From Pseudomonas thermotolerans DSM 14292 (GTDB lineage Bacteria > Pseudomonadota > Gammaproteobacteria > Pseudomonadales > Pseudomonadaceae), in contig NZ_KB822614.1 of assembly GCF_000364625.1 (NCBI RefSeq), positions 1-64,000 of the forward strand: 64,000 nucleotides of DNA. Reading direction: 5' to 3'. The notes beneath the pieces were generated by a model. That model did no database searches and had not been told where the DNA came from. It was given only the letters and a program-made list of their open reading frames with translations. Each line of letters starts with the position of its first letter. The first letter of the stretch is position 1. A program made the position numbers and the translations under genes. This document shows, piece after piece, positions 1 to 64,000 of this stretch.

Positions 1-626
1 TCGGCTTCGGCATCCAGCTTGTAGCGCTTGATCAGCTGCTTGCCGATGTGGCCGCGGCAGCCTTCGGCGAACAGGGTGTACTTGGCGCGCAGCTCCATGC
101 CGGGGGTGTAGTAGCCCTCCTTGGGATTGCCCTCGCGGTCGACGCCGAGGTCGCCGGTGATGATCCCGCGGACGATGCCCTGCTCGTCGATCAACGCTTC
201 CTGGGCGGCGAAGCCGGGGTAGATCTCCACGCCCAGGGCCTCGGCCTGCTGGGCCAGCCAGCGGCACAGATTGCCCAGGGAGATGATGTAGTTGCCTTCG
301 TTGTGCATGGTCTTGGGCACGAAGGCGTTGGGGATCTTGGTGGCGGCCTGGGCGTTCTTCAGCAGATAGATGTCGTCGCGGGTGACCGGGGTGTTGAGCG
401 GGGCGCCGAGTTCCTGCCAGTTGGGGAACAGTTCGTTGAGCGCACGGGGCTCGAAGACTGCGCCGGAGAGGATGTGGGCGCCGACTTCGGAACCTTTCTC
501 GACGACGCAGACGCTGATTTCCTGGCCGGCCTCGGCGGCCTTCTGCTTCAGCCGACAGGCGGCGGACAGGCCGGACGGCCCGGCGCCGACGATGACGACG
601 TCGAATTCCATAAATTCGCGTTCCAC
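1..626 (-). CDS. Electron transfer flavoprotein-ubiquinone oxidoreductase, N-terminal part
   Basis: About 208 N-terminal residues are present; the gene runs off the left edge. The enzyme is a membrane-associated FAD/4Fe-4S protein that passes electrons from reduced ETF to ubiquinone. The FAD-binding glycine motif GAGPSG lies about residues 13-18, followed by stretches typical of the family (EKGSEVGAHILSGAV, TMHNEGNYIISLG). GTG at 626 is chosen because AGGAG sits about 8 bases upstream and the reading matches the MEREFMEFD start I recall for Pseudomonas homologues; ATG at 611 is the alternative. It diverges from etfBA, its electron donor. The FeS domain lies outside the window. Confidence 0.93.
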   Translation of the reverse strand, partial: MEREFMEFDVVIVGAGPSGLSAACRLKQKAAEAGQEISVCVVEKGSEVGAHILSGAVFEPRALNELFPNWQELGAPLNTPVTRDDIYLLKNAQAATKIPNAFVPKTMHNEGNYIISLGNLCRWLAQQAEALGVEIYPGFAAQEALIDEQGIVRGIITGDLGVDREGNPKEGYYTPGMELRAKYTLFAEGCRGHIGKQLIKRYKLDAEA

Positions 627-723
627 AGGCAATCTCCTACTCAGGCTTCTTTTATTCAGGGAATGGTGCATTCCAGGAGCGGTGCGCGCGGCATTATATC
701 CACAGCCTCCGCGGGCTCCAATA

Positions 724-737
724 CAAACGTTTGTTTG
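724..737. promoter_or_regulatory. Putative PsrA operator in the ETF-QO/etfB divergent region
   Basis: The sequence CAAACGTTTGTTTG fits the CAAAC-N4-GTTTG pattern known for PsrA, the fatty-acid-responsive TetR regulator of Pseudomonas; it also contains a perfect 12-bp palindrome (ACAAACGTTTGT, 723-734). It overlaps a possible -35 TTGAAT (735-740) with a TAGAAT -10 (756-761; short 15-base spacer) reading toward etfB. The whole 627-944 gap is the divergent regulatory region; I see nothing else in it except an SD-like GAGGA just before etfB. That PsrA controls etf genes in P. aeruginosa is recalled; binding here is inferred. Confidence 0.6.
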
Positions 738-944
738 AATTTTGTAGAGCCCTGCTAGAATCAGGCGTCCGAGGCTCATGAGTGGCAATTCTGTCGTATT
801 GACCGAGGTGGGGGATGCGGTCAAGATACGGGCGGTTTTGCGCCTGCCATTTCATGGTCTGACCGCCGGTTCCGGCCGGCGAGCATCACCCGCCAGGCTC
901 CCCCTTGGCGACATTCTTATTCACCGGAGAGTAACGAGGAATCC

Positions 945-1694
945 ATGAAGGTTCTTGTAGCTGTCAAGCGAGTGGTCGACTACAACGTCAAGGTCCGGGT
1001 CAAGTCGGACAACTCTGGCGTTGACCTGGCCAACGTCAAAATGTCGATGAACCCCTTCTGCGAAATCGCCGTGGAAGAAGCGGTACGTCTGAAAGAGAAG
1101 GGTGTCGCCAGCGAAATCGTCGTGGTGTCGGTCGGCCCGAGCGCTGCTCAGGAGCAACTGCGGACCGCCCTGGCCCTGGGCGCTGATCGTGCGATTCTGG
1201 TGGAAACCAACGAGGAGCTGAACTCTCTGGCCGTGGCCAAGCTGCTCAAGGCGGTGGTCGACAAGGAGCAGCCGCAGCTGGTGATCCTTGGCAAGCAGGC
1301 CATCGACAGCGACAACAACCAGACCGGCCAGATGCTGGCGGCGCTGACCGGCTTTGCCCAGGGCACCTTCGCCTCCAAGGTGGAAGTGGCCGGCGACAAG
1401 CTCAACGTGACCCGCGAGATCGACGGCGGCCTGCAGACCGTCGCCCTGACCCTGCCGGCGATCGTCACCACCGACCTGCGCCTGAACGAGCCGCGCTACG
1501 CCTCGCTGCCGAACATCATGAAGGCCAAGAAGAAGCCGCTGGAAACCGTTACCCCGGACGCCCTGGGCGTGTCCACCGCTTCTACCGTGAAGACCCTCAA
1601 GGTCGAGGCCCCGGCCCCGCGTCAAGCCGGCATCAAGGTCAAGTCGGTAGCTGAACTGGTCGAGAAACTGAAGAACGAAGCGAAGGTGATCTGA
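945..1694 (+). CDS. etfB: Electron transfer flavoprotein subunit beta
   Basis: 249 residues, the normal length for bacterial EtfB. It begins [19 protein letters not shown] and contains the AMP-binding-type stretch [16 protein letters not shown] and the conserved [21 protein letters not shown] segment (about 185-205). It forms the soluble ETF heterodimer with EtfA and collects electrons from acyl-CoA and other dehydrogenases for ETF-QO, encoded divergently. The stop is followed after one base by the etfA start, so the two are co-transcribed and probably translationally coupled. Start supported by GAGGA about 6 bases upstream. Confidence 0.97.
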
Positions 1695-1695
1695 G

Positions 1696-2625
1696 ATGGC
1701 AATCCTGGTAATCGCTGAGCACAACAATGGCGTCCTGGCCGGTGCCACCCTGAATACCGTGGCCGCCGCCCAGAAGATCGGTGGCGACGTCGCCGTGCTG
1801 GTCGCCGGCCAGAACGTCGGCGCCGTGGCCGAGGCTGCCGCCAAGGTGGCCGGGGTGAGCAAGGTCCTGGTTGCCGACAATGCCGCCTTCGCCCACCTGC
1901 TGCCGGAAAACGTCGCGCCGCTGATCGCCGAACTGGCCAAGGACTACAGCCACGTGCTGGCGCCGGCCACCACCAACGGCAAGAACTACCTGCCGCGCGT
2001 GGCGGCCCTGCTGGACGTGGATCAGATCTCCGAAATCATCGAAGTGATCGACGCCGACACCTTCAAGCGGCCGATCTACGCCGGTAACGCCATCGCCACC
2101 GTGCAGTCCAGCGCGGCGGTGAAGGTGATCACTGTCCGGACCACCGGCTTCGACGCCGTGGCCGCCGAAGGTGGCAGCGCCACCATCGAGCCTGTCAGCA
2201 TCGGTGGCGACGCCGGCAAGTCCGCCTTCGTCGGCGAGGAACTGGCCAAGAGCGACCGTCCGGAACTGACCGCCGCCAAGATCGTGGTCTCCGGTGGCCG
2301 TGGCATGCAGAACGGCGAAAACTTCAAGCTGCTCTATGCCCTGGCCGACAAACTGGGCGCCGCCGTGGGCGCGTCCCGTGCCGCGGTGGACGCCGGCTTC
2401 GTGCCCAACGACATGCAGGTCGGCCAGACCGGCAAGATCGTCGCGCCGCAGCTGTACATCGCCGTGGGTATCTCCGGTGCCATCCAGCACCTGGCTGGCA
2501 TGAAGGACTCCAAGGTCATCGTCGCCATCAACAAGGACGAGGAAGCCCCGATCTTCCAGGTGGCCGACTACGGCCTGGTCGCCGACCTGTTCGAGGCCGT
2601 GCCGGAACTGGAGAAACTGGTCTAA
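1696..2625 (+). CDS. etfA: Electron transfer flavoprotein subunit alpha
   Basis: 309 residues, full length. The C-terminal FAD domain is intact: [37 protein letters not shown] split over about residues 199-255, and the signature [17 protein letters not shown] near 253-269. It binds the single FAD of the ETF dimer and docks on ETF-QO and acyl-CoA dehydrogenases. It is second in the etfBA operon and is followed by a strong hairpin terminator, so the operon appears to have only two genes. Confidence 0.97.
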
Positions 2626-2648
2626 TCGACCGGTCTCGCCCGTCCATG

Positions 2649-2680
2649 AAGAAGCCCGCTTATCCACGGGCTTCTTTTTG
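2649..2680 (+). terminator. Rho-independent terminator of etfBA
   Basis: A 10-bp stem (AAGAAGCCCG / CGGGCTTCTT, 2649-2658 and 2667-2676) with an 8-base loop is followed by a short T run. It begins about 24 bases after the etfA stop and lies between convergent etfA and the phospholipase gene. Confidence 0.85.
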
Positions 2681-2692
2681 TCCGGTGTTCGC

Positions 2693-3619
2693 TCAGTGCT
2701 GGCTGGCGAGGAAGGCCAGATAGTGCCGAGCGGTTTCCTCCGGGCGTTCGACCATGGGTGCATGGCCGCAGTTCGCCATGATCACCACGCTGGGCTTCTT
2801 CAGCAGTGGTCGCATCACCTCGATGCTGGACACGTCGAGCAGGCGGTCGCGGTCGCCCCAGAGCAGCAGGGTGGGGGCCTGGATCTTCGGCAGCTCGGGC
2901 TCCAGAGGGATATAGCGCTCGACCAGTTGCTGGAAGATCCGCCGGTTGCTGGCGCTGCTGGCCACAGCCCGCTCGGCCAGGTAGCCCTTGACCCGTTCCG
3001 GCAGGGCCGGCGGCTCGACGAAGACGAAGTCCAGCAGGCGCTGGAAGTCCTCGGCGCTGTCGACCAGCAGCGGGTTGGCCTGGCCGTTTTCCAAGCGCTG
3101 GCGCAGCTCGCTGGGTCTCGGTGAGGTGACTCCGGCATTGGCGAACAGCGCCAGGCTGAGTATCTGACTGGGGTAGCGAGCGGCGTACAGGGCACCGATG
3201 TGGCCGCCCATGGAGTTGCCCACCAGGTGCAGGCGCTGGATGCCGAGGGCCCGGATAAAGGCGGCGAGGCGTTCCACCTGGCTGCCCACGTCATAGCTGG
3301 CGTCCGGTTTGCTACTTTCGCCGAAGCCGGGCAGGTCGATGGCGATCACACGGTAGCGGTCGGTCAGGTAGCGGGCGAAGCGCGGCCAGTTGTCCTTGTT
3401 GGCGGCGAAGCCGTGGATCAGCAGTATGGTCTCGGCCTCCCGCGGGCCGCCTTCGTAGTAGTGGATGCTCAGTCCGGCCACTTCCTGCTGCCGTTCGGAG
3501 AGGCCGGCCAGTTGCAGGTCGAGGAGTCGGATGCCGGTGAGCAGGGCGGCAGGGGAGAAATACAGCACCGCAGCGACCAGAATCATGCTGGCCAGGAGTG
3601 CGGAAAGCAGTTTCCTCAT
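2693..3619 (-). CDS. plaF: Membrane-anchored alpha/beta hydrolase, PlaF-like phospholipase A
   Basis: 308 residues. An N-terminal hydrophobic segment (about 5-27) resembles a single membrane anchor rather than a cleaved signal. The hydrolase core has the oxyanion region HGFAANKDNW (69-78), nucleophile elbow GNSMGG with Ser136, Asp258 in GDRDR, and His286 in NCGHAP, giving a complete triad. Length, anchor, triad spacing and position beside etfA match what I recall of PlaF (PA2949), an inner-membrane phospholipase A that remodels glycerophospholipids. The gene is convergent with etfBA. The symbol rests on this resemblance; another lipid esterase is possible. Confidence 0.82.
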   Translation of the reverse strand: MRKLLSALLASMILVAAVLYFSPAALLTGIRLLDLQLAGLSERQQEVAGLSIHYYEGGPREAETILLIHGFAANKDNWPRFARYLTDRYRVIAIDLPGFGESSKPDASYDVGSQVERLAAFIRALGIQRLHLVGNSMGGHIGALYAARYPSQILSLALFANAGVTSPRPSELRQRLENGQANPLLVDSAEDFQRLLDFVFVEPPALPERVKGYLAERAVASSASNRRIFQQLVERYIPLEPELPKIQAPTLLLWGDRDRLLDVSSIEVMRPLLKKPSVVIMANCGHAPMVERPEETARHYLAFLASQH

Positions 3620-3766
3620 GCGTCAGGCCTTATAGTGAGCAGTTATTATGTTGAGCATAGAGTGTTCGCTGTTTCGCCGCTGCGGCGACGTAACAGCGAA
3701 GGACCCTAGCATGAAGTCCGCTGTGCGGACCTGAACCGCTTCATGGACCTGTTCAGAGAGAGCCCG

Positions 3767-4588
3767 ATGCGAAAATATTCCTCTTGGCGTAGCTGGTTGC
3801 TGGGCCTGGGGCTGCTGCCCCTGCTGGCCTCGGCGGCTGGCAAGTGCGAGCGGCTGGTGGCCACCGGCAATCCGGAATATCCGCCGTATCTGTGGCGGGA
3901 CCCGGCGAATCCGGATAGGTTGATCGGCGCCAATGCCGATCTGCTCGAGGAGATCGCCAAGGCCCTCAAGATACAGATCGACGTGCTCTACACCGGCCCC
4001 TGGTCCCGCGCCCAGGACGAGGTGCGCACCGGTCGGGTCGACCTGATCGCCGGCGCCTTCATCACTCTGCCGCGTCTGGAGCAGATGGACTACGTGCATC
4101 CGGCGATCTTCCATACCGCCAGCGTGGTCTGGGTGCACAAGGACCGCGTCTTTCCTTATGCCGGCTGGGACGACCTGCGTGAGCGGCGCGGCGGAGTGGT
4201 GCTGAACAACAGCCACGGTCGGGCGTTCGATGCCTTCGCCAAGGCCAACCTGACCCTGGAGTCCGTGCCGTCGCTGACCCAGGCCTTCCAGAAGCTGATG
4301 CTCGGGCGCAGCGACTACGTGGTCTACGAGCTCTATCCCGGCCTGGCGGTGGCCGACACCCTGGGCATGCTCGGCGACCTGCAGGCGCTGGAGCCGGAGG
4401 TGTCCAGCGAGGGGCTGTACCTGACCCTGTCCCACAACTCGGCCTGCAACGACGCCTGGCTGCGCGGACAGCTGGCGAAAAAGATGACAGAATTGGTCTC
4501 CGCCGGCGTGCCAGACGCCATCCTGCAGCGCAACCTAGAGCGCTGGAAGCAGCAGCTGCTGCAGCCTTCCACGGAATCGACCCAGTAG
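3767..4588 (+). CDS. Periplasmic solute-binding protein, family 3 (amino-acid type)
   Basis: 273 residues from ATG 3767. This start is preferred to an ATG at 3743 because it places a normal signal peptide (MRKYSSW...LLPLLASAAG) at the N-terminus and follows GAGAGA. The mature part reads as a type II binding protein: ATGNPEYPPYLWRD at the start of lobe 1, NADLLEEIAKAL, and DEVRTGRVDLIAGAF. No permease or ATPase gene is adjacent, so it may be a stand-alone sensor or work with a distant transporter. It is followed after 10 bases by two lipoprotein genes, apparently one operon. Ligand unknown. Confidence 0.8.
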   Translation: MRKYSSWRSWLLGLGLLPLLASAAGKCERLVATGNPEYPPYLWRDPANPDRLIGANADLLEEIAKALKIQIDVLYTGPWSRAQDEVRTGRVDLIAGAFITLPRLEQMDYVHPAIFHTASVVWVHKDRVFPYAGWDDLRERRGGVVLNNSHGRAFDAFAKANLTLESVPSLTQAFQKLMLGRSDYVVYELYPGLAVADTLGMLGDLQALEPEVSSEGLYLTLSHNSACNDAWLRGQLAKKMTELVSAGVPDAILQRNLERWKQQLLQPSTESTQ

Positions 4589-4598
4589 GAACTGCCAG

Positions 4599-4955
4599 GT
4601 GATCGACAAACGCATTTTGGTAACCGGCCTTGCCCTGTTGGCCCTGGCCGGCTGCGCTAACGATCCCGCCCCCCACGAACAGATGCGCCTGACCGAGCAG
4701 GCCGTGGAGCAGGCGCGGGCGATAGGTGCGACCGAGGAGATCGAAGCCATGCGCCTGGCCGAGCAGAAGCTGGCCCGGGCCCACAAGAACATGGCTGAAG
4801 AGGATTACAAGCGGGCGCGGGTGCTGGCCGAGCAGGCCGAACTGGATGCGCGCCTGGCCGAGGCGCAGGTGCTGACCGGCAAGAGCGAGGAGCAGCTCGC
4901 CGAGTTGAAGGCCCGCATCACCCGCCTGCGCAAACAATTGGGGGACATGCAGTGA
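4599..4955 (+). CDS. DUF4398-type lipoprotein
   Basis: 118 residues from a GTG start. A lipoprotein signal ends LALAGC with the lipidated Cys at 19. The rest is almost wholly alpha-helical and charged, rich in Ala, Glu and Arg, consistent with a coiled coil (about 28-115), as in DUF4398 proteins. The stop overlaps the start of the following OmpA lipoprotein, implying coupled translation and a joint envelope role. The exact function of DUF4398 is not known. Confidence 0.8.
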   Translation: MIDKRILVTGLALLALAGCANDPAPHEQMRLTEQAVEQARAIGATEEIEAMRLAEQKLARAHKNMAEEDYKRARVLAEQAELDARLAEAQVLTGKSEEQLAELKARITRLRKQLGDMQ

Positions 4956-5758
4956 AGCGGATCGGTTTCGTTGGCACCCTGCTGACCCTGGGCGTGCTGA
5001 GCGGCTGCGCCACCCACCAGGGCGGCGAGAGCCTGGAAGCGGCCCGGGAGGCCTTCCAGAAGGTCAAGGAGGATCCGGACGTACTGCGCGTGGCGCCCAA
5101 GGACGTGATCCGTGCCGGCGAGTCGCTGGCCCGCGCCGACCGCCTGTCCAGCTACTGGGGCAGCGGCGATGACGTCGAACACTACGCCTACCTGAGCCGG
5201 CGCTACAGCGAGATCGCCACCCAGCACACTGCGCTGAAGCTCAACGAGGAACGCCGCGCCAAGCTGGAGCTGGAGCGCGCCCGCCTGCAACTGGCGCTGC
5301 GCGAGGCCCGCCTGCTCAACGTGCAGGAGCAGGGCAGGTGGCTGGAGGAGCAGATCGTCAGCCTGTCCACCGGTGACGAGAACCGCGGCCTGGTGATGAC
5401 CCTCGGCGACGTGCTCTTCGACGCCGGCAAGGCCGAGCTCAAGCCGGCGGCCAGCCGTACCATCCTCAAGCTGGTGCAGTTCCTCCAGCTCAATCCGCAG
5501 CGCATTCTGCGCATCGAGGGTTATACCGACAGTACCGGGGAGCGCCAGGACAACCTGATCCTGTCCCGCGAGCGGGCCCAGGCGGTGGCCGACGCGCTGA
5601 TCGACTTGGGTATCGATCCCAAACGTATCCAGGTGGAGGGCTACGGTCCGGACTTTCCGGTCGCCGACAACGCCTCCAGCCGCGGTCGAGCCCTGAACCG
5701 CCGGGTGGAGATCGTCTTTTCCGACGAGCAGGGCCAACTCGGCGCTGCCCGGCGCTGA
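4952..5758 (+). CDS. OmpA-family peptidoglycan-binding lipoprotein
   Basis: 268 residues from GTG 4952, overlapping the previous stop. Lipobox LSGC gives Cys19. A helical middle region (about 30-140) resembles the upstream DUF4398 protein. The C-terminal OmpA domain (about 145-260) includes LGDVLFDAGKAELK, the IEGYTDSTGERQDNLILS loop with the Asp and Arg that bind diaminopimelate, and NRRVEIVF. It should anchor the outer membrane to peptidoglycan. It is the last gene of the binding-protein/DUF4398/OmpA operon; no clear terminator follows. Confidence 0.88.
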   Translation: MKRIGFVGTLLTLGVLSGCATHQGGESLEAAREAFQKVKEDPDVLRVAPKDVIRAGESLARADRLSSYWGSGDDVEHYAYLSRRYSEIATQHTALKLNEERRAKLELERARLQLALREARLLNVQEQGRWLEEQIVSLSTGDENRGLVMTLGDVLFDAGKAELKPAASRTILKLVQFLQLNPQRILRIEGYTDSTGERQDNLILSRERAQAVADALIDLGIDPKRIQVEGYGPDFPVADNASSRGRALNRRVEIVFSDEQGQLGAARR

Positions 5759-5927
5759 GTGGACGATCTGCGATACCCGCCGGCAGGGCTCGGAGTTATG
5801 GTCTTGCACCCCGCTGGATGGAGATGAGGTCATGTCTGCACCGATTCGGGGTACTGGATCGACGACGATGCCGAGTTCTGTGGGCTGCTCCAGGACACAC
5901 GGTCAAGGTGACGGTGGCCGTCGGTGT

Positions 5928-6366
5928 CTAGCCCTGAAATAGGTTTACACCTATCAGACCAAGCCGCAGAGCTCGAAACGCCCGATGCACCGCATCGGGC
6001 GTTTTGTATTCCAGAGTCTGGTGAGGGCGCTCCCGGTCATGGATATTCACTGCCTCGCGCTCCATCTGGCGCGCCTGCATCAGGTCTTGCGGGCAGTGGA
6101 TCAGCAGTTCGTTCTTCAGGATGCTGTTGACCCGCCGGCCAGCGCGTTCTGGTAGCAGTCGTAACCGTCGCTCATCGGGCAGGTAACGCCGTGCTGCGCA
6201 TGCAGCGCTGAAAGTGTGTGGAGCAGTACCGGATGCCGCGATTCGGGTGATGGAAGTGCATGACGCGTCTGGCGCTGCCGTAACGCCAGGCCGAAGGCCT
6301 GGGCCACCGACTTGGCATGCAGCCCCTCACGGACGTGGTAGCCGAGGATCTTGCCCGAGGAGGCGA
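5928..6366 (-). pseudogene. Decayed C-terminal fragment of an IS3-family transposase
   Basis: Reading the minus strand from 6366 gives SGKILGYHVREGLHAKSVAQ, then HHPNRGIRYCSTHFQ in another frame, ALHAQHGVTCPMSDGYDCYQ back in the first, and RVNSILKNELLIHCP...ERPHQTLEYKTPDAVHRAF in a third, ending VNLFQG-stop at 5928. These are the core and C-terminus of an IS3-type integrase with at least three frameshifts (near 6262, 6215 and 6135). The upstream half, orfA and the left end are missing. The bases around 5926-5951 may be the right end of the element. The preceding stretch 5759-5927 holds nothing I can identify. Non-functional. Confidence 0.8.
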
Positions 6367-6369
6367 ATG

Positions 6370-6400
6370 AAAAAAGGGCGCCTTCGGGCGCCCTTTCTCT
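6370..6400 (-). terminator. Terminator of fabAB
   Basis: A 10-bp perfect stem (AAAGGGCGCC / GGCGCCCTTT, 6373-6382 and 6387-6396) with a TTCG loop. Read on the minus strand it is followed by a run of U's. It lies 16 bases beyond the fabB stop and directly against the transposase fragment. Confidence 0.88.
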
Positions 6401-6415
6401 GAGTGGCGGAACGGC

Positions 6416-7636
6416 TTACTGGCCGGTCCAGCGCTTCAGCACCAGGGTGGCGTTGGTGCCGCCGAAGCCGAAGCTGTTGCTCATCACCAGGTCCACCTTG
6501 GCGTTCTCCTCGGTGGCACGGAGGATCGGCAGGTCGGCGACCTCCGGATCCAGCTCCTCGATGTTGGCGGAACCGGCCAGGAAGTTGCCCTGCATCATCA
6601 GCATGCAGTAGATCGCCTCGTGCACGCCGGCGGCGCCCAGGGAGTGGCCGGACAGGCTCTTGGTAGAGCTGATCTTCGGTGCCTTGTCGCCGAAGACTTC
6701 GCGTACCGCGCGGGCTTCCGCCACGTCGCCCACCGGAGTGGAGGTACCGTGGGTGTTCAGGTAGTCGATCGGCTCGCTGACGGTGGACAGCGCCTGCTGC
6801 ATGCAGCGCACTGCGCCTTCGCCGCTCGGCGCGACCATGTCGTAGCCGTCCGAGGTGGCGCCGTAGCCGACGATCTCGGCGTAGATCTTGGCGCCGCGCT
6901 TGAGGGCGTGCTCCAGCTCTTCGACCACCACCATGCCGCCGCCGCCGGCGATCACGAAGCCGTCACGTTTGGCATCGTAGGCGCGCGAGGCTTTTTCCGG
7001 CGAGTCGTTGTACTGGGTGGAGAGGGCGCCCATGGCGTCGAACAGGCAGCTCTGGCTCCAGTGTTCCTCTTCTCCGCCGCCGGCGAAAACCACATCCTGC
7101 TTGCCCATCTGAATCTGTTCCATCGCATGGCCGATGCAGTGGGCGCTGGTGGCGCAAGCCGAGGAGATCGAGTAGTTGAGGCCCTTGATCTGGAACGGGG
7201 TGGCCAGGCAGGCCGACACGGTGCTGCTCATGGTGCGAGGAACGCGGTATGGGCCGATGCGCTTGACGCCCTTCTCGCGGAGGATGTCGATGGCTTCCAT
7301 CTGGTTGACGGTGGAAGCGCCGCCGGAGCCGGCGATCAGGCCGGTGCGCGGGTTGGAGATCAGCTCCGGGGTCAGTCCGGAGTCCTCGATGGCCTGTTCC
7401 ATGGCCAGGTAGGCGTAGGCCGCTGCGTCGCCCATGAAGCGGTAGACCTTGCGGTCGATCAGCTCTTCCAGGTTCAGGTCCACCGACCCGGATACCTGGC
7501 TGCGCAGGCCCATTTCCGCGTAGGAGGGGTTGAAGCGGATACCGGCGCGTCCGGCGCGCAGGTTGGCGGAGACGGTCTCTTTGTCATTGCCCAGGCAGGA
7601 AACGATGCCCAGGCCGGTAATCACGACGCGACGCAT
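6416..7636 (-). CDS. fabB: 3-oxoacyl-ACP synthase I (beta-ketoacyl-ACP synthase I)
   Basis: 406 residues, the usual length. It condenses malonyl-ACP with acyl-ACP and is required to elongate the cis-3-decenoyl-ACP made by FabA, so it sets unsaturated fatty-acid synthesis. The catalytic set is complete: Cys161 in SSACATSAH, His296 in NTHGTSTP, Lys326 and His331 in [13 protein letters not shown]. The gene begins 11 bases after fabA and ends at a strong terminator; the pair is an operon as in other pseudomonads. Confidence 0.98.
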
Positions 7637-7647
7637 GCGGATAACCC

Positions 7648-8166
7648 TTAGAAATTGTCGGTGGAGGTGAACAGGCCGACGCGCAAGCCCTCGGCACTAT
7701 AGATTTCGCGGCCATCGACGCTGACGGTGCCATCGGCGATGGCGAGAATCAGCGAACGGTTGATGGTGCGCTTGATGTGGATGTTGTAGGTGACCTTCTT
7801 GGCGCTCGGTAGGACCTGGCCGAAGAACTTCACTTCACCGGAGCCCAGCGCCCGGCCGCGCCCGGGGTAACCCTGCCAGCCGAGGAAGAAGCCGACCAAC
7901 TGCCACATGGCGTCCAGGCCCAGGCAGCCCGGCATTACTGGGTCGCCCAGGAAGTGGCAGCCGAAGAACCACAGGTCGGGGTTGATGTCCAGCTCTGCGA
8001 CCAGCTCGCCCTTGCCGTACTTGCCACCGTTGTCGCTGATGTAGGTGATGCGATCCACCATCAGCATGTTGGGGGCCGGCAGTTGCGCGTTCCCCGGGCC
8101 AAAGAGTTCGCCGCGGCTGCAGCGCAACAGGTCTTCCCGGGTATAGGCGGATTGTTTGGTCGTCAT
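7648..8166 (-). CDS. fabA: 3-hydroxydecanoyl-ACP dehydratase/isomerase
   Basis: 172 residues, normal for FabA. It dehydrates 3-hydroxydecanoyl-ACP and isomerises the trans-2 to the cis-3 product, the branch point to unsaturated fatty acids. The hotdog active site is intact: His71 in [14 protein letters not shown] and Asp85 in [12 protein letters not shown]. First gene of fabAB. In the 216 bases to the kinase gene upstream I could not pick out a convincing DesT/FabR-type operator by eye. Confidence 0.98.
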
Positions 8167-8382
8167 GCGAACTCCTCAGTAATCCCTGTTTGTGTCGCAG
8201 GGTGGGGCGGATCTTGAGGCTGCGATGTGCTTGGCGGCACTTTCGTCAGCCTGGGCTTCCGTGGGAAAACGACCTGCGCTCGGCCGTTTTCGGTGGAGAA
8301 CCTAGCCATAGACTGCTGGCTGAGGCGGAAAGTCACAGCAGCAAGAGCACAGTTGTACACCATGCCGCGCCCGGATGGGCGA

Positions 8383-10299
<1,917 letters not shown>

Positions 10300-10515
10300 G
10301 ACCGGAATGTCCGTGCCGGGGGACACGGCGTCGGAGAGCGGCGCATCCTGTTGTCTCGTTGCGGATCGTCCGTGGGAAGTGCCTATGCTAGAGCGCTGTT
10401 TCCCGGAGCGTCCAGACTGCGGCCGGGTCGCTCCGTAGCGACCGGGAGAGCCGCAGGAAGCCAGCGGCGGACGAATTCCGCCGGATTATCAATGACTTCG
10501 GCGGGTACAGGCAAA

Positions 10516-10546
10516 TTGTCGCCGGCCCGGTCGCGGCCCGTATAAT
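10516..10546 (+). promoter_or_regulatory. Probable sigma70 promoter of gpsA
   Basis: A consensus -10 TATAAT (10541-10546) lies 42 bases before the gpsA start; TTGTCG (10516-10521) 19 bases upstream is a possible -35 with long spacing. A small dyad (GGCC...GGCC) follows within the leader. Confidence 0.5.
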
Positions 10547-10588
10547 GGCCGCCATTGGCCATTCGGATGGCCCAGCACGGATTCCTTC

Positions 10589-11611
10589 ATGACAGAGCAG
10601 CAACCCATTGCCGTCCTCGGTGGCGGCAGCTTCGGTACGGCGATCGCCAACCTGCTGGCAGAGAACGGCCAGCAGGTGCGCCTGTGGATGCGCGACAGCG
10701 AGCAGGCGGAGGCGATCCGCACGACTCGCGAGAACCCGCGCTACCTCAAGGGGGTGAAGATCCATCCCGCCGTCGAACCGGTCACCGACCTGGCCGCCAC
10801 CCTGCGCGGCAGCGCGCTGATCTTCGTCGCCCTGCCGTCTAGCGCACTGCGCAGCGCCCTGCAGCCCCACGCCGAGCTGCTCGCCGGCAAGCAGCTGATC
10901 AGCCTGACCAAGGGCATCGAGGCGCAGAGCTTCAAGCTGATGAGCCAGATCCTCGAGGAAATCGCTCCGCAGGCGCGCATCGGCGTCCTCTCCGGCCCCA
11001 ACCTGGCCCGCGAGATCGCCGAGCACGCGTTGACCGCCACCGTGGTGGCCAGCGAGGACGAGGTGCTGTGCCGCAACGTGCAGGCGGTGCTGCACGGTCG
11101 CACCTTCCGCGTCTACGCCAGCGGCGACCGTTTCGGCGTGGAGCTGGGCGGTGCGCTGAAGAACGTCTACGCCATCATGTCCGGGATGGCCGCGGCTCTG
11201 GGCATGGGCGAGAACACCAAGAGCATGCTGATCACCCGTGCCCTGGCGGAGATGACCCGCTTCGCCGTCAAGCTCGGCGCCAATCCCATGACCTTCCTGG
11301 GGCTTGCCGGGGTGGGCGACCTGATCGTCACCTGCTCCTCGCCGAAGAGCCGCAACTTCCAGGTCGGCCACGCCCTCGGCGAGGGCCTGAGCCTGGAGGA
11401 GGCGGTGGCGCGTCTGGGGGAGACGGCGGAAGGGGTGAACACCCTGCGGGTGCTCAAGGCCAAGGCCGAGGAACTGCAGATCTACATGCCGCTGGTGGCT
11501 GGCCTGCACGCTATCCTCTTCGAGGGCCGCACCCTGGCCCAGGTGATCGAGGCGTTGATGCGCGGCGAGCCGAAGACGGACGTGGATTTCATTTCCCCGA
11601 AAGGCTTCTAG
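10589..11611 (+). CDS. gpsA: Glycerol-3-phosphate dehydrogenase [NAD(P)+]
   Basis: 340 residues, normal length. It reduces dihydroxyacetone phosphate to sn-glycerol-3-phosphate for phospholipid synthesis. The Rossmann motif [13 protein letters not shown] (11-23), conserved Lys108 in LTKGIE and catalytic Lys191 in [10 protein letters not shown] are present, as is the C-terminal [19 protein letters not shown] segment. It heads a row of closely spaced plus-strand genes (DUF4389, sixA), 12 bases before the next. Confidence 0.97.
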
Positions 11612-11623
11612 GAGAGCACTGAC

Positions 11624-11968
11624 ATGAGCGAGAGCAACGATCTGCAGCGCGAATCGATCCTGCTGCGCATCCTCTGGATGGCGGTATTCGTCATCGTCTG
11701 GCAGGTTGCCGAGCTGGTCCTCGGCGCGGTGGTGCTGCTACAGCTGGGCTACCGGCTGTTCTATGGCGCTCCCAACGCCACCCTGCGGGGCTTCGGCGAC
11801 AGTCTCAGCCAGTACCTGCAGCAGATCGGCCGCTTCGGCACCTTCAACACCGAGGAGAAGCCCTGGCCGTTCGCCGACTGGCCGGCGCCGCGCGCCCCGG
11901 AAGGCGAGGCGCCCCACGAGGTGCCGCCGGCCGAGCATCCTGTGCGTGACGAAGAGCCGCGCCTGTGA
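11624..11968 (+). CDS. DUF4389 membrane protein
   Basis: 114 residues. A hydrophobic N-terminal part (about 12-45, ILWMAVFVIVWQVAELVLGA) contains one long or two short membrane segments, followed by YRLFYGAPNATLRGFGDSLSQYLQQIGRF, typical of DUF4389, and an acidic Pro-rich cytosolic tail (about 80-114). It lies between gpsA and sixA, overlapping the latter by four bases. Function unknown; conserved placement beside gpsA suggests a membrane-linked role. Confidence 0.8.
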   Translation: MSESNDLQRESILLRILWMAVFVIVWQVAELVLGAVVLLQLGYRLFYGAPNATLRGFGDSLSQYLQQIGRFGTFNTEEKPWPFADWPAPRAPEGEAPHEVPPAEHPVRDEEPRL

Positions 11969-12423
11969 GGCTATGGCTGCTGCGCCACGGCGAGGCGGAG
12001 CCGTGGGCACGGACTGACGCCGAGCGCCACCTGACCCTGCGCGGCCGCAAGGAAGCCGGCCAGGCGGCCGTGCAGCTGGAGGGGCGGCCGCTGCAGGCGA
12101 TCCTCGCCAGCCCCTACGTGCGCGCTCAGCAGACCGCCGAGGTGGTGCGCGAGACCCTGGGCCTGCCCATGGCGATCACCACAGTGCCCTGGCTGACCCC
12201 GGACAGCGACCCGCGCGAGGCGCTGCGCCGGCTGGACGCCTACGAGGGCCGCGAGGTGCTGCTGGTCAGCCACCAGCCGTTCATCGGCGACCTCGCCGGC
12301 CTGCTGCTCCATGGCCACCTCGAGCAGCCGCTGCCGATGCGCACCGCCAGCCTCGCCGAGCTGGACGGTGAGCTGTTCGCCGCCGGTAGCATGGAGCTGC
12401 TGGCCCTGGTCCATCCACGCTGA
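11965..12423 (+). CDS. sixA: Phosphohistidine phosphatase SixA
   Basis: 152 residues from GTG 11965, overlapping the previous stop (GTGA). A histidine-phosphatase (phosphoglycerate-mutase superfamily) fold: nucleophile His8 in LLRHGEAEPW, SPYVRAQQTAE with the conserved Arg, and a second His in LLVSHQPFIGDL. SixA removes phosphate from His in HPt domains or phosphotransfer proteins. Its length matches the short SixA group rather than full mutases. Its substrate here is unknown; the PA1611-like kinase two genes away is a candidate only by proximity. Confidence 0.87.
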   Translation: MRLWLLRHGEAEPWARTDAERHLTLRGRKEAGQAAVQLEGRPLQAILASPYVRAQQTAEVVRETLGLPMAITTVPWLTPDSDPREALRRLDAYEGREVLLVSHQPFIGDLAGLLLHGHLEQPLPMRTASLAELDGELFAAGSMELLALVHPR

Positions 12424-12519
12424 GCCGCGCCGTCCCCGAGTGTCTTGCCGGGGAGGGGCCGCGACTACACACGGATACATTTCCTGACTTGCACCTTGCC
12501 TTGCGGCATGGAATATTCG

Positions 12520-12537
12520 ACCAAGCAATTGCTTGGT
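12520..12537. promoter_or_regulatory. 18-bp perfect palindrome upstream of the acyl-CoA synthetase gene
   Basis: ACCAAGCAATTGCTTGGT is a perfect inverted repeat 37 bases before the GTG start. It overlaps a possible -35 TTGCTT (12530-12535), with TACAAG 16 bases on as a weak -10. Size and symmetry are those of a TetR-family operator. The cognate regulator is not encoded nearby. Confidence 0.6.
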
Positions 12538-12574
12538 AGGCTGTCCCCACTACAAGAATAACTAGGAGGATGTC

Positions 12575-14242
12575 GTGGCTGATGCAATGCGTTTGCCGCT
12601 GGAGGTGTTCTACGAGCGTGAGGCTCGCCATCCGGAGAGGCGCTACATGGTACAGCCGATGGGCGGCGGACGGATCGAGGAACTGACCTGGGCGGACGTC
12701 GGCGAACAGGCCAGACGCGCGGCCAACTGGCTGCGTTCCCGGGAGCTGCCGCCGGGCAGCCGTATCGCGATCATTTCCAAGAACTGCGCCCACTGGATCA
12801 TCGCCGACCTGGCCATCTGGATGGCCGGCCATGTGTCCGTGCCCCTCTATCCCAACCTCACCGCTGAGTCCGTGCGCCAGGTGCTGGAGCATTCCGAGAG
12901 CGCGCTGGTGTTCATCGGCAAGCTGGACGACTGGCCGAGCATGGCTCCCGGGGTGCCCGAAGGGGTGCCGACCATCGCCCTGCCGCTGCATCCGCAAGGG
13001 CAGTTCGACTACCGGTGGAGCGACCTGCAGGCCAGCACGCCGATCCGCGACAACCCCACCGGCCGACTCGACCAGCTCGCCACCATCATCTACACCTCCG
13101 GTACCACCGGCACGCCCAAGGGGGTGATGCACAACTTCGCCAACTTCGCCTTCGCCGCCGAGAACGGCCAGCGTCTGTTCTCCACCAACGAGGCGGACCG
13201 GCTGATCTCCTACCTGCCGCTGTGCCACGTGGCGGAGCGGGTGTTCGTCGAGTTGAGCTCGCTGTACGGTGGCATGACGGTGTTCTTCGCCGAGAGCCTG
13301 GACACCTTCCTGGCCGACCTGCGCCGTGCCCGGCCGACGCTGATGTTCGGCGTGCCGCGGATCTGGACCAAGTTCCAGATGGGCGTCTACTCGAAGATCC
13401 CGGCGGCACGCCTGGATTTCCTCCTCAAGCTGCCGGTGATCGGCGGCATCGTCGGCCGCAAGGTGCTTGCCGGCCTGGGCATGGATGCGCTGCGCCTGGC
13501 CTTCTGCGGCGCCGCGCCGGTGCCCGATGCGCTGCTCAACTGGTACCAGCGCCTCGGCGTGGACATCATGGAGGTCTACGGCATGACCGAGAACTGCGGT
13601 TACTCGCACATCTGCCGTAAGGGCGAGTTCAAGTCCGGCTGGATCGGCCGCGCCAACCCGGGCGTGGAGGTGCGCATCAGCGAGGAGGGCGAGGTGCAGG
13701 TGCGCAGTGGCGCCACCATGATCGGCTACTACAAGGACCCGGAACGCACCGCCGAGGCCATCACCCCGGACGGCTTCCTGCGCACCGGAGACAAGGGCGA
13801 GGTGGATGCCGAGGGCTACCTGCGCCTGACCGGTCGCCTGAAAGAGATCTTCAAGACCAGCAAGGGCAAGTACGTGGCCCCGGCGCCCATCGAGAACCGT
13901 CTGGCGGTGCACCCGCTGATCGAACAGGTCTGCGTGGTCGGCGACAACCTGCCGCAGCCGCTGGCCCTCTGCGTGCTTTCCGAAACCGGCCGGCACAAGG
14001 CGATCAACGGCGCCAGGTCGGAGCTGGAGAGCAACTTCCGGCATCTGCTCGACGAGGTGAACAATACCCTCGACAAGCACGAGCGGCTGCTCACCCTGGT
14101 GCTGCTCAACGAGATGTGGACCGTGGAGAACGGCTTTCTCACGCCGACTATGAAGATCAAGCGCAGCGTGGTGGAAAGCACCTACCAGGGCCATTACCAG
14201 CACTGGCTGGAGCGTCGCGAGACGGTGCTCTGGCACGAATGA
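12575..14242 (+). CDS. AMP-binding acyl-CoA synthetase (long-chain type)
   Basis: 555 residues from GTG 12575, six bases after a perfect AGGAGG. An ANL-superfamily adenylating enzyme: P-loop YTSGTTGTPKG (about 172-182), YGMTENCG (A5), and the hinge LRTGDKGEVDAEGYLRLTGRLKE split over about 408-430. The pattern is that of long-chain acyl-CoA synthetases; it should activate fatty acids with ATP and CoA. It is followed 9 bases later by a thioesterase gene that would hydrolyse such CoA esters. A perfect palindrome upstream suggests specific repression. Chain-length preference cannot be read. Confidence 0.88.
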   Translation: MADAMRLPLEVFYEREARHPERRYMVQPMGGGRIEELTWADVGEQARRAANWLRSRELPPGSRIAIISKNCAHWIIADLAIWMAGHVSVPLYPNLTAESVRQVLEHSESALVFIGKLDDWPSMAPGVPEGVPTIALPLHPQGQFDYRWSDLQASTPIRDNPTGRLDQLATIIYTSGTTGTPKGVMHNFANFAFAAENGQRLFSTNEADRLISYLPLCHVAERVFVELSSLYGGMTVFFAESLDTFLADLRRARPTLMFGVPRIWTKFQMGVYSKIPAARLDFLLKLPVIGGIVGRKVLAGLGMDALRLAFCGAAPVPDALLNWYQRLGVDIMEVYGMTENCGYSHICRKGEFKSGWIGRANPGVEVRISEEGEVQVRSGATMIGYYKDPERTAEAITPDGFLRTGDKGEVDAEGYLRLTGRLKEIFKTSKGKYVAPAPIENRLAVHPLIEQVCVVGDNLPQPLALCVLSETGRHKAINGARSELESNFRHLLDEVNNTLDKHERLLTLVLLNEMWTVENGFLTPTMKIKRSVVESTYQGHYQHWLERRETVLWHE

Positions 14243-14251
14243 GGACTGACC

Positions 14252-14692
14252 ATGCTGTGGCGTGAAACTCCGGACCTGGACGCCCTCAATGCCAGCCTGC
14301 GCAACACCATCGGCGAGCAGCTGGACATCCGCTTCGAGGCCTGGGACGACGACTCGCTGACCGCCAGCATGGCGGTCGACGCCCGTACCCATCAGCCCTA
14401 CGGCATTCTCCACGGCGGTGCCTCGGTGGTCTTGGCGGAAACCCTCGGCTCCATGGCCAGCTATCTGTGCATCGACGGCAGTCGCTACTACTGCGTGGGG
14501 CTGGAGGTGAACGCCAATCACCTGCGCGCGCTGCGCAGCGGGCGGGTCACCGGGGTGGCCCGCGCGGTGCACCTGGGCCGAACCACCCATGTCTGGGACA
14601 TCCGTCTGCATGGCGAGGACGGCAAGCCCAGCTGCATCGCCCGGCTCACCGTGGCCATAGTGCCCAGTGCCGAGCGACCACTGAAGGACTGA
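14252..14692 (+). CDS. PaaI/YdiI-type hotdog thioesterase
   Basis: 146 residues. A single hotdog domain with the signature PYGILHGGASVVLAETLGSMAS (about 49-70); the HGG loop and the Glu on the following helix are the usual catalytic features of this acyl-CoA thioesterase group. It pairs with the acyl-CoA synthetase upstream. Likely hydrolyses an acyl- or aryl-CoA; the substrate is not known. Confidence 0.87.
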   Translation: MLWRETPDLDALNASLRNTIGEQLDIRFEAWDDDSLTASMAVDARTHQPYGILHGGASVVLAETLGSMASYLCIDGSRYYCVGLEVNANHLRALRSGRVTGVARAVHLGRTTHVWDIRLHGEDGKPSCIARLTVAIVPSAERPLKD

Positions 14693-14827
14693 GCCATCGT
14701 GCGGCACCTCGGCCGCAGGCTCTGGCCGGGGTGCCATCCTCCAGCGGCCGCCCTGTCATTGCCCGGCAATGGCCCTCTGCCGGAGAATGCCGGTATCCCG
14801 TCTTCTGGAATTCTCCGATACCCGACC

Positions 14828-15619
14828 ATGTCGCAAGCGATCTTCTTCGCCCATGCCAACGGCTTCCCCTCGGCCACTTACGGCAAGCTGTTCGCTGCCC
14901 TGGAGCCGGCCGGCTATCGGGTGCTGCACCTAGAGCAGCACGGCCATGACCCGCGCTTTCCGGTCAGCGACAACTGGGAAGCCCTGGTTGCCGAACTGAT
15001 CCACCACCTTGAGCAGCAGGACGCTCCGGTCTGGGGTGTCGGCCATTCCCTCGGCGGCGTGCTGCACTACCGCGCCGCCATGCGCCGTCCGGAGCTGTAC
15101 CGCGGCGTGGTGATGCTGGATTCGCCGCTGCTGCCGCTGACTTCCCGGCTGGTGATCCGCACCGCCAAGCGCTTCGGCTTCATCGACCGGATCACCCCGG
15201 CCGGCCGCACCCTGGGCCGTCGGGAAGCGTTCCGCGATCCGGACGAGGCGCGCGCCTACTTCGCCAGCAAGACGCTGTTCCGCCATTTCGACCCGGACTG
15301 CCTGGAGGACTACGTCAGACACGCCCTGCGGCCCACCGAGGAGGGCCTGCGCCTGCGTTTCGACCCGGCCACCGAGATCGGCATCTATCGCAGCGTGCCG
15401 CATACCAGTCCGGGGCGGCCACGGCAGTTCAAGGTGCCGCTGGCGGTGGTGCGCGGAGCGAACAGCCGGGTGGTGCGTGCCCAGGACCTGCGCCTGGCGC
15501 GGCGCATCCCGCGCAGCCAGTGCCTGACCGTGCCGGGCGGTCACATGTTCCCCCTGGAGCGGCCGCAGGACACCGCCGAACTGCTCAAGGGCCTGTTCGC
15601 CCGCTGGGAGGAGGCATGA
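14828..15619 (+). CDS. Alpha/beta hydrolase
   Basis: 263 residues from ATG 14828; the frame is open back to 14699, but the earlier residues look non-coding. It begins MSQAIFFAHANGFPSATYG, with nucleophile Ser74 in GVGHSLGGVLHYR and a late His in VPGGHMFPLERP as triad members. No signal peptide, so cytosolic. Its stop overlaps the start of a second hydrolase gene (ATGA). Substrate unknown; the neighbourhood suggests an ester or thioester. Confidence 0.82.
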   Translation: MSQAIFFAHANGFPSATYGKLFAALEPAGYRVLHLEQHGHDPRFPVSDNWEALVAELIHHLEQQDAPVWGVGHSLGGVLHYRAAMRRPELYRGVVMLDSPLLPLTSRLVIRTAKRFGFIDRITPAGRTLGRREAFRDPDEARAYFASKTLFRHFDPDCLEDYVRHALRPTEEGLRLRFDPATEIGIYRSVPHTSPGRPRQFKVPLAVVRGANSRVVRAQDLRLARRIPRSQCLTVPGGHMFPLERPQDTAELLKGLFARWEEA

Positions 15620-16479
15620 CGCTGCCGGTCGAGGAGGTCCGTCTGAGCCTGCCGCACATCGAGCTGGCCGCCCATCTCTACGGGCCCGAGGACGGCCGGC
15701 CGGTGCTCGCCGTGCATGGCTGGATGGACAACGCCATGAGCTTCGCGCGGCTGATCCCCAAACTGCGCGGACTGCGCATCGTCGCCGTCGACCTGGCCGG
15801 GCACGGCCATTCCGACCATCGCCCGCCAGGGGCCGGCTACAGCCTCTGGGATAACGTTTACGACCTGCTGCAGGTGGCCGAGCAGTTCGGCTGGCAGCGC
15901 TTCTCGCTGCTCGGCCACTCGATGGGCGCCATCGTCGCCACTCTACTGGCCGGCAGCCTGCCGCAGCGGGTCGAGCGCCTGGCGTTGATCGACGCCATCA
16001 TCCCTCACACCGTGGCTCCGGAGGAGGCGCCTGGGGAGCTGGCCAAGGCCCTGGAGGCGCAGCTGGCCTTCGATGCCAGGCGCAAGCGCGTCCATGCGAC
16101 CTTCGAGAAGGCCGTGGAGGCGCGCATGAAGGCCCGGGTGCCGGTCAACCGCGAGGCCGCCGAGCTGCTCGCCCAGCGCGGGGTGATGCCGGTGCCGGGC
16201 GGCTACATCTGGCGCACCGACAGCCGCCTCACTCTGCCCTCGCCGGTGCGCTTCACGTTGCCCCAGGCGCTGGCTTTCGTGCGGCGCCTGGCCTGCCCGG
16301 TGAAATTGATCATGCCCAGCGCGGGCATGCTGAAGAAAACCTCCGGTGCCGAGGCGTTGCTGCGCTCGCTGTCCATCGAGATCAACGAGCTGCCCGGCGG
16401 GCATCATCTGCACCTTGAGGACGAGGCCGGCGCCCAGGCGGTTGCAGACTGTTTCAATCGGTTCTTCCAGGCGACTTGA
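15616..16479 (+). CDS. Alpha/beta hydrolase
   Basis: 287 residues from ATG 15616, four bases inside the previous gene. Core features: [11 protein letters not shown] (oxyanion region, about 33-43), nucleophile Ser102 in [11 protein letters not shown], and final His in [11 protein letters not shown]. The cap region (about 135-210) is basic and helical. It probably acts with the preceding paralogue; both are conserved neighbours of the acyl-CoA synthetase in Pseudomonas by my recollection. Specific reaction unknown. Confidence 0.82.
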
Positions 16480-16531
16480 CGGCAGGCGGCCGAACGGCAA
16501 GGCTGCACGGGAACCGTCACTGGAGATCACG

Positions 16532-17194
16532 ATGATCGAGCTGTTCACCGCTGCCACGCCCAACGGGCACAAGGTGTCCATCGCCCTCGAGGAACTGGGC
16601 CTGCCCTACCAGGTGCGGGTACTGAGTTTCGACAAACGGGAGCAGAAGGCCCCCGAGTTCCTGCGCATCAATCCCAACGGACGCATCCCGGCCATCGTCG
16701 ACCACGACAACGACGACTTCCCGGTGTTCGAGTCCGGGGCCATCCTCATCTACCTGGCGGAAAAGACCGGTCGGCTGATGCCCTCGGATCCCAAGGGCCG
16801 CTCCCGGGTGATCCAGTGGCTGATGTTCCAGATGGGGGGCATCGGTCCCATGCAGGGCCAGGCCAACGTCTTCTACCGCTACTTCCCGGAGAAGCTGCAG
16901 CCGGCCATCGACCGCTACCAGCACGAGACCCGCCGGCTCTATGAGGTACTCGACGGCCGCCTGGCGGAAACCGAGTACCTGGCCGGCGACTACAGCATCG
17001 CCGACATTGCCACCTTTCCCTGGGTGCGCGCGCACGACTGGGCCGGGGTCTCGGTCGACGGCCTTGAGCACCTGCAGCGCTGGCTGGCGGCCATCGAATC
17101 ACGTCCGGCGGTGCAGCGCGGTCTGCAGGTGCCGCCCCGGCACGAGCCGGACGAGCGCAGCATCTCCAGCGCCCAGGCGATGCTAATGCGATGA
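16532..17194 (+). CDS. Glutathione S-transferase family protein (YfcG/YghU-like)
   Basis: 220 residues from ATG 16532. The thioredoxin-fold N-terminal domain begins [21 protein letters not shown] split at 1-21 and contains [11 protein letters not shown] (cis-Pro) and [15 protein letters not shown] (glutathione site). The C-terminal all-helical domain includes [19 protein letters not shown] and the [13 protein letters not shown]-capping box. This pattern fits the Nu-class disulfide-bond oxidoreductases. Upstream TCACTGGAGATCACG provides the SD. The stop overlaps the DUF4892 start. Confidence 0.87.
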
Positions 17195-18009
17195 GGGGGA
17201 TAATGCGATGGGCCTCGGGCCTGGCCGTCTGGCTGGGCTTCACGGGGGTACTGGCCGCGGACCTGCCGGGCAGCCATGACCTGCCCGGCGTGCCGCGTTT
17301 TCCCAAGGCCGAGATCGTCGACTTCCGCGCGGACGCCGAGGTGCAGCGCGTCTACCCGCAGGGACCGGTGCGACGGATCAGTAACCAGGTGCGCTACGAG
17401 GCGCAGGTCGCCGTGGAGGGCAGCCTCACTGCGGTGACCTACCAATTGCCCCGCGACCAACAGGGCAGCCAGGCCTTCGAGACGACCCGCGAGGCCCTCC
17501 AGGCCCAAGGCGCCGAGCTGCTCTACTGGTGCAAGGGGCGTACCTGCGGCTCCAGCAGCCTGTGGGCCAATGCGGTGTTCGGCAACGCCGTGCTCTACGG
17601 CCCGGACGACCAGCAGAACTACCTGCTGGCGCGGCTTGCCGACGCCGGGGGCGAGCGCCTGCTGGCCTGCTACGGGATCACCCGCGGCAACCGCCGCGCC
17701 TACCTGCACGTCGAGCAGCTGCAGGCCGGCGAGCCCCTCGGCGAGCTGCTACCCGATCCGGCCACCCTGCTGCGCCAGCTGCGCAGCAGCGGCGAGCTGC
17801 GTTTGCCGCGTCTGACCGGCGAGCCGCAGCCGGCCTGGAGCGATCTGCTGGCCCGCAGCCTGAACCTCGACAGCACCCTGCGGGTCAGCCTGGCCGGGGC
17901 GCAGGCGGCGGCCTGGCGCGAGGCGCTGATCCAGCAGCGGGTGCGCGCCGCGCGCCTGGAACTGGATGGCGTAGAGGGGCCCGGTCTGGTCCTACGCCTG
18001 CTGCGCTGA
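17191..18009 (+). CDS. DUF4892 exported protein
   Basis: 272 residues; ATG 17191 overlaps the previous stop, ATG 17203 is an alternative. A signal peptide (about 1-22, ending GVLAA) precedes [20 protein letters not shown]. Recognisable DUF4892 stretches include [21 protein letters not shown] (about 110-130, with a Cys pair) and an OmpA-like C-terminal region with [20 protein letters not shown]. Predicted periplasmic or outer-membrane associated; biochemical role unknown. Confidence 0.8.
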
Positions 18010-18147
18010 ACGTCTGCTTCCGGAGACGACGGCCATGGATTGCCCACCGCCCCCCTCTAGCTTGCGCCTTTGCGCCCCTTGCTCCGGCATCGCGCCTCGG
18101 TCATCTTGGGCGCGCCGCCTTCCATTCGCCGCATCTTGGAGACACTG

Positions 18148-19224
18148 ATGCCCACTAACGACCGTCTGTTGCTGCAGATCCTGATCCTGGCGCTGCTGGG
18201 CGCCTCTCTCTGGGTACTGGCGCCGTTCTGGTCGGCGCTGTTCTGGGCCGCAGTGCTGGCCTTCGCCAGCTGGCCGCTGATGCCCCTGCTAACCCGCCTG
18301 CTCAAGGGACGGGAGAACGCCGCGGCGACCATCCTTACCCTGGGTTGGATGCTGCTGGTGGCGGTGCCGCTGGTGATACTCGGCTTCAACCTGGCCGACC
18401 ACATCCGCGACGCTATGAACCTGGTCAAGGACCTGCAGCTCCGCGGCCTGCCCACCGCTCCGTCCTGGCTCGACGACGTGCCGGTGCTGGGCCCGAGACT
18501 GGTCGACCTGTGGAACACCATCGACCAGCAGGGCGCGGCCTTCTTCGCCAGCCTCAAGCCCTACATGGGCCAGGTCGGCAACTGGCTGCTGGCGCGCAGC
18601 GCGCAGATCGGCGGCGGGGTGCTGGAGCTGGCCCTGAGCCTGGTGCTGGTGTTCTTCTTCTATCGAGACGGGCCGCGTATGGCGACCTTGGTGCGCAGCG
18701 GTCTGCAGCGGCTGATCGGCGATCGTGCCGACCACTACCTGGAACTGGTGGCCGGCACCGTGCAGCGGGTGGTTAACGGGGTGATCGGCACCGCCGCCGC
18801 CCAGGCGGCTCTGGCCCTGATCGGCCTGTGGATCGCGGGTGTGCCCGGCGCCCTGGTGCTGGCGCTGCTCACCTTCGGCCTCAGCCTGATCCCCATGGGC
18901 CCGCCGCTGGTGTGGATCCCCGCCACCGCCTGGCTGGTCTGGAAGGGCGACTACGGCCTGGCGATCTTCCTCGCCATCTGGGGTACCTTCGTGATCAGCG
19001 GGGTGGACAACGTGCTGAAGCCCTACCTGATCAGCCGCGGTGGAAACCTGCCGCTGGTGGTGGTGCTGCTCGGGGTATTCGGCGGCCTGGTGGCCTTCGG
19101 CTTCATGGGCCTGTTCCTCGGCCCGACCCTGCTGGCCCTGGCCTACAGTCTGGTCGGCGACTGGATCGCCCAGGGTCAGAATCCGCCGCAGAACCCGTCC
19201 GGACCGGAGCCGCCCCCGGTCTGA
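18148..19224 (+). CDS. AI-2E family transporter (UPF0118)
   Basis: 358 residues from ATG 18148 (TTGGAG upstream); the open frame to 18070 is discarded. A polytopic membrane protein with about seven to eight hydrophobic segments: two at 8-45, one near 62-85, then LELALSLVLVFFFYRDG, ALALIGLWIAGVPGALVLALLTF, and a C-terminal pair after NVLKPYLISRGGNLP. This order is that of the AI-2E/PerM/YdiK family, which includes exporters and Na+/H+ antiporters; the cargo cannot be told. The tail is short and Pro-rich. Confidence 0.85.
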   Translation: MPTNDRLLLQILILALLGASLWVLAPFWSALFWAAVLAFASWPLMPLLTRLLKGRENAAATILTLGWMLLVAVPLVILGFNLADHIRDAMNLVKDLQLRGLPTAPSWLDDVPVLGPRLVDLWNTIDQQGAAFFASLKPYMGQVGNWLLARSAQIGGGVLELALSLVLVFFFYRDGPRMATLVRSGLQRLIGDRADHYLELVAGTVQRVVNGVIGTAAAQAALALIGLWIAGVPGALVLALLTFGLSLIPMGPPLVWIPATAWLVWKGDYGLAIFLAIWGTFVISGVDNVLKPYLISRGGNLPLVVVLLGVFGGLVAFGFMGLFLGPTLLALAYSLVGDWIAQGQNPPQNPSGPEPPPV

Positions 19225-19495
19225 ACGTGCCGGTGGTTCTGAAAGCGAGCTCCGCTTTAGCCGACAGCAGCATCGGCGGCCCCGATGGCTCGTGGCCACC
19301 GGGATGCGCGTCCTGTGTTCCCGGCGTTGGCGTCGACCGTCTGCGCGCCAGCCGGAGGACGGCGGGGCGGAGCTGCACGCCGGGCGGATCGCCAGGATCC
19401 ACCAACTGCTCCTGAATGCCTTCGACCAGTCCGCACCGCCAAGGTGCAGAGCGCCGCCGCGAGCATCCGACCGGCCGGGCAGTTCCGCCTCTGGC

Positions 19496-20545
19496 TCAGC
19501 GGTTCTCTTGCTCGTAGCGGTCCAGGCTGTCGGCGGCGATCTGCCGGCCCAGCTCGATCAGCTCCGGTGCCTTGTAGAACTCGAAGAAGCGGCAGACCCG
19601 CTTGGGGACGTTGATCAGCAGGTCCGGTGGGTAGCCGGCGATCTTGTACTGTGCCAGGGAGGTCTGCATCACCTCGAAGCTCTGGTGGATCAGGTCGAGC
19701 AGCGAGGCGGGGCCGATGTTGCCGACCACCACCGAGCCCTCGGCGGATCTCGGCGCGCCTTCGCGTTGCGGTGCGGCGGCCGGCTGCACCTCGGGCTGGC
19801 TGACGGACTCCTCCAGCCAGGGGTTGGGCTCCGGCGGCTGCAGCTCGGCGCTGCGTTCGAGGAGCAGCACCTCGTGGTCGTGCTCGTGGCCGTTGCGGCG
19901 GAACGACAGGCGCGCGCTGAGCGACGCCACCAGCTGGTCGATGCGGCTCTTGAAGGCCGGCGGGCGCTCGACCACCGGCAACTGGTAATGCTTCTGGTCG
20001 GTGGCGTTGAGGTTGACGGCGATGATCAGGTCGCAGTGGCTGGACACCACCGGGATGATCGGCAGCGGATTGAGCAGGCCGCCGTCGATCAGCATGCGGT
20101 TGCCGAGGATCACCGGGGTGAACAGGCTGGGGATCGCCGCCGAGGCGCGCATGGCCTGGTGCAGGCAGCCTTCCTGGAACCAGATCTCCTGCTGGTTGGT
20201 CAGGTCGGTGGCCACCGCGGTGTAGGGGATCGGCAGGTCCTCGATGTTGATCTCGCCGACCATCTCGCGGATGCGTCCGAACACCTTCTCGCCGCGGATC
20301 GCGCCGAGGCGGAAGCTCACGTCGAGCAGGCGCAGCACGTCCAGGTAGTCCAGGCTCTCGATCCAGGCGCGGTAGGCGTCCAGCTTGCCGGCGGCGTAGA
20401 TACCGCCGACCACCGCGCCCATCGAGCAGCCGGCGATGCAGCCGATCTCGTAGCCGCGTGCTTCCAGTTCGGCGATCACGCCGATGTGCGCATATCCCCG
20501 GGCACCGCCCGAGCCGAGGACCAGGGCGACTCGCTTGCCGGTCAT
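19496..20545 (-). CDS. Patatin-like phospholipase (RssA-type)
   Basis: 349 residues from ATG 20545, chosen for the GGGGGAG just upstream. The patatin domain fills the N-terminal half: oxyanion GSGGARG (11-17), nucleophile Ser41 in GCSMGAVVGG and Asp154 in MLIDGGLLNP, a complete Ser-Asp dyad. The C-terminal part (about 240-349) adds a variable acidic/Pro-rich linker and a helical segment. No signal peptide, so probably cytosolic, hydrolysing phospholipid or lysophospholipid. The 271-base gap 19225-19495 downstream shows no recognisable gene. Confidence 0.87.
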   Translation of the reverse strand: MTGKRVALVLGSGGARGYAHIGVIAELEARGYEIGCIAGCSMGAVVGGIYAAGKLDAYRAWIESLDYLDVLRLLDVSFRLGAIRGEKVFGRIREMVGEINIEDLPIPYTAVATDLTNQQEIWFQEGCLHQAMRASAAIPSLFTPVILGNRMLIDGGLLNPLPIIPVVSSHCDLIIAVNLNATDQKHYQLPVVERPPAFKSRIDQLVASLSARLSFRRNGHEHDHEVLLLERSAELQPPEPNPWLEESVSQPEVQPAAAPQREGAPRSAEGSVVVGNIGPASLLDLIHQSFEVMQTSLAQYKIAGYPPDLLINVPKRVCRFFEFYKAPELIELGRQIAADSLDRYEQENR

Positions 20546-20710
20546 GGGTGTCTCCCCCCTTGCATCCCTATGGGTTGAACATACGTGCGCCATCTCCCCG
20601 CGCCAAGGCGGCGAACGGTTAAAATGCCGGCCGGCCGTCGCCCCGCGTGGCCGTTTCGTCCGCGGCCGGACCTCCGTCCACCTTCTGCAGTCGTGAATGA
20701 GGAGTCATCC

Positions 20711-20989
20711 ATGAAAGCCCTGATCTGCCTGCCCGTGCTCGCCGTGCTGCTGGCCGGGTGCGCGGGCAAGACCGCCTACCGCGAGAGCTGTGCCAACCAG
20801 CTGAACGCCGCCTGGGAGGAGCTGGACCTGGCCAAGGCCGCGGGCTTCGCCGGCACGGTCAGCTATTCCAAGGCCCTGTCGTTGCTCACTGCGGCCAAGA
20901 CCCAGCAGCAGTTCGAGGGCTATCAGGGTTGCACCGAGAAGGCCGAGCGCGCACGCTTCTACATCCGCGAATCCCGCGCCGGACGCTGA
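20711..20989 (+). CDS. Small lipoprotein of unknown function
   Basis: 92 residues from ATG 20711 with GAGGAG 8 bases upstream. The signal ends LLAGC (Cys17 lipidated). The mature part has two further Cys (in RESCANQLN and YQGCTEK) that could form a disulfide, within a helical, Ala-rich body. It diverges from the patatin gene and precedes a flavin reductase gene by 7 bases. I recognise no family beyond conserved Pseudomonas hypothetical. Confidence 0.78.
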   Translation: MKALICLPVLAVLLAGCAGKTAYRESCANQLNAAWEELDLAKAAGFAGTVSYSKALSLLTAAKTQQQFEGYQGCTEKAERARFYIRESRAGR

Positions 20990-20996
20990 GGTCAGG

Positions 20997-21605
20997 ATGC
21001 AGCTCGACTTTACCCGCATTGCCCCCGCCGAGGCCTACCGCTGGCTGGCCTCCACCGTCACCCCGAGGCCGATCGCCTGGGTGTCCTCCCGTGCCGCCGA
21101 CGGCAGCTGCAACCTGGCGCCGTTCAGCTTCTTCCAGGTGATCAGCGACGAGCCGCCGACCCTGCTGGTCAACGTCTCCACCCGCGACGACGGCAGCCTC
21201 AAGGACACCCTGCGCAACGTGCGGGAAACCGGCGAGTTGGTGATCCAGCTGGTCAGCGCGGAGCAGGCCGCGGCCATGAACGCCTCGGCGGCGGTGCTGC
21301 CCCACGGGGTCAGCGAGTTCGCCCACTGCAACATCCCCAGCCAGCCCGGCGTGCGGGTCAACGTGCCGCGGGTGGCCGGCGTGGCGGTGGCCTTCGAATG
21401 CCAGGTGGCGGAGATCCAGCCCTATCCGCGGGAGACGCCCAACTGCCACTTGGTGTTCGCGCGCATCCTGCTCGCGCACATCGCCGACGAGGTGCTGGTC
21501 GACGGCGGCCGTCACGTGGACCCGGCGCGCCTCGACCTGATCGGCCGCCTGGGCGGCAGCAACTACTGCACCACCCGCGACCGCTTCGCGATGGTCCGTC
21601 CCTGA
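20997..21605 (+). CDS. Flavin reductase family protein (FMN-binding split barrel)
   Basis: 202 residues. The N-terminal pattern STVTPRPIAWVSSRAADGSCNLAPFSFFQVISDEPP, read over about 19-54, is typical of the flavoredoxin/FlaRed group that binds FMN non-covalently; residues around 60-80 (VNVSTRDDGSLKDTLRN) fit the phosphate site. It probably reduces flavin or a small substrate with NAD(P)H. It follows the lipoprotein gene with 7 bases between them and may be co-transcribed, though a shared role is not obvious. Confidence 0.83.
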   Translation: MQLDFTRIAPAEAYRWLASTVTPRPIAWVSSRAADGSCNLAPFSFFQVISDEPPTLLVNVSTRDDGSLKDTLRNVRETGELVIQLVSAEQAAAMNASAAVLPHGVSEFAHCNIPSQPGVRVNVPRVAGVAVAFECQVAEIQPYPRETPNCHLVFARILLAHIADEVLVDGGRHVDPARLDLIGRLGGSNYCTTRDRFAMVRP

Positions 21606-21615
21606 GCCACCGTCC

Positions 21616-22413
21616 CTAGCGGGTGGCGATCCAGATCAAGATGCCGGCCTGGAACAGGGCGAAGGCGATCAGGCAGGTGATGGTGAAGCGCAGGGTGCCG
21701 TCCTCGCGCTTGTAGAGGGCGATGCGCTCCTCCAGCTTGCGGATCTGGCCTTCCTGCTCCAGCAGGGTGGCATGCGCCTGTTCCAGCATGGCCCCGGCAT
21801 CCAGCAGGCCGACCACCTGCACCTTCTCGCGATTCCACTCCGGCTGCAGCTCGCCGACCCGCTCGGCGCCGTACAGAGCCTTGGACTGCAGGGGATCGGG
21901 ATAGTCCACGGTGAAGCCCTGGGCACGCAGAACGTGGTCGCGGCGCGCGCGGGCCTCGTCGCTGAGGGCGTCCTTGATCCCCAGGACGCCGCCCTCGACC
22001 TTGTAATGCGTCCAGCGCTGGCGTGCCCAGGCGATGCCTTGGGCAAGCAGGAATCGGCCCAGGCCACGGTTTGCCGGCTCGATCAGCAGACCGGCGTCGG
22101 GGCCGAAGCGCACCTCCTTGCTGCGGTGGTCGGCCCAGACTTCCAGCAGGTTGGTCTCGCGACGCAGATGCTGGCCGGGCAGCTGGATGCTCAGGCGCAG
22201 CAGGCTCTGCACCTGACTGTGGCGTTCCGCGCGGCCGAGCTGCACGAAGCGCAGCGGGCGCGGGCGCAGGCCGGTGACCCGGTCGGCGGGCAGGGGCGCC
22301 AGGCGCAGCAGGTGGAATTCCTCCGGTCCGAGCTCGGCCCAGGGATGGGGCTGTGGTGCGGGTTCCGGGGTCTCCGGCGCCGGGCGGTCGGTCGAAGCAG
22401 CGGTTTCGGTCAT
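21616..22413 (-). CDS. Tail-anchored protein of unknown function with a GNAT-like middle region
   Basis: 265 residues from ATG 22413. A TTG further up (22473) would overlap the upstream stop but adds unlikely residues. Layout: Pro-rich N-terminus (1-30), a globular region (35-180) with RGLGRFLLAQGIAWAR followed by YKVEGGVLGIKDALSDEARARR, which recalls the acetyl-CoA-binding loop of GNAT folds, a coiled coil (about 200-240, LEQEGQIRKLEERIALYKRE), and a C-terminal membrane segment (about 245-263). No family recognised with confidence; the GNAT similarity is my inference. It follows the hydrolase gene on the same strand. Confidence 0.65.
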   Translation of the reverse strand: MTETAASTDRPAPETPEPAPQPHPWAELGPEEFHLLRLAPLPADRVTGLRPRPLRFVQLGRAERHSQVQSLLRLSIQLPGQHLRRETNLLEVWADHRSKEVRFGPDAGLLIEPANRGLGRFLLAQGIAWARQRWTHYKVEGGVLGIKDALSDEARARRDHVLRAQGFTVDYPDPLQSKALYGAERVGELQPEWNREKVQVVGLLDAGAMLEQAHATLLEQEGQIRKLEERIALYKREDGTLRFTITCLIAFALFQAGILIWIATR

Positions 22414-22469
22414 GGTCGTGGTCTGGGCATGGGACGCAGGGCGATACCCCTGTATCGGCCGCCTGCCGC

Positions 22470-23444
22470 TCAACTGGAGGGCGAGTCAGACAGATGGCGG
22501 CGCAGGAAGTCGAGGATGCCGTCGATCAACTGGCGGGCCAGCGGTAGTTCGGGCTGGTCGTAGGAGGCGAGCTGCTTCCGGAGATCCGCCGGGACGATGC
22601 GCAGCACGTGGTTCATGCCGGGGATCAGCAGCAGCTCGGCGTCCGGGCGGGCGGCCTTGAGCGCTTCGGCGTCGGCCACACTGACCTGGATGTCATGGTT
22701 GCCTTGGACGATCAGCGCGGGGATGCGCAGGCGCGCGAAGGCGGCCGCCGGGTCGTTGCGGAACAGGGAGATCAGGTAGGGCTGCACGCTGGGGCGGAAC
22801 AGCACCTCCAGCTCGACCGGTACCCTGTCCACGGTCCGACCGGCCTGGAGGCTGGCGATCAGCGCCTCGCTCTGCGCCAGCAGGAGCGGTGGCAGGCGGC
22901 TGCGCAGCTGCTCGCGGAGCACCTGGTCGATGGGCCGCGCGGCGCCGGCAATGGACACCAGTGCGGTGGCGCCGGCGCGCTCGGCGGCCAGGGTGGCGAT
23001 CAGCGCGCCCTCGCTGTGGCCAATCAGCACCAGCGGCCCGAAGCGAGGGTCGGCGGCCAACAGGCGGCTCCAGGCCACCACGTCGTCCACGTAGCCATCC
23101 ACCGACAGCTGGCGCTCGTCCGGCTCGGCGGCGCGGCTGGCGGCGATGCCGCGCTTGTCGTAGCGCAGCGTGGCGATGCCCTGGGTGGCCAGCGCCCGAG
23201 CCAGGCGTTTGAGGCTGTCGTTGCGTCCAGCGAAGGGATTGTTGCCGTCGCGGTCGGTGGGCCCGGAGCCGGCCACCAGCAGGGCTATCGGCACCGGCTG
23301 GTCGCTCTGCGGCAGCAGCAGGGTGCCGTGCAGCACGCCGTTGCCGGTGTCCAGGTCGAGCGGCCGGTTGAGGACGGTGAGCGGAGCGGCGCTGGCCAGG
23401 CCGGAAAGGAGGAAGGAAAGGCTCAAGAGGAATGCTCGCAGCAT
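22470..23444 (-). CDS. Secreted alpha/beta hydrolase (serine esterase/aminopeptidase type)
   Basis: 324 residues from ATG 23444. A cleaved signal peptide (about 1-19, ending GLASA) indicates export. Features: LLVAGSGPTDRDGNNP (about 56-70), the characteristic oxyanion region of this YqiA/BAAT-like group; LRYDKRGIAASRA; nucleophile Ser144 in LIGHSEGALIA; Asp in QGNHDIQVS; His in PGMNHVLR. The triad is complete. Likely a periplasmic esterase; substrate unknown. Divergent from aroC. Confidence 0.85.
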   Translation of the reverse strand: MLRAFLLSLSFLLSGLASAAPLTVLNRPLDLDTGNGVLHGTLLLPQSDQPVPIALLVAGSGPTDRDGNNPFAGRNDSLKRLARALATQGIATLRYDKRGIAASRAAEPDERQLSVDGYVDDVVAWSRLLAADPRFGPLVLIGHSEGALIATLAAERAGATALVSIAGAARPIDQVLREQLRSRLPPLLLAQSEALIASLQAGRTVDRVPVELEVLFRPSVQPYLISLFRNDPAAAFARLRIPALIVQGNHDIQVSVADAEALKAARPDAELLLIPGMNHVLRIVPADLRKQLASYDQPELPLARQLIDGILDFLRRHLSDSPSS

Positions 23445-23561
23445 GCTGGGGAAACCTGCCTTGGATGGCGGGGCGGGCCCAAGGTTCGTGGATGAACTGC
23501 CTCGGCGCCACGGGTATACTCCGAGCCCCTGAGATCCTGGCTGATTTTGCGGAGCGTTTCG

Positions 23562-24653
23562 ATGTCCGGCAACACTTACGGCAAGCTGTTCACTGTCACC
23601 ACCGCCGGCGAGAGCCACGGCCCGGCCTTGGTCGCCATCGTCGACGGCTGTCCGCCGGGGCTGGAACTAAGCGCCGCGGACCTGCAGCGCGACCTCGACC
23701 GCCGCAAGCCGGGCACCAGCCGCCACACCACCCAGCGCCAGGAGCCGGACGAGGTGGAGATTCTCTCCGGGGTGTTCGAGGGGCGGACCACCGGTACGCC
23801 CATCGGCCTGCTGATCCGCAACACCGACCAGAAGTCCAAGGACTACTCGGCGATCAAGGATCTGTTCCGTCCGGCCCACGCCGACTACACCTACCACCAC
23901 AAGTACGGCATCCGCGACTACCGCGGCGGCGGTCGCAGCTCGGCCCGCGAGACCGCCATGCGGGTGGCTGCCGGGGCCATCGCCAAGAAGTACCTGGCCA
24001 GCCAGGGGATCGTCGTGCGCGGCTACATGAGCCAGCTCGGCCCCATCGAGATTCCCTTCAAGACCTGGGACAGCGTCGAGCAGAACGCCTTCTTCAGCCC
24101 CGACCCGGACAAGGTGGCGGAGCTGGAGGCCTACATGGACCAGCTGCGCCGCGACCAGGATTCGGTGGGGGCGAAGATCACCGTGGTCGCCGAGGGTGTG
24201 CCGCCGGGGCTCGGCGAACCGATCTTCGACCGCCTGGACGCCGAGCTGGCCCATGCGCTGATGAGCATCAACGCGGTCAAGGGCGTGGAGATCGGCGCCG
24301 GCTTCGCCAGCGTCGCCCAGCGTGGCACCGAGCACCGCGACGAGCTGACCCCGGAGGGATTCCTGTCCAATAACGCCGGCGGCATTCTCGGCGGCATCTC
24401 CAGCGGTCAGCCGATCGTCGCCCATCTGGCGCTCAAGCCCACCTCCAGCATCACCACCCCGGGGCGTTCCATCGATGTCCACGGCAACCCGGTGGAGGTG
24501 ATCACCAAGGGCCGTCACGACCCTTGCGTGGGCATCCGTGCCACCCCCATCGCCGAGGCCATGATGGCCATCGTGCTGATGGATCACCTGCTGCGCCACC
24601 GCGCGCAGAACGCCGAGGTGCGCGTCGCCACGCCGGTGCTGGGCCAGCTGTGA
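23562..24653 (+). CDS. aroC: Chorismate synthase
   Basis: 363 residues from ATG 23562, with GGAG 9 bases upstream. It converts 5-enolpyruvylshikimate-3-phosphate to chorismate, using reduced FMN. All signatures are present: [18 protein letters not shown] (about 16-33), [33 protein letters not shown] split about 107-126 with the catalytic His region, and SSARET. A TATACT (23515-23520) upstream is a possible -10. Next is an MFS gene 70 bases on. Confidence 0.98.
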
Positions 24654-24723
24654 GCCCGGTGCTGCCATTTCCGGCCAGCCGCTGGGTGGGGCATCATGAG
24701 CTGACCCGCGTGGCCTGACGCCC

Positions 24724-25887
24724 ATGCACCGGCTTCCCTACTGGCGGCTGTCCAGCTTCTACCTGTTCTACTTCTCCCTGCTTGGGGCCACCGCGCCCTT
24801 TCTGGCGCTGTACTTCGACCATCTGGGCTTCTCCAGCGCGCGCATCGGCGAGCTGTTGGCCATCCCCATGCTGATGCGCTGCCTGGCGCCCAACCTGTGG
24901 GGCTGGCTGGGCGACCGCAGCGGCCGGCGCCTGGCCATCGTGCGCCTGGGCGCGCTGGGCACCCTGGCCTGTTTCGCCGGGATCTTCCTCAGCCACGACT
25001 ACCTTTGGCTGGCCCTGGTGATGGCTAGCCACGCCTTCTTCTGGCACGCCGTACTGCCGCAGTTCGAGGTGATCACCCTGGCCCACCTGCGCGAGCAGGC
25101 GGCGCGCTACAGCCAGATCCGCCTGTGGGGCAGCATCGGCTTCATCCTCACGGTGATCGGCCTCGGCCAACTGTTCGAACGGTTCAGTCTGGACGTCTAC
25201 CCCGGGGTGCTGCTGGGCATCATGGCAGGCATCCTGGTCAGCAGCCTCTGGGTGCCCAACGCCCAGCCGGAAGCCCGTGGCGCCGTGGAAGGCGAGGGCG
25301 GCTTCCTCGCCCAGCTGCGCCGCCCCGGGGTGCCGGCCTTCTACCTGAGCGTGGTGCTGATGCAGCTCGGCCACGGGCCCTACTACACCTTCCTGAGCCT
25401 GCACCTGGAGAGCCTCGGCTATGTCCGCGGGCTGATCGGTCAGCTGTGGGCCCTGGGGGTGGTCGCCGAGGTGCTGCTGTTCCTGGTGATGAACCGCCTG
25501 CTGACGCGCTTCTCGCTGCGCCAGGTGCTGCTCGCCAGCTTCCTGCTCGCCGCCCTGCGCTGGCTGCTCCTGGGCAACCTCGCCGAGTACCTGGCCGTAC
25601 TGCTGTTCGCCCAGCTGCTGCATGCGGCCACCTTCGGCAGCTTCCATGCCGCGGCCATCCACTTCGTGCAGGGCAGCTTCGGCGCACGCCAGCAGGGCCA
25701 GGGCCAGGCGCTCTACGCAGCCACCGCCGGCATCGGCGGCGCGCTCGGCGCGCTCTATGCCGGCTACAGCTGGAGCAGCCTGGGCCCGGCCTGGACCTTC
25801 GCCATCGCCAGTCTCACCGCCCTGGCCGCAGCCGTTATCATCGCCAATCGCCTTCCCCGATCCGCGTCCCGAGAGCCACGCCCATGA
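24724..25887 (+). CDS. MFS transporter, HcaT/LacY-like group
   Basis: 387 residues with about 12 predicted membrane helices. The start LSSFYLFYFSLLGATAPFL and the loop NLWGWLGDRSGRR (about 57-70) resemble the MFS_1_like group containing HcaT. It is a secondary transporter of the inner membrane; the substrate is unknown. The stop overlaps the start of the acireductone-dioxygenase homologue (ATGA), so the two are coupled. I recall the P. aeruginosa equivalent lying between aroC and methionine-salvage genes. Confidence 0.84.
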   Translation: MHRLPYWRLSSFYLFYFSLLGATAPFLALYFDHLGFSSARIGELLAIPMLMRCLAPNLWGWLGDRSGRRLAIVRLGALGTLACFAGIFLSHDYLWLALVMASHAFFWHAVLPQFEVITLAHLREQAARYSQIRLWGSIGFILTVIGLGQLFERFSLDVYPGVLLGIMAGILVSSLWVPNAQPEARGAVEGEGGFLAQLRRPGVPAFYLSVVLMQLGHGPYYTFLSLHLESLGYVRGLIGQLWALGVVAEVLLFLVMNRLLTRFSLRQVLLASFLLAALRWLLLGNLAEYLAVLLFAQLLHAATFGSFHAAAIHFVQGSFGARQQGQGQALYAATAGIGGALGALYAGYSWSSLGPAWTFAIASLTALAAAVIIANRLPRSASREPRP

Positions 25888-26429
25888 GCCGCCTGTCCGT
25901 CTACCATGTCTCCGCCCTCGACCTGCCCAACAAGGTGCTCGGCCACCTCGAGGACATCGCCGCCACCCTGGCCGAGGTGGGCGTGCACTTCGCCCGCCGC
26001 CAGCCGACGCAGGCGGTGGCGCCGAGTGTCGGCGTGGACGAGCTGCTTGCCGCCTACCGCCCGGCCATCGACGCCCTGCTGGGTGAGCGCGGCGCCAGCG
26101 GCTTCGAGCTGGACAGCCTGACCCGCGAGCATCCGCAGCGCGACGAGCTGCGCGACGAGCTCCTCGCCGAGCGGCAGGGCGACCGGGACGAGGTGCGCCT
26201 GGTGCTCGCCGGCCGCGGGCAGTTCGCCCTGCACATCGAAGATCACGTCTACGCGGTGCTTTGCGAGCGCAACGACCTGCTGGTGATCCCCGCCGGCACC
26301 CGCTACTGGCTTGACTTGGGCGAACGGCCGCATTTCGTCGCGGTGCGCCTGCTCGACGCCGCCGCTGCCGGGCAGCTGCAGCTCACCGGCGACGACATCG
26401 CCAGCCGCTTGCCGCGCCTCGACGACTGA
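25884..26429 (+). CDS. Acireductone dioxygenase (MtnD) homologue lacking metal ligands
   Basis: 181 residues, the same length as pseudomonad MtnD, and clearly homologous: LPNKVLGHLEDIAATLAEVGV (14-34), LAGRGQFALHIEDHVYAVLC, NDLLVIPAGT. True MtnD binds Fe or Ni through H-x-H-x3-E and a later His (EHxH...DEVR and TxHWFDMG). Here those positions read Arg97, Gly99, Glu103 and Tyr141, so three of four ligands are lost although the frame is intact. It cannot work as a normal dioxygenase. mtnB and mtnC, its usual neighbours, are absent; it overlaps the MFS gene and is followed by a small membrane protein gene. It is either decaying or has taken a new role. Confidence 0.85.
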   Translation: MSRLSVYHVSALDLPNKVLGHLEDIAATLAEVGVHFARRQPTQAVAPSVGVDELLAAYRPAIDALLGERGASGFELDSLTREHPQRDELRDELLAERQGDRDEVRLVLAGRGQFALHIEDHVYAVLCERNDLLVIPAGTRYWLDLGERPHFVAVRLLDAAAAGQLQLTGDDIASRLPRLDD

Positions 26430-26506
26430 GCCGGATCCGGTCGGCCGAACGTGCAGCGGGACAGGGCGGTCTATGCTGGGGTGAAAACCGCGACAGGAGC
26501 ATCACC

Positions 26507-26698
26507 ATGTTGGACTTCGGCGGCAGCCTGGTCGGTCTGATCATCCTGGCCCTGGACATCTGGGCCATCCTCCACGTGCTGAAGAGCTCCTCGGAGACCG
26601 GCATCAAGGTGCTGTGGATCCTGCTAATCGTGCTGCTGCCGCTGCTCGGCCTGGTGCTCTGGGCGGTGGCCGGTCCGCGCGGCAACCTGCGCTTCTGA
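26507..26698 (+). CDS. Small PLDc_N-domain membrane protein
   Basis: 63 residues with a good SD (CAGGAG, about 8 bases upstream). Two hydrophobic segments (about 5-25 and 33-55) enclose the short loop LKSSSETGIKVLW, the pattern of the phospholipase D-nuclease N-terminal (PLDc_N) membrane hairpin. No phospholipase domain follows, as in many free-standing members. Function unknown. A terminator lies just downstream. Confidence 0.83.
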   Translation: MLDFGGSLVGLIILALDIWAILHVLKSSSETGIKVLWILLIVLLPLLGLVLWAVAGPRGNLRF

Positions 26699-26733
26699 GG
26701 AAGGGCCCGGCCGGCACTCGCGGCGAGGGTCCG

Positions 26734-26760
26734 GAAGCCCCTAGAATGGGGCTTCTTTCC
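26734..26760 (+). terminator. Terminator between the PLDc_N gene and pdxB
   Basis: An 8-bp perfect stem GAAGCCCC / GGGGCTTC (26734-26741, 26748-26755) with a TAGAAT loop and a short T run. It ends 12 bases before pdxB, so pdxB probably has its own promoter upstream or relies on read-through. Confidence 0.65.
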
Positions 26761-26771
26761 GGGAGACTGCG

Positions 26772-27902
26772 ATGCGAATCCTTGCCGACGAAAACATTCC
26801 CTTGGTCGATGCCTTCTTCGCGGGCTTCGGCGACATCCGCCGGCTGCCGGGCCGCTCCATCGACCGTGCGGCGCTGGAGGGCGTCGACGTCTTGCTGGTG
26901 CGCTCGGTGACGCGCGTCGACCGCAACCTGCTGGCCGGCAGCCCGGTGCGCTTCGTCGGCACCTGCACCATCGGTACCGACCACCTGGATCTCGACTATT
27001 TCGCCGAGGCCGGCATCGCCTGGTCCAGCGCGCCGGGCTGCAATGCCCGTGGCGTGGTGGACTACGTGCTGGGCAGCCTGCTGGCGCTGGCCGAGCGCTG
27101 TGGCGCGGACCTGTCCAAACGCCACTACGGGGTGGTCGGCGCCGGGCAGGTCGGTGGCCGCCTGGTGGAGGTGCTCAAGGGACTGGGCTGGCAGGTGCTG
27201 GTCTGCGACCCGCCGCGCCAGGCCGCCGAGGGCGGCGACTTCGTCAGCCTCGAGACGATCCTCGCCGAGTGCGACACCATCAGCCTGCACACTCCGCTGG
27301 ACGCCGGCACCCGCCACCTGCTGGACGCCGAGCGCCTAGCCCGCCTGCGCCCCGGCGCCTGGCTGATCAACGCTAGCCGCGGTGCGGTGGTGGATAACCG
27401 GGCGCTGCGCACGCTGCTGGAAAGCCGCGACGACGTGCAGGCGGTGCTGGACGTCTGGGAAGGCGAGCCGGAGGTGGACGTCGCCCTGGCCCGGCTGTGC
27501 CGCCTGGCCACCCCGCATATCGCCGGTTACAGCCTGGAGGGCAAGCTGCGCGGCACCGCGCAGATCTACCAGGCGTTCTGCTCCCACCTCGGACAGTCCC
27601 CGCAGGTGCAGCTGGACGAACTGCTGCCGCCGGCCTGGCTGTCCGCCATCGAGCTGGATGCTGGCACGCCGCCGGACTGGGCGCTGGCCACCCTGTGCCG
27701 GGCGGTCTACGATCCGCGCCGCGACGACGCCGACTTCCGCCGCTCGCTGTACGACGATCCGGAAACCCGCCGCCTGGCCTTCGACGCCCTGCGCAAGGGC
27801 TACCCGGTGCGCCGCGAGATCGACGGCCTGCGCGTGCGGCTGAACGGCGACGCGCCGGAGCTGGCGCGGCTGGTCCGGGCGCTGGGCGCGACCCTGCTGT
27901 AG
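26772..27902 (+). CDS. pdxB: Erythronate-4-phosphate dehydrogenase
   Basis: 376 residues, normal for PdxB. It oxidises 4-phosphoerythronate in the DXP-dependent pyridoxal-phosphate pathway. A D-2-hydroxyacid dehydrogenase fold with NAD motif [15 protein letters not shown] (121-135) and catalytic residues Arg203 ([10 protein letters not shown]), Glu232 (EGEPEVD) and His249 (TPHIAGYS), the last in the family-specific HIAGYS. The C-terminal dimerisation domain (about 290-376) distinguishes it from other family members. GGGAGA precedes the start. Confidence 0.97.
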
Positions 27903-27926
27903 CGGGCCGCGCCCTCGGGGGGCGGC

Positions 27927-28106
27927 TCAGCGCCGTTCGCGAGGCGCCCCCATGGAGTTCTTGTCCAGCTTGCGGCAGGCGCGCCGCACCATCTGCTCGG
28001 TGATGGGGATTTCCCGGCCCTGGGCGTCGATGATCGCGCCACCGGTGTCCTTGTCCTGTGGGCGGGAAGCAGCGTCGGGGCCGCTGCTGGCAGTGCGCTT
28101 GCTCAT
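27927..28106 (-). CDS. Conserved small basic protein of unknown function
   Basis: 59 residues. ATG 28106 follows AAAGGAGA at about 7 bases, a strong ribosome site. The sequence begins MSKRTASSGPDAASRPQDKD and continues with GGAIIDAQGREIPITEQMV and RRACRKLDKN. It is hydrophilic and basic at the C-terminus, possibly partly disordered. I believe similar short proteins are widespread in Pseudomonas, but I know no function. It lies between pdxB and the ATP-NAD kinase-like gene on the opposite strand. Confidence 0.75.
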   Translation of the reverse strand: MSKRTASSGPDAASRPQDKDTGGAIIDAQGREIPITEQMVRRACRKLDKNSMGAPRERR

Positions 28107-28265
28107 GGCCGGTCTCCTTTCTCATCAGGCGATGGCTTCAGTCTAGGGCCTGCGGATGACCGCCGGGTGACAGGTGACGGCGCGCGGGGCGCGACGGGCA
28201 GTCAGGGCGACGAACGGCGTCGCGCGACGAGGGTGCGGTCCGGTGCCGCTGATCACGAGGGAGAC

Positions 28266-29400
28266 ATGACTTTTCATCTGGGCCTGATCATCAATCCGCT
28301 GGCCGGCCTCGGCGGGCCGGCGGCGCTCAAGGGCAGCGACGGGGTGGTCGCCGAGGCACTGGCGCGCGGCGCCGCACCGCGAGCCGCGGAACGCACGCGC
28401 ATCGCCCTGGAGTGCCTGCGGGCAGTGGCCGAGCGCATCGAGTTTCTGACCTTTCCCGGAGCCATGGGTGGCGACCTGCTCGCCGAACTGGGCTTTCGCC
28501 ACCGCCTGGTCGGCTCTCTGCACGGCGCCACCACCAGTGCCGCGGACACCCGCCGCGCGGTGGCCTGCCTGCAGGACGCAGGGGTGGCGCTGATTCTCTT
28601 CGCCGGCGGCGACGGCACCGCCCGCGACGTCTGCGCCGCGGTCCGCGAGGGGCAGCCGGTGCTTGGCATCCCGGCCGGCGTGAAGATCCATTCCGGGGTC
28701 TACGCGATCAGTCCGCGGGCCGCCGGCGAGCTGACCCGCCGTCTGGTGGAGGGCGGCCTGGTGCGCCTGGCCAGCGGCGAGGTGCGCGACCTCGACGAGA
28801 CGGCTTTGCGCGACGGGCGGGTCGCCGCGCGCTGGTACGGCGAGCTGACCGTGCCGGAGGAGGGCGACTTCGTCCAGCAGGTCAAGCAGGGCGGGGTGGA
28901 GTCCGAGGAGTTGGTGCTTGCCGACCTGGCCGCCTGGTTGGAGGACAGCTGGGAGCCGGGCGTGCGCTACGTGTTCGGCCCCGGTTCGACCCTGCACGGG
29001 CTGGCCGCCAGTCTCGGGCTTGAAACCACCCTGCTGGGCGTCGACGTGATCGAGGATGGCCGGGTGCTCGCCCGGGACGTCACCGAGGCGCAGCTGTTCG
29101 AACTGGTCGACGGTCACCCCGGCCTGGCTCCTGGTCACCGCCATTGGCGGCCAGGGCCACATCATCGGCCGTGGCAACCAGCAGATTAGCCCGCGGGTGC
29201 TGCGCGCCATCGGCCTCGACCGACTGCGGGTAGTGGCCACCAAACGCAAACTGAAGACCCTGGAGGGCCGGCCGCTGCTGGTGGACAGTGGCGATCCCGC
29301 GTTGGATGCCGCTTTCCCCGATGCAGTACGGGTCTGGACCGGGTATAAGGAGGAACTGCTGTATCCGGTGGGGCATCTGGACGGCCCGCCCGGGAACTGA
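28266..29400 (+). pseudogene. ATP-NAD kinase-like gene with a frameshift
   Basis: Two overlapping frames together encode a full-length protein of about 378 residues. The first (28266 to about 29120) runs MTFHLGLIINPLAGLGGPAA through the kinase motif LILFAGGDGTARDVCAA (about 113-129) to LFELVDGHPG. The second continues PAWLLVTAIGGQGHIIGRGN to the stop at 29400. The frame changes near 29112-29126; a one-base loss would explain it. Without repair the product loses the last 90 or so residues. It resembles the uncharacterised ATP-NAD/AcoX kinase family. Either a true recent mutation or a sequencing error. Confidence 0.8.
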
Positions 29401-29482
29401 TACCCGCCACACGGAAAGCCAGCCGCCGGGAGGGCCGCCGCTTGCGCACACTCGCTGTTTGCCTGGCCGCCGGGGGCGGCCG

Positions 29483-31246
29483 ATGAGCCTGCTGTCACCC
29501 CGCCTGCGCAGCGCTCTGCGCCTGGCCCGGCGCTTCGCCGCGCCGTACCGCTGGCAGCTGGCCGGCGCCCTGCTGGCGCTGCTGTTCACCGCGGGCGTCA
29601 CCCTGTCCATCGGCCAGGGCATCCGCCTCCTGGTGGACCAGGGCCTGCTGACTCAGTCGCCAGCGATGCTAGAGCGTTCCATCGGGGTGTTCATGTTGTT
29701 GGTGCTGCTCCTGGCGGCGGGTACCTTCAGCCGCTTCTACCTGGTGTCCTGGCTCGGCGAGCGCTTCGTCGCGGACATCCGCAAGCGGGTCTTCGACCAT
29801 CTGATCGAACTGCACCCCGGCTTCTACGAGCACAACCGCGCCTCGGAGATCCAGTCGCGGCTGACCGCCGACACCACCCTGCTGCAGACGGTGATCGGCT
29901 CGTCGCTGTCCATGGCGCTGCGCAACGCGCTGATGCTGGTCGGTGGGGTGATCCTGCTGTTCGTCACCAACCCCAAGCTGTCGGCCATCGTGCTCGCCGC
30001 GCTGCCGCTGGTGATCGCTCCCATCCTGCTGTTCGGCCGGCGGGTGAGGCGTCTGTCGCGGCAGAGCCAGGACCGGGTCGCCGACGTCGGTAGCTACGTC
30101 GGCGAAACCCTCGGGCAAATCAAGACGGTGCAGGCCTACAACCACCAGGCCGAGGACCGATCACGCTTCGCCGCCACCGTGGAACGGGCCTTCGAGACCG
30201 CACGCCAGCGCATCGCCCAGCGCGCCTGGCTGATCACCTTGGTCATAGTGCTGGTCCTAGGCGCGGTGGCGGTGATGCTCTGGGTCGGCGGCATGGATGT
30301 GATCGCCGGGCGGATTTCCGGCGGCGAGCTGGCGGCCTTCGTGTTCTACAGCCTGATCGTCGGCATGGCCTTCGGTACCCTGAGCGAGGTGATCGGCGAG
30401 CTGCAGCGCGCCGCCGGGGCGGCCGAGCGCATCGCCGAGCTGCTGCGGGCGCGCAACGAGATAGCCGCCCCGGCGGACTGCCTGCACCTGCCTGAGCAGG
30501 TGGCCGGGCGGCTGGACATCGAGGCGCTGCGCTTCGCCTATCCGACCCGTCCGGAACGGCTGGTGCTCGACGGCCTGGAGCTGCACGTGGCGGCCGGCGA
30601 GACCCTGGCCCTGGTCGGCCCGTCCGGGGCCGGCAAGTCCACCCTGTTCGACCTGCTGCTGCGCTTCTTCGACCCGCTGTCCGGGCGCATTCTCCTCGAT
30701 GGCCTGCCCATCGAGCGCCTCGATCCGCGCGACCTGCGCCGCTGCTTCGCGCTGGTCTCCCAGCAGCCGGCGCTGTTCTACGGCAGCGTCGAGGACAACA
30801 TCCGCTATGGGCGGCCCGAGGCGTCGGCTGAGGAAGTGGAGGCGGCGGCGCGGGCGGCCCATGCCCACGAGTTCATCCTGCAGCTGCCGGAGGGCTATCG
30901 CAGCTGCCTGGGCGAGGGTGGCCTGGGCCTTTCCGGCGGACAGCGCCAGCGCCTGGCCATCGCCCGCGCCCTGCTGGTGGATGCGCCCATCCTGCTGCTC
31001 GACGAGGCCACCAGCGCCCTGGATGCGCAGAGCGAGCACCTGATCCAGCAGGCCCTGCCGGCGCTGATGGCCGGGCGCACCACCCTGGTGATCGCCCACC
31101 GTCTGGCCACGGTGCAGAACGCCGACCGTATCGCGGTGCTCGATCAGGGCCGGCTGGTGGCTCTAGGTACTCACGCCGAGTTGGTAGCCGGCAACTCGCT
31201 GTACCGGCGCCTGGCCGAACTGCAGTTCGGCGTGGTGGAGGAATAG
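29483..31246 (+). CDS. ABC exporter half-transporter (MsbA/LmrA type)
   Basis: 587 residues from ATG 29483. An N-terminal six-helix membrane domain (about 20-310) is fused to an ATPase domain (about 340-587). ATPase motifs are complete: Walker A GPSGAGKST (about 378), Q-loop VSQQPALF, signature LSGGQRQR (about 485), Walker B ILLLDEATSALD (about 507-518) and H-loop VIAHRLATV. It should dimerise and export a lipid, drug or peptide from the inner membrane. The 65 open codons upstream of the chosen start are dismissed since they overlap the kinase gene. Cargo unknown. Confidence 0.92.
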   Translation: MSLLSPRLRSALRLARRFAAPYRWQLAGALLALLFTAGVTLSIGQGIRLLVDQGLLTQSPAMLERSIGVFMLLVLLLAAGTFSRFYLVSWLGERFVADIRKRVFDHLIELHPGFYEHNRASEIQSRLTADTTLLQTVIGSSLSMALRNALMLVGGVILLFVTNPKLSAIVLAALPLVIAPILLFGRRVRRLSRQSQDRVADVGSYVGETLGQIKTVQAYNHQAEDRSRFAATVERAFETARQRIAQRAWLITLVIVLVLGAVAVMLWVGGMDVIAGRISGGELAAFVFYSLIVGMAFGTLSEVIGELQRAAGAAERIAELLRARNEIAAPADCLHLPEQVAGRLDIEALRFAYPTRPERLVLDGLELHVAAGETLALVGPSGAGKSTLFDLLLRFFDPLSGRILLDGLPIERLDPRDLRRCFALVSQQPALFYGSVEDNIRYGRPEASAEEVEAAARAAHAHEFILQLPEGYRSCLGEGGLGLSGGQRQRLAIARALLVDAPILLLDEATSALDAQSEHLIQQALPALMAGRTTLVIAHRLATVQNADRIAVLDQGRLVALGTHAELVAGNSLYRRLAELQFGVVEE

Positions 31247-31250
31247 CCGC

Positions 31251-32135
31251 TCAGTTCGCCGGCTGCGGAGCCTTGCCGCGGGCGGTGGCCGCCGCGCCGG
31301 CGGAGGCGATGATGATGGCGCCGACTGCCAGCCACTGCTCCAGGGTCAGCCGCTCGCCCAGGTAGACCAGGCCGGAGAGCGCTGCGATGGCCGGCTCGAT
31401 GCTCATCAGGATGCTGAAGGTGCGCGTCGGCATGCGGGTCATGGCGACCATCTCCAGGCTGTAGGGCAGGGCCGAGGACAGCACCGCCACGCCCAGGGCC
31501 AGCGGCAGGATGCCCCAGGTGAACATGCTGGTCCCGGCCTCGACCAGCCCCACCGGGAACACCACCAGGGTGGCGATCAGCATTCCCAGCGTCACCGTCT
31601 GCACGCCGTGTTCGGCGCCGGCTTTCTGGCCGAAGACGATGTACAGCGCCCAGCACAGTCCGGCACCCAGGGCCAGGGCCATCCCCAGCGGGTCGAGTGG
31701 TGCCTTGCTGGCGGCGGTGGGCAGCAGCAGCCAGAGGCCCAGTGCGGCCAGGCCGACCCACAGGAAGTCCAGCCAGCGCCGCGAGGCCAGCAGCGCCAGG
31801 CCCAGCGGGCCGGTGAACTCGAGGGACACGGCGATGCCCAGCGGGATGGTCCGCAGGGACATGTAGTACAGCAGGTTCATGCAGCCCAGCACGGCGCCGT
31901 AGGCCAGCAGGGCGGGCCAGGCGCGTAGGCTGAGCCGGGCCCGCCAGGGACGCAGCACCAGCAGCATGATCAGCGAGGCCAGCCCCAGGCGCAGTGCGGT
32001 GGTGCCCTCGGCGCCGATCACCGGGAACAACCCCTTGGCCAGCGCGGCACCGCCCTGGATGGAGACCATGGCCACCAGCAGCAGGGCGATCGGCAGGACG
32101 AGGGAAGTGGTCGGGGTACGAGGCATGGGGGACAT
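31251..32135 (-). CDS. rhtA: Threonine/homoserine exporter, EamA family
   Basis: 294 residues from ATG 32135 (ATG 32126 also possible; neither has a strong SD). Ten hydrophobic segments in two EamA repeats. It closely follows the RhtA pattern: VAMVSIQGGAALAKGLFPVI (about 20-39), PLGIAVSLEFTGPLGLALL, GAGLCWALYIVFGQKAGAEH, and SALPYSLEMVAMTRMPTRTF. RhtA exports threonine and homoserine from the cytosol. Convergent with the ABC exporter, four bases between the stops. Confidence 0.88.
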   Translation of the reverse strand: MSPMPRTPTTSLVLPIALLLVAMVSIQGGAALAKGLFPVIGAEGTTALRLGLASLIMLLVLRPWRARLSLRAWPALLAYGAVLGCMNLLYYMSLRTIPLGIAVSLEFTGPLGLALLASRRWLDFLWVGLAALGLWLLLPTAASKAPLDPLGMALALGAGLCWALYIVFGQKAGAEHGVQTVTLGMLIATLVVFPVGLVEAGTSMFTWGILPLALGVAVLSSALPYSLEMVAMTRMPTRTFSILMSIEPAIAALSGLVYLGERLTLEQWLAVGAIIIASAGAAATARGKAPQPAN

Positions 32136-32157
32136 CCGAAAACTCAGGGGGGCGGAA

Positions 32158-32186
32158 TGAAAAAACCGGCCACGAAGGCCGGTTTC
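32158..32186 (-). terminator. Terminator of ppnP
   Basis: A 9-bp stem AAACCGGCC / GGCCGGTTT (32163-32171 and 32177-32185) with a five-base loop. On the minus strand it is followed by a run of U's. It lies 18 bases after the ppnP stop, just upstream of rhtA. Confidence 0.82.
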
Positions 32187-32203
32187 AGGGCCTTCGCGCC
32201 GTT

Positions 32204-32485
32204 TCAGCGGTATTCGCAGAGGTAGGCGGTGTCGCAGGCGACCTTGAGCTGGAACTTGCTGTTGGCCGGCACGGTGAACTGGCTGCCCGCCTCGAAGGTC
32301 TGCCACTCGTCGCTGCCCGGCAGCTTGACGGTCAGGGCGCCGGCGACCACGTGCATCACTTCCAGCTTGCCGGTGCCGAATTCGTACTCGCCGGCGGCCA
32401 TCACGCCGATGGTGGCGGGACCTTCGGCCATCTCGAAGGCGATGGATTTGACGGTGCCGTCGAAGTATTCGTTGACCTTGAACAT
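32204..32485 (-). CDS. ppnP: Pyrimidine/purine nucleoside phosphorylase PpnP
   Basis: 93 residues, the normal length for the YaiE/PpnP cupin. Characteristic segments: [19 protein letters not shown] (1-19), [20 protein letters not shown], and [19 protein letters not shown]. It phosphorolyses a broad range of nucleosides to free base and pentose-1-phosphate. Single-gene unit with its own terminator. Confidence 0.93.
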
Positions 32486-32558
32486 GCAGACATCCTCGAA
32501 AGGGGCGGAAAAAGGCGCAACAGTATGCCCAAGCTACGTATGGGCGTCATCCGCTTTG

Positions 32559-33101
32559 TCAGGGCAGCACCAGCGGCAGCAGGCGTGCGGTGTTGCGGGC
32601 GTCTTCCAGGGCACGGTGTTGCTGGCCCTGGAAGCTCAGGCCGGCCAGCTGCAGGGCCATGTTCAGGCCCACCGGGCGGGGCAGTTGGCGGGCCCGGGCG
32701 AAGCGCTGCTTGAGGTTGTGGTGCGGCAGGCCGGCGAGCAGGCTATCCAGGCTGTGCTGATGCCATTCCTGGAGCAACTGCTGGCGATCGTAGTCGCCCC
32801 AGCTGGCCCAGCCGGCGAGGCGCTCGCGATGGGGGCCGAGCCAGCGCTCGCACTGCGCCCAGACGGTCGGGAAGGGCTGTGCGCTGTCTATGTTCGCCTG
32901 GCTGATGTGGGTGAGCTCGCGGCAGAAGGCCGTCAGGTGCGGGCGGCGCAGCGGCCGCACGAAACGCTGGAAGTGGTCCAGCTCGTGCCCCGAGGCGTCC
33001 ACCAGGGTCGCCCCGATCTCGATGATCTCCATTTCCGCCAGGGGCCAGCCGCCTTCCTCGGTGGTGGCTTCAAGGTCGATGACCAGCCAGAGTGCTGTCA
33101 T
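32559..33101 (-). CDS. DEDDh 3'-5' exonuclease (ERI-1/KapD-like)
   Basis: 180 residues from ATG 33101, preceded by AAGGAGG. The exonuclease motifs are present: Exo I VIDLEATTE (about 7-15), Exo II region with IDSAQPFPTVWAQCERWL, the ASWGDYDRQQLLQEW block, and Exo III HRALEDARNTARLLPL with catalytic His and Asp. This is the ERI-1-like group acting on RNA or single-stranded DNA ends. Substrate not determined. Divergent from the dehydrogenase gene. Confidence 0.88.
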   Translation of the reverse strand: MTALWLVIDLEATTEEGGWPLAEMEIIEIGATLVDASGHELDHFQRFVRPLRRPHLTAFCRELTHISQANIDSAQPFPTVWAQCERWLGPHRERLAGWASWGDYDRQQLLQEWHQHSLDSLLAGLPHHNLKQRFARARQLPRPVGLNMALQLAGLSFQGQQHRALEDARNTARLLPLVLP

Positions 33102-33206
33102 GTTGCCTCCTTCCTCTGCCGGCAGTATGGAGGGCGCTGCCGGGCTCGGCAAACCCCGTGTTAGGCTGTCGGCTCATCCAGACAGTGGTAGCGGAAGGAG
33201 AGAACA

Positions 33207-34079
33207 ATGGCGAAGGTGGCATTCATCGGGCTCGGTACCATGGGTTTCCACATGGCCGGACACCTGGCCTGCGAGGGCCACGAGGTGCGCGTGTACAACC
33301 GCACGGCGGCCAGGGCCGAGCTGTGGTGCGAGCAGTTCGCCGGCGAGTCCGCACCGACCCCGCGGGAGGCGGCCGTGGGTGCGGAACTGGTGATGACCTG
33401 CGTGGGAAACGACGATGATCTGCGCTGCGTGGTGCTCGGCCCGGACGGCGCCTTCGCCGGCATGGCGCCAGGCAGCATCCTGGTCGATCACACCACCGCC
33501 TCGGCAACGGTAGCTCGCGAGCTGGCCGCGCTGGCCGCGGAGCGCGAGCTGGGTTTCCTCGATGCGCCGGTGTCCGGCGGCCAGGCGGGGGCCGAGGCGG
33601 GCATGCTCTCGGTGATGGTCGGCGGCGACCCGGCCTTCTACGAGCGCGCCGCACCGGTGATCGAAAGCTACGCCAAGCTGGTCAAGCGCATGGGCCCGGT
33701 GGGCAGCGGTCAGCTGACCAAGATGGTCAACCAGATCTGCGTCGGCGGGCTGATCCAGGCCCTCGCCGAGGGCCTGCACTTCGCCCAGGCTGCCGGCCTC
33801 GACGCCCAGGCGGCGATGCAGGTGATCAGCCAGGGGGCGGCGCAGTCCTGGCAGCTGGATCACCGCCATCAGAGCATGCTGGAAGGCAAATTTGACTTCG
33901 GATTCGCCGTAGACTGGATGCGCAAGGACCTGGCCATCGTCCTTGACGAGGCCCGCCGCAACGGAGCCCAGCTGCCGGTCACCGCGCTGGTCGACCAGTT
34001 CTATGCCGAGGTGCAGCGGATGGGGGGCGGGCGCTGGGATACCTCCAGCCTGATCACCCGCTTGAAGCCGGTGCGCTGA
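33207..34079 (+). CDS. Beta-hydroxyacid dehydrogenase (3-hydroxyisobutyrate/serine type)
   Basis: 290 residues. The N-terminal NAD(P) motif GLGTMGFHMAGHL (8-20), substrate loop DAPVSGGQAGAEAG (about 117-130) and catalytic Lys172 in GSGQLTKMVNQ define the family of 3-hydroxyisobutyrate, tartronate semialdehyde and related reductases. DHRHQSMLEGKFDFGF is a further family stretch. The exact substrate cannot be assigned from sequence alone. SD: GGAGAGA upstream. Confidence 0.87.
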   Translation: MAKVAFIGLGTMGFHMAGHLACEGHEVRVYNRTAARAELWCEQFAGESAPTPREAAVGAELVMTCVGNDDDLRCVVLGPDGAFAGMAPGSILVDHTTASATVARELAALAAERELGFLDAPVSGGQAGAEAGMLSVMVGGDPAFYERAAPVIESYAKLVKRMGPVGSGQLTKMVNQICVGGLIQALAEGLHFAQAAGLDAQAAMQVISQGAAQSWQLDHRHQSMLEGKFDFGFAVDWMRKDLAIVLDEARRNGAQLPVTALVDQFYAEVQRMGGGRWDTSSLITRLKPVR

Positions 34080-34113
34080 GGCACTCCAGGGCGCAGACGG
34101 CGCGCCGTCGGGT

Positions 34114-34455
34114 TCAGGCGCGGAAGATGAAGTACACCGCGCCGAGCAGGCAGAGGCCCGCCCACAGGTAGTCGAGCTTCAGCGGCTGCTGCATGAACAG
34201 CACGCTGAACGGCACGAAGATCGCCAGGGTGATGACTTCCTGCATGATCTTCAGCTGGCCGACCGACAGTTCGGTGTAGCCGATGCGGTTGGCCGGCACC
34301 ATGATCAGGTACTCGAACAGGGCGATGCCCCAGCTCACCAGGGCAGCGATGAACCAGGGCTTGCTGTTCATGGTCTTCAGGTGGCCATACCAGGCGAAGG
34401 TCATGAACAGGTTGGACAGGCTGAGCAGGGCAGCGGTCTGCATCCAGATCGGCAT
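34114..34455 (-). CDS. DMT-family small membrane protein (DUF486)
   Basis: 113 residues with four hydrophobic helices. It shows the DUF486 pattern NLFMTFAWYGHLK, WGIALFEYLIMVPANRIGY and FSVLFMQQPLKLDYLWAG. It belongs to the drug/metabolite transporter superfamily as a half-size protein; no substrate is known. It is convergent with the dehydrogenase gene. Confidence 0.87.
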   Translation of the reverse strand: MPIWMQTAALLSLSNLFMTFAWYGHLKTMNSKPWFIAALVSWGIALFEYLIMVPANRIGYTELSVGQLKIMQEVITLAIFVPFSVLFMQQPLKLDYLWAGLCLLGAVYFIFRA

Positions 34456-34654
34456 GGCGTACGACTCGAGGGAAAGAGGGTAAGATCGTGGCGCAGCTTA
34501 AGCCTTGCGCGGCGCGACGCCAAGTGAGCCGGGAGCGGCTCCGGAGCCCGCCCGGAGAGGCCGGTACGGGGCAAGGGAGACGGCTGACGAACGCTCCGCC
34601 CGGCAGTAGAATCGCGCGCGTTCTACCCAGCGAAACGCCGAGGCCGCCCCTCAA

Positions 34655-34909
34655 ATGGACTGTCGCGCCGGTTGCGGTGCCTGCTGCATCGCCCCCAGCA
34701 TCAGCTCGCCGATCCCCGGCTTGCCGCAGGGCAAGCCGGCCGGCGAACGTTGTCCGCACCTGACGGTCGAACACCTCTGCGGTTTGTTCGGCAGGCCCGA
34801 GCGGCCCGCCGTATGTGATGCCTTCCAGGCCGATCCGGCGGTCTGCGGGGACAGTCGCGAGGAGGCGATCCGCCTGCTCGGCTGGCTGGAAGAGGCGACT
34901 GCCGCCTGA
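34655..34909 (+). CDS. YkgJ-family cysteine-cluster protein
   Basis: 84 residues. Begins MDCRAGCGACC and carries conserved Cys in GERCPHLTVEHLCGLF, AVCDAF and AVCGD: eight in all, the YkgJ/CxxCxxCC arrangement thought to bind zinc or an FeS cluster. The SD is weak. Function unknown. It precedes the START-domain gene by 34 bases on the same strand. Confidence 0.87.
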   Translation: MDCRAGCGACCIAPSISSPIPGLPQGKPAGERCPHLTVEHLCGLFGRPERPAVCDAFQADPAVCGDSREEAIRLLGWLEEATAA

Positions 34910-34943
34910 AGGCTCTTTTCGCCGGATCATCGGGAGCAAAGCA

Positions 34944-35552
34944 ATGAAGAATCTGTGGGGCATCGCCCTGAGCGTCGCCATCGGCCTGTCGGGTAACTTG
35001 GCCCATGCTGAGGATTGGCAACTGGCCAAGGACGAGCAGGGGGTCAAGGTCTACCTGAGCAGTGTGCCAGGCTCCAAGTACAAGGCCTACCGTGGGGTGG
35101 TGGAAATCAAGGCCGACGTACAGACCATCAATGCCTTGCAGGAGGACGTAAGCGGTTCCTGCGCCTGGATCCACGCCTGTGCGGAGATGAGGCTACTCAA
35201 GCGCGAAGGCGACCAGGCCTGGACGTATTCGCGGATCGACATGCCCTGGCCGGTCAGTGGCCGCGATCTGGTGCTGCACGTCTCCACCGAGCGCGCGACC
35301 GACGGTAGCGTCGTCCGCCGCCTCGAGGCGACGCCCGACTACGTGCCAGAGGTGAAGGGCCTGGTGCGCATTCCGCGGCTACTCGGCGAGTGGCGGATGA
35401 CCCCGAAAGGGCAGGGCGTCACCGAGGTGGTCTACCAAGTGCAGACCGAGCCGGGCGGCAGCATTCCGTCCTGGCTGGCCAACAGCTTCGTGGTGGATGC
35501 TCCCTTCAACACCCTGAGCGCCCTGCGCGACCAGGCCGAGCGCCGCCGCTGA
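34944..35552 (+). CDS. Exported START-domain protein
   Basis: 202 residues from ATG 34944 (GGGAGCAAAG upstream). A signal peptide (about 1-22, ending NLAHA) precedes a START/SRPBCC lipid-binding domain: EDWQLAKDEQGVKVYLSSVP, WIHACAEMRLLKREGDQAW, and IDMPWPVSGRDLVLHVS, the last highly typical. It likely binds a lipid or hydrophobic ligand in the periplasm. Conserved near gltA in P. aeruginosa by recollection. Ligand unknown. Confidence 0.87.
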   Translation: MKNLWGIALSVAIGLSGNLAHAEDWQLAKDEQGVKVYLSSVPGSKYKAYRGVVEIKADVQTINALQEDVSGSCAWIHACAEMRLLKREGDQAWTYSRIDMPWPVSGRDLVLHVSTERATDGSVVRRLEATPDYVPEVKGLVRIPRLLGEWRMTPKGQGVTEVVYQVQTEPGGSIPSWLANSFVVDAPFNTLSALRDQAERRR

Positions 35553-35588
35553 GCCCGGTCCGCCGTCGCGAGGGAAATTGCCGCCGCA

Positions 35589-35628
35589 TTGATCTGGCTC
35601 ATGGAGCGCCGGCTGCCCCGAGCTAGGC
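35589..35628 (+). promoter_or_regulatory. Possible ANR/FNR-dependent promoter of the universal stress protein
   Basis: TTGATctggCTCAT (35589-35602) has one perfect FNR half-site and three of five matches in the other. Its centre lies about 40 bases upstream of the start point predicted from TAGGCT (35623-35628), the usual class II spacing. ANR control of Pseudomonas usp genes is known in general; this site is an inference. Confidence 0.4.
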
Positions 35629-35719
35629 TCGCTCCATGGACAGGGCGATACGGCTGCCCTGTCCCGTGAGTAGTTGCCGCGAGCGGATCCGCGGCCCTTG
35701 CAACGGACGGAGCGTGGTT

Positions 35720-36604
35720 ATGGCGAATCTCAGGCAAATACTGGCGGCTACCGATCTTTCCTCGCCCTCCCGACAGGCGGTGCGCCGCGCTGCGCTGCAG
35801 GCGAAGGAGTGCGGCGCGCGACTCGACCTGCTGCACGTGCTGAGTCGGGCGCCCTTCGAGAAGCTGCGCAACCTGGTGACGGATGTCCCGCCGGGGCTCG
35901 AGGAGCGGCTGGAGGCCGATGCCCGCGACGAGCTGGTCCGGCTGGCCGAGCGGCTGCATCAGGACTATGGGGTTTCCGCCGGCGTCCATGTGGTGACCGG
36001 CTCGCTGCTGGCCGAGATCGAGAATCAGGCCGATGCGCTGCGCGCCGATCTGCTGGCGGTCGGAGGGCGTGGGGAGGGCTTCATGCGCCATCGTGTGCTG
36101 GGTTCCACGGCCGAACGGCTGGTCAGCAAGACCCGCAGCCCGCTGCTGGTGGTCAAGCAGCCGGCGCGCCAGGCTTACCGGACCCTGCTGGTGCCGGTGG
36201 ACTTCTCCTCGGTTTCGGCGGCCACCCTACGGCTGGCCAGGGACGTCGCCCCGGGCGCGGAAATCGTCCTTCTGCATGTCTTTGAGGTCCCCTTCGAGGG
36301 CAGGCTGCGCCTGGCCGGAGTGAAGGACGAGGTGCTCAACGGCTACCGCGTCGCCGCCCGCCAGGAAGCCCTGAGCAAGCTGCAGGCGCTGGCCGAACAG
36401 GCCCGCTTGGCCTCCGGCAGCGTGCGTTTTCTGGTCCTGCAGGGCAATCCAGAGCGGCGCATCCTCGAGCAGGAGCAGGACCAGGCCTGCGACCTGATCG
36501 TGATCGGCAAGCACGGCGAGGGACAGCTGGAGGAGCTGCTGCTGGGCAGCACCACGCGGCAGGTGCTCGCGGAGTCGCAGTGCGACGTGCTGGTCGTCGT
36601 TTGA
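35720..36604 (+). CDS. Tandem universal stress protein
   Basis: 294 residues from ATG 35720; 28 further codons upstream are open but unlikely. Two UspA domains (about 1-148 and 152-294), each with the ATP-binding motif: VGGRGEGFMRHRVLGSTAE in the first and IGKHGEGQLEELLLGSTTR in the second. Such tandem proteins bind ATP and support survival under anaerobic or other stress. A possible ANR/FNR site lies upstream. Convergent with gltA across a shared terminator. Confidence 0.93.
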   Translation: MANLRQILAATDLSSPSRQAVRRAALQAKECGARLDLLHVLSRAPFEKLRNLVTDVPPGLEERLEADARDELVRLAERLHQDYGVSAGVHVVTGSLLAEIENQADALRADLLAVGGRGEGFMRHRVLGSTAERLVSKTRSPLLVVKQPARQAYRTLLVPVDFSSVSAATLRLARDVAPGAEIVLLHVFEVPFEGRLRLAGVKDEVLNGYRVAARQEALSKLQALAEQARLASGSVRFLVLQGNPERRILEQEQDQACDLIVIGKHGEGQLEELLLGSTTRQVLAESQCDVLVVV

Positions 36605-36620
36605 GCCGGGCCTCATAACG

Positions 36621-36650
36621 AAAAAAGGCTGCCGAGGCAGCCTTTTTTCC
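36621..36650. terminator. Bidirectional terminator between usp and gltA
   Basis: A 13-bp perfect stem AAAAAAGGCTGCC / GGCAGCCTTTTTT (36621-36633 and 36636-36648) with a two-base loop as written; U-runs form in both directions. Serves the convergent usp and gltA genes. Confidence 0.9.
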
Positions 36651-36661
36651 GGGATGGATGC

Positions 36662-37948
36662 TTATTTGCGCTGTTCCAGTGGAACGTAGTCGCGCTTCTC
36701 GTAGCCGGTGTACAGCTGGCGCGGACGGCCGATCTTGTACGGGCCGGAGAGCATTTCCTTCCAGTGCGAGATCCAGCCCACGGTGCGCGCCAGGGCGAAG
36801 ATCACGGTGAACATGCTGGTCGGGATGCCGATGGCCTTGAGGATGATGCCCGAGTAGAAGTCCACGTTCGGGTAGAGGTTGCGCTCCACGAAGTAGGAGT
36901 CGCTGCGGGCGATCTCTTCCAGCTTCATGGCCAGTTCCAGCTGCGGGTCGTTGATGCCCAGCTCGGCCAGCACCTCGTCGCAGGTCTGCTTCATGACCTT
37001 GGCGCGCGGGTCGAAGTTCTTGTACACGCGGTGACCGAAGCCCATCAGTTTGAACGGGTCGTTCTTGTCCTTGGCCTTGGCGATGTACTTGTCGATGTTC
37101 TCGACGCTGCCGATTTCGTCCAGCATGTTCAGCACCGCCTCGTTGGCGCCGCCGTGGGCCGGGCCCCACAGCGCGGCGATGCCAGCGGCGATGCAGGCGA
37201 ACGGGTTGGCGCCGGAGGAGCCGGCCAGACGAACGGTCGAAGTAGAAGCGTTCTGCTCATGGTCGGCATGCAGGATGAAGATGCGATCCATGGCCTTGGC
37301 GAGCACCGGGCTGATCGGTTTGATCTCGCACGGGGTGTTGAACATCATGTGCAGGAAGTTTTCCGCGTAGGACAGGTCGTTACGCGGGTACATCATGGGC
37401 TGGCCCATGGAGTACTTGTAGGTCATCGCCGCGATGGTCGGCATCTTGGCGATCAGACGCATCGCCGAGACTTCGCGGTGCTTGGGATTATTGATGTCCA
37501 GGGAGTCGTGGTAGAAGGCCGACAGGGCGCCGACCACGCCGCACATCACTGCCATCGGGTGGGCGTCGCGGCGGAAGCCGTTGAAGAAGGTCTTCAGCTG
37601 CTCGTGAACCATGGTGTGGTTCTTGATGATGCCGACGAACTTGGCCTTCTCCTCGGCGGTTGGCAGCTCACCGTTCAGCAGCAGGTAGCAGGTCTCCAGG
37701 TAGTCGGATTTCTCGGCCAGCTGCTCGATCGGGTAGCCACGGTGCAGCAGAATGCCCTTGTCACCATCGATGTAGGTGATCTTCGACTCGCAAGAGGCGG
37801 TGGACATGAAGCCAGGATCAAAGGTGAAACGACCCGTGGAGGACAGTCCCCGCACGTCGATGACATCGGGTCCTACGGTGCCGCTCAGGATTGGCAGCTC
37901 GACGGGGGCTGCGCCCTCGATGATCAACTGCGCTTTCTTGTCAGCCAT
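36662..37948 (-). CDS. gltA: Citrate synthase (type II)
   Basis: 428 residues, the length of hexameric NADH-sensitive enzymes. It condenses acetyl-CoA and oxaloacetate. Catalytic residues are in place: His in [10 protein letters not shown], His in [10 protein letters not shown], Asp in [18 protein letters not shown] is the substrate loop. The Cys-rich N-terminal domain around [20 protein letters not shown] matches E. coli-type enzyme. The start has AGGAGG about 8 bases upstream. Transcribed away from the sdh operon. Confidence 0.98.
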
Positions 37949-38008
37949 TGTGAGGCCTCCTATTAATGCTTGAAATCACCAGACTGCCCCCCACGCAGGG
38001 CCCGCAAC

Positions 38009-38036
38009 ACTATAGAGAGATAAATCCGAAAGTCAA
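38009..38036 (-). promoter_or_regulatory. Sigma70 promoter of gltA
   Basis: Minus-strand TTGACT (38036-38031), 16-base spacer, TATAGT (38014-38009): near-consensus. It lies about 61 bases before the gltA start. The whole 37949-38299 gap is regulatory for gltA and sdh; an AT-rich tract at 38096-38116 (GCCTATTTACGCC, TTTTATATAGG) between the two promoters may bind a regulator. Confidence 0.75.
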
Positions 38037-38150
38037 TTTGAGAAAACCCAGACGGCAGAGGGGTTTGCGCGGCTTTTGAGGCGGAAAAGGGAGCCTATTT
38101 ACGCCTTTTATATAGGAGGCGCAATCGACCTTTTGGGGATGGCGGTCGCA

Positions 38151-38179
38151 TTGTCATTAGTTTCCTAACTGTCTATACT
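38151..38179 (+). promoter_or_regulatory. Sigma70 promoter of the sdh-suc operon
   Basis: TTGTCA (38151-38156), exactly 17 bases, TATACT (38174-38179). A leader of about 115 bases runs to the sdhC start and contains a small inverted element around 38196-38215 (CCAGGGGCTTTAGGGCCTG). The leader is long enough for post-transcriptional control, but no specific RNA element was recognised. Confidence 0.8.
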
Positions 38180-38299
38180 CTGCGCCCGGCCGCCAGGGGC
38201 TTTAGGGCCTGTATTCTGGAGGTTGACACTCCCTGGGTAGTGGTACCTGACCAGCGCTTCCCGACAACATTTGCCCTGATCGTTTAGGGGCCCTTCAGT

Positions 38300-38686
38300 G
38301 TGAAAAAAGCCGTGAATAGCCAAAGACCTGTAAACCTCGACTTAAGGACGATCAAACTCCCAGTCACTGCTTACACGTCCATCCTGCACCGGATTTCCGG
38401 TGTCATCCTCTTCCTGGGTATTGCCGTGCTGCTCTTCGCGCTCGACAAGTCCCTGGACTCCGAGGAAGGCTTCGAGCAGGTGAAAGCGTGTTTGACCAGC
38501 CCGCTGGCCAAACTGGTGATCTGGGGTCTGCTGTCCGCGCTGCTGTATCACCTGGTGGCAGGCATTCGCCACCTGATCATGGATCTGGGTATCGGCGAGA
38601 CGCTGGAAGGCGGCAAGCTGGGCTCGAAAATCGTCATCGCCATTTCCGTGGTGCTGATCGTCCTGGCGGGGGTGTGGGTATGGTAA
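38300..38686 (+). CDS. sdhC: Succinate dehydrogenase cytochrome b556 subunit
   Basis: 128 residues from GTG 38300 (a second GTG at 38312 is possible). Three membrane helices. Conserved SQRPVNLDLRTIKLPVTAYT, ILHRISGVILFLG with the quinone/heme-site Ser and Arg, and LLYHLVAGIRHLIMD with the heme-ligand His. Anchors SdhAB to the inner membrane with SdhD. First gene of the sdhCDAB-sucAB-lpdG-sucCD row. Confidence 0.96.
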   Translation: MKKAVNSQRPVNLDLRTIKLPVTAYTSILHRISGVILFLGIAVLLFALDKSLDSEEGFEQVKACLTSPLAKLVIWGLLSALLYHLVAGIRHLIMDLGIGETLEGGKLGSKIVIAISVVLIVLAGVWVW

Positions 38687-39048
38687 CCAACGTAACTAAC
38701 TTTTCGCGCTCCGGCCTCTACGACTGGATGGCGCAGCGTGTTTCTGCGGTCGTTCTCGCGGCCTACTTCATTTTCCTGCTCGGCTTTCTGTTGACCCATC
38801 CGGGTCTGGGCTTCGCCGAATGGAAGGCCTTGTTCTCCCACAGTGCGATGCGCATCTTCAGCCTGCTGGCTCTAGCGGCTCTCATCGTTCACGCCTGGGT
38901 CGGCATGTGGACCATCACTACCGACTACCTGACTCCCATGGCCATCGGCCGTTGGGCGACCGGCGTGCGTTTCCTTGTCCAGGCGGCTTGCGGCGTGCTT
39001 CAGTTCGTCCTGTTCGTCTGGGGTGTGCAGATTCTGTGGGGTTTCTGA
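38680..39048 (+). CDS. sdhD: Succinate dehydrogenase membrane anchor subunit
   Basis: 122 residues from ATG 38680, seven bases inside sdhC, implying coupled translation. Three hydrophobic helices; SGLYDWMAQRVSAVVLAAY near the N-terminus and ALIVHAWVGMWTITTDYL with the heme-ligand His are diagnostic. Works with SdhC in quinone reduction. Confidence 0.96.
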   Translation: MVTNVTNFSRSGLYDWMAQRVSAVVLAAYFIFLLGFLLTHPGLGFAEWKALFSHSAMRIFSLLALAALIVHAWVGMWTITTDYLTPMAIGRWATGVRFLVQAACGVLQFVLFVWGVQILWGF

Positions 39049-39051
39049 TTC

Positions 39052-40824
39052 ATGGCTAACATCCGTACTCTTTCCTACGACGCGATCATCGTCGGTGGCG
39101 GCGGCGCCGGTATGCGCGCCGCGCTGCAGTTGGCTCAGGGTGGTCATAAGACTGCCGTGGTGACCAAGGTCTTCCCGACCCGTTCGCACACCGTTTCCGC
39201 CCAGGGCGGCATCACCTGCGCCATCGCTTCGGCCGACCCGAACGACGACTGGCGCTGGCACATGTACGACACCGTCAAGGGTTCCGACTACATCGGTGAC
39301 CAGGACGCCATCGAATACATGTGCTCGGTAGGCCCGGAAGCCGTGTTCGAGCTGGAGCACATGGGGCTGCCGTTCTCCCGTACCGAAACCGGCCGCATCT
39401 ACCAGCGCCCGTTCGGCGGCCAGTCCAAGGACTACGGTCGTGGCGGTCAGGCGGCCCGTACCTGTGCTGCGGCCGACCGTACCGGTCACGCCCTGCTGCA
39501 CACCCTGTACCAGAACAACGTCAAGAACGGCACCTCCTTCCTCAACGAGTGGTATGCCGTTGACCTCGTGAAGAATCAGGATGGCGCCGTGGTCGGCATC
39601 ATCGCCATCTGCATCGAAACCGGCGAGACCGTCTACATCCGCTCCAAGGCCGTGGTGCTGGCTACCGGCGGTGCCGGTCGCATCTATGCGTCCACCACCA
39701 ACGCCCTGATCAACACCGGTGACGGCGTGGGCATGGCGCTGCGTGCCGGTGTGCCGGTGCAGGACATCGAGATGTGGCAGTTCCATCCGACCGGCATCGC
39801 GGGCGCCGGTGTGCTGGTCACCGAAGGCTGCCGTGGTGAGGGTGGCTACCTGATCAATGCTCACGGCGAGCGCTTCATGGAGCGCTACGCGCCGAACGCC
39901 AAGGACCTCGCTAGCCGCGACGTGGTGGCTCGCTCCATGGTCAAGGAAGTGCTGGCCGGCAACGGCTGCGGTCCGAACAAGGACCACGTGATGCTGAAGC
40001 TCGACCACCTCGGCGAGGAAGTGCTGCACAGCCGCCTGCCCGGCATCTGCGAGCTGTCCAAAACCTTTGCCCACGTCGACCCGGTGGTCGCGCCGATTCC
40101 GGTCATTCCGACTTGCCACTACATGATGGGCGGCATTGCCACCAACATTCATGGCCAGGCCATCACTCAGGACGCCAACGGCAACGACCAGATCGTCGAA
40201 GGCCTGTTCGCGGTGGGCGAGGTCGCCTGCGTGTCCGTGCACGGTGCCAACCGCCTGGGCGGCAACTCGCTGCTCGACCTGGTGGTGTTCGGTCGTGCTG
40301 CTGGCCTGCACCTGGAACGCGCCCTCAAGGAAGGCATCGAGACCCGCGGTGCCAGCGATTCGGACATCGAGGCCTCCCTCAAGCGCCTGTCCGGCCTGAA
40401 CGAGCGCACCAGTGGCGAAGACGTCGCACCGCTGCGCAAGGAACTCCAGCAGTGCATGCAGAACTACTTCGGTGTGTTCCGTACCGGCGAATACATGCAG
40501 AAGGGCATCAAGCAGCTGGCCGAACTGCGCGAGCGCATCGCCAACGTGAAGATCGCCGACAAGAGCCAGGCGTTCAACACCGCGCGCATCGAAGCGCTGG
40601 AGCTGCAGAACCTTCTGGAGGTCGCCGAGGCTACCGCGATTGCTGCCGAGGCCCGCAAGGAGTCCCGTGGTGCGCATGCCCGCGAGGACTACGAAGAGCG
40701 CGACGACCAGAACTGGCTGTGCCACACCCTGTACTTCCCGGGTGAGAAGCGTGTCGCCAAGCGTGCCGTCAACTTCGCGCCGAAGACCGTTCCTGCGTTT
40801 GAACCCAAAGTTCGTACTTATTAA
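39052..40824 (+). CDS. sdhA: Succinate dehydrogenase flavoprotein subunit
   Basis: 590 residues, full length. N-terminal FAD motif [14 protein letters not shown] (about 13-26), covalent-FAD His in [11 protein letters not shown], active-site [12 protein letters not shown] (about 143-154) and [13 protein letters not shown] (about 347-359), and C-terminal [16 protein letters not shown]. It oxidises succinate to fumarate. Three bases after sdhD. Confidence 0.98.
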
Positions 40825-40835
40825 GGGTGGCCGAT

Positions 40836-41555
40836 ATGTCCCTAGCCAAAACTCTCAATGTCAGCGTTTACCGCTACAACCCGGAGAAGGACGCTGCCCC
40901 CTACATGCAGGACTTTCAGGTCGATATCGACGGCAAGGACCTGATGGTGCTCGACGTCCTGGCCCTGATCAAGGAACAGGACGTGACCTTCTCCTATCGT
41001 CGTTCCTGTCGCGAAGGCGTGTGCGGTTCCGATGGCATGAACATCAGCGGCAAGAACGGCCTGGCTTGCATCACCCCGCTGTCCAGCGTGGTGAAGAACA
41101 ACACGCTGGTCATCCGCCCGCTGCCCGGTCTGCCGGTCATTCGTGACTTGGTCGTCGATATGAGCATCTTCTACAAACAGTACGAGAAGGTGCAGCCCTA
41201 CCTGCAGAACGACACTCCGGCTCCGGCCATCGAGCGTCTGCAGTCGCCGGAAGAGCGCGAGAAGCTGGACGGTCTGTACGAGTGCATCCTGTGCGCTTGC
41301 TGCTCGACCTCCTGCCCGTCCTTCTGGTGGAACCCGGATAAGTTCCTCGGTCCCGCCGCGCTGTTGCAGGCCTACCGTTTCCTGGCTGACAGCCGCGATA
41401 CCAAGACCGAGGAGCGTCTGGCCTCGCTGGATGACCCGTTCAGCGTGTTCCGTTGCCGCGGCATCATGAACTGCGTGAACGTCTGCCCGAAAGGCCTGAA
41501 CCCGACCAAGGCAATCGGTCACATCCGCAACATGCTGCTGCAGAGCGGTACCTGA
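40836..41555 (+). CDS. sdhB: Succinate dehydrogenase iron-sulfur subunit
   Basis: 239 residues from ATG 40836, five bases after AGGGTGG; an in-frame GTG at 40827 would add three residues. Cys sets: SCREGVCGSDGMN plus a later Cys for 2Fe-2S, CILCACCSTSCPSFWWN and CRGIMNCVNVCPKGLNP for the 4Fe-4S and 3Fe-4S clusters. Passes electrons from SdhA to quinone. Start choice uncertain by three residues. Confidence 0.97.
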   Translation: MSLAKTLNVSVYRYNPEKDAAPYMQDFQVDIDGKDLMVLDVLALIKEQDVTFSYRRSCREGVCGSDGMNISGKNGLACITPLSSVVKNNTLVIRPLPGLPVIRDLVVDMSIFYKQYEKVQPYLQNDTPAPAIERLQSPEEREKLDGLYECILCACCSTSCPSFWWNPDKFLGPAALLQAYRFLADSRDTKTEERLASLDDPFSVFRCRGIMNCVNVCPKGLNPTKAIGHIRNMLLQSGT

Positions 41556-41793
41556 TCGACCGCAAGAGCTGTACCCGCGGCGTCGGCCTAAACCGGCGCC
41601 GTGGTTTTAGGCGAACCGCGGCCCACAAAGCGGCGGTTCCAACTTGAAAAACGAAGACCAGCAGGGGCATCCGGGCTGGTACCCGGACTATCTGCGGGAT
41701 CCGAAGTGGCTTTACCCGAGTCGCTGACCAAGGACTTCTAAAGCTGATGCGGTTTCCACGCCGGTGGTGGCCCCTTATCGAGGGTGACCAAGC
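41556..41793 (+). other. sdhB-sucA intergenic region with hairpin and a short open frame
   Basis: A dyad GCCTAAACC / GGTTTTAGGC (41586-41594, 41603-41612) could form an imperfect hairpin. Further on, a 27-codon frame from TTG 41644 to TGA 41727 reads MKNEDQQGHPGWYPDYLRDP and ends KWLYPSR; it has no clear SD. No obvious terminator or separate promoter was found, so sucA is probably expressed at least partly by read-through from sdh. Confidence 0.35.
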
Positions 41794-44625
41794 ATGCAAG
41801 AAAGCGTGATGCAGCGCATGTGGAAAAGCGCCCACCTTTCGGGTGGCAACGCTGCATATGTGGAAGAGCTCTACGAGCTCTACCTGCACGATCCGAACGC
41901 TGTGCCAGAAGAATGGCGGACCTACTTCCAGAAACTGCCCGCCGACGGCAACGTGGCGAACGATGTTTCCCACTCCACCATCCGCGATCACTTCGTCCTG
42001 CTGGCCAAGAACCAGCGTCGTGCCCAGCCCGTCTCCGCCAGTAGCGTCAGCACCGAGCACGAGAAGAAGCAGGTCGAGGTTCTCCGCCTGATCCAGGCGT
42101 TCCGCATGCGTGGCCATCAGGCCGCCCAACTCGACCCCCTCGGCCTCTGGCAGCGTCCTGTGCCGGATGATCTGAGCATCCATCACTACGGCCTGACCGA
42201 CGCAGACCTCGACACCACCTTCCGCACCGGTGAACTCTACATCGGCAAGGAGGAGGCGACTCTGCGGGAAATCCACCAGGCCCTGCAAGAGACATACTGT
42301 CGCACCATCGGTGCCGAGTTCACCCACATCGTCGATTCCGAGCAGCGCAAGTGGTTCCAGCAGCGCTTGGAAAGCGTGCGCGGCCGTCCGGCGTTCTCTC
42401 CTGAGGTGCAGGTCCACGTCCTCGAGCGCCTGACCGCGGCCGAGGGCCTGGAGAAGTACCTGGGGACCAAGTACCCGGGCACCAAGCGCTTCGGTCTCGA
42501 AGGCGGCGAAAGCCTGATCCCGATGCTCGACGAGATCATCCAGCGCAGCGGCTCCTACGGCACCCAGGAGATCGTCATCGGCATGGCCCACCGCGGCCGT
42601 CTGAACGTGCTGGTCAACACTTTCGGCAAGAACCCGCGCGACCTGTTCGACGAGTTCGAGGGCAAGAAGGTCGAGGGTCTGTCCTCCGGTGACGTGAAGT
42701 ATCACCAGGGCTTCTCCTCCAACGTCATGACCCGCGGTGGGGAAGTCCACCTGGCGCTGGCCTTCAACCCGTCCCACCTGGAAATCGTTTCCCCGGTGGT
42801 CGAGGGGTCGGTGCGCGCCCGTCAGGACCGCCGCAACGATGCCACCGGCGACAAGGTGGTGCCGATCTCTATCCACGGCGACGCGGCCTTCGCCGGCCAG
42901 GGCGTTGTGATGGAAACCTTCCAGATGTCGCAGACCCGCGGCTACCGGACCGGCGGTACCATCCACATCGTGATCAACAACCAGGTCGGCTTCACCACCA
43001 GCAACCCGCAGGACTCGCGTTCCACCGAGTACTGCACCGACGTGGCGAAGATGATCCAGGCGCCGATCTTCCACGTGAACGGCGACGACCCGGAAGCCGT
43101 GCTGTTCGTCACCCAGCTGGCCGTCGACTACCGCATGCAGTTCAAGCGTGACGTGGTGATCGACCTGGTCTGCTACCGCCGTCGCGGCCACAACGAGGCC
43201 GACGAGCCGAGCGGCACCCAGCCGCTGATGTATCAGAAGATCGCCAAGCAGCGCACCACCCGCGAGCTGTACGCCGACCTGCTGATCCAGCGCGGCACCC
43301 TGAGCCAGGCGGACGTCGAGGCCAAGGTCAACGAGTACCGCGACGCTCTGGACAACGGCCTGCACGTGGTGAAGAGCCTGGTCAAGGAGCCGAACAAGGC
43401 GCTGTTCGTCGACTGGCGTCCCTACCTGGGGCACACCTGGACCGCGCGCCACGATACCCGCTTCGACCTGAAGACTCTGCAGGATCTGGCCGGCAAGCTG
43501 TTGGAAATCCCGGAAGGCTTCGTGCTGCAGCGCCAGGTCGCCAAGGTGATGGAAGACCGCGCCAAGATGACCGCCGGCGGCATGCCGATCAACTGGGGCT
43601 ATGCCGAGAACCTGGCCTACGCGACCCTGCTGTTCGAAGGCCACCCGGTGCGCATGACCGGCCAGGACATCGGCCGCGGCACCTTCTCGCATCGCCATGC
43701 CCAGCTGCACAACCAGAAGGACGGCAGTACCTACATTCCGCTGAAGAACCTGTTCCCGGGGCAGCCGAAGTTCGAGCTGTACGACTCCTTCCTCTCCGAA
43801 GAAGCCGTGTTGGCCTTCGAATACGGCTACGCGACCACCACTCCGAACGCGCTGGTGATCTGGGAAGCCCAGTTCGGCGACTTCGCCAACGGCGCTCAAG
43901 TGGTGATCGACCAGTTCATCTCCAGCGGTGAGCACAAGTGGGGGCGTCTGTGCGGCCTGACCATGCTGCTGCCGCACGGCTATGAAGGGCAGGGCCCGGA
44001 ACACAGCTCGGCCCGTCTGGAGCGCTATCTGCAGCTGTGCGCCGAGCACAACATGCAGGTTTGCGTGCCGACCACCCCGGCGCAGGTCTACCACATGCTG
44101 CGTCGCCAGGTGATCCGCCCGCTGCGCAAACCTCTGGTGGTGCTGTCGCCGAAGTCGCTGCTGCGCCACCCGCTGGCCGTGTCGACCCTGGAGGATCTGG
44201 CCGAGGGTTCGTTCCAGACCGTCATCGGCGAGATCGATCCGGTCGATCCGAAGAAGGTCGAGCGTCTGATCCTGTGCAGCGGCAAGGTCTACTACGACCT
44301 GCTGGCCAAGCGCCGTGCCGAGGGGCGCGACGACGTCGCCATCGTGCGCATCGAGCAGCTCTATCCGTTCCCGGAAGAGGACCTCGCCGAAGCGCTGGCG
44401 CCGTACAAGAACCTCAAGCACATCGTCTGGTGTCAGGAAGAGCCGATGAACCAGGGCGCCTGGTACTGCAGCCAGCACCACATGCGGCGTGTCGCCACCG
44501 CGCACAAGAAGGATCTGCTCCTGCAGTACGCCGGTCGCGAGGCTTCGGCGGCGCCGGCTTGCGGTTACCCCTCGATGCACGCGGAGCAGCAGGAAAAACT
44601 CCTGCAGGACGCCTTTACTGTTTAA
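41794..44625 (+). CDS. sucA: 2-oxoglutarate dehydrogenase E1 component
   Basis: 943 residues, normal. Decarboxylates 2-oxoglutarate with thiamine diphosphate. It begins with the E2-binding helix MWKSAHLSGGNAAYVEELYE, has the active site MAHRGRLNVLVN (about 264-275), TPP motif GDAAFAGQGVVMET...INNQVGFTT (about 362-410) and HKWGRLCGLTMLLPHGYEGQ. Followed by sucB and lpdG for the rest of the complex. Confidence 0.98.
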   Translation: MQESVMQRMWKSAHLSGGNAAYVEELYELYLHDPNAVPEEWRTYFQKLPADGNVANDVSHSTIRDHFVLLAKNQRRAQPVSASSVSTEHEKKQVEVLRLIQAFRMRGHQAAQLDPLGLWQRPVPDDLSIHHYGLTDADLDTTFRTGELYIGKEEATLREIHQALQETYCRTIGAEFTHIVDSEQRKWFQQRLESVRGRPAFSPEVQVHVLERLTAAEGLEKYLGTKYPGTKRFGLEGGESLIPMLDEIIQRSGSYGTQEIVIGMAHRGRLNVLVNTFGKNPRDLFDEFEGKKVEGLSSGDVKYHQGFSSNVMTRGGEVHLALAFNPSHLEIVSPVVEGSVRARQDRRNDATGDKVVPISIHGDAAFAGQGVVMETFQMSQTRGYRTGGTIHIVINNQVGFTTSNPQDSRSTEYCTDVAKMIQAPIFHVNGDDPEAVLFVTQLAVDYRMQFKRDVVIDLVCYRRRGHNEADEPSGTQPLMYQKIAKQRTTRELYADLLIQRGTLSQADVEAKVNEYRDALDNGLHVVKSLVKEPNKALFVDWRPYLGHTWTARHDTRFDLKTLQDLAGKLLEIPEGFVLQRQVAKVMEDRAKMTAGGMPINWGYAENLAYATLLFEGHPVRMTGQDIGRGTFSHRHAQLHNQKDGSTYIPLKNLFPGQPKFELYDSFLSEEAVLAFEYGYATTTPNALVIWEAQFGDFANGAQVVIDQFISSGEHKWGRLCGLTMLLPHGYEGQGPEHSSARLERYLQLCAEHNMQVCVPTTPAQVYHMLRRQVIRPLRKPLVVLSPKSLLRHPLAVSTLEDLAEGSFQTVIGEIDPVDPKKVERLILCSGKVYYDLLAKRRAEGRDDVAIVRIEQLYPFPEEDLAEALAPYKNLKHIVWCQEEPMNQGAWYCSQHHMRRVATAHKKDLLLQYAGREASAAPACGYPSMHAEQQEKLLQDAFTV

Positions 44626-44690
44626 CGCCTTCACTTGGGGGAGGGCAGGTGCCGTCCCCCGGTCAGAACCGAATTTAAGGAACCCACATA

Positions 44691-47433
<2,743 letters not shown>

Positions 47434-47659
47434 AAGAAGCCGCCGTGGCGCGGCGCCGACGGCGGGCCCTGTGGCCCGCCCGTGACTACCGTCCACGAGC
47501 GACTCGACATAAAGAAGAAAACCACGGCGGGGTGCCCGTCGTGGGCCGGTTGGCCCACCGCGGAAAGTCCGCCGGACTGCGCTCAGCAGTCACAGGTGGC
47601 GCGGCATTCCCAATGCAGCGTCGAAATGCGCAATACCTAAACGAAGACGGTAGACAAGC

Positions 47660-48826
47660 ATGAATCTCCACGAGTATCAGGGTAAGCAGCTGTTCGCTGA
47701 ATACGGCCTGCCCGTATCCAAGGGCTTTGCCGTGGACACCCCGGAAGAAGCAGCGGAAGCCTGCGACAAGATCGGCGGCAGCGAATGGGTCGTGAAGGCC
47801 CAGGTCCACGCCGGTGGCCGCGGCAAGGCGGGCGGCGTGAAGCTGGTCAAGAGCCGGGAAGAGGCCAAGGCCTTTGCCGCCAACTGGCTGGGCAAGCGCC
47901 TGGTGACCTACCAGACCGACGCCAACGGCCAGCCGGTCAGCAAGATCCTGGTGGAGGCCTGCACCGACATCGACAAGGAGCTGTACCTCGGCGCCGTGGT
48001 CGACCGCTCCAGCCGTCGCATCGTGTTCATGGCATCCACCGAGGGCGGCGTGGAGATCGAGAAGGTCGCTCACGAAACCCCCGAGAAGATTCTCAAGGCC
48101 ACCATCGACCCGCTGGTCGGCGCCCAGCCGTTCCAGGGCCGCGAGCTGGCCTTCAAGCTGGGCCTGAAGGGCGACCAGGTGAAGCAGTTCGTGCACATCT
48201 TCACCGGCCTGGCCAAGCTGTTCCAGGACTATGACCTGGCGCTGCTCGAGATCAACCCGCTGGTGATCAAGAAGGACGGCAACCTGCACTGCCTGGATGC
48301 CAAGATCAACATCGACGGCAACGCCCTGTACCGTCAGCCCAAGCTGCGCGCCATGCACGACCCGTCCCAGGACGACCCGCGCGAAGCCCACGCCCAGAAG
48401 TGGGAGCTGAACTACGTGGCGCTGGACGGCAACATCGGTTGCATGGTCAACGGTGCCGGCCTGGCCATGGGCACCATGGACATCGTCAACCTGCACGGCG
48501 GCAAGCCGGCCAACTTCCTCGACGTGGGCGGCGGCGCTACCAAGGAGCGTGTGACCGAAGCGTTCAAGATCATCCTCTCCGACAGCAACGTTAAGGCCGT
48601 TCTGGTGAACATCTTCGGCGGCATCGTCCGCTGCGACATGATCGCCGAAGGCATCATCGGCGCTGTTAAGGAAGTCGGCGTCAAGGTGCCGGTGGTGGTC
48701 CGTCTGGAAGGCAACAACGCCGACCTGGGCGCCAAGGTCCTGGCCGAAAGTGGTCTGAACATCATCGCGGCGACCAGCCTGACCGACGCTGCCCAGCAGG
48801 TCGTCAAGGCCGCGGAGGGCAAGTAA
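47660..48826 (+). CDS. sucC: Succinyl-CoA synthetase beta subunit
   Basis: 388 residues, the same length as the E. coli protein. An ATP-grasp domain begins [39 protein letters not shown] (about 43-61) is the nucleotide-binding part, and [18 protein letters not shown] plus [12 protein letters not shown] the CoA/phosphate-proximal part. With SucD it makes ATP or GTP from succinyl-CoA. Its stop shares a base with the sucD start. Confidence 0.98.
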
Positions 48827-49713
48827 TGAGCATCCTGATCAACAAAGACACCAAGGTCATCTGCCAGGGCTTCACCGGTTCCCAGGGCACCTTCCACAGC
48901 GAACAGGCCATCGCCTACGGCACCAAGATGGTTGGCGGCGTGACTCCCGGCAAGGGCGGCACCACCCATCTGGGCCTGCCGGTGTTCGACACCGTCAAGG
49001 AAGCCGTCGAAGCCACCGGCGCCGATGCTTCGGTGATCTACGTACCGGCTCCGTTCTGCAAGGATTCCATCCTGGAAGCGGCGTTCGGCGGCATCAAGCT
49101 GATCGTCTGCATCACCGAGGGCATCCCGACCCTCGACATGCTAGAAGCCAAGATCAAGTGCGACGAGCTGGGTGTACGCCTGATCGGCCCGAACTGCCCG
49201 GGCGTGATCACTCCCGGCGAATGCAAGATCGGCATCATGCCCGGTCACATCCATCTGCCGGGCAAGGTCGGCATCGTGTCGCGTTCCGGCACCCTGACCT
49301 ACGAAGCCGTGAAGCAGACCACCGACGCTGGCTTCGGCCAGTCCACCTGCGTGGGTATCGGTGGCGACCCGATCCCGGGCTCCAACTTCATCGACATCCT
49401 CAAGCTGTTCCAGGAAGACCCGGCTACCGAAGCCATCGTGATGATCGGCGAGATCGGTGGCAGCGCCGAGGAAGAGGCTGCGGCCTTCATCAAGGCCAAC
49501 GTGACCAAGCCGGTGGTGTCCTACATCGCTGGCGTCACCGCCCCGCCCGGCAAGCGCATGGGCCACGCCGGTGCGATCATCTCCGGTGGCAAGGGGACTG
49601 CGGACGAGAAGTTCGCCGCCCTGCAGGACGCCGGCGTGAAGACCGTGCGCTCCCTGGCCGACATCGGCAAGGCGCTGGCCGAAGTTACCGGCTGGCAAGT
49701 CAAGAACGCCTGA
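48826..49713 (+). CDS. sucD: Succinyl-CoA synthetase alpha subunit
   Basis: 295 residues. CoA-binding N-terminal domain with [16 protein letters not shown] (14-29), [19 protein letters not shown] (121-139), and phosphorylated His247 in [12 protein letters not shown]. Completes the operon, which ends at a strong terminator. Confidence 0.98.
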
Positions 49714-49734
49714 GGCGGCTTGATGTAAGAAACC

Positions 49735-49770
49735 ACGAAGGCCACCCCCAGGGGTGGCCTTCGTCTTCCT
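49735..49770 (+). terminator. Terminator of the sdh-suc operon
   Basis: A 14-bp perfect stem ACGAAGGCCACCCC / GGGGTGGCCTTCGT (49735-49748 and 49751-49764) with a two-base loop as written, then CTTCCT. It starts about 20 bases after the sucD stop. Confidence 0.85.
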
Positions 49771-50053
49771 GCGCAACGGTTCGCTGACCACCGACCTGCG
49801 GTCGGGCCATTCATGGGCGGGGTAGGGTGGGCTTGCGTTTAGGCGACACAACCTTGCCGTTATCGGACAGACGGACTGCCGTCAGTGTTGCGTGACCTGC
49901 GCGTTTGGTTACTCTGCCCGAATTTCGCGTCGAAACCTCAAAAGGGTGGGTACGCGCTTTCAGAGATTCGCTCCACACGAGCGGTCGACGTTTTTCCCCA
50001 ACCCACAGGGAAATTCCAACCTCAATGTCCTTCTGCAAGCGGTATTCCCCTCT
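49771..50053. other. Untranslated region upstream of the braB-type gene
   Basis: Together with the terminator this makes a 340-base gap. It contains GTAGGGTGGGCTTGCG (49822-49837), like degenerate GTAGGGTGGGCTT repeats I recall from other Pseudomonas genomes, then AT-richer sequence just upstream of the carrier gene. Weak frames exist on both strands but none has a good start and SD. No riboswitch recognised. Confidence 0.35.
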
Positions 50054-51367
50054 ATGACTCGTTTGAAAAGCCTGGACCTGCTGGCTCTGGGGTTCATGAC
50101 CTTTGCCCTCTTCCTGGGGGCGGGCAACATCATCTTCCCGCCCAGCGCCGGTATGGCCGCGGGCGACAATCTTGGCCAGGCGGCCTTCGGCTTCCTGCTT
50201 ACCGGCGTCGGCCTGCCTCTGCTCACCGTGGTGGCCTTGGCCCGGGTCGGCGGCGGCATGCCGGCGCTCACCGCGCCGATCGGCAAGGTTGCCGGCATCG
50301 TCCTGGCGGTGGCGGTCTACCTGGCCATCGGTCCGCTGTTCGCCACCCCGCGCACCGCCGTGGTGTCCTTCGAGATCGGCATAGTGCCCTTCACTGGCCA
50401 GGACCCGCTGGTGATGTTCATCTACACCCTGGTCTATTTCGCCGCGGTGCTGTTTCTGGTGCTCAATCCCGGCCGCCTGCTCGACCGGGTCGGCAAGGTG
50501 ATCACCCCGGTACTCATCGCCGCGCTTCTGGTGCTCGGTTTCGCCGCGCTGTTCGCCCCGGCCGGCGAGATCGGTGCGGCGGTCGGCGACTACCAGGCCG
50601 ACCCTCTGACCCAGGGCTTCCTGCAGGGCTATCTGACCATGGATGCGCTAGGTGCGCTGGTGTTCGGCATCGTGATCGCCGCCGCGATTCGTGACCGTGG
50701 CGTGACGGAGCCGGGCCTGATCACCCGTTACTCGGTGATCGCCGGGATCATCGCCGCCATTGGCCTGTCGCTGGTCTACCTGTCGCTGTTCTACCTCGGC
50801 GCCACCAGCCAGGAGCTGGCCGCCGGGGCGCAGAACGGCGGGCAGATACTCACCATCTACGTACAGCACACCTTCGGTAGCGTCGGCCTGGTGCTGCTGG
50901 CCATCGTCATCACCCTGGCCTGCCTGACCACCGGCGTGGGGTTGATGGCGGCCTGCGGCGAGTTCTTCAGCGCGTTGCTGAACGTCTCCTACAAGAGCGT
51001 GGTGATCGTCCTGACCCTGTTCAGTATGGCGGTGGCCAACCAGGGCCTGACCCAGCTGATCGCCGTCTCGGTTCCGGTGCTGGTCGGCCTCTATCCGCTA
51101 GCCATCGTGCTGGTGGCGCTGAGCCTGGCGGACCGCCTGTGGGTGTCCACGCCGCGGATCTTCGTCCCAGTGATGGCGGTGACCCTAGTGTTCGGTATCG
51201 CCGATGGCCTCTCCGCCGCCGGCTTCTCGCAACTGGTGCCGGAAGCCTTCGGTCGTCTGCCGCTGGCCGGCCAGAGCCTCGGCTGGCTGGTGCCGGTGCT
51301 GCTGACGCTGGGCGTGGCTGCGATGGTCGATCGCGCCCTGGGTAAGCCCCAGGCTCGTCTGGTCTGA
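50054..51367 (+). CDS. braB: Branched-chain amino acid:cation symporter, BraB/BrnQ
   Basis: 437 residues with about 12 membrane helices. The start MTRLKSLDLLALGFMTFALF followed by LGAGNIIFPPSAG is diagnostic of the LIVCS family. Imports Leu, Ile and Val with Na+ or H+. ATG 50054 is chosen by similarity although no good SD precedes it; longer starts back to 49892 look non-coding. BraB is the carrier I recall next to sucD in P. aeruginosa, hence the symbol; braZ is an alternative paralogue. Confidence 0.9.
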   Translation: MTRLKSLDLLALGFMTFALFLGAGNIIFPPSAGMAAGDNLGQAAFGFLLTGVGLPLLTVVALARVGGGMPALTAPIGKVAGIVLAVAVYLAIGPLFATPRTAVVSFEIGIVPFTGQDPLVMFIYTLVYFAAVLFLVLNPGRLLDRVGKVITPVLIAALLVLGFAALFAPAGEIGAAVGDYQADPLTQGFLQGYLTMDALGALVFGIVIAAAIRDRGVTEPGLITRYSVIAGIIAAIGLSLVYLSLFYLGATSQELAAGAQNGGQILTIYVQHTFGSVGLVLLAIVITLACLTTGVGLMAACGEFFSALLNVSYKSVVIVLTLFSMAVANQGLTQLIAVSVPVLVGLYPLAIVLVALSLADRLWVSTPRIFVPVMAVTLVFGIADGLSAAGFSQLVPEAFGRLPLAGQSLGWLVPVLLTLGVAAMVDRALGKPQARLV

Positions 51368-51561
51368 GTCATGGCCTTTTGCCTGGCGGCTGCCTACGTG
51401 GTGGCGGCCAGGCCAGCACACCCTGGGCGGGGGTTCCCTGCGCAGGGTGTCGCGTTTTCAGGGGAGGAAAACGTGCCGGTCGAACGGTGGTGACCGCAGC
51501 GCTCATACGGCCTTCATAGAGCTGCTGGCTATAATCGCCTGGATCTTTGCAAGGAGTGGGT

Positions 51562-52290
51562 ATGATCGCGTTTGACGAGAATCTTCTGGCAGCGCTGTGG
51601 TTCTTGGCCTGGTGGCTCGGCTATACCCGCTACGCGATCTGGAAGGGCCGGGACACCCCCTGTCTGGCCAGCGTCCTGCACCTCTACCGCGAGGACTGGA
51701 TGCGCCGCCTGATGCTGCGTGACAACCGCATCGCCGACGCCAACGTGATCGGCAACCTGGAGCGTAACGCTTCCTTCTTCGCCTCCAGCACCCTGATCAT
51801 TCTCGCCGGCATCCTGACCCTGCTGGGCGCCTCGGAGCGTGCGGTGTCGCTGCTCGCCGACCTACCGTTCGTGCAGCCGGCCTCGCGCAGCCTCTCGGAG
51901 ATCAAGCTGCTCTGTCTGGCGGTGGTGTTCGTCTATGCCTTCTTCACCTTCAGCTGGTGCATGCGCCAGTACAACTTCGCCGCGGTGCTGGTGGGTTCGG
52001 CGCCGATGATCGGCGAGCGCCACGTCACCGAGCAGGAACGCCGGGCCTTCGCCGAGCGCGCTGCGCGGGTCATCTCGATGGCTGCCAACCAGTTCAACCT
52101 GGGCCTGCGCTCCTACTATTTCGGCATGGCGATCCTCGCCTGGTTCATCAGCCCCTGGCTGTTCATGCTGGCCACCACCGGGGTGGTGCTGGTGCTCTAC
52201 CGCCGCGAGTTTCATTCCGCGGTACTGGAGGTGATGGTCTATTCGCCTACGACACAGGCCGAGCCGGCTCGCGAGAAAGTCGAGAACTAG
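51562..52290 (+). CDS. DUF599 membrane protein
   Basis: 242 residues from ATG 51562, with AAGGAG 5 bases upstream. Four predicted membrane helices (about 8-22, 70-90, 112-133, 190-222). Typical DUF599 segments: RDNRIADANVIGNLERNASFFASST (about 54-78), split at NVIGNLERNASFFAS, and RAARVISMAANQFNLGLRSY. Function unknown; likely an inner-membrane protein. Convergent with the repeat lipoprotein gene. Confidence 0.87.
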   Translation: MIAFDENLLAALWFLAWWLGYTRYAIWKGRDTPCLASVLHLYREDWMRRLMLRDNRIADANVIGNLERNASFFASSTLIILAGILTLLGASERAVSLLADLPFVQPASRSLSEIKLLCLAVVFVYAFFTFSWCMRQYNFAAVLVGSAPMIGERHVTEQERRAFAERAARVISMAANQFNLGLRSYYFGMAILAWFISPWLFMLATTGVVLVLYRREFHSAVLEVMVYSPTTQAEPAREKVEN

Positions 52291-52387
52291 CAGCGTCGCC
52301 CGGGGATGGCGCGCGGGGCACCCGGTAGTTCTTGGGCTGTAGGAACACCCTGCCGTTTACGGGATAGGGGCGGGGGAGATGGAAAGT

Positions 52388-52413
52388 ACAAGGCCCGCGC
52401 TGGCGGGCCTTGT
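52388..52413. terminator. Hairpin between convergent genes
   Basis: An 11-bp stem ACAAGGCCCGC / GCGGGCCTTGT (52388-52398, 52403-52413) with weak T runs. It probably ends transcription of the DUF599 gene and may serve the opposite lipoprotein gene. Confidence 0.65.
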
Positions 52414-52436
52414 CTTGTCCTTGGAGAGCGGCAGGA

Positions 52437-52739
52437 TCACTCTTTTTGCATGGCCTCCTGGGCGTCCTGAACGGCCTCCCGGGTCGCGTCGGCGGCGTCG
52501 GAGGCCTTCTCGCGGATGGCCTGGCCAGTTTCTTCGGCCTTCTGCGAAAGGCTCGAGCCGGCTTCCTGGGCTTTTTCCTGGATGGCTTCGCCAGCCTCAC
52601 GGGCGGCGTCGCCGGCGGATTCGATGGCTTGCGAGGCGGATTCCTTGGCGGATTCCATCTTCTCTTCCGGGCTCTTCTCGCAGGCGGCGAGGCCCAGGCC
52701 GGCAGTCAGAATCAGGGCATAGCTGAGGGATTTGCGCAT
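52437..52739 (-). CDS. Lipoprotein with 11-residue amphipathic repeats
   Basis: 100 residues. Lipobox LAAC gives Cys20. Nearly all the mature part is Ala/Glu/Lys-rich helix with an 11-residue period: IQEKAQEAGSS, LSQKAEETGQA, IREKASDAADA, TREAVQDAQEA in succession (about 53-96), with earlier weaker copies. This resembles group 3 LEA or apolipoprotein repeats that lie on membranes. It would sit in the periplasm anchored by lipid. A stress or membrane-protective role is inference; no family recognised. Confidence 0.8.
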   Translation of the reverse strand: MRKSLSYALILTAGLGLAACEKSPEEKMESAKESASQAIESAGDAAREAGEAIQEKAQEAGSSLSQKAEETGQAIREKASDAADATREAVQDAQEAMQKE

Positions 52740-52902
52740 CTATCACTCTCCGGTGGTAACGATCCAAATGGTGTTCGTTGGAGCGGCACGTCGGAGGGAA
52801 GTTCCGAAAAAAGCGTGACCGTGCGGAGCCTGCCGGTGCCGGTTTCGACTCCGACAGGTATCATGCGCAGTCTCTCGCAACCCACCAGTTAGGGAAAAGC
52901 TC

Positions 52903-53364
52903 ATGAGCGACAACGCCATCGCCGAACGAGCGCAGCGCTTTCTTGTCGCCCTGCGGCACTGCCAGGTGCTCGGCCTGAGCGTGCACCACGCCGACGCCGG
53001 TGGCCTGACCCTGCGCCTGCCGTACAGCGCGCAGATCGTCGGCAATCCGGAGAGCGGGGTGATCCACGGCGGCGCCATCACCACCCTCATGGACACCACC
53101 TGCGGCATCTCCACGGTCTGCGTGCTGCCGGACTTCGAAGTCTGCCCGACCCTGGACCTGCGCATCGACTACATGCACCCGGCCGAGCCGCACAAGGACG
53201 TCTACGGCTTCGCCGAGTGCTACCGGGTGACCCCCAACGTGATCTTCACCCGCGGCTATGCCTACCAGGATGATCCAGCGCAGCCGATCGCCCACGTGGT
53301 CGGCACCTTCATGCGCATGGGCAAGCCGGGCGCCCAGCTGAGCGGCAAGGGAGGCGCGCAATGA
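52903..53364 (+). CDS. PaaI-type hotdog thioesterase, first of a pair
   Basis: 153 residues. The hotdog signature SGVIHGGAITTLMDTTCGIS (about 50-69) carries HGG and the Asp on the next helix. PTLDLRIDYMHPAEPHKDVYG is the edge strand region. Predicted acyl-CoA thioesterase. It overlaps the next gene, a second hotdog protein, by four bases (ATGA), suggesting the two are made together and may form a mixed oligomer. Confidence 0.87.
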   Translation: MSDNAIAERAQRFLVALRHCQVLGLSVHHADAGGLTLRLPYSAQIVGNPESGVIHGGAITTLMDTTCGISTVCVLPDFEVCPTLDLRIDYMHPAEPHKDVYGFAECYRVTPNVIFTRGYAYQDDPAQPIAHVVGTFMRMGKPGAQLSGKGGAQ

Positions 53365-53804
53365 ACGTGGATCTCAACAAGCTGGTGGCCGAGGCCCACG
53401 CGAAGAACGACTACGACGCGCTGCTCAGCCTGACACCCTATGCCCGGCTGATCGGCATCGAGTGCCTGCGCCTCGGCGACGACATGGTGTTCCGTCTGCC
53501 GGCCAACCGCGACAACATCGGCAACCCCATGCTCCCGGCGCTGCACGGCGGGGTGATCGCCGGCTTCATGGAGCATGCGGCGATGCTCCACCTGCTGATG
53601 TTCATGGGTATCCCGCATTTGCCGAAAATCATCGACTTCTCGATAGATTACCTGCGAGCCGGCCATTATCGTGACACCTATGCCCAGTGCCAGGTCTGGC
53701 GTCAGGGCCGGCGGGTCGCCAACGTGGCGATCACCGCCTGGCAGACCAACCAGACCGAGCCCATAGCCACGGCCCGCGCCCACTTCAAGGTCGACGAACC
53801 CTGA
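53361..53804 (+). CDS. PaaI-type hotdog thioesterase, second of a pair
   Basis: 147 residues. Signature LPALHGGVIAGFMEHAAMLH (about 55-74) has HGG and a Glu on the helix, differing from the Asp in its partner. KIIDFSIDYLRAGHYRDTYA is the edge strand. The sequence is diverged from the upstream copy, so the pair is an old duplication. Substrate unknown. Confidence 0.86.
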   Translation: MNVDLNKLVAEAHAKNDYDALLSLTPYARLIGIECLRLGDDMVFRLPANRDNIGNPMLPALHGGVIAGFMEHAAMLHLLMFMGIPHLPKIIDFSIDYLRAGHYRDTYAQCQVWRQGRRVANVAITAWQTNQTEPIATARAHFKVDEP

Positions 53805-53846
53805 GGAAGCGCCTGGAGCGGCGCTTCGTGCGAAGAAGGATGTTCC

Positions 53847-55079
53847 ATGGATGCCTTGCTGATTCTCGGTGGTTTGCTGCTGATCCTCGCCGGTCTGGTC
53901 TGGCTGGTCATGCTGGCCTTCGACACCGCCCTGCTGTGGGGGATCGCCAGCCTGCTGCCGCCCCTCAACCTGGTCTTCGCCCTGCGCCACTGGCGGGTGG
54001 CGCGCAAGGCGGTGGTCCTCGGTGCGCTGGGCTTCATCCCCCTGGTGGTCGGTCTGACCCTCCTGGCCAGCCGTGACAGCCAGCGCCTGGAAGCGATCCT
54101 CAACCTCAGCTGGCTGCATCCCGAGGCGCAGGCGACGGCCGAGCTGAACTTCCGCCTGCACGGCGAACTCAATGGCCAGCCCTTCGTGCCGCAGTACGGC
54201 GAGCTGATCGACGGCGTGCTCAGTCTGCGCGAGGGCCAGGACTTCTTCGCTCGCCGCGAGATCAGCATCCGCCTGCCGAACCCGGTGGATGGCCCGGTCA
54301 GCGTCGACGTGATGCCTCAGGACCCCGGCCCGCAGCCGGAGGTGCGGATCAGCTGGCTGCTGCCCGAGCAGGACCTGCCCGAGGCGCGCCGCCTGACTCG
54401 CGGCTACACCCTGCACCTGCAGCTGGAGCCGGTGGCTCCCAACAAGCTGGTGGGCGACTTCCACCTGGTGCTGCCGCCTCAGTTCCATACCGCGCTGACC
54501 GGCCGCATCGAGCTGTTCAGCGACCGCCTGCGCTATCGCAACGGCAAGGTGGACACCCGCTACGATTCGCGGGAAACCCTGGAATACGTGGTCACCGACT
54601 ACCTGCAGCGGCGCTTCGCCACCCGCCAGGTGCGCCTGCAGGCGCTGCCGCCGGTCAACCTGCCGGTCAGCAGCCTCGACCTGCAGGTGGAGGCCGAGGT
54701 GGCCGGCAAGCCCCGGCGCCTGCCGCTGCAACTGCGCAAGGGCAAGCGCGGCTGGGCGGTGCAGGGCGATCAGTACCCGGCGCTGCCGGCCGAGCCGGCG
54801 CCCCGAACGCTGGAGGTGACGTCCGCGGTCGAGCCCGAACGACCGAAGATCACCCGCCGGCCCCTGAGCCTGGACCTGCTGCAGGGTGATCCGGCTACCT
54901 ACCGGAACCTCGCCATGCGCGTGGAGACCCAGCGCGGCGCCCAGGCCGAAGGCCGCTTCGCCGGTCTGGACGCTGAGGGCCGGGTGGTCATCCGCCGCAA
55001 CCTGGGCCGCGGGGCGGGGGAGGCCAGCTTCGCCCTGACCCCCGGGGAGATCATCCGCATCGAGCTGCTCGAGCCCTGA
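53847..55079 (+). CDS. Membrane-anchored protein of unknown function
   Basis: 410 residues. Two or three N-terminal hydrophobic segments (about 3-27, 31-45, 55-75) are followed by a large soluble beta-rich region (80-410), probably periplasmic, with NFRLHGELNGQPFVPQYGEL and NKLVGDFHLVLPPQFHTALT. The C-terminus (about 345-410) is a separate small domain after a Pro-rich linker. No domain family recognised. A conserved neighbour of htpG in Pseudomonas by recollection. Follows the thioesterases by 42 bases and may be co-transcribed. Confidence 0.72.
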   Translation: MDALLILGGLLLILAGLVWLVMLAFDTALLWGIASLLPPLNLVFALRHWRVARKAVVLGALGFIPLVVGLTLLASRDSQRLEAILNLSWLHPEAQATAELNFRLHGELNGQPFVPQYGELIDGVLSLREGQDFFARREISIRLPNPVDGPVSVDVMPQDPGPQPEVRISWLLPEQDLPEARRLTRGYTLHLQLEPVAPNKLVGDFHLVLPPQFHTALTGRIELFSDRLRYRNGKVDTRYDSRETLEYVVTDYLQRRFATRQVRLQALPPVNLPVSSLDLQVEAEVAGKPRRLPLQLRKGKRGWAVQGDQYPALPAEPAPRTLEVTSAVEPERPKITRRPLSLDLLQGDPATYRNLAMRVETQRGAQAEGRFAGLDAEGRVVIRRNLGRGAGEASFALTPGEIIRIELLEP

Positions 55080-55148
55080 GCCCGCCCTCCGGCGCGGTTC
55101 ACGCCGCGCCGCCCGCCCCCGTCTGGATGTCCGTACGGCGGGCAAGCT

Positions 55149-55174
55149 CTTGAAATTCCAGCCAAAGCCCCCAC
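55149..55174 (+). promoter_or_regulatory. Sigma32 (heat-shock) promoter of htpG
   Basis: CTTGAA (55149-55154), 14 bases, CCCCAC (55169-55174) followed by TT: close to the sigma32 consensus CTTGAA-N13-15-CCCCAT. It lies about 60 bases before the htpG ATG. Confidence 0.75.
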
Positions 55175-55233
55175 TTGCCAGACATTCGCCGCCGTAGTCG
55201 CGGTTCGTGCTATCGAACGAGTGGAGTCAGACG

Positions 55234-57138
55234 ATGAGTGTGGAGACTCAAAAACAGACCCTGGGCTTCCAGACTGAGGTGAAGCAGCTGCTGCACCTGA
55301 TGATTCATTCCCTGTACTCGAACAAGGAAATCTTCCTCCGCGAGCTGATTTCCAACGCCTCCGACGCCGCCGACAAGCTGCGTTTCGAAGCGCTGGCCAA
55401 GCCCGAGCTGCTGGAGGGCGGGGCCGAGCTGAAGATCCGCGTGTCGTTCGACAAGGCCGCCAAGACCCTGACCATCGAGGACAACGGCATCGGCATGAGC
55501 CGCGACGAGGTGATCGCCCACCTCGGCACCATCGCCAAGTCCGGCACCGCGGAATTCCTCAAGAACCTCACCGGCGACCAGAAGAAGGACGCCCACCTGA
55601 TCGGCCAGTTCGGCGTGGGTTTCTACTCGGCGTTCATCGTCGCTGACCACGTCGACGTCTACACCCGCCGCGCTGGCCTGCCGGCCAGCGAGGGCGTGCA
55701 CTGGGCTTCGAAAGGCGAGGGCGAGTTCGAGGTGGCGACCATCGACAAGCCCGAGCGTGGCACCCGCATCGTCCTGCACCTGAAACCGGGCGAGGAGGAG
55801 TTCGCCGACGGCTGGCGCCTGCGTAACGTCATCAAGAAGTACTCCGATCACATCGCCCTGCCCATCGAGCTGCCCAAGGAACATTTCGGCGATGACAAGG
55901 ACAAGCCGGCCGAGCCCGAGTGGGAGACCGTCAACCGCGCCAGCGCGCTGTGGACTCGCCCGCGCGGCGAGATCAAGGACGAGGAGTACCAGGAGTTCTA
56001 CAAGCACGTCGCCCACGACTTCGAGAACCCGCTGACCTGGAGCCACAACAAGGTCGAGGGCAAGCTGGAGTACACCTCGCTGCTCTACATCCCCGGCCGC
56101 GCGCCCTTCGACCTCTACCACCGCGAGGCGCCACGCGGCCTCAAGCTGTACGTGCAGCGCGTGTTCATCATGGACCAGGCCGACCAGTTCCTGCCGCTGT
56201 ACCTGCGCTTCGTCAAGGGCGTGGTGGACTCCAACGACCTGTCGCTGAACGTTTCCCGCGAGATCCTCCAGAAGGACCCGGTGATCGACTCCATGAAGTC
56301 GGCGCTGACCAAGCGCGTGCTGGACATGCTGGAGAAGCTCGCCAAGGACAAGCCCGAGGACTACCTGAAGTTCTGGAAGAACTTCGGCCAGGTGCTCAAG
56401 GAAGGCCCGGCGGAGGACTTCGCCAACCGCGAGAAGATCGCCGGCCTGCTGCGCTTCGCCTCGACCCATGACGCCTCCGGCGAGCAGAGCGTGTCCCTGG
56501 GCGACTACCTGGGCCGGGCGAAGGACGGCCAGGACAAGATCTACTACCTCACCGGCGAGAGCTACTCGCAGATCAGGAACAGCCCGCACCTGGAGGTGTT
56601 CCGCAAGAAGGGCATCGAGGTGCTGCTGCTCACCGACCGCATCGACGAGTGGCTGATGAGCTATCTCACCGAGTTCGACGGCAAGCAGTTCGTTGACGTC
56701 GCCCGTGGCGACCTGGACCTCGGCAAGCTGGACTCGGAAGAGGACAAGAAGGCTCAGGAGGAGCTCGCCAAGGCCAAGGAAGGGCTGGTGGAGCGTCTCA
56801 AGGCTGCTCTGGGCGACGAGGTGGCCGAGGTGCGGGTGTCCCACCGCCTGACCGACTCGCCGGCGATCCTCGCCATCGGCGAGCAGGACCTCGGTCTACA
56901 GATGCGCCAGATTCTCGAGGCCACCGGGCAGAAGGTGCCGGAGTCGAAGCCGATCTTCGAGTTCAATCCCGGTCACCCGTTGATCGAGAAGCTCGACCAG
57001 GAACAGGACGAGGAGCGCTTCGGCGAGCTGTCGCACATCCTCTTCGACCAAGCCGCGCTGGCCGCCGGCAACAGCCTGAGGGACCCGGCCGAGTACGTAC
57101 GCCGGCTCAACAAGCTGCTCGTGGAACTCTCGGCCTGA
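55234..57138 (+). CDS. htpG: Molecular chaperone HtpG (Hsp90)
   Basis: 634 residues from ATG 55234. GHKL ATPase domain (about 1-230): [41 protein letters not shown]. Middle domain with the catalytic Arg region NVSREILQ, and a C-terminal dimerisation domain. Cytosolic ATP-dependent chaperone. A sigma32-type promoter upstream explains heat induction. Followed by its own terminator. Confidence 0.98.
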
Positions 57139-57157
57139 GTCGCCGGAAGCGCCTGGA

Positions 57158-57186
57158 GAACCCGCCTTTTCGGCGGGTTTTCTTTG
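57158..57186 (+). terminator. Terminator of htpG
   Basis: An 8-bp stem AACCCGCC / GGCGGGTT (57159-57166, 57172-57179) with loop TTTTC, followed by TTCTTT. Lies 20 bases after htpG, before the convergent pirin gene. Confidence 0.82.
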
Positions 57187-57209
57187 CCCGGCGCTGGCCG
57201 GCTCCGCCC

Positions 57210-58070
57210 TCAGCGCGGCAGCTCCAGCCGCTCGGTTTCCCCCGGCACCTTCGGCCAGTCGCCGAGTGCCCAGCGCCGCCGTGCCTCCTCGATGCGCTCC
57301 GGATCGCTGGCGACGAAGTTCCAGTTCATCCGCCGCGGGCCGACGCGCTCGCCGCCGATCATCACCAGCCAGCAGCCGGTGCAGGCGCTCAGGGTGTAGC
57401 TTTCGCCCGGCGGCAGTACCACCAGGCCGTGGCGGGGTAGCGGCTGGTCGTCCAGCAGGGCCTCTCCGTCGAGCAGGTAGAGGGCGCGCTCGCGGTGCTC
57501 GTCGGGGATCAGCTGGGTGGCGCCGCTTTCCAGTTGCAATTCGGCGTACAGGGTCGGCGAGCGCACCGGCACCGGCGCCTGCAGGCAGAAGCCGTGGCCG
57601 GCGATCAGGCGGATGCGCACCCCCAGCGCCTCACTGACCGGCAGGCTGGCGGCCGGGAGGTGGCTGTAGCTGGGTTCGCAGTCCTCGTCGGCCTCCGGCA
57701 GCGCCAGCCAGACCTGCAGACCGTGCAGCCGCGAGCCGCTGCGTCGCAGCGCCTCCGGGGTGCGCTCGACATGGGCGACGCCATGCCCGGCGGTCATCCA
57801 GCTGACGTCGCGGGGCTGCACTCGCTGGTCGGAACCGAGGCTGTCCTTGTGCTGCAGCTCGCCTTCGAACAGGTAGGTGAGGGTGGACAGGCCGATGTGC
57901 GGGTGCTGGCGGATGTTCACCCCGCTGCCGGGCGGGTAGTCGGTGGCCAGCATGTGGTCGAAGAACACGAAAGGGCCGACGCTGCGGCAGTGCGCCGAGG
58001 GCAGCGGGCGCAGGATCGGCTGGCCCTCGACGCTCTCGCGGCGTGGCTGGATCAGCAGCGGTCGGTTCAT
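57210..58070 (-). CDS. Pirin family protein
   Basis: 286 residues, two cupin domains. Metal ligands in the N-terminal cupin: HPHIGLSTLTYLFEGELQHKD (about 56-76, two His, then His) and a Glu in HGVAHVER. DHMLATDYPPGSGVNIRQ is a further pirin signature. Bacterial pirins include quercetinases and redox sensors; the role here is unknown. It overlaps the OsmC-like gene by four bases, giving an oxidative-stress flavour. Confidence 0.9.
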   Translation of the reverse strand: MNRPLLIQPRRESVEGQPILRPLPSAHCRSVGPFVFFDHMLATDYPPGSGVNIRQHPHIGLSTLTYLFEGELQHKDSLGSDQRVQPRDVSWMTAGHGVAHVERTPEALRRSGSRLHGLQVWLALPEADEDCEPSYSHLPAASLPVSEALGVRIRLIAGHGFCLQAPVPVRSPTLYAELQLESGATQLIPDEHRERALYLLDGEALLDDQPLPRHGLVVLPPGESYTLSACTGCWLVMIGGERVGPRRMNWNFVASDPERIEEARRRWALGDWPKVPGETERLELPR

Positions 58071-58465
58071 GCGCCGTCACCCAGACGAGTTTCCACCTGC
58101 ACCTCGGTGCTGGTCATCAGCTTGTGCACCGGGCACTTGTCGGCGATGCGCAGCAGCTGCTGGCGCTGCGCGTCGTCCAGCGCGCCATGCAGCTCCAGCT
58201 CCACGGTCAGGCGGTAGAGGCCCTGGCGCTCCTGGCCGTCGTCGCGACTGACGCGCACCTCCAGGCTATCCAGCGGCAGGCCGCGCTGGCGGGCGTAGAG
58301 CATCAGGGTCAGCGCCTTGCAGGCGCCGAGGGCGGAGTCGAACAGGTCGTGGGGCTCGGGACCGGAGCCCTCGCCACCGAGGGATGCCGGCACGTCGGTG
58401 TGCAGCAGGTGGTCGCCGACCTCGATGCGGTGGCGCAGGCCGGCTTCGGTGCGGATGCGGATCAT
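58067..58465 (-). CDS. OsmC-family peroxiredoxin-like protein
   Basis: 132 residues. Conserved GGEGSGPEPHDLFDSALGAC (about 30-49) with the first Cys, and DKCPVHKLM with the second (about 108), the pair that reduces organic hydroperoxides in Ohr/OsmC proteins. Shorter than OsmC and closest to the YhfA-like subgroup. Upstream of and overlapping the pirin gene in one operon. Confidence 0.88.
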   Translation of the reverse strand: MIRIRTEAGLRHRIEVGDHLLHTDVPASLGGEGSGPEPHDLFDSALGACKALTLMLYARQRGLPLDSLEVRVSRDDGQERQGLYRLTVELELHGALDDAQRQQLLRIADKCPVHKLMTSTEVQVETRLGDGA

Positions 58466-58633
58466 GCTGGCTCCTAGGCTAGGTGGATGCTTCCAGCCTA
58501 GCCCAGGCGGCGCCGCTCAGGGCAGCGTGGAGAGCCGCACGTCGGCGCCGGGCACCAGTTCGGCGTCCAGGCTGGTGGTGATCTGCTCGCTGGCGAGGCG
58601 GGCGCCATTGCGCCAACGGGGGCGTCGGTTGCG

Positions 58634-59500
58634 CTATTGCGGTGCGCGCGGCCGGTACCAGAGCTCCTCGCGTTCCAGGGGGAGGGGCGGCAGCAGCGGG
58701 TTGTCCAGCTCGATCACCCGGCGCCTGTCGAGCTGCAGGCTGGCCAGCGCCTCGCCGAAATGCTGCTGGAACAGGCGCTCGGCGCTGCCGTCGGCGAGCG
58801 CCGCCTCCAGACCTCGGCGGATGGTTTCCGCCAGTTCCGGGCGCTGCCGCGCGGTGAAGTAGTAGAAGGCGCTGGGGTAGTGCAGCACCAGGTAGGGGTC
58901 GATGGCCAGCTGCAGGCCTTCGCGGGCCATGTTCCGCTGCTCCTGACGAACCAGCACCGCCTCGCGGGGGAAGAGGTCGAAGCGCCCGGCGGCCAGCATG
59001 CCGAACAGCCCGGTGTAGCTGTTACTGGTGCGCACCTCGAAGCCGTTGGCACGGAGGATCGAGGTGTCCGGCCAGCCCTGGCGCTGGCCGATGCTGAAGG
59101 ACTGCAGGTCCTCGCGGCCGTACACGTGGGCGAGCCGCTCGGGGTTGTCGCCGCGCAGCAGGCAGATCCGCCAGCCGATCAGGCCCTTGTAGATGGGGAT
59201 GCGCACTGGCTGCAGGCGTTCTTCGTTCTCCCGGGTGGTCATGGTCCAGATCACCTGCACACGGCCGTCGTTGTGCGCCAGTGAATGGCGAGCGCGGATC
59301 GGCGTCATGGGCTCCGGCGTGGGTTCCAGTCGGTAGTCGCTGCCGCTCCTGGCCAAGGCCAGGCGGAGCAGCTCGATCGGGTAGATCTCCGGACTCTCGC
59401 CGCGCTGGTGCAGGGGGTAGACCAGACGTTCCTCCGCCGATGCGCCGAGCACCGCGAGCAGCAGGAAAGGGGCTAGGTAGTAACGAAGCATGCGCAGCAT
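58634..59500 (-). CDS. Periplasmic substrate-binding-like protein
   Basis: 288 residues from ATG 59500, six bases after GGAG. Signal peptide about 1-22 (ending VLGASA). The body resembles family 3 binding proteins: ERLVYPLHQRGESPEIYPIE, YKGLIGWRICLLRGDN, TSNSYTGLFGMLAAGRFDLF (about 170-189). It has no neighbouring permease. Not closely similar to the binding protein at 3767. The ligand is unknown. Directly after the stop the same frame stays open for 38 codons to a TGA at 58517. Confidence 0.75.
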   Translation of the reverse strand: MLRMLRYYLAPFLLLAVLGASAEERLVYPLHQRGESPEIYPIELLRLALARSGSDYRLEPTPEPMTPIRARHSLAHNDGRVQVIWTMTTRENEERLQPVRIPIYKGLIGWRICLLRGDNPERLAHVYGREDLQSFSIGQRQGWPDTSILRANGFEVRTSNSYTGLFGMLAAGRFDLFPREAVLVRQEQRNMAREGLQLAIDPYLVLHYPSAFYYFTARQRPELAETIRRGLEAALADGSAERLFQQHFGEALASLQLDRRRVIELDNPLLPPLPLEREELWYRPRAPQ

Positions 59501-59618
59501 CGACAGCTCCGTGCCAGTGCTCCAAGGATACGCTTCCACCAGCGATTCCGACAGGCGCGGAAGCTGAACCCCGGAGCCGCTGTGGGGTCTACCACTGTCC
59601 GAAGCCCAGGAGGATCCC

Positions 59619-60644
59619 GTGCCCGCCATCCGTTCCTGTCTCGTGCTGGCCGCCCTGTTGCTCGCCGGCGCCGCCGCGGCGCGTGACTACCGCTACAGCG
59701 ACGCCCACCTGCACTACGTGGACTTCTTCCAGGAAAGTGCCGGCATGGACGAGCTGCTGGCCAGCATGGCGCGCAACCGGGTCGACCACGTGATGCTCGC
59801 CGGCATTCCGGTAGCCAAGAAGTGGCACGAGGACGAGCCCAAGCGCCCGCGCTACTACGCCGGCGACGATGCCGCGGCCTACTGGTACAGCGCCACCGAC
59901 GTGCTGGTCGCCGCGGCGGTCAAGCGGTTGCCGGCGGAGCAGCGCAGGCGCTTCCATCCCTTTCTGTCCGGCTTCAACCCCAACGACAAGAACTCCGACG
60001 CCCACATCCGCCGCATGCTGGAGCTGGAACCGGGGCTCTGGCAGGGCATCGGCGAGGTGTTCACCCGCCACGATGACCTCACCTCGCTGACCGAGGGCGA
60101 CACCCCGCGGGCCAACAACGAGGCCATGGCGCGGATCTACCACCTGGCCGCCGAGCACGATCTGCCGGTGCTGCTGCATTCCAACATCACCTCCAAGCGC
60201 GAGCGCAACCCGCTGTACCTGCACGAGATCGAGGAGCCACTGCGCAACCATCCCCATGTGCGCTTCATCTGGGCCCACGCCGGCACCAGCATGGAGATCC
60301 ACCGTCACCAGAAGCGCCTGGACTTTCTGCTGCCGGTCCTGACGCGCCTGCTGGACGACTATCCGAACCTCTACATCGACCTGTCCTGGACGGTGCTGCG
60401 TCCCTACCTGCTGGACGAAGAGGGCAAGCCCGATCCCGACTGGCTGGCTCTGGTCCGCCGCCATTCCGGGCGCTTCATGATCGGCTCGGACGTAGTGGGC
60501 AGCTTCGACGGCCTGGGCGAGCAGCTCGGCGCCTTCGACGCCTTCCTCGATGCGCTTCCGGAGGGGGTGGCGCGCAAGGTGGCGCGGGACAACTTCCTCG
60601 CCGTGCTGCCGCGCTGGGCACGCGGCAATGCCCCGGCACCCTGA
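59619..60644 (+). CDS. Exported amidohydrolase family protein
   Basis: 341 residues from GTG 59619 with CCAGGAGG 6 bases upstream. A signal peptide (about 1-22, ending AAAA) is followed by YSDAHLHYVDFFQ with the first metal pair. Further ligands: a Glu in GIGEVFTRHDD, His in LLHSNI, His in IWAHAG, and Asp in IGSDVVGSF. This is the TIM-barrel amidohydrolase_2 arrangement, placed in the periplasm. Substrate unknown. Divergent from the binding protein gene. Confidence 0.85.
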   Translation: MPAIRSCLVLAALLLAGAAAARDYRYSDAHLHYVDFFQESAGMDELLASMARNRVDHVMLAGIPVAKKWHEDEPKRPRYYAGDDAAAYWYSATDVLVAAAVKRLPAEQRRRFHPFLSGFNPNDKNSDAHIRRMLELEPGLWQGIGEVFTRHDDLTSLTEGDTPRANNEAMARIYHLAAEHDLPVLLHSNITSKRERNPLYLHEIEEPLRNHPHVRFIWAHAGTSMEIHRHQKRLDFLLPVLTRLLDDYPNLYIDLSWTVLRPYLLDEEGKPDPDWLALVRRHSGRFMIGSDVVGSFDGLGEQLGAFDAFLDALPEGVARKVARDNFLAVLPRWARGNAPAP

Positions 60645-60730
60645 ACGAACCTGCGGATTCCCTGTCTGCCGCCGTTAGAGCCAATCGGTATTTGGCGGAT
60701 CTGTTCTGTGTCGCCGACTATTCGAGTGAC

Positions 60731-60742
60731 TGTACCGGTACA
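60731..60742. promoter_or_regulatory. Perfect 12-bp palindrome upstream of the MocR-type regulator
   Basis: TGTACCGGTACA lies 53 bases before the start of the regulator gene. Its position is suited to autoregulation. A nearby TTGATG (60744-60749) could be a -35. Second copies or a direct repeat, common for MocR sites, were not seen. Confidence 0.45.
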
Positions 60743-60794
60743 ATTGATGAGTCGTCGTCTACTGTTATGGTTCACGAACCTAAGGGAGGCAGGC

Positions 60795-62225
60795 ATGACC
60801 AATCTGTTGCTCTATCAGCGCATCGCCCAGCAACTGGCTGATGACATCCGCCGCGGCGTCTATCAGCCCGGCGAGCGTGTACCCTCGGTGCGCAAACTGA
60901 GCCAGCAGTTGAGCGTCAGCCATGCCACCGTGCTGCAGGCCTATGCCAGCTTGGAGGACCAAGGGCTGATCCGCGCCCGCCCGCAGTCCGGCTTCTACGT
61001 GCACCAGACCCCGGCGCTGACCGCGCCCACCCCCGACATCGCCCGGGTGGAGCGGCCCAGCCTGGTGACCCGCAGCAGCATCATCAACCAGGTGCTCGCC
61101 GAGTCGCGCCGCGAGGGCGTGTTCCCCCTGGGCGCCGCGGTGCCCCACGTCGAGTATCTGCCGGTGCGCGCCCTGCACCAGCAGCTCGCCAAGGTCACCC
61201 GCTTCCAGAGTCCGCGGGCCTTCAGCTACATGTTCAGCCCGGGCTACGAGCCGCTGCGCCGTCAGGTGGCGATCCGCATGCGCGACGCCGGGGTGGTGGT
61301 GGACCCGGCCGAGGTGGTGATCACCCACGGCTGCGTGGATGCCCTGCAGATGTCCCTGCGCGTGCTGACCAAGCCGGGAGATCTGATCGCCACCGAGTCG
61401 CCGACCTACTACGGCCTGCTGCAGCTGGCCGACCTGCTTGGCCTCAAGGTCATCGAGATTCCCTGCGATCCAGCCACCGGGATCAGCCTGGAGGCCCTGC
61501 AGTTGGCCGCCAACCAGTGGCCGATCAAGGCCCTGGTGCTCACCGCGCGCCTGTCCAACCCGCTCGGCGGGACCATCCCCGAGGAGCGCCAGAAGCAGCT
61601 GCTGAGCCTGGCCCGGGACTTCGACATCCAGATCGTCGAGGACGACATCTACGGCGAGCTGCTGTTCGAGCAGGGCACCACCAAGGCCCTCAAGTCCCAG
61701 GACCGCGAAGGAAGGGTGGTGTACTGCTCGAGCTTCTCCAAGACCCTCTCGCCCGGGGTGCGCATCGGCTGGATCATCGCTGGCAAGTACCAGGCGGAGA
61801 TCCAGCGCCTGCAGACCTTCAGCACCCACTCGGCGTGCAGCGTGACCCAGATGGCGGTGGCCGCCTACCTGGAGAACGGCGGCTACGACCGCCACCTGCG
61901 CTACATCCGCCAGGAGTACCGCAAGAATCTCACCGCCTTCCAGCTGGCGGTGCAGCAGTACTTCCCGGACGGCACCCAGATCACCCGGCCGAAGGGCGGT
62001 TTCATCCTCTGGGTCAGCCTGCCTGCGCGGGTCAACACCAAGGAGCTGCACGTGCGTGCCCTGGACCAAGGCATCAGCATTGCCCCGGGGCTGATCTTCA
62101 GCAACACCGAGCAGTTCAACCACTGCATGCGGATGAACTGCGGCATTCCCTGGAACCGCGAGGCGGAACGGGCACTGATGACTCTCGGCATGCTCGCCGG
62201 GCAGCTCTGCCAGGAAGTCGCTTAA
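60795..62225 (+). CDS. MocR/PdxR-type GntR regulator with aminotransferase domain
   Basis: 476 residues from ATG 60795 (GGGAGG 8 bases upstream). N-terminal GntR winged helix (about 5-70: YQPGERVPSVRKLSQQLSVS, HATVLQAYASLEDQGLI), linker, then a fold-type I PLP domain (about 100-470) with PLP-Lys in SSFSKTLSPGVRIGWI, GYEPLRRQVA, and ITHGCVDALQM. Such proteins sense PLP with an amino acid or amine and control a transporter or catabolic gene. The target is unknown; a palindrome lies in its own promoter. Confidence 0.92.
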   Translation: MTNLLLYQRIAQQLADDIRRGVYQPGERVPSVRKLSQQLSVSHATVLQAYASLEDQGLIRARPQSGFYVHQTPALTAPTPDIARVERPSLVTRSSIINQVLAESRREGVFPLGAAVPHVEYLPVRALHQQLAKVTRFQSPRAFSYMFSPGYEPLRRQVAIRMRDAGVVVDPAEVVITHGCVDALQMSLRVLTKPGDLIATESPTYYGLLQLADLLGLKVIEIPCDPATGISLEALQLAANQWPIKALVLTARLSNPLGGTIPEERQKQLLSLARDFDIQIVEDDIYGELLFEQGTTKALKSQDREGRVVYCSSFSKTLSPGVRIGWIIAGKYQAEIQRLQTFSTHSACSVTQMAVAAYLENGGYDRHLRYIRQEYRKNLTAFQLAVQQYFPDGTQITRPKGGFILWVSLPARVNTKELHVRALDQGISIAPGLIFSNTEQFNHCMRMNCGIPWNREAERALMTLGMLAGQLCQEVA

Positions 62226-62251
62226 CCCGGATCGCCGCGTGGCTCCGTCTA

Positions 62252-62279
62252 CCTGGGCGAAAGGGATGCTTCGCCCAGG
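62252..62279 (+). promoter_or_regulatory. Hairpin overlapping the ribosome site of the VWA gene
   Basis: A 10-bp perfect stem CCTGGGCGAA / TTCGCCCAGG (62252-62261, 62270-62279) with an 8-base loop. The right arm overlaps the AGGAGA ribosome site (62277-62282) of the gene starting at 62289. No U-run follows, so it is a poor terminator; translation control is possible. Confidence 0.45.
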
Positions 62280-62288
62280 AGAGACGCC

Positions 62289-63965
62289 ATGCTGCCCACC
62301 CCGCTTCGCCCGCCACTGCTTTGTGTCCTATCGCTGGCCCTGATCGCCTGCAGTCAGCCACCGGCCGAGCCGCCGCGTGAAGAGGCCGCCGTCCAGCAGA
62401 AGGCGCAGAGCCGCGCCCTGGCTGCCGGCAAGGCCAGGCTCGCCGCCCGCGTGCCGCTGGCCGCCATGCCCACGGTGATGCCGGCGCCCAGGGCCGAACG
62501 GCTGCCGAGCCATTACCGCGACGAGGGGCGCGAACGCTACCAGCGCTTCGCCGACAACCCGGTGCAGGCGGTGGCCGAGGCGCCGGTGTCCACCTTCAGC
62601 ACCGACGTGGACACCGGCGCCTATGCCAACGTGCGGCGCTTCCTCGACAGCGGCCGGCTGCCACCGGCCGAGGCGGTGCGCCTGGAGGAGATGGTCAACT
62701 ACTTCCCCTACGCCTATCCGCTGCCCAAGGGTGACGCGCCCTTCGGGGTGAGCACCGAGCTGGCGGTGACTCCCTGGAACCCCGAGACCCGCCTGCTGCG
62801 CATCGCCATCAAGGCCTCCGATCGCCGGGTGGAGGAGCTGCCGCCGGCCAACCTGGTGTTCCTGGTGGATGTCTCCGGCTCCATGGAGCGCCCCGAGGGC
62901 CTGCCGCTGGTCAAGGCCACCTTGGGCCTGCTGGTCGAGCAGCTGCGCGAAGAGGACCGGGTATCCCTGGTGACCTACGCCGGCGACTCGCGGCTGGTGC
63001 TCGCCCCCACCTCGGGACGCGACAAAGCCAGGATCCGCGCGGCCATCGAGGAGCTGAGCGCCGGCGGCGCCACGGTCGGCGAGGCGGGCATCCAGCTGGC
63101 TTACCAGCAGGCCCGCCAGGGTTTCATCGCCGGCGGCATCAATCGCATCCTGCTGGCCACCGACGGCGACTTCAACGTCGGTACCAGCGACTTCGAGAGT
63201 CTCAAGCAACTGGTTACCAGTCAGCGGCGCAGCGGGGTGTCGCTGACCACCCTGGGCTTCGGTACCGGCAACTACAACGAGCAGCTGATGGAGCAGCTGG
63301 CCGATGCCGGCGACGGCAACTACGCCTACATCGACAACCTGCGCGAGGCGCGCAAGGTGCTAGTGGAGCAGCTCAGCTCCACCCTGGCCACCGTGGCCCG
63401 CGACGTCAAGCTACAGATCGAGTTCAACCCCGCCTGGGTCAGCGAATACCGCCTGCTCGGCTACGAGAACCGTCAGCTACGCCGCGAGGACTTCGCCAAC
63501 GACAAGGTGGATGCCGGGGAGGTCGGGGCCGGGCACACGGTGACCGCGCTCTACGAGATCGTCCCGGCGGGCGCCCGTGGCTGGCTGGAGCCGCTGCGCT
63601 ACCAGCCGGCCAGGATGACGGAGAACGACAGCCAAGAGCTGGCCTGGCTGCGCATCCGCTACAAGGCGCCGGAGGCGGAACGCAGCCGCCTGCTGGAGGT
63701 GCCGGTGCTCGCCGAAGCGCCGCGAGCGATCGCCCAGGCCAGCGAGGACCTGCGCTTCGCCGCGGCGGTGGCGGCGTTCGCCCAGCAGCTCAAGGGCGGC
63801 CAGTACACCGGCGACTTCAGCATGGCGGACAGCGCCGAGCTGGCCCGTGGCGCCCGCGGCGAGGACCCCTTCGGCCTGCGCGGCGAATTCGTCCAGCTGG
63901 TGGAGCTGGCGTCCGTCCTGCAGGCATCGCAGAATGGCCGCTCCGCCACTGCCAGGGTCGAATGA
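62289..63965 (+). CDS. VWA-domain lipoprotein (YfbK-like)
   Basis: 558 residues. Lipobox LIAC gives Cys21. After a Pro/Ala-rich linker comes the YfbK-type N-terminal domain (about 75-170: PVSTFSTDVDTGAYANVRRF, EEMVNYFPYAYP), a von Willebrand A domain with intact MIDAS motif DVSGSM (about 198) and TDGDF (about 294), and a C-terminal DUF3520-like region with DVKLQIEFNPAWVSEYRLLG. Family members lie in the periplasm, anchored by lipid; function unknown. The stop overlaps the next start (ATGA). Confidence 0.9.
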   Translation: MLPTPLRPPLLCVLSLALIACSQPPAEPPREEAAVQQKAQSRALAAGKARLAARVPLAAMPTVMPAPRAERLPSHYRDEGRERYQRFADNPVQAVAEAPVSTFSTDVDTGAYANVRRFLDSGRLPPAEAVRLEEMVNYFPYAYPLPKGDAPFGVSTELAVTPWNPETRLLRIAIKASDRRVEELPPANLVFLVDVSGSMERPEGLPLVKATLGLLVEQLREEDRVSLVTYAGDSRLVLAPTSGRDKARIRAAIEELSAGGATVGEAGIQLAYQQARQGFIAGGINRILLATDGDFNVGTSDFESLKQLVTSQRRSGVSLTTLGFGTGNYNEQLMEQLADAGDGNYAYIDNLREARKVLVEQLSSTLATVARDVKLQIEFNPAWVSEYRLLGYENRQLRREDFANDKVDAGEVGAGHTVTALYEIVPAGARGWLEPLRYQPARMTENDSQELAWLRIRYKAPEAERSRLLEVPVLAEAPRAIAQASEDLRFAAAVAAFAQQLKGGQYTGDFSMADSAELARGARGEDPFGLRGEFVQLVELASVLQASQNGRSATARVE

Positions 63966-64000
63966 GGGTGCCCGTCATTCCCGTCACCGACAGTCCGCTC
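63962..64000 (+). CDS. Start of the next gene, partial
   Basis: ATG 63962 overlaps the stop of the VWA gene and 13 codons (MRVPVIPVTDSPL) run to the edge. YfbK-type genes are often followed by an ECF sigma factor gene and the start would fit that, but too little is present to say. Confidence 0.4.
   Translation, partial: MRVPVIPVTDSPL

Follow-up and report, generated by a model that had tools for sequence, protein, structure and literature searches.

The window analysed here is a 64,000-nucleotide stretch of the Pseudomonas thermotolerans DSM 14292 genome (contig NZ_KB822614.1). In it, an mtnD homologue encoding a protein that we call P0001 lies behind aroC and a transporter gene, with the features listed below.

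23547..24653, + strand: aroC, the syntenic anchor, on the same strand in 204/204 loci
24724..25887, + strand: MFS_1_like transporter gene, upstream, its end overlapping the mtnD start by 4 bases (ORF, Pfam, spacing)
25884..25887, + strand: ATGA start/stop overlap, at the site where mtnB begins in loci with the pathway (letters, spacing)
25884..26429, + strand: orphan MtnD/ARD homologue P0001, 181 aa, predicted cupin fold, three of four metal ligands lost (ORF, Pfam, 1zrr alignment, AlphaFold2)
25917..25982, + strand: codons 12-33, N-terminal segment LDLPNKVLGHLEDIAATLAEVG, within the best-conserved stretch of the orphan copies (entropy)
26172..26174, + strand: Arg97, in place of the first metal-ligand His (codon CGG, 1zrr alignment)
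26178..26180, + strand: Gly99, in place of the second metal-ligand His (codon GGC, 1zrr alignment)
26190..26192, + strand: Glu103, the ligand position that is kept (codon GAG, 1zrr alignment)
26304..26306, + strand: Tyr141, in place of the last metal-ligand His (codon TAC, 1zrr alignment)

The P0001 reading frame runs unbroken for 181 codons from an ATG start to a TGA stop. The Pfam ARD profile matched the protein across its cupin domain at 68 bits (cut-off 27), while no NCBIfam family matched it at E<=0.001. The best sequence match among solved structures was the Klebsiella ARD 1zrr (2.1e-36), and the AlphaFold2 model, a confident cupin with a mean pLDDT of 92.1, likewise had 1zrr as its top PDB fold match (TM 0.83), which predicts an ARD fold. 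The metal ligands of 1zrr are His96, His98, Glu102 and His140, as given in PMC3765361. These positions, which read H, H, E, H in ARD, align with Arg97, Gly99, Glu103 and Tyr141 of P0001; the HTHGEDE of 1zrr faces RQGDRDE and its final His faces Tyr, and the 3-His/1-Glu metal site of ARD is missing. The codons and the 1zrr alignment confirm the first-pass annotation, which had described a full-length MtnD homologue with R97, G99 and Y141 in which only Glu103 is kept. The window itself is one assembly, and a base-calling error is not needed as an explanation because 112 other genomes carry ligand replacements at the same locus.

A working ARD would be expected to receive its substrate from MtnB and MtnC of the same genome. 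In the 75 contigs of the P. thermotolerans assembly we found one ARD match in all, hence no second true mtnD, and no match to mtnC; the search for mtnB returned nothing over the cut-off and one distant hit below it (6.6e-7). The genome has mtnA (G000:C16:82348-83337, outside the window) and mtnP. From the known steps of the pathway, methionine salvage appears to stop after methylthioribulose-1-phosphate. The first-pass annotation had seen that mtnB and mtnC are missing beside the gene and had proposed to look elsewhere in the genome for them, for mtnA and for a second mtnD; mtnA is there, and none of the other three gave a match over the cut-off anywhere in the assembly.

Loss of the pathway around a retained mtnD is widespread in the genus. 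In an evenly drawn sample of 199 genomes, 78 had mtnB over the cut-off. These 78 also had mtnC over it, as did one more, G034, whose mtnB match is split between frames. Both genes are absent from the other 120 genomes, here called orphan genomes. Pfam found an ARD homologue in 196/199 genomes, and a profile search of 36 genomes with no listed Pfam ARD match found one in 35; the exception, G222, had no mtnD homologue. An mtnD homologue is therefore kept in 119/120 orphan genomes, and each copy was read at its locus. With P0001 alone as query, 392/398 genomes gave matches (382/385 of those of high quality). No stop codon was found inside any match listed in the frame test, which left out one orphan copy that crosses unresolved bases. 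At least one ligand is lost in 113 of the 119 copies, in 49 different patterns, while the other six still read HHEH. Three ligands are kept in 40 of the altered copies, 23 of which read HHER (2-His-1-Glu), two in 35, one in 36 and none in 2. The comparison of homologues at the aroC-MFS locus that had been suggested for the window gene thus places its R/G/Y loss among these 49 patterns.

The state of the ligands follows the presence of mtnB and mtnC. We compared 204 loci, made up of the window, 88 stretches of 7-12.5 kb, 35 more, and 80 named loci that are the best 80 matches to alignment A1 and are biased towards catalytic copies. These loci include repeats of the same species, and genome counts were therefore taken from the 199-genome sample. 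HHEH is the reading at every one of the 75 loci where mtnB and mtnC are both full, and also at two loci in which one of the two genes is cut. Where neither gene is present, 113 loci are altered at the ligands and 9 read HHEH; five loci hold a remnant of mtnB only, three of them HHEH and two altered. At all 115 ligand-altered loci, mtnC and full mtnB are absent. Likewise, the pathway is kept in 79 of the 199 genomes, and HHEH was found in 42/42 of those that were read. On a midpoint-rooted tree of aroC and MFS, two linked genes for which horizontal transfer is possible, we counted a minimum of 26 changes in the mtnBC state, 25 in the ligand state and 66 in the exact pattern. Supported independent pairs with unlike mtnBC states numbered 19; in 14.8 of them the ligand state changes with mtnBC, in 0 against it and in 4.2 not at all (median p 6e-5). 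Loss of mtnB and mtnC is thus repeated, and the metal ligands depend on it. The HHEH species without mtnB and mtnC look like early stages of this process.

Where the pathway is kept the gene order is aroC, MFS, mtnB, mtnD, mtnC, and orphan lineages have dropped both flanking genes and kept the middle one. The spacing between MFS and mtnB is -4 in 70/74 loci with the pathway. In 59 of 118 orphan genomes mtnD itself now stands at -4 or -1 from MFS, an arrangement seen in 9 clades out of the 30 that lost the genes, including that of the window. ATGAGC starts both mtnB and mtnD in 44/75 full loci, and a deletion between such short repeats could be the source of the exact junction. The overlap with the MFS gene was correctly reported in the first-pass annotation. 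Four bases long (ATGA), it is the old mtnB junction and for that reason is no evidence of a function in transport. A transporter-linked role was considered and set aside as the main idea; at locus L049 (genome G023) a ligand-altered mtnD lies directly behind aroC with no MFS gene within the 12 kb read. The proposed tie between a metal-free role and the transporter accordingly finds no support. The genes downstream of mtnD differ among seven loci (ORF lists). In the window a small hydrophobic ORF of 63 aa (26507-26698, + strand) lies between mtnD and pdxB; its product resembles a PLDc_N-type membrane protein.

We found that constraint has moved to the N-terminal segment in the orphan copies. 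In catalytic MtnD codons 12-33 are unexceptional: their mean entropy is 0.54 vs 0.36 elsewhere, which places them 107th among 160 windows. The same codons in orphans have a mean entropy of 0.84 vs 1.77 elsewhere, and the 22-residue windows of lowest entropy start at codons 10-15. The orphan segment reads PNKVLTHxEDIAxTLAExG, with PNKVLTHxEDI as its core. K17 is present in 112 of 113 altered orphans, as are L19, H21 and D24, for which the remaining copy has a gap, and further along the protein E128, P136 and G146 are kept in 113/113. In other families of the order none of the 32 distinct ARDs read has the core motif. All 32 lie near mtnB-like and mtnC-like matches and keep their ligands, with one sequence ending ahead of the last ligand. 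The motif was found in both other Pseudomonadaceae genera sampled, in one of them in a ligand-altered orphan (L340).

Taken with the loss of catalytic residues (three of four ligands in the window, at least one in 113/119 orphan genomes), these data lead us to favour the reading that P0001 is a pseudoenzyme kept for a putative second, metal-independent role, and probably one of binding through the N-terminus. We hold this to be the probable answer, with real room for others. The N-terminus is the likeliest place for such binding because the ligand positions are not conserved while the segment is. The Pseudomonadaceae MtnD, with its family-specific N-terminal segment, would have a second job performed through that segment, most likely the binding of another protein rather than catalysis, and this job would already have been present in the catalytic ancestor beside acireductone oxidation. 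Loss of mtnB and mtnC would leave acireductone oxidation without a substrate; the metal site would then be freed from selection and mutate, and the cupin fold and the N-terminal segment would remain under selection. The first-pass annotation had raised reuse of the cupin in a metal-free role, and this is the best reading of the locus.

The orphan cupin might instead have taken up new chemistry or ligand binding, as a metal-independent enzyme or a small-molecule sensor that uses K17, H21 and D24 or pocket residues specific to each clade. These three residues are polar and nearly invariant in orphans, pocket patterns are steady within some clades (QQSH in 6/7, HHER in 21/34), and metal-free cupin epimerases of the RmlC type exist, according to PMC3765361. 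However, the ligand positions vary between clades, as the 49 patterns attest, and 43 sites that are invariant in catalytic copies, including 97, 99, 101 and 103-109, show an entropy of at least 1.5 bits in orphans. We therefore regard a new activity in the pocket as unlikely, if still worth keeping in mind.

The pseudoenzyme reading requires that the protein be under selection. By pairwise Nei-Gojobori estimates the median dN/dS of mtnD was 0.095-0.274 in ten orphan clades, compared with 0.038-0.185 in four catalytic ones. The orphan clades comprise three to 27 loci each, and the estimates for the smallest come from one to six pairs. Purifying selection thus acts on the orphan clades, whose frames are intact. 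The window branch behaves differently, with dN 0.294, dS 0.251 and a ratio of 1.17 (0.52 for codons 12-33 and 1.26 for codons 37-181), compared with 0.09 for aroC and 0.33 for MFS. Judged by rate alone the window copy looks like a gene under relaxed or shifted selection and could pass for decay. No relative with its ligand pattern exceeds 59% identity among the best matches listed from 398 genomes.

The sites retained by the window copy give a different answer. Among the 25 positions with the strongest conservation in other orphans it retains 24, while neutral simulation at rate 0.25 keeps a mean of 14.9 and three higher rates keep 11.2-13.5; 24 kept sites were reached in 0 of 5000 runs at each of the four rates. 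Of the 96 sites that are invariant in catalytic copies, other orphans conserve 25, and 23 of these are kept in the window copy; of the remaining 71 it keeps 37.

These results bear on slow decay, by which the gene would be useless after the loss of mtnB and mtnC and its frames intact since the loss is recent. The branch ratio of 1.17 fits this view, as do the HHEH state of the nearest relatives by aroC, the absence of a homologue from G222, and a probability of about 0.08 that the window copy would have no stop codon by neutral chance at its divergence. Against it stand the 24/25 retained sites, orphan-clade medians of 0.10-0.27 in clades of up to 27 loci, and retention in 119/120 orphan genomes. 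In addition, 5/204 loci have a shortened mtnB remnant and no mtnC yet carry a full-length mtnD. We consider slow decay quite unlikely. P0001 does not qualify as a decaying pseudogene because its frame is unbroken and its conserved sites are kept above the neutral rate. Decay after loss of methionine salvage had been the other suggestion of the first-pass annotation, with normal His residues in close relatives and near-neutral dN/dS as its signs. Part of this stands, since ligands are lost only where mtnC and full mtnB are missing (115/115 loci), the nearest relatives are HHEH and the branch ratio is high; simple decay, however, is rejected by the site test, the clade dN/dS and the retention of the gene.

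Part of the N-terminal conservation could be acting on the nucleotide sequence. At its extreme this would make the 5' part of mtnD a promoter, an RNA element or a start region for the operon, with the protein incidental. At mtnD codons 13-36 four orphan clades have 0.54-0.85 of the expected synonymous changes and a catalytic clade has 0.87, and the 5' end of MFS, used as a control, is less reduced at the same codons (0.71-0.99). The last 36 MFS codons (25777-25884) also show fewer synonymous changes, 0.49-0.74 of expected in 4/5 clades and 0.98 in one, perhaps as a promoter for the downstream gene. However, the control aroC has an equally strong reduction at its own codons 13-36 (0.31-0.85), 117 loci have CAC for His21 and 86 have CAT, residues of the cupin core far downstream are constrained too, and Rfam gave no match over 23000-29000. 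We read the N-terminal constraint as acting mainly on the protein and regard an incidental protein as very unlikely.

That the orphans are altered metalloenzymes, which hold metal through a reduced ligand set and oxidise a different substrate, is hardly credible when one ligand is left in 36/113 copies, none in 2 and Glu103 only in the window copy, although the residues of the HHER set (23/113) suggest that those copies might still bind metal.

A parallel case is offered by MtnA. Its gene matched in 199/199 genomes, 195 of them over the cut-off, and mtnP was over the cut-off in 108 only. Cys166 of MtnA aligns with the cysteine of the TCN/HCN motif in solved MtnA structures, which we take to be the catalytic one. 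We read the MtnA residues in 78 genomes (4 with the full pathway and 74 orphan; loci L351-L430) and found Cys166 lost in 36 of the 74 orphans. It is kept in 4/4 full-pathway genomes and in 28/29 orphans with mtnP, and is replaced by Gly, Ser or Ala in 35/45 orphans without mtnP. By simple count this links loss of the cysteine to loss of mtnP (35/45 vs 1/29, Fisher 6e-11); corrected for kinship, the link came down to 6 pairs, of which 3 go the same way, 0 the opposite way and 3 show no difference, and is not significant (p 0.25). MtnA is 351-369 residues long in 77/78 copies, the exception being L430 (G121) with 240. Two groups of twelve Cys-less genomes gave median dN/dS values of 0.08 and 0.14 for MtnA; the values for two groups with the cysteine were 0.06 and 0.14. 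Cys166 and Asp246 are intact in the MtnA of the window genome, which is at a middle stage of pathway loss.

MtnA is the first candidate partner of orphan MtnD. The two are not strictly tied, because G222 keeps MtnA without MtnD. MtnA is related to the subunits of eIF2B. As a tentative proposal, to which we give well under even chances, MtnA and MtnD of Pseudomonadaceae may form or join a non-catalytic module older than the loss of salvage. Stepwise loss, of mtnB and mtnC and then of mtnP, would make both of them retained pseudoenzymes, MtnD for its N-terminal segment and MtnA as a Cys-less isomerase, perhaps a sugar-phosphate sensor like the eIF2B subunits.

P0001 resembles MtnD/ARD (Pfam PF03079; Klebsiella 1zrr) in homology, in its predicted cupin fold and in occupying the locus position of the catalytic Pseudomonas MtnD; it differs in having three of four metal ligands replaced and in the absence of mtnB and mtnC, whose products make the substrate. 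Pseudoenzymes such as the iRhom pseudoproteases have lost catalytic residues while the protein is conserved. Orphan MtnD is conserved in the same way; unlike in iRhom, the loss in MtnD happened at least 25 times over, in parallel and within one genus, starting from a functional enzyme. The animal ARD ADI1/MTCBP-1 moonlights, with reported non-catalytic binding partners; it too is an ARD but keeps its metal site. We found no bacterial counterpart of this moonlighting ARD in the open-licence literature, nor did we recognise there a report of ligand-less MtnD or Cys-less MtnA in Pseudomonas. RmlC epimerases share with orphan MtnD a cupin fold without metal (PMC3765361) but belong to a different family, and the ligand positions are unconserved among the orphans compared. 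A P. aeruginosa pangenome study states, in a passage that does not touch on ligand-less MtnD or Cys-less MtnA, that four salvage genes occur together in a subset of strains (PMC8382901). Pseudoenzymes are a known kind; our search of the open literature found no account of the repeated loss, of the nearly universal retention across the genus or of what has happened in parallel to MtnA.

A near-core ARD-family gene is very likely unable to perform the ARD reaction in over half of the 199 genomes (113 altered, 120 without mtnB and mtnC). A pathway reconstruction that infers methionine salvage from the presence of mtnD or mtnA would be mistaken in such genomes. At least 25 parallel losses of an active site with the protein kept also amount to a natural experiment that separates a hidden function from catalysis. 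They point to residues worth mutating, and since MtnA has fared alike, a function common to both proteins can be put to a direct test.

Two further cases in Pseudomonadaceae were observed. In another genus of the family, L340 (G434) is an orphan mtnD by aroC and MFS with C, L, Q and H at the ligand positions and the N-terminal motif kept. The genome G518 carries two mtnD copies at separate places (L318/L341 and L342), and the motif is present in both.
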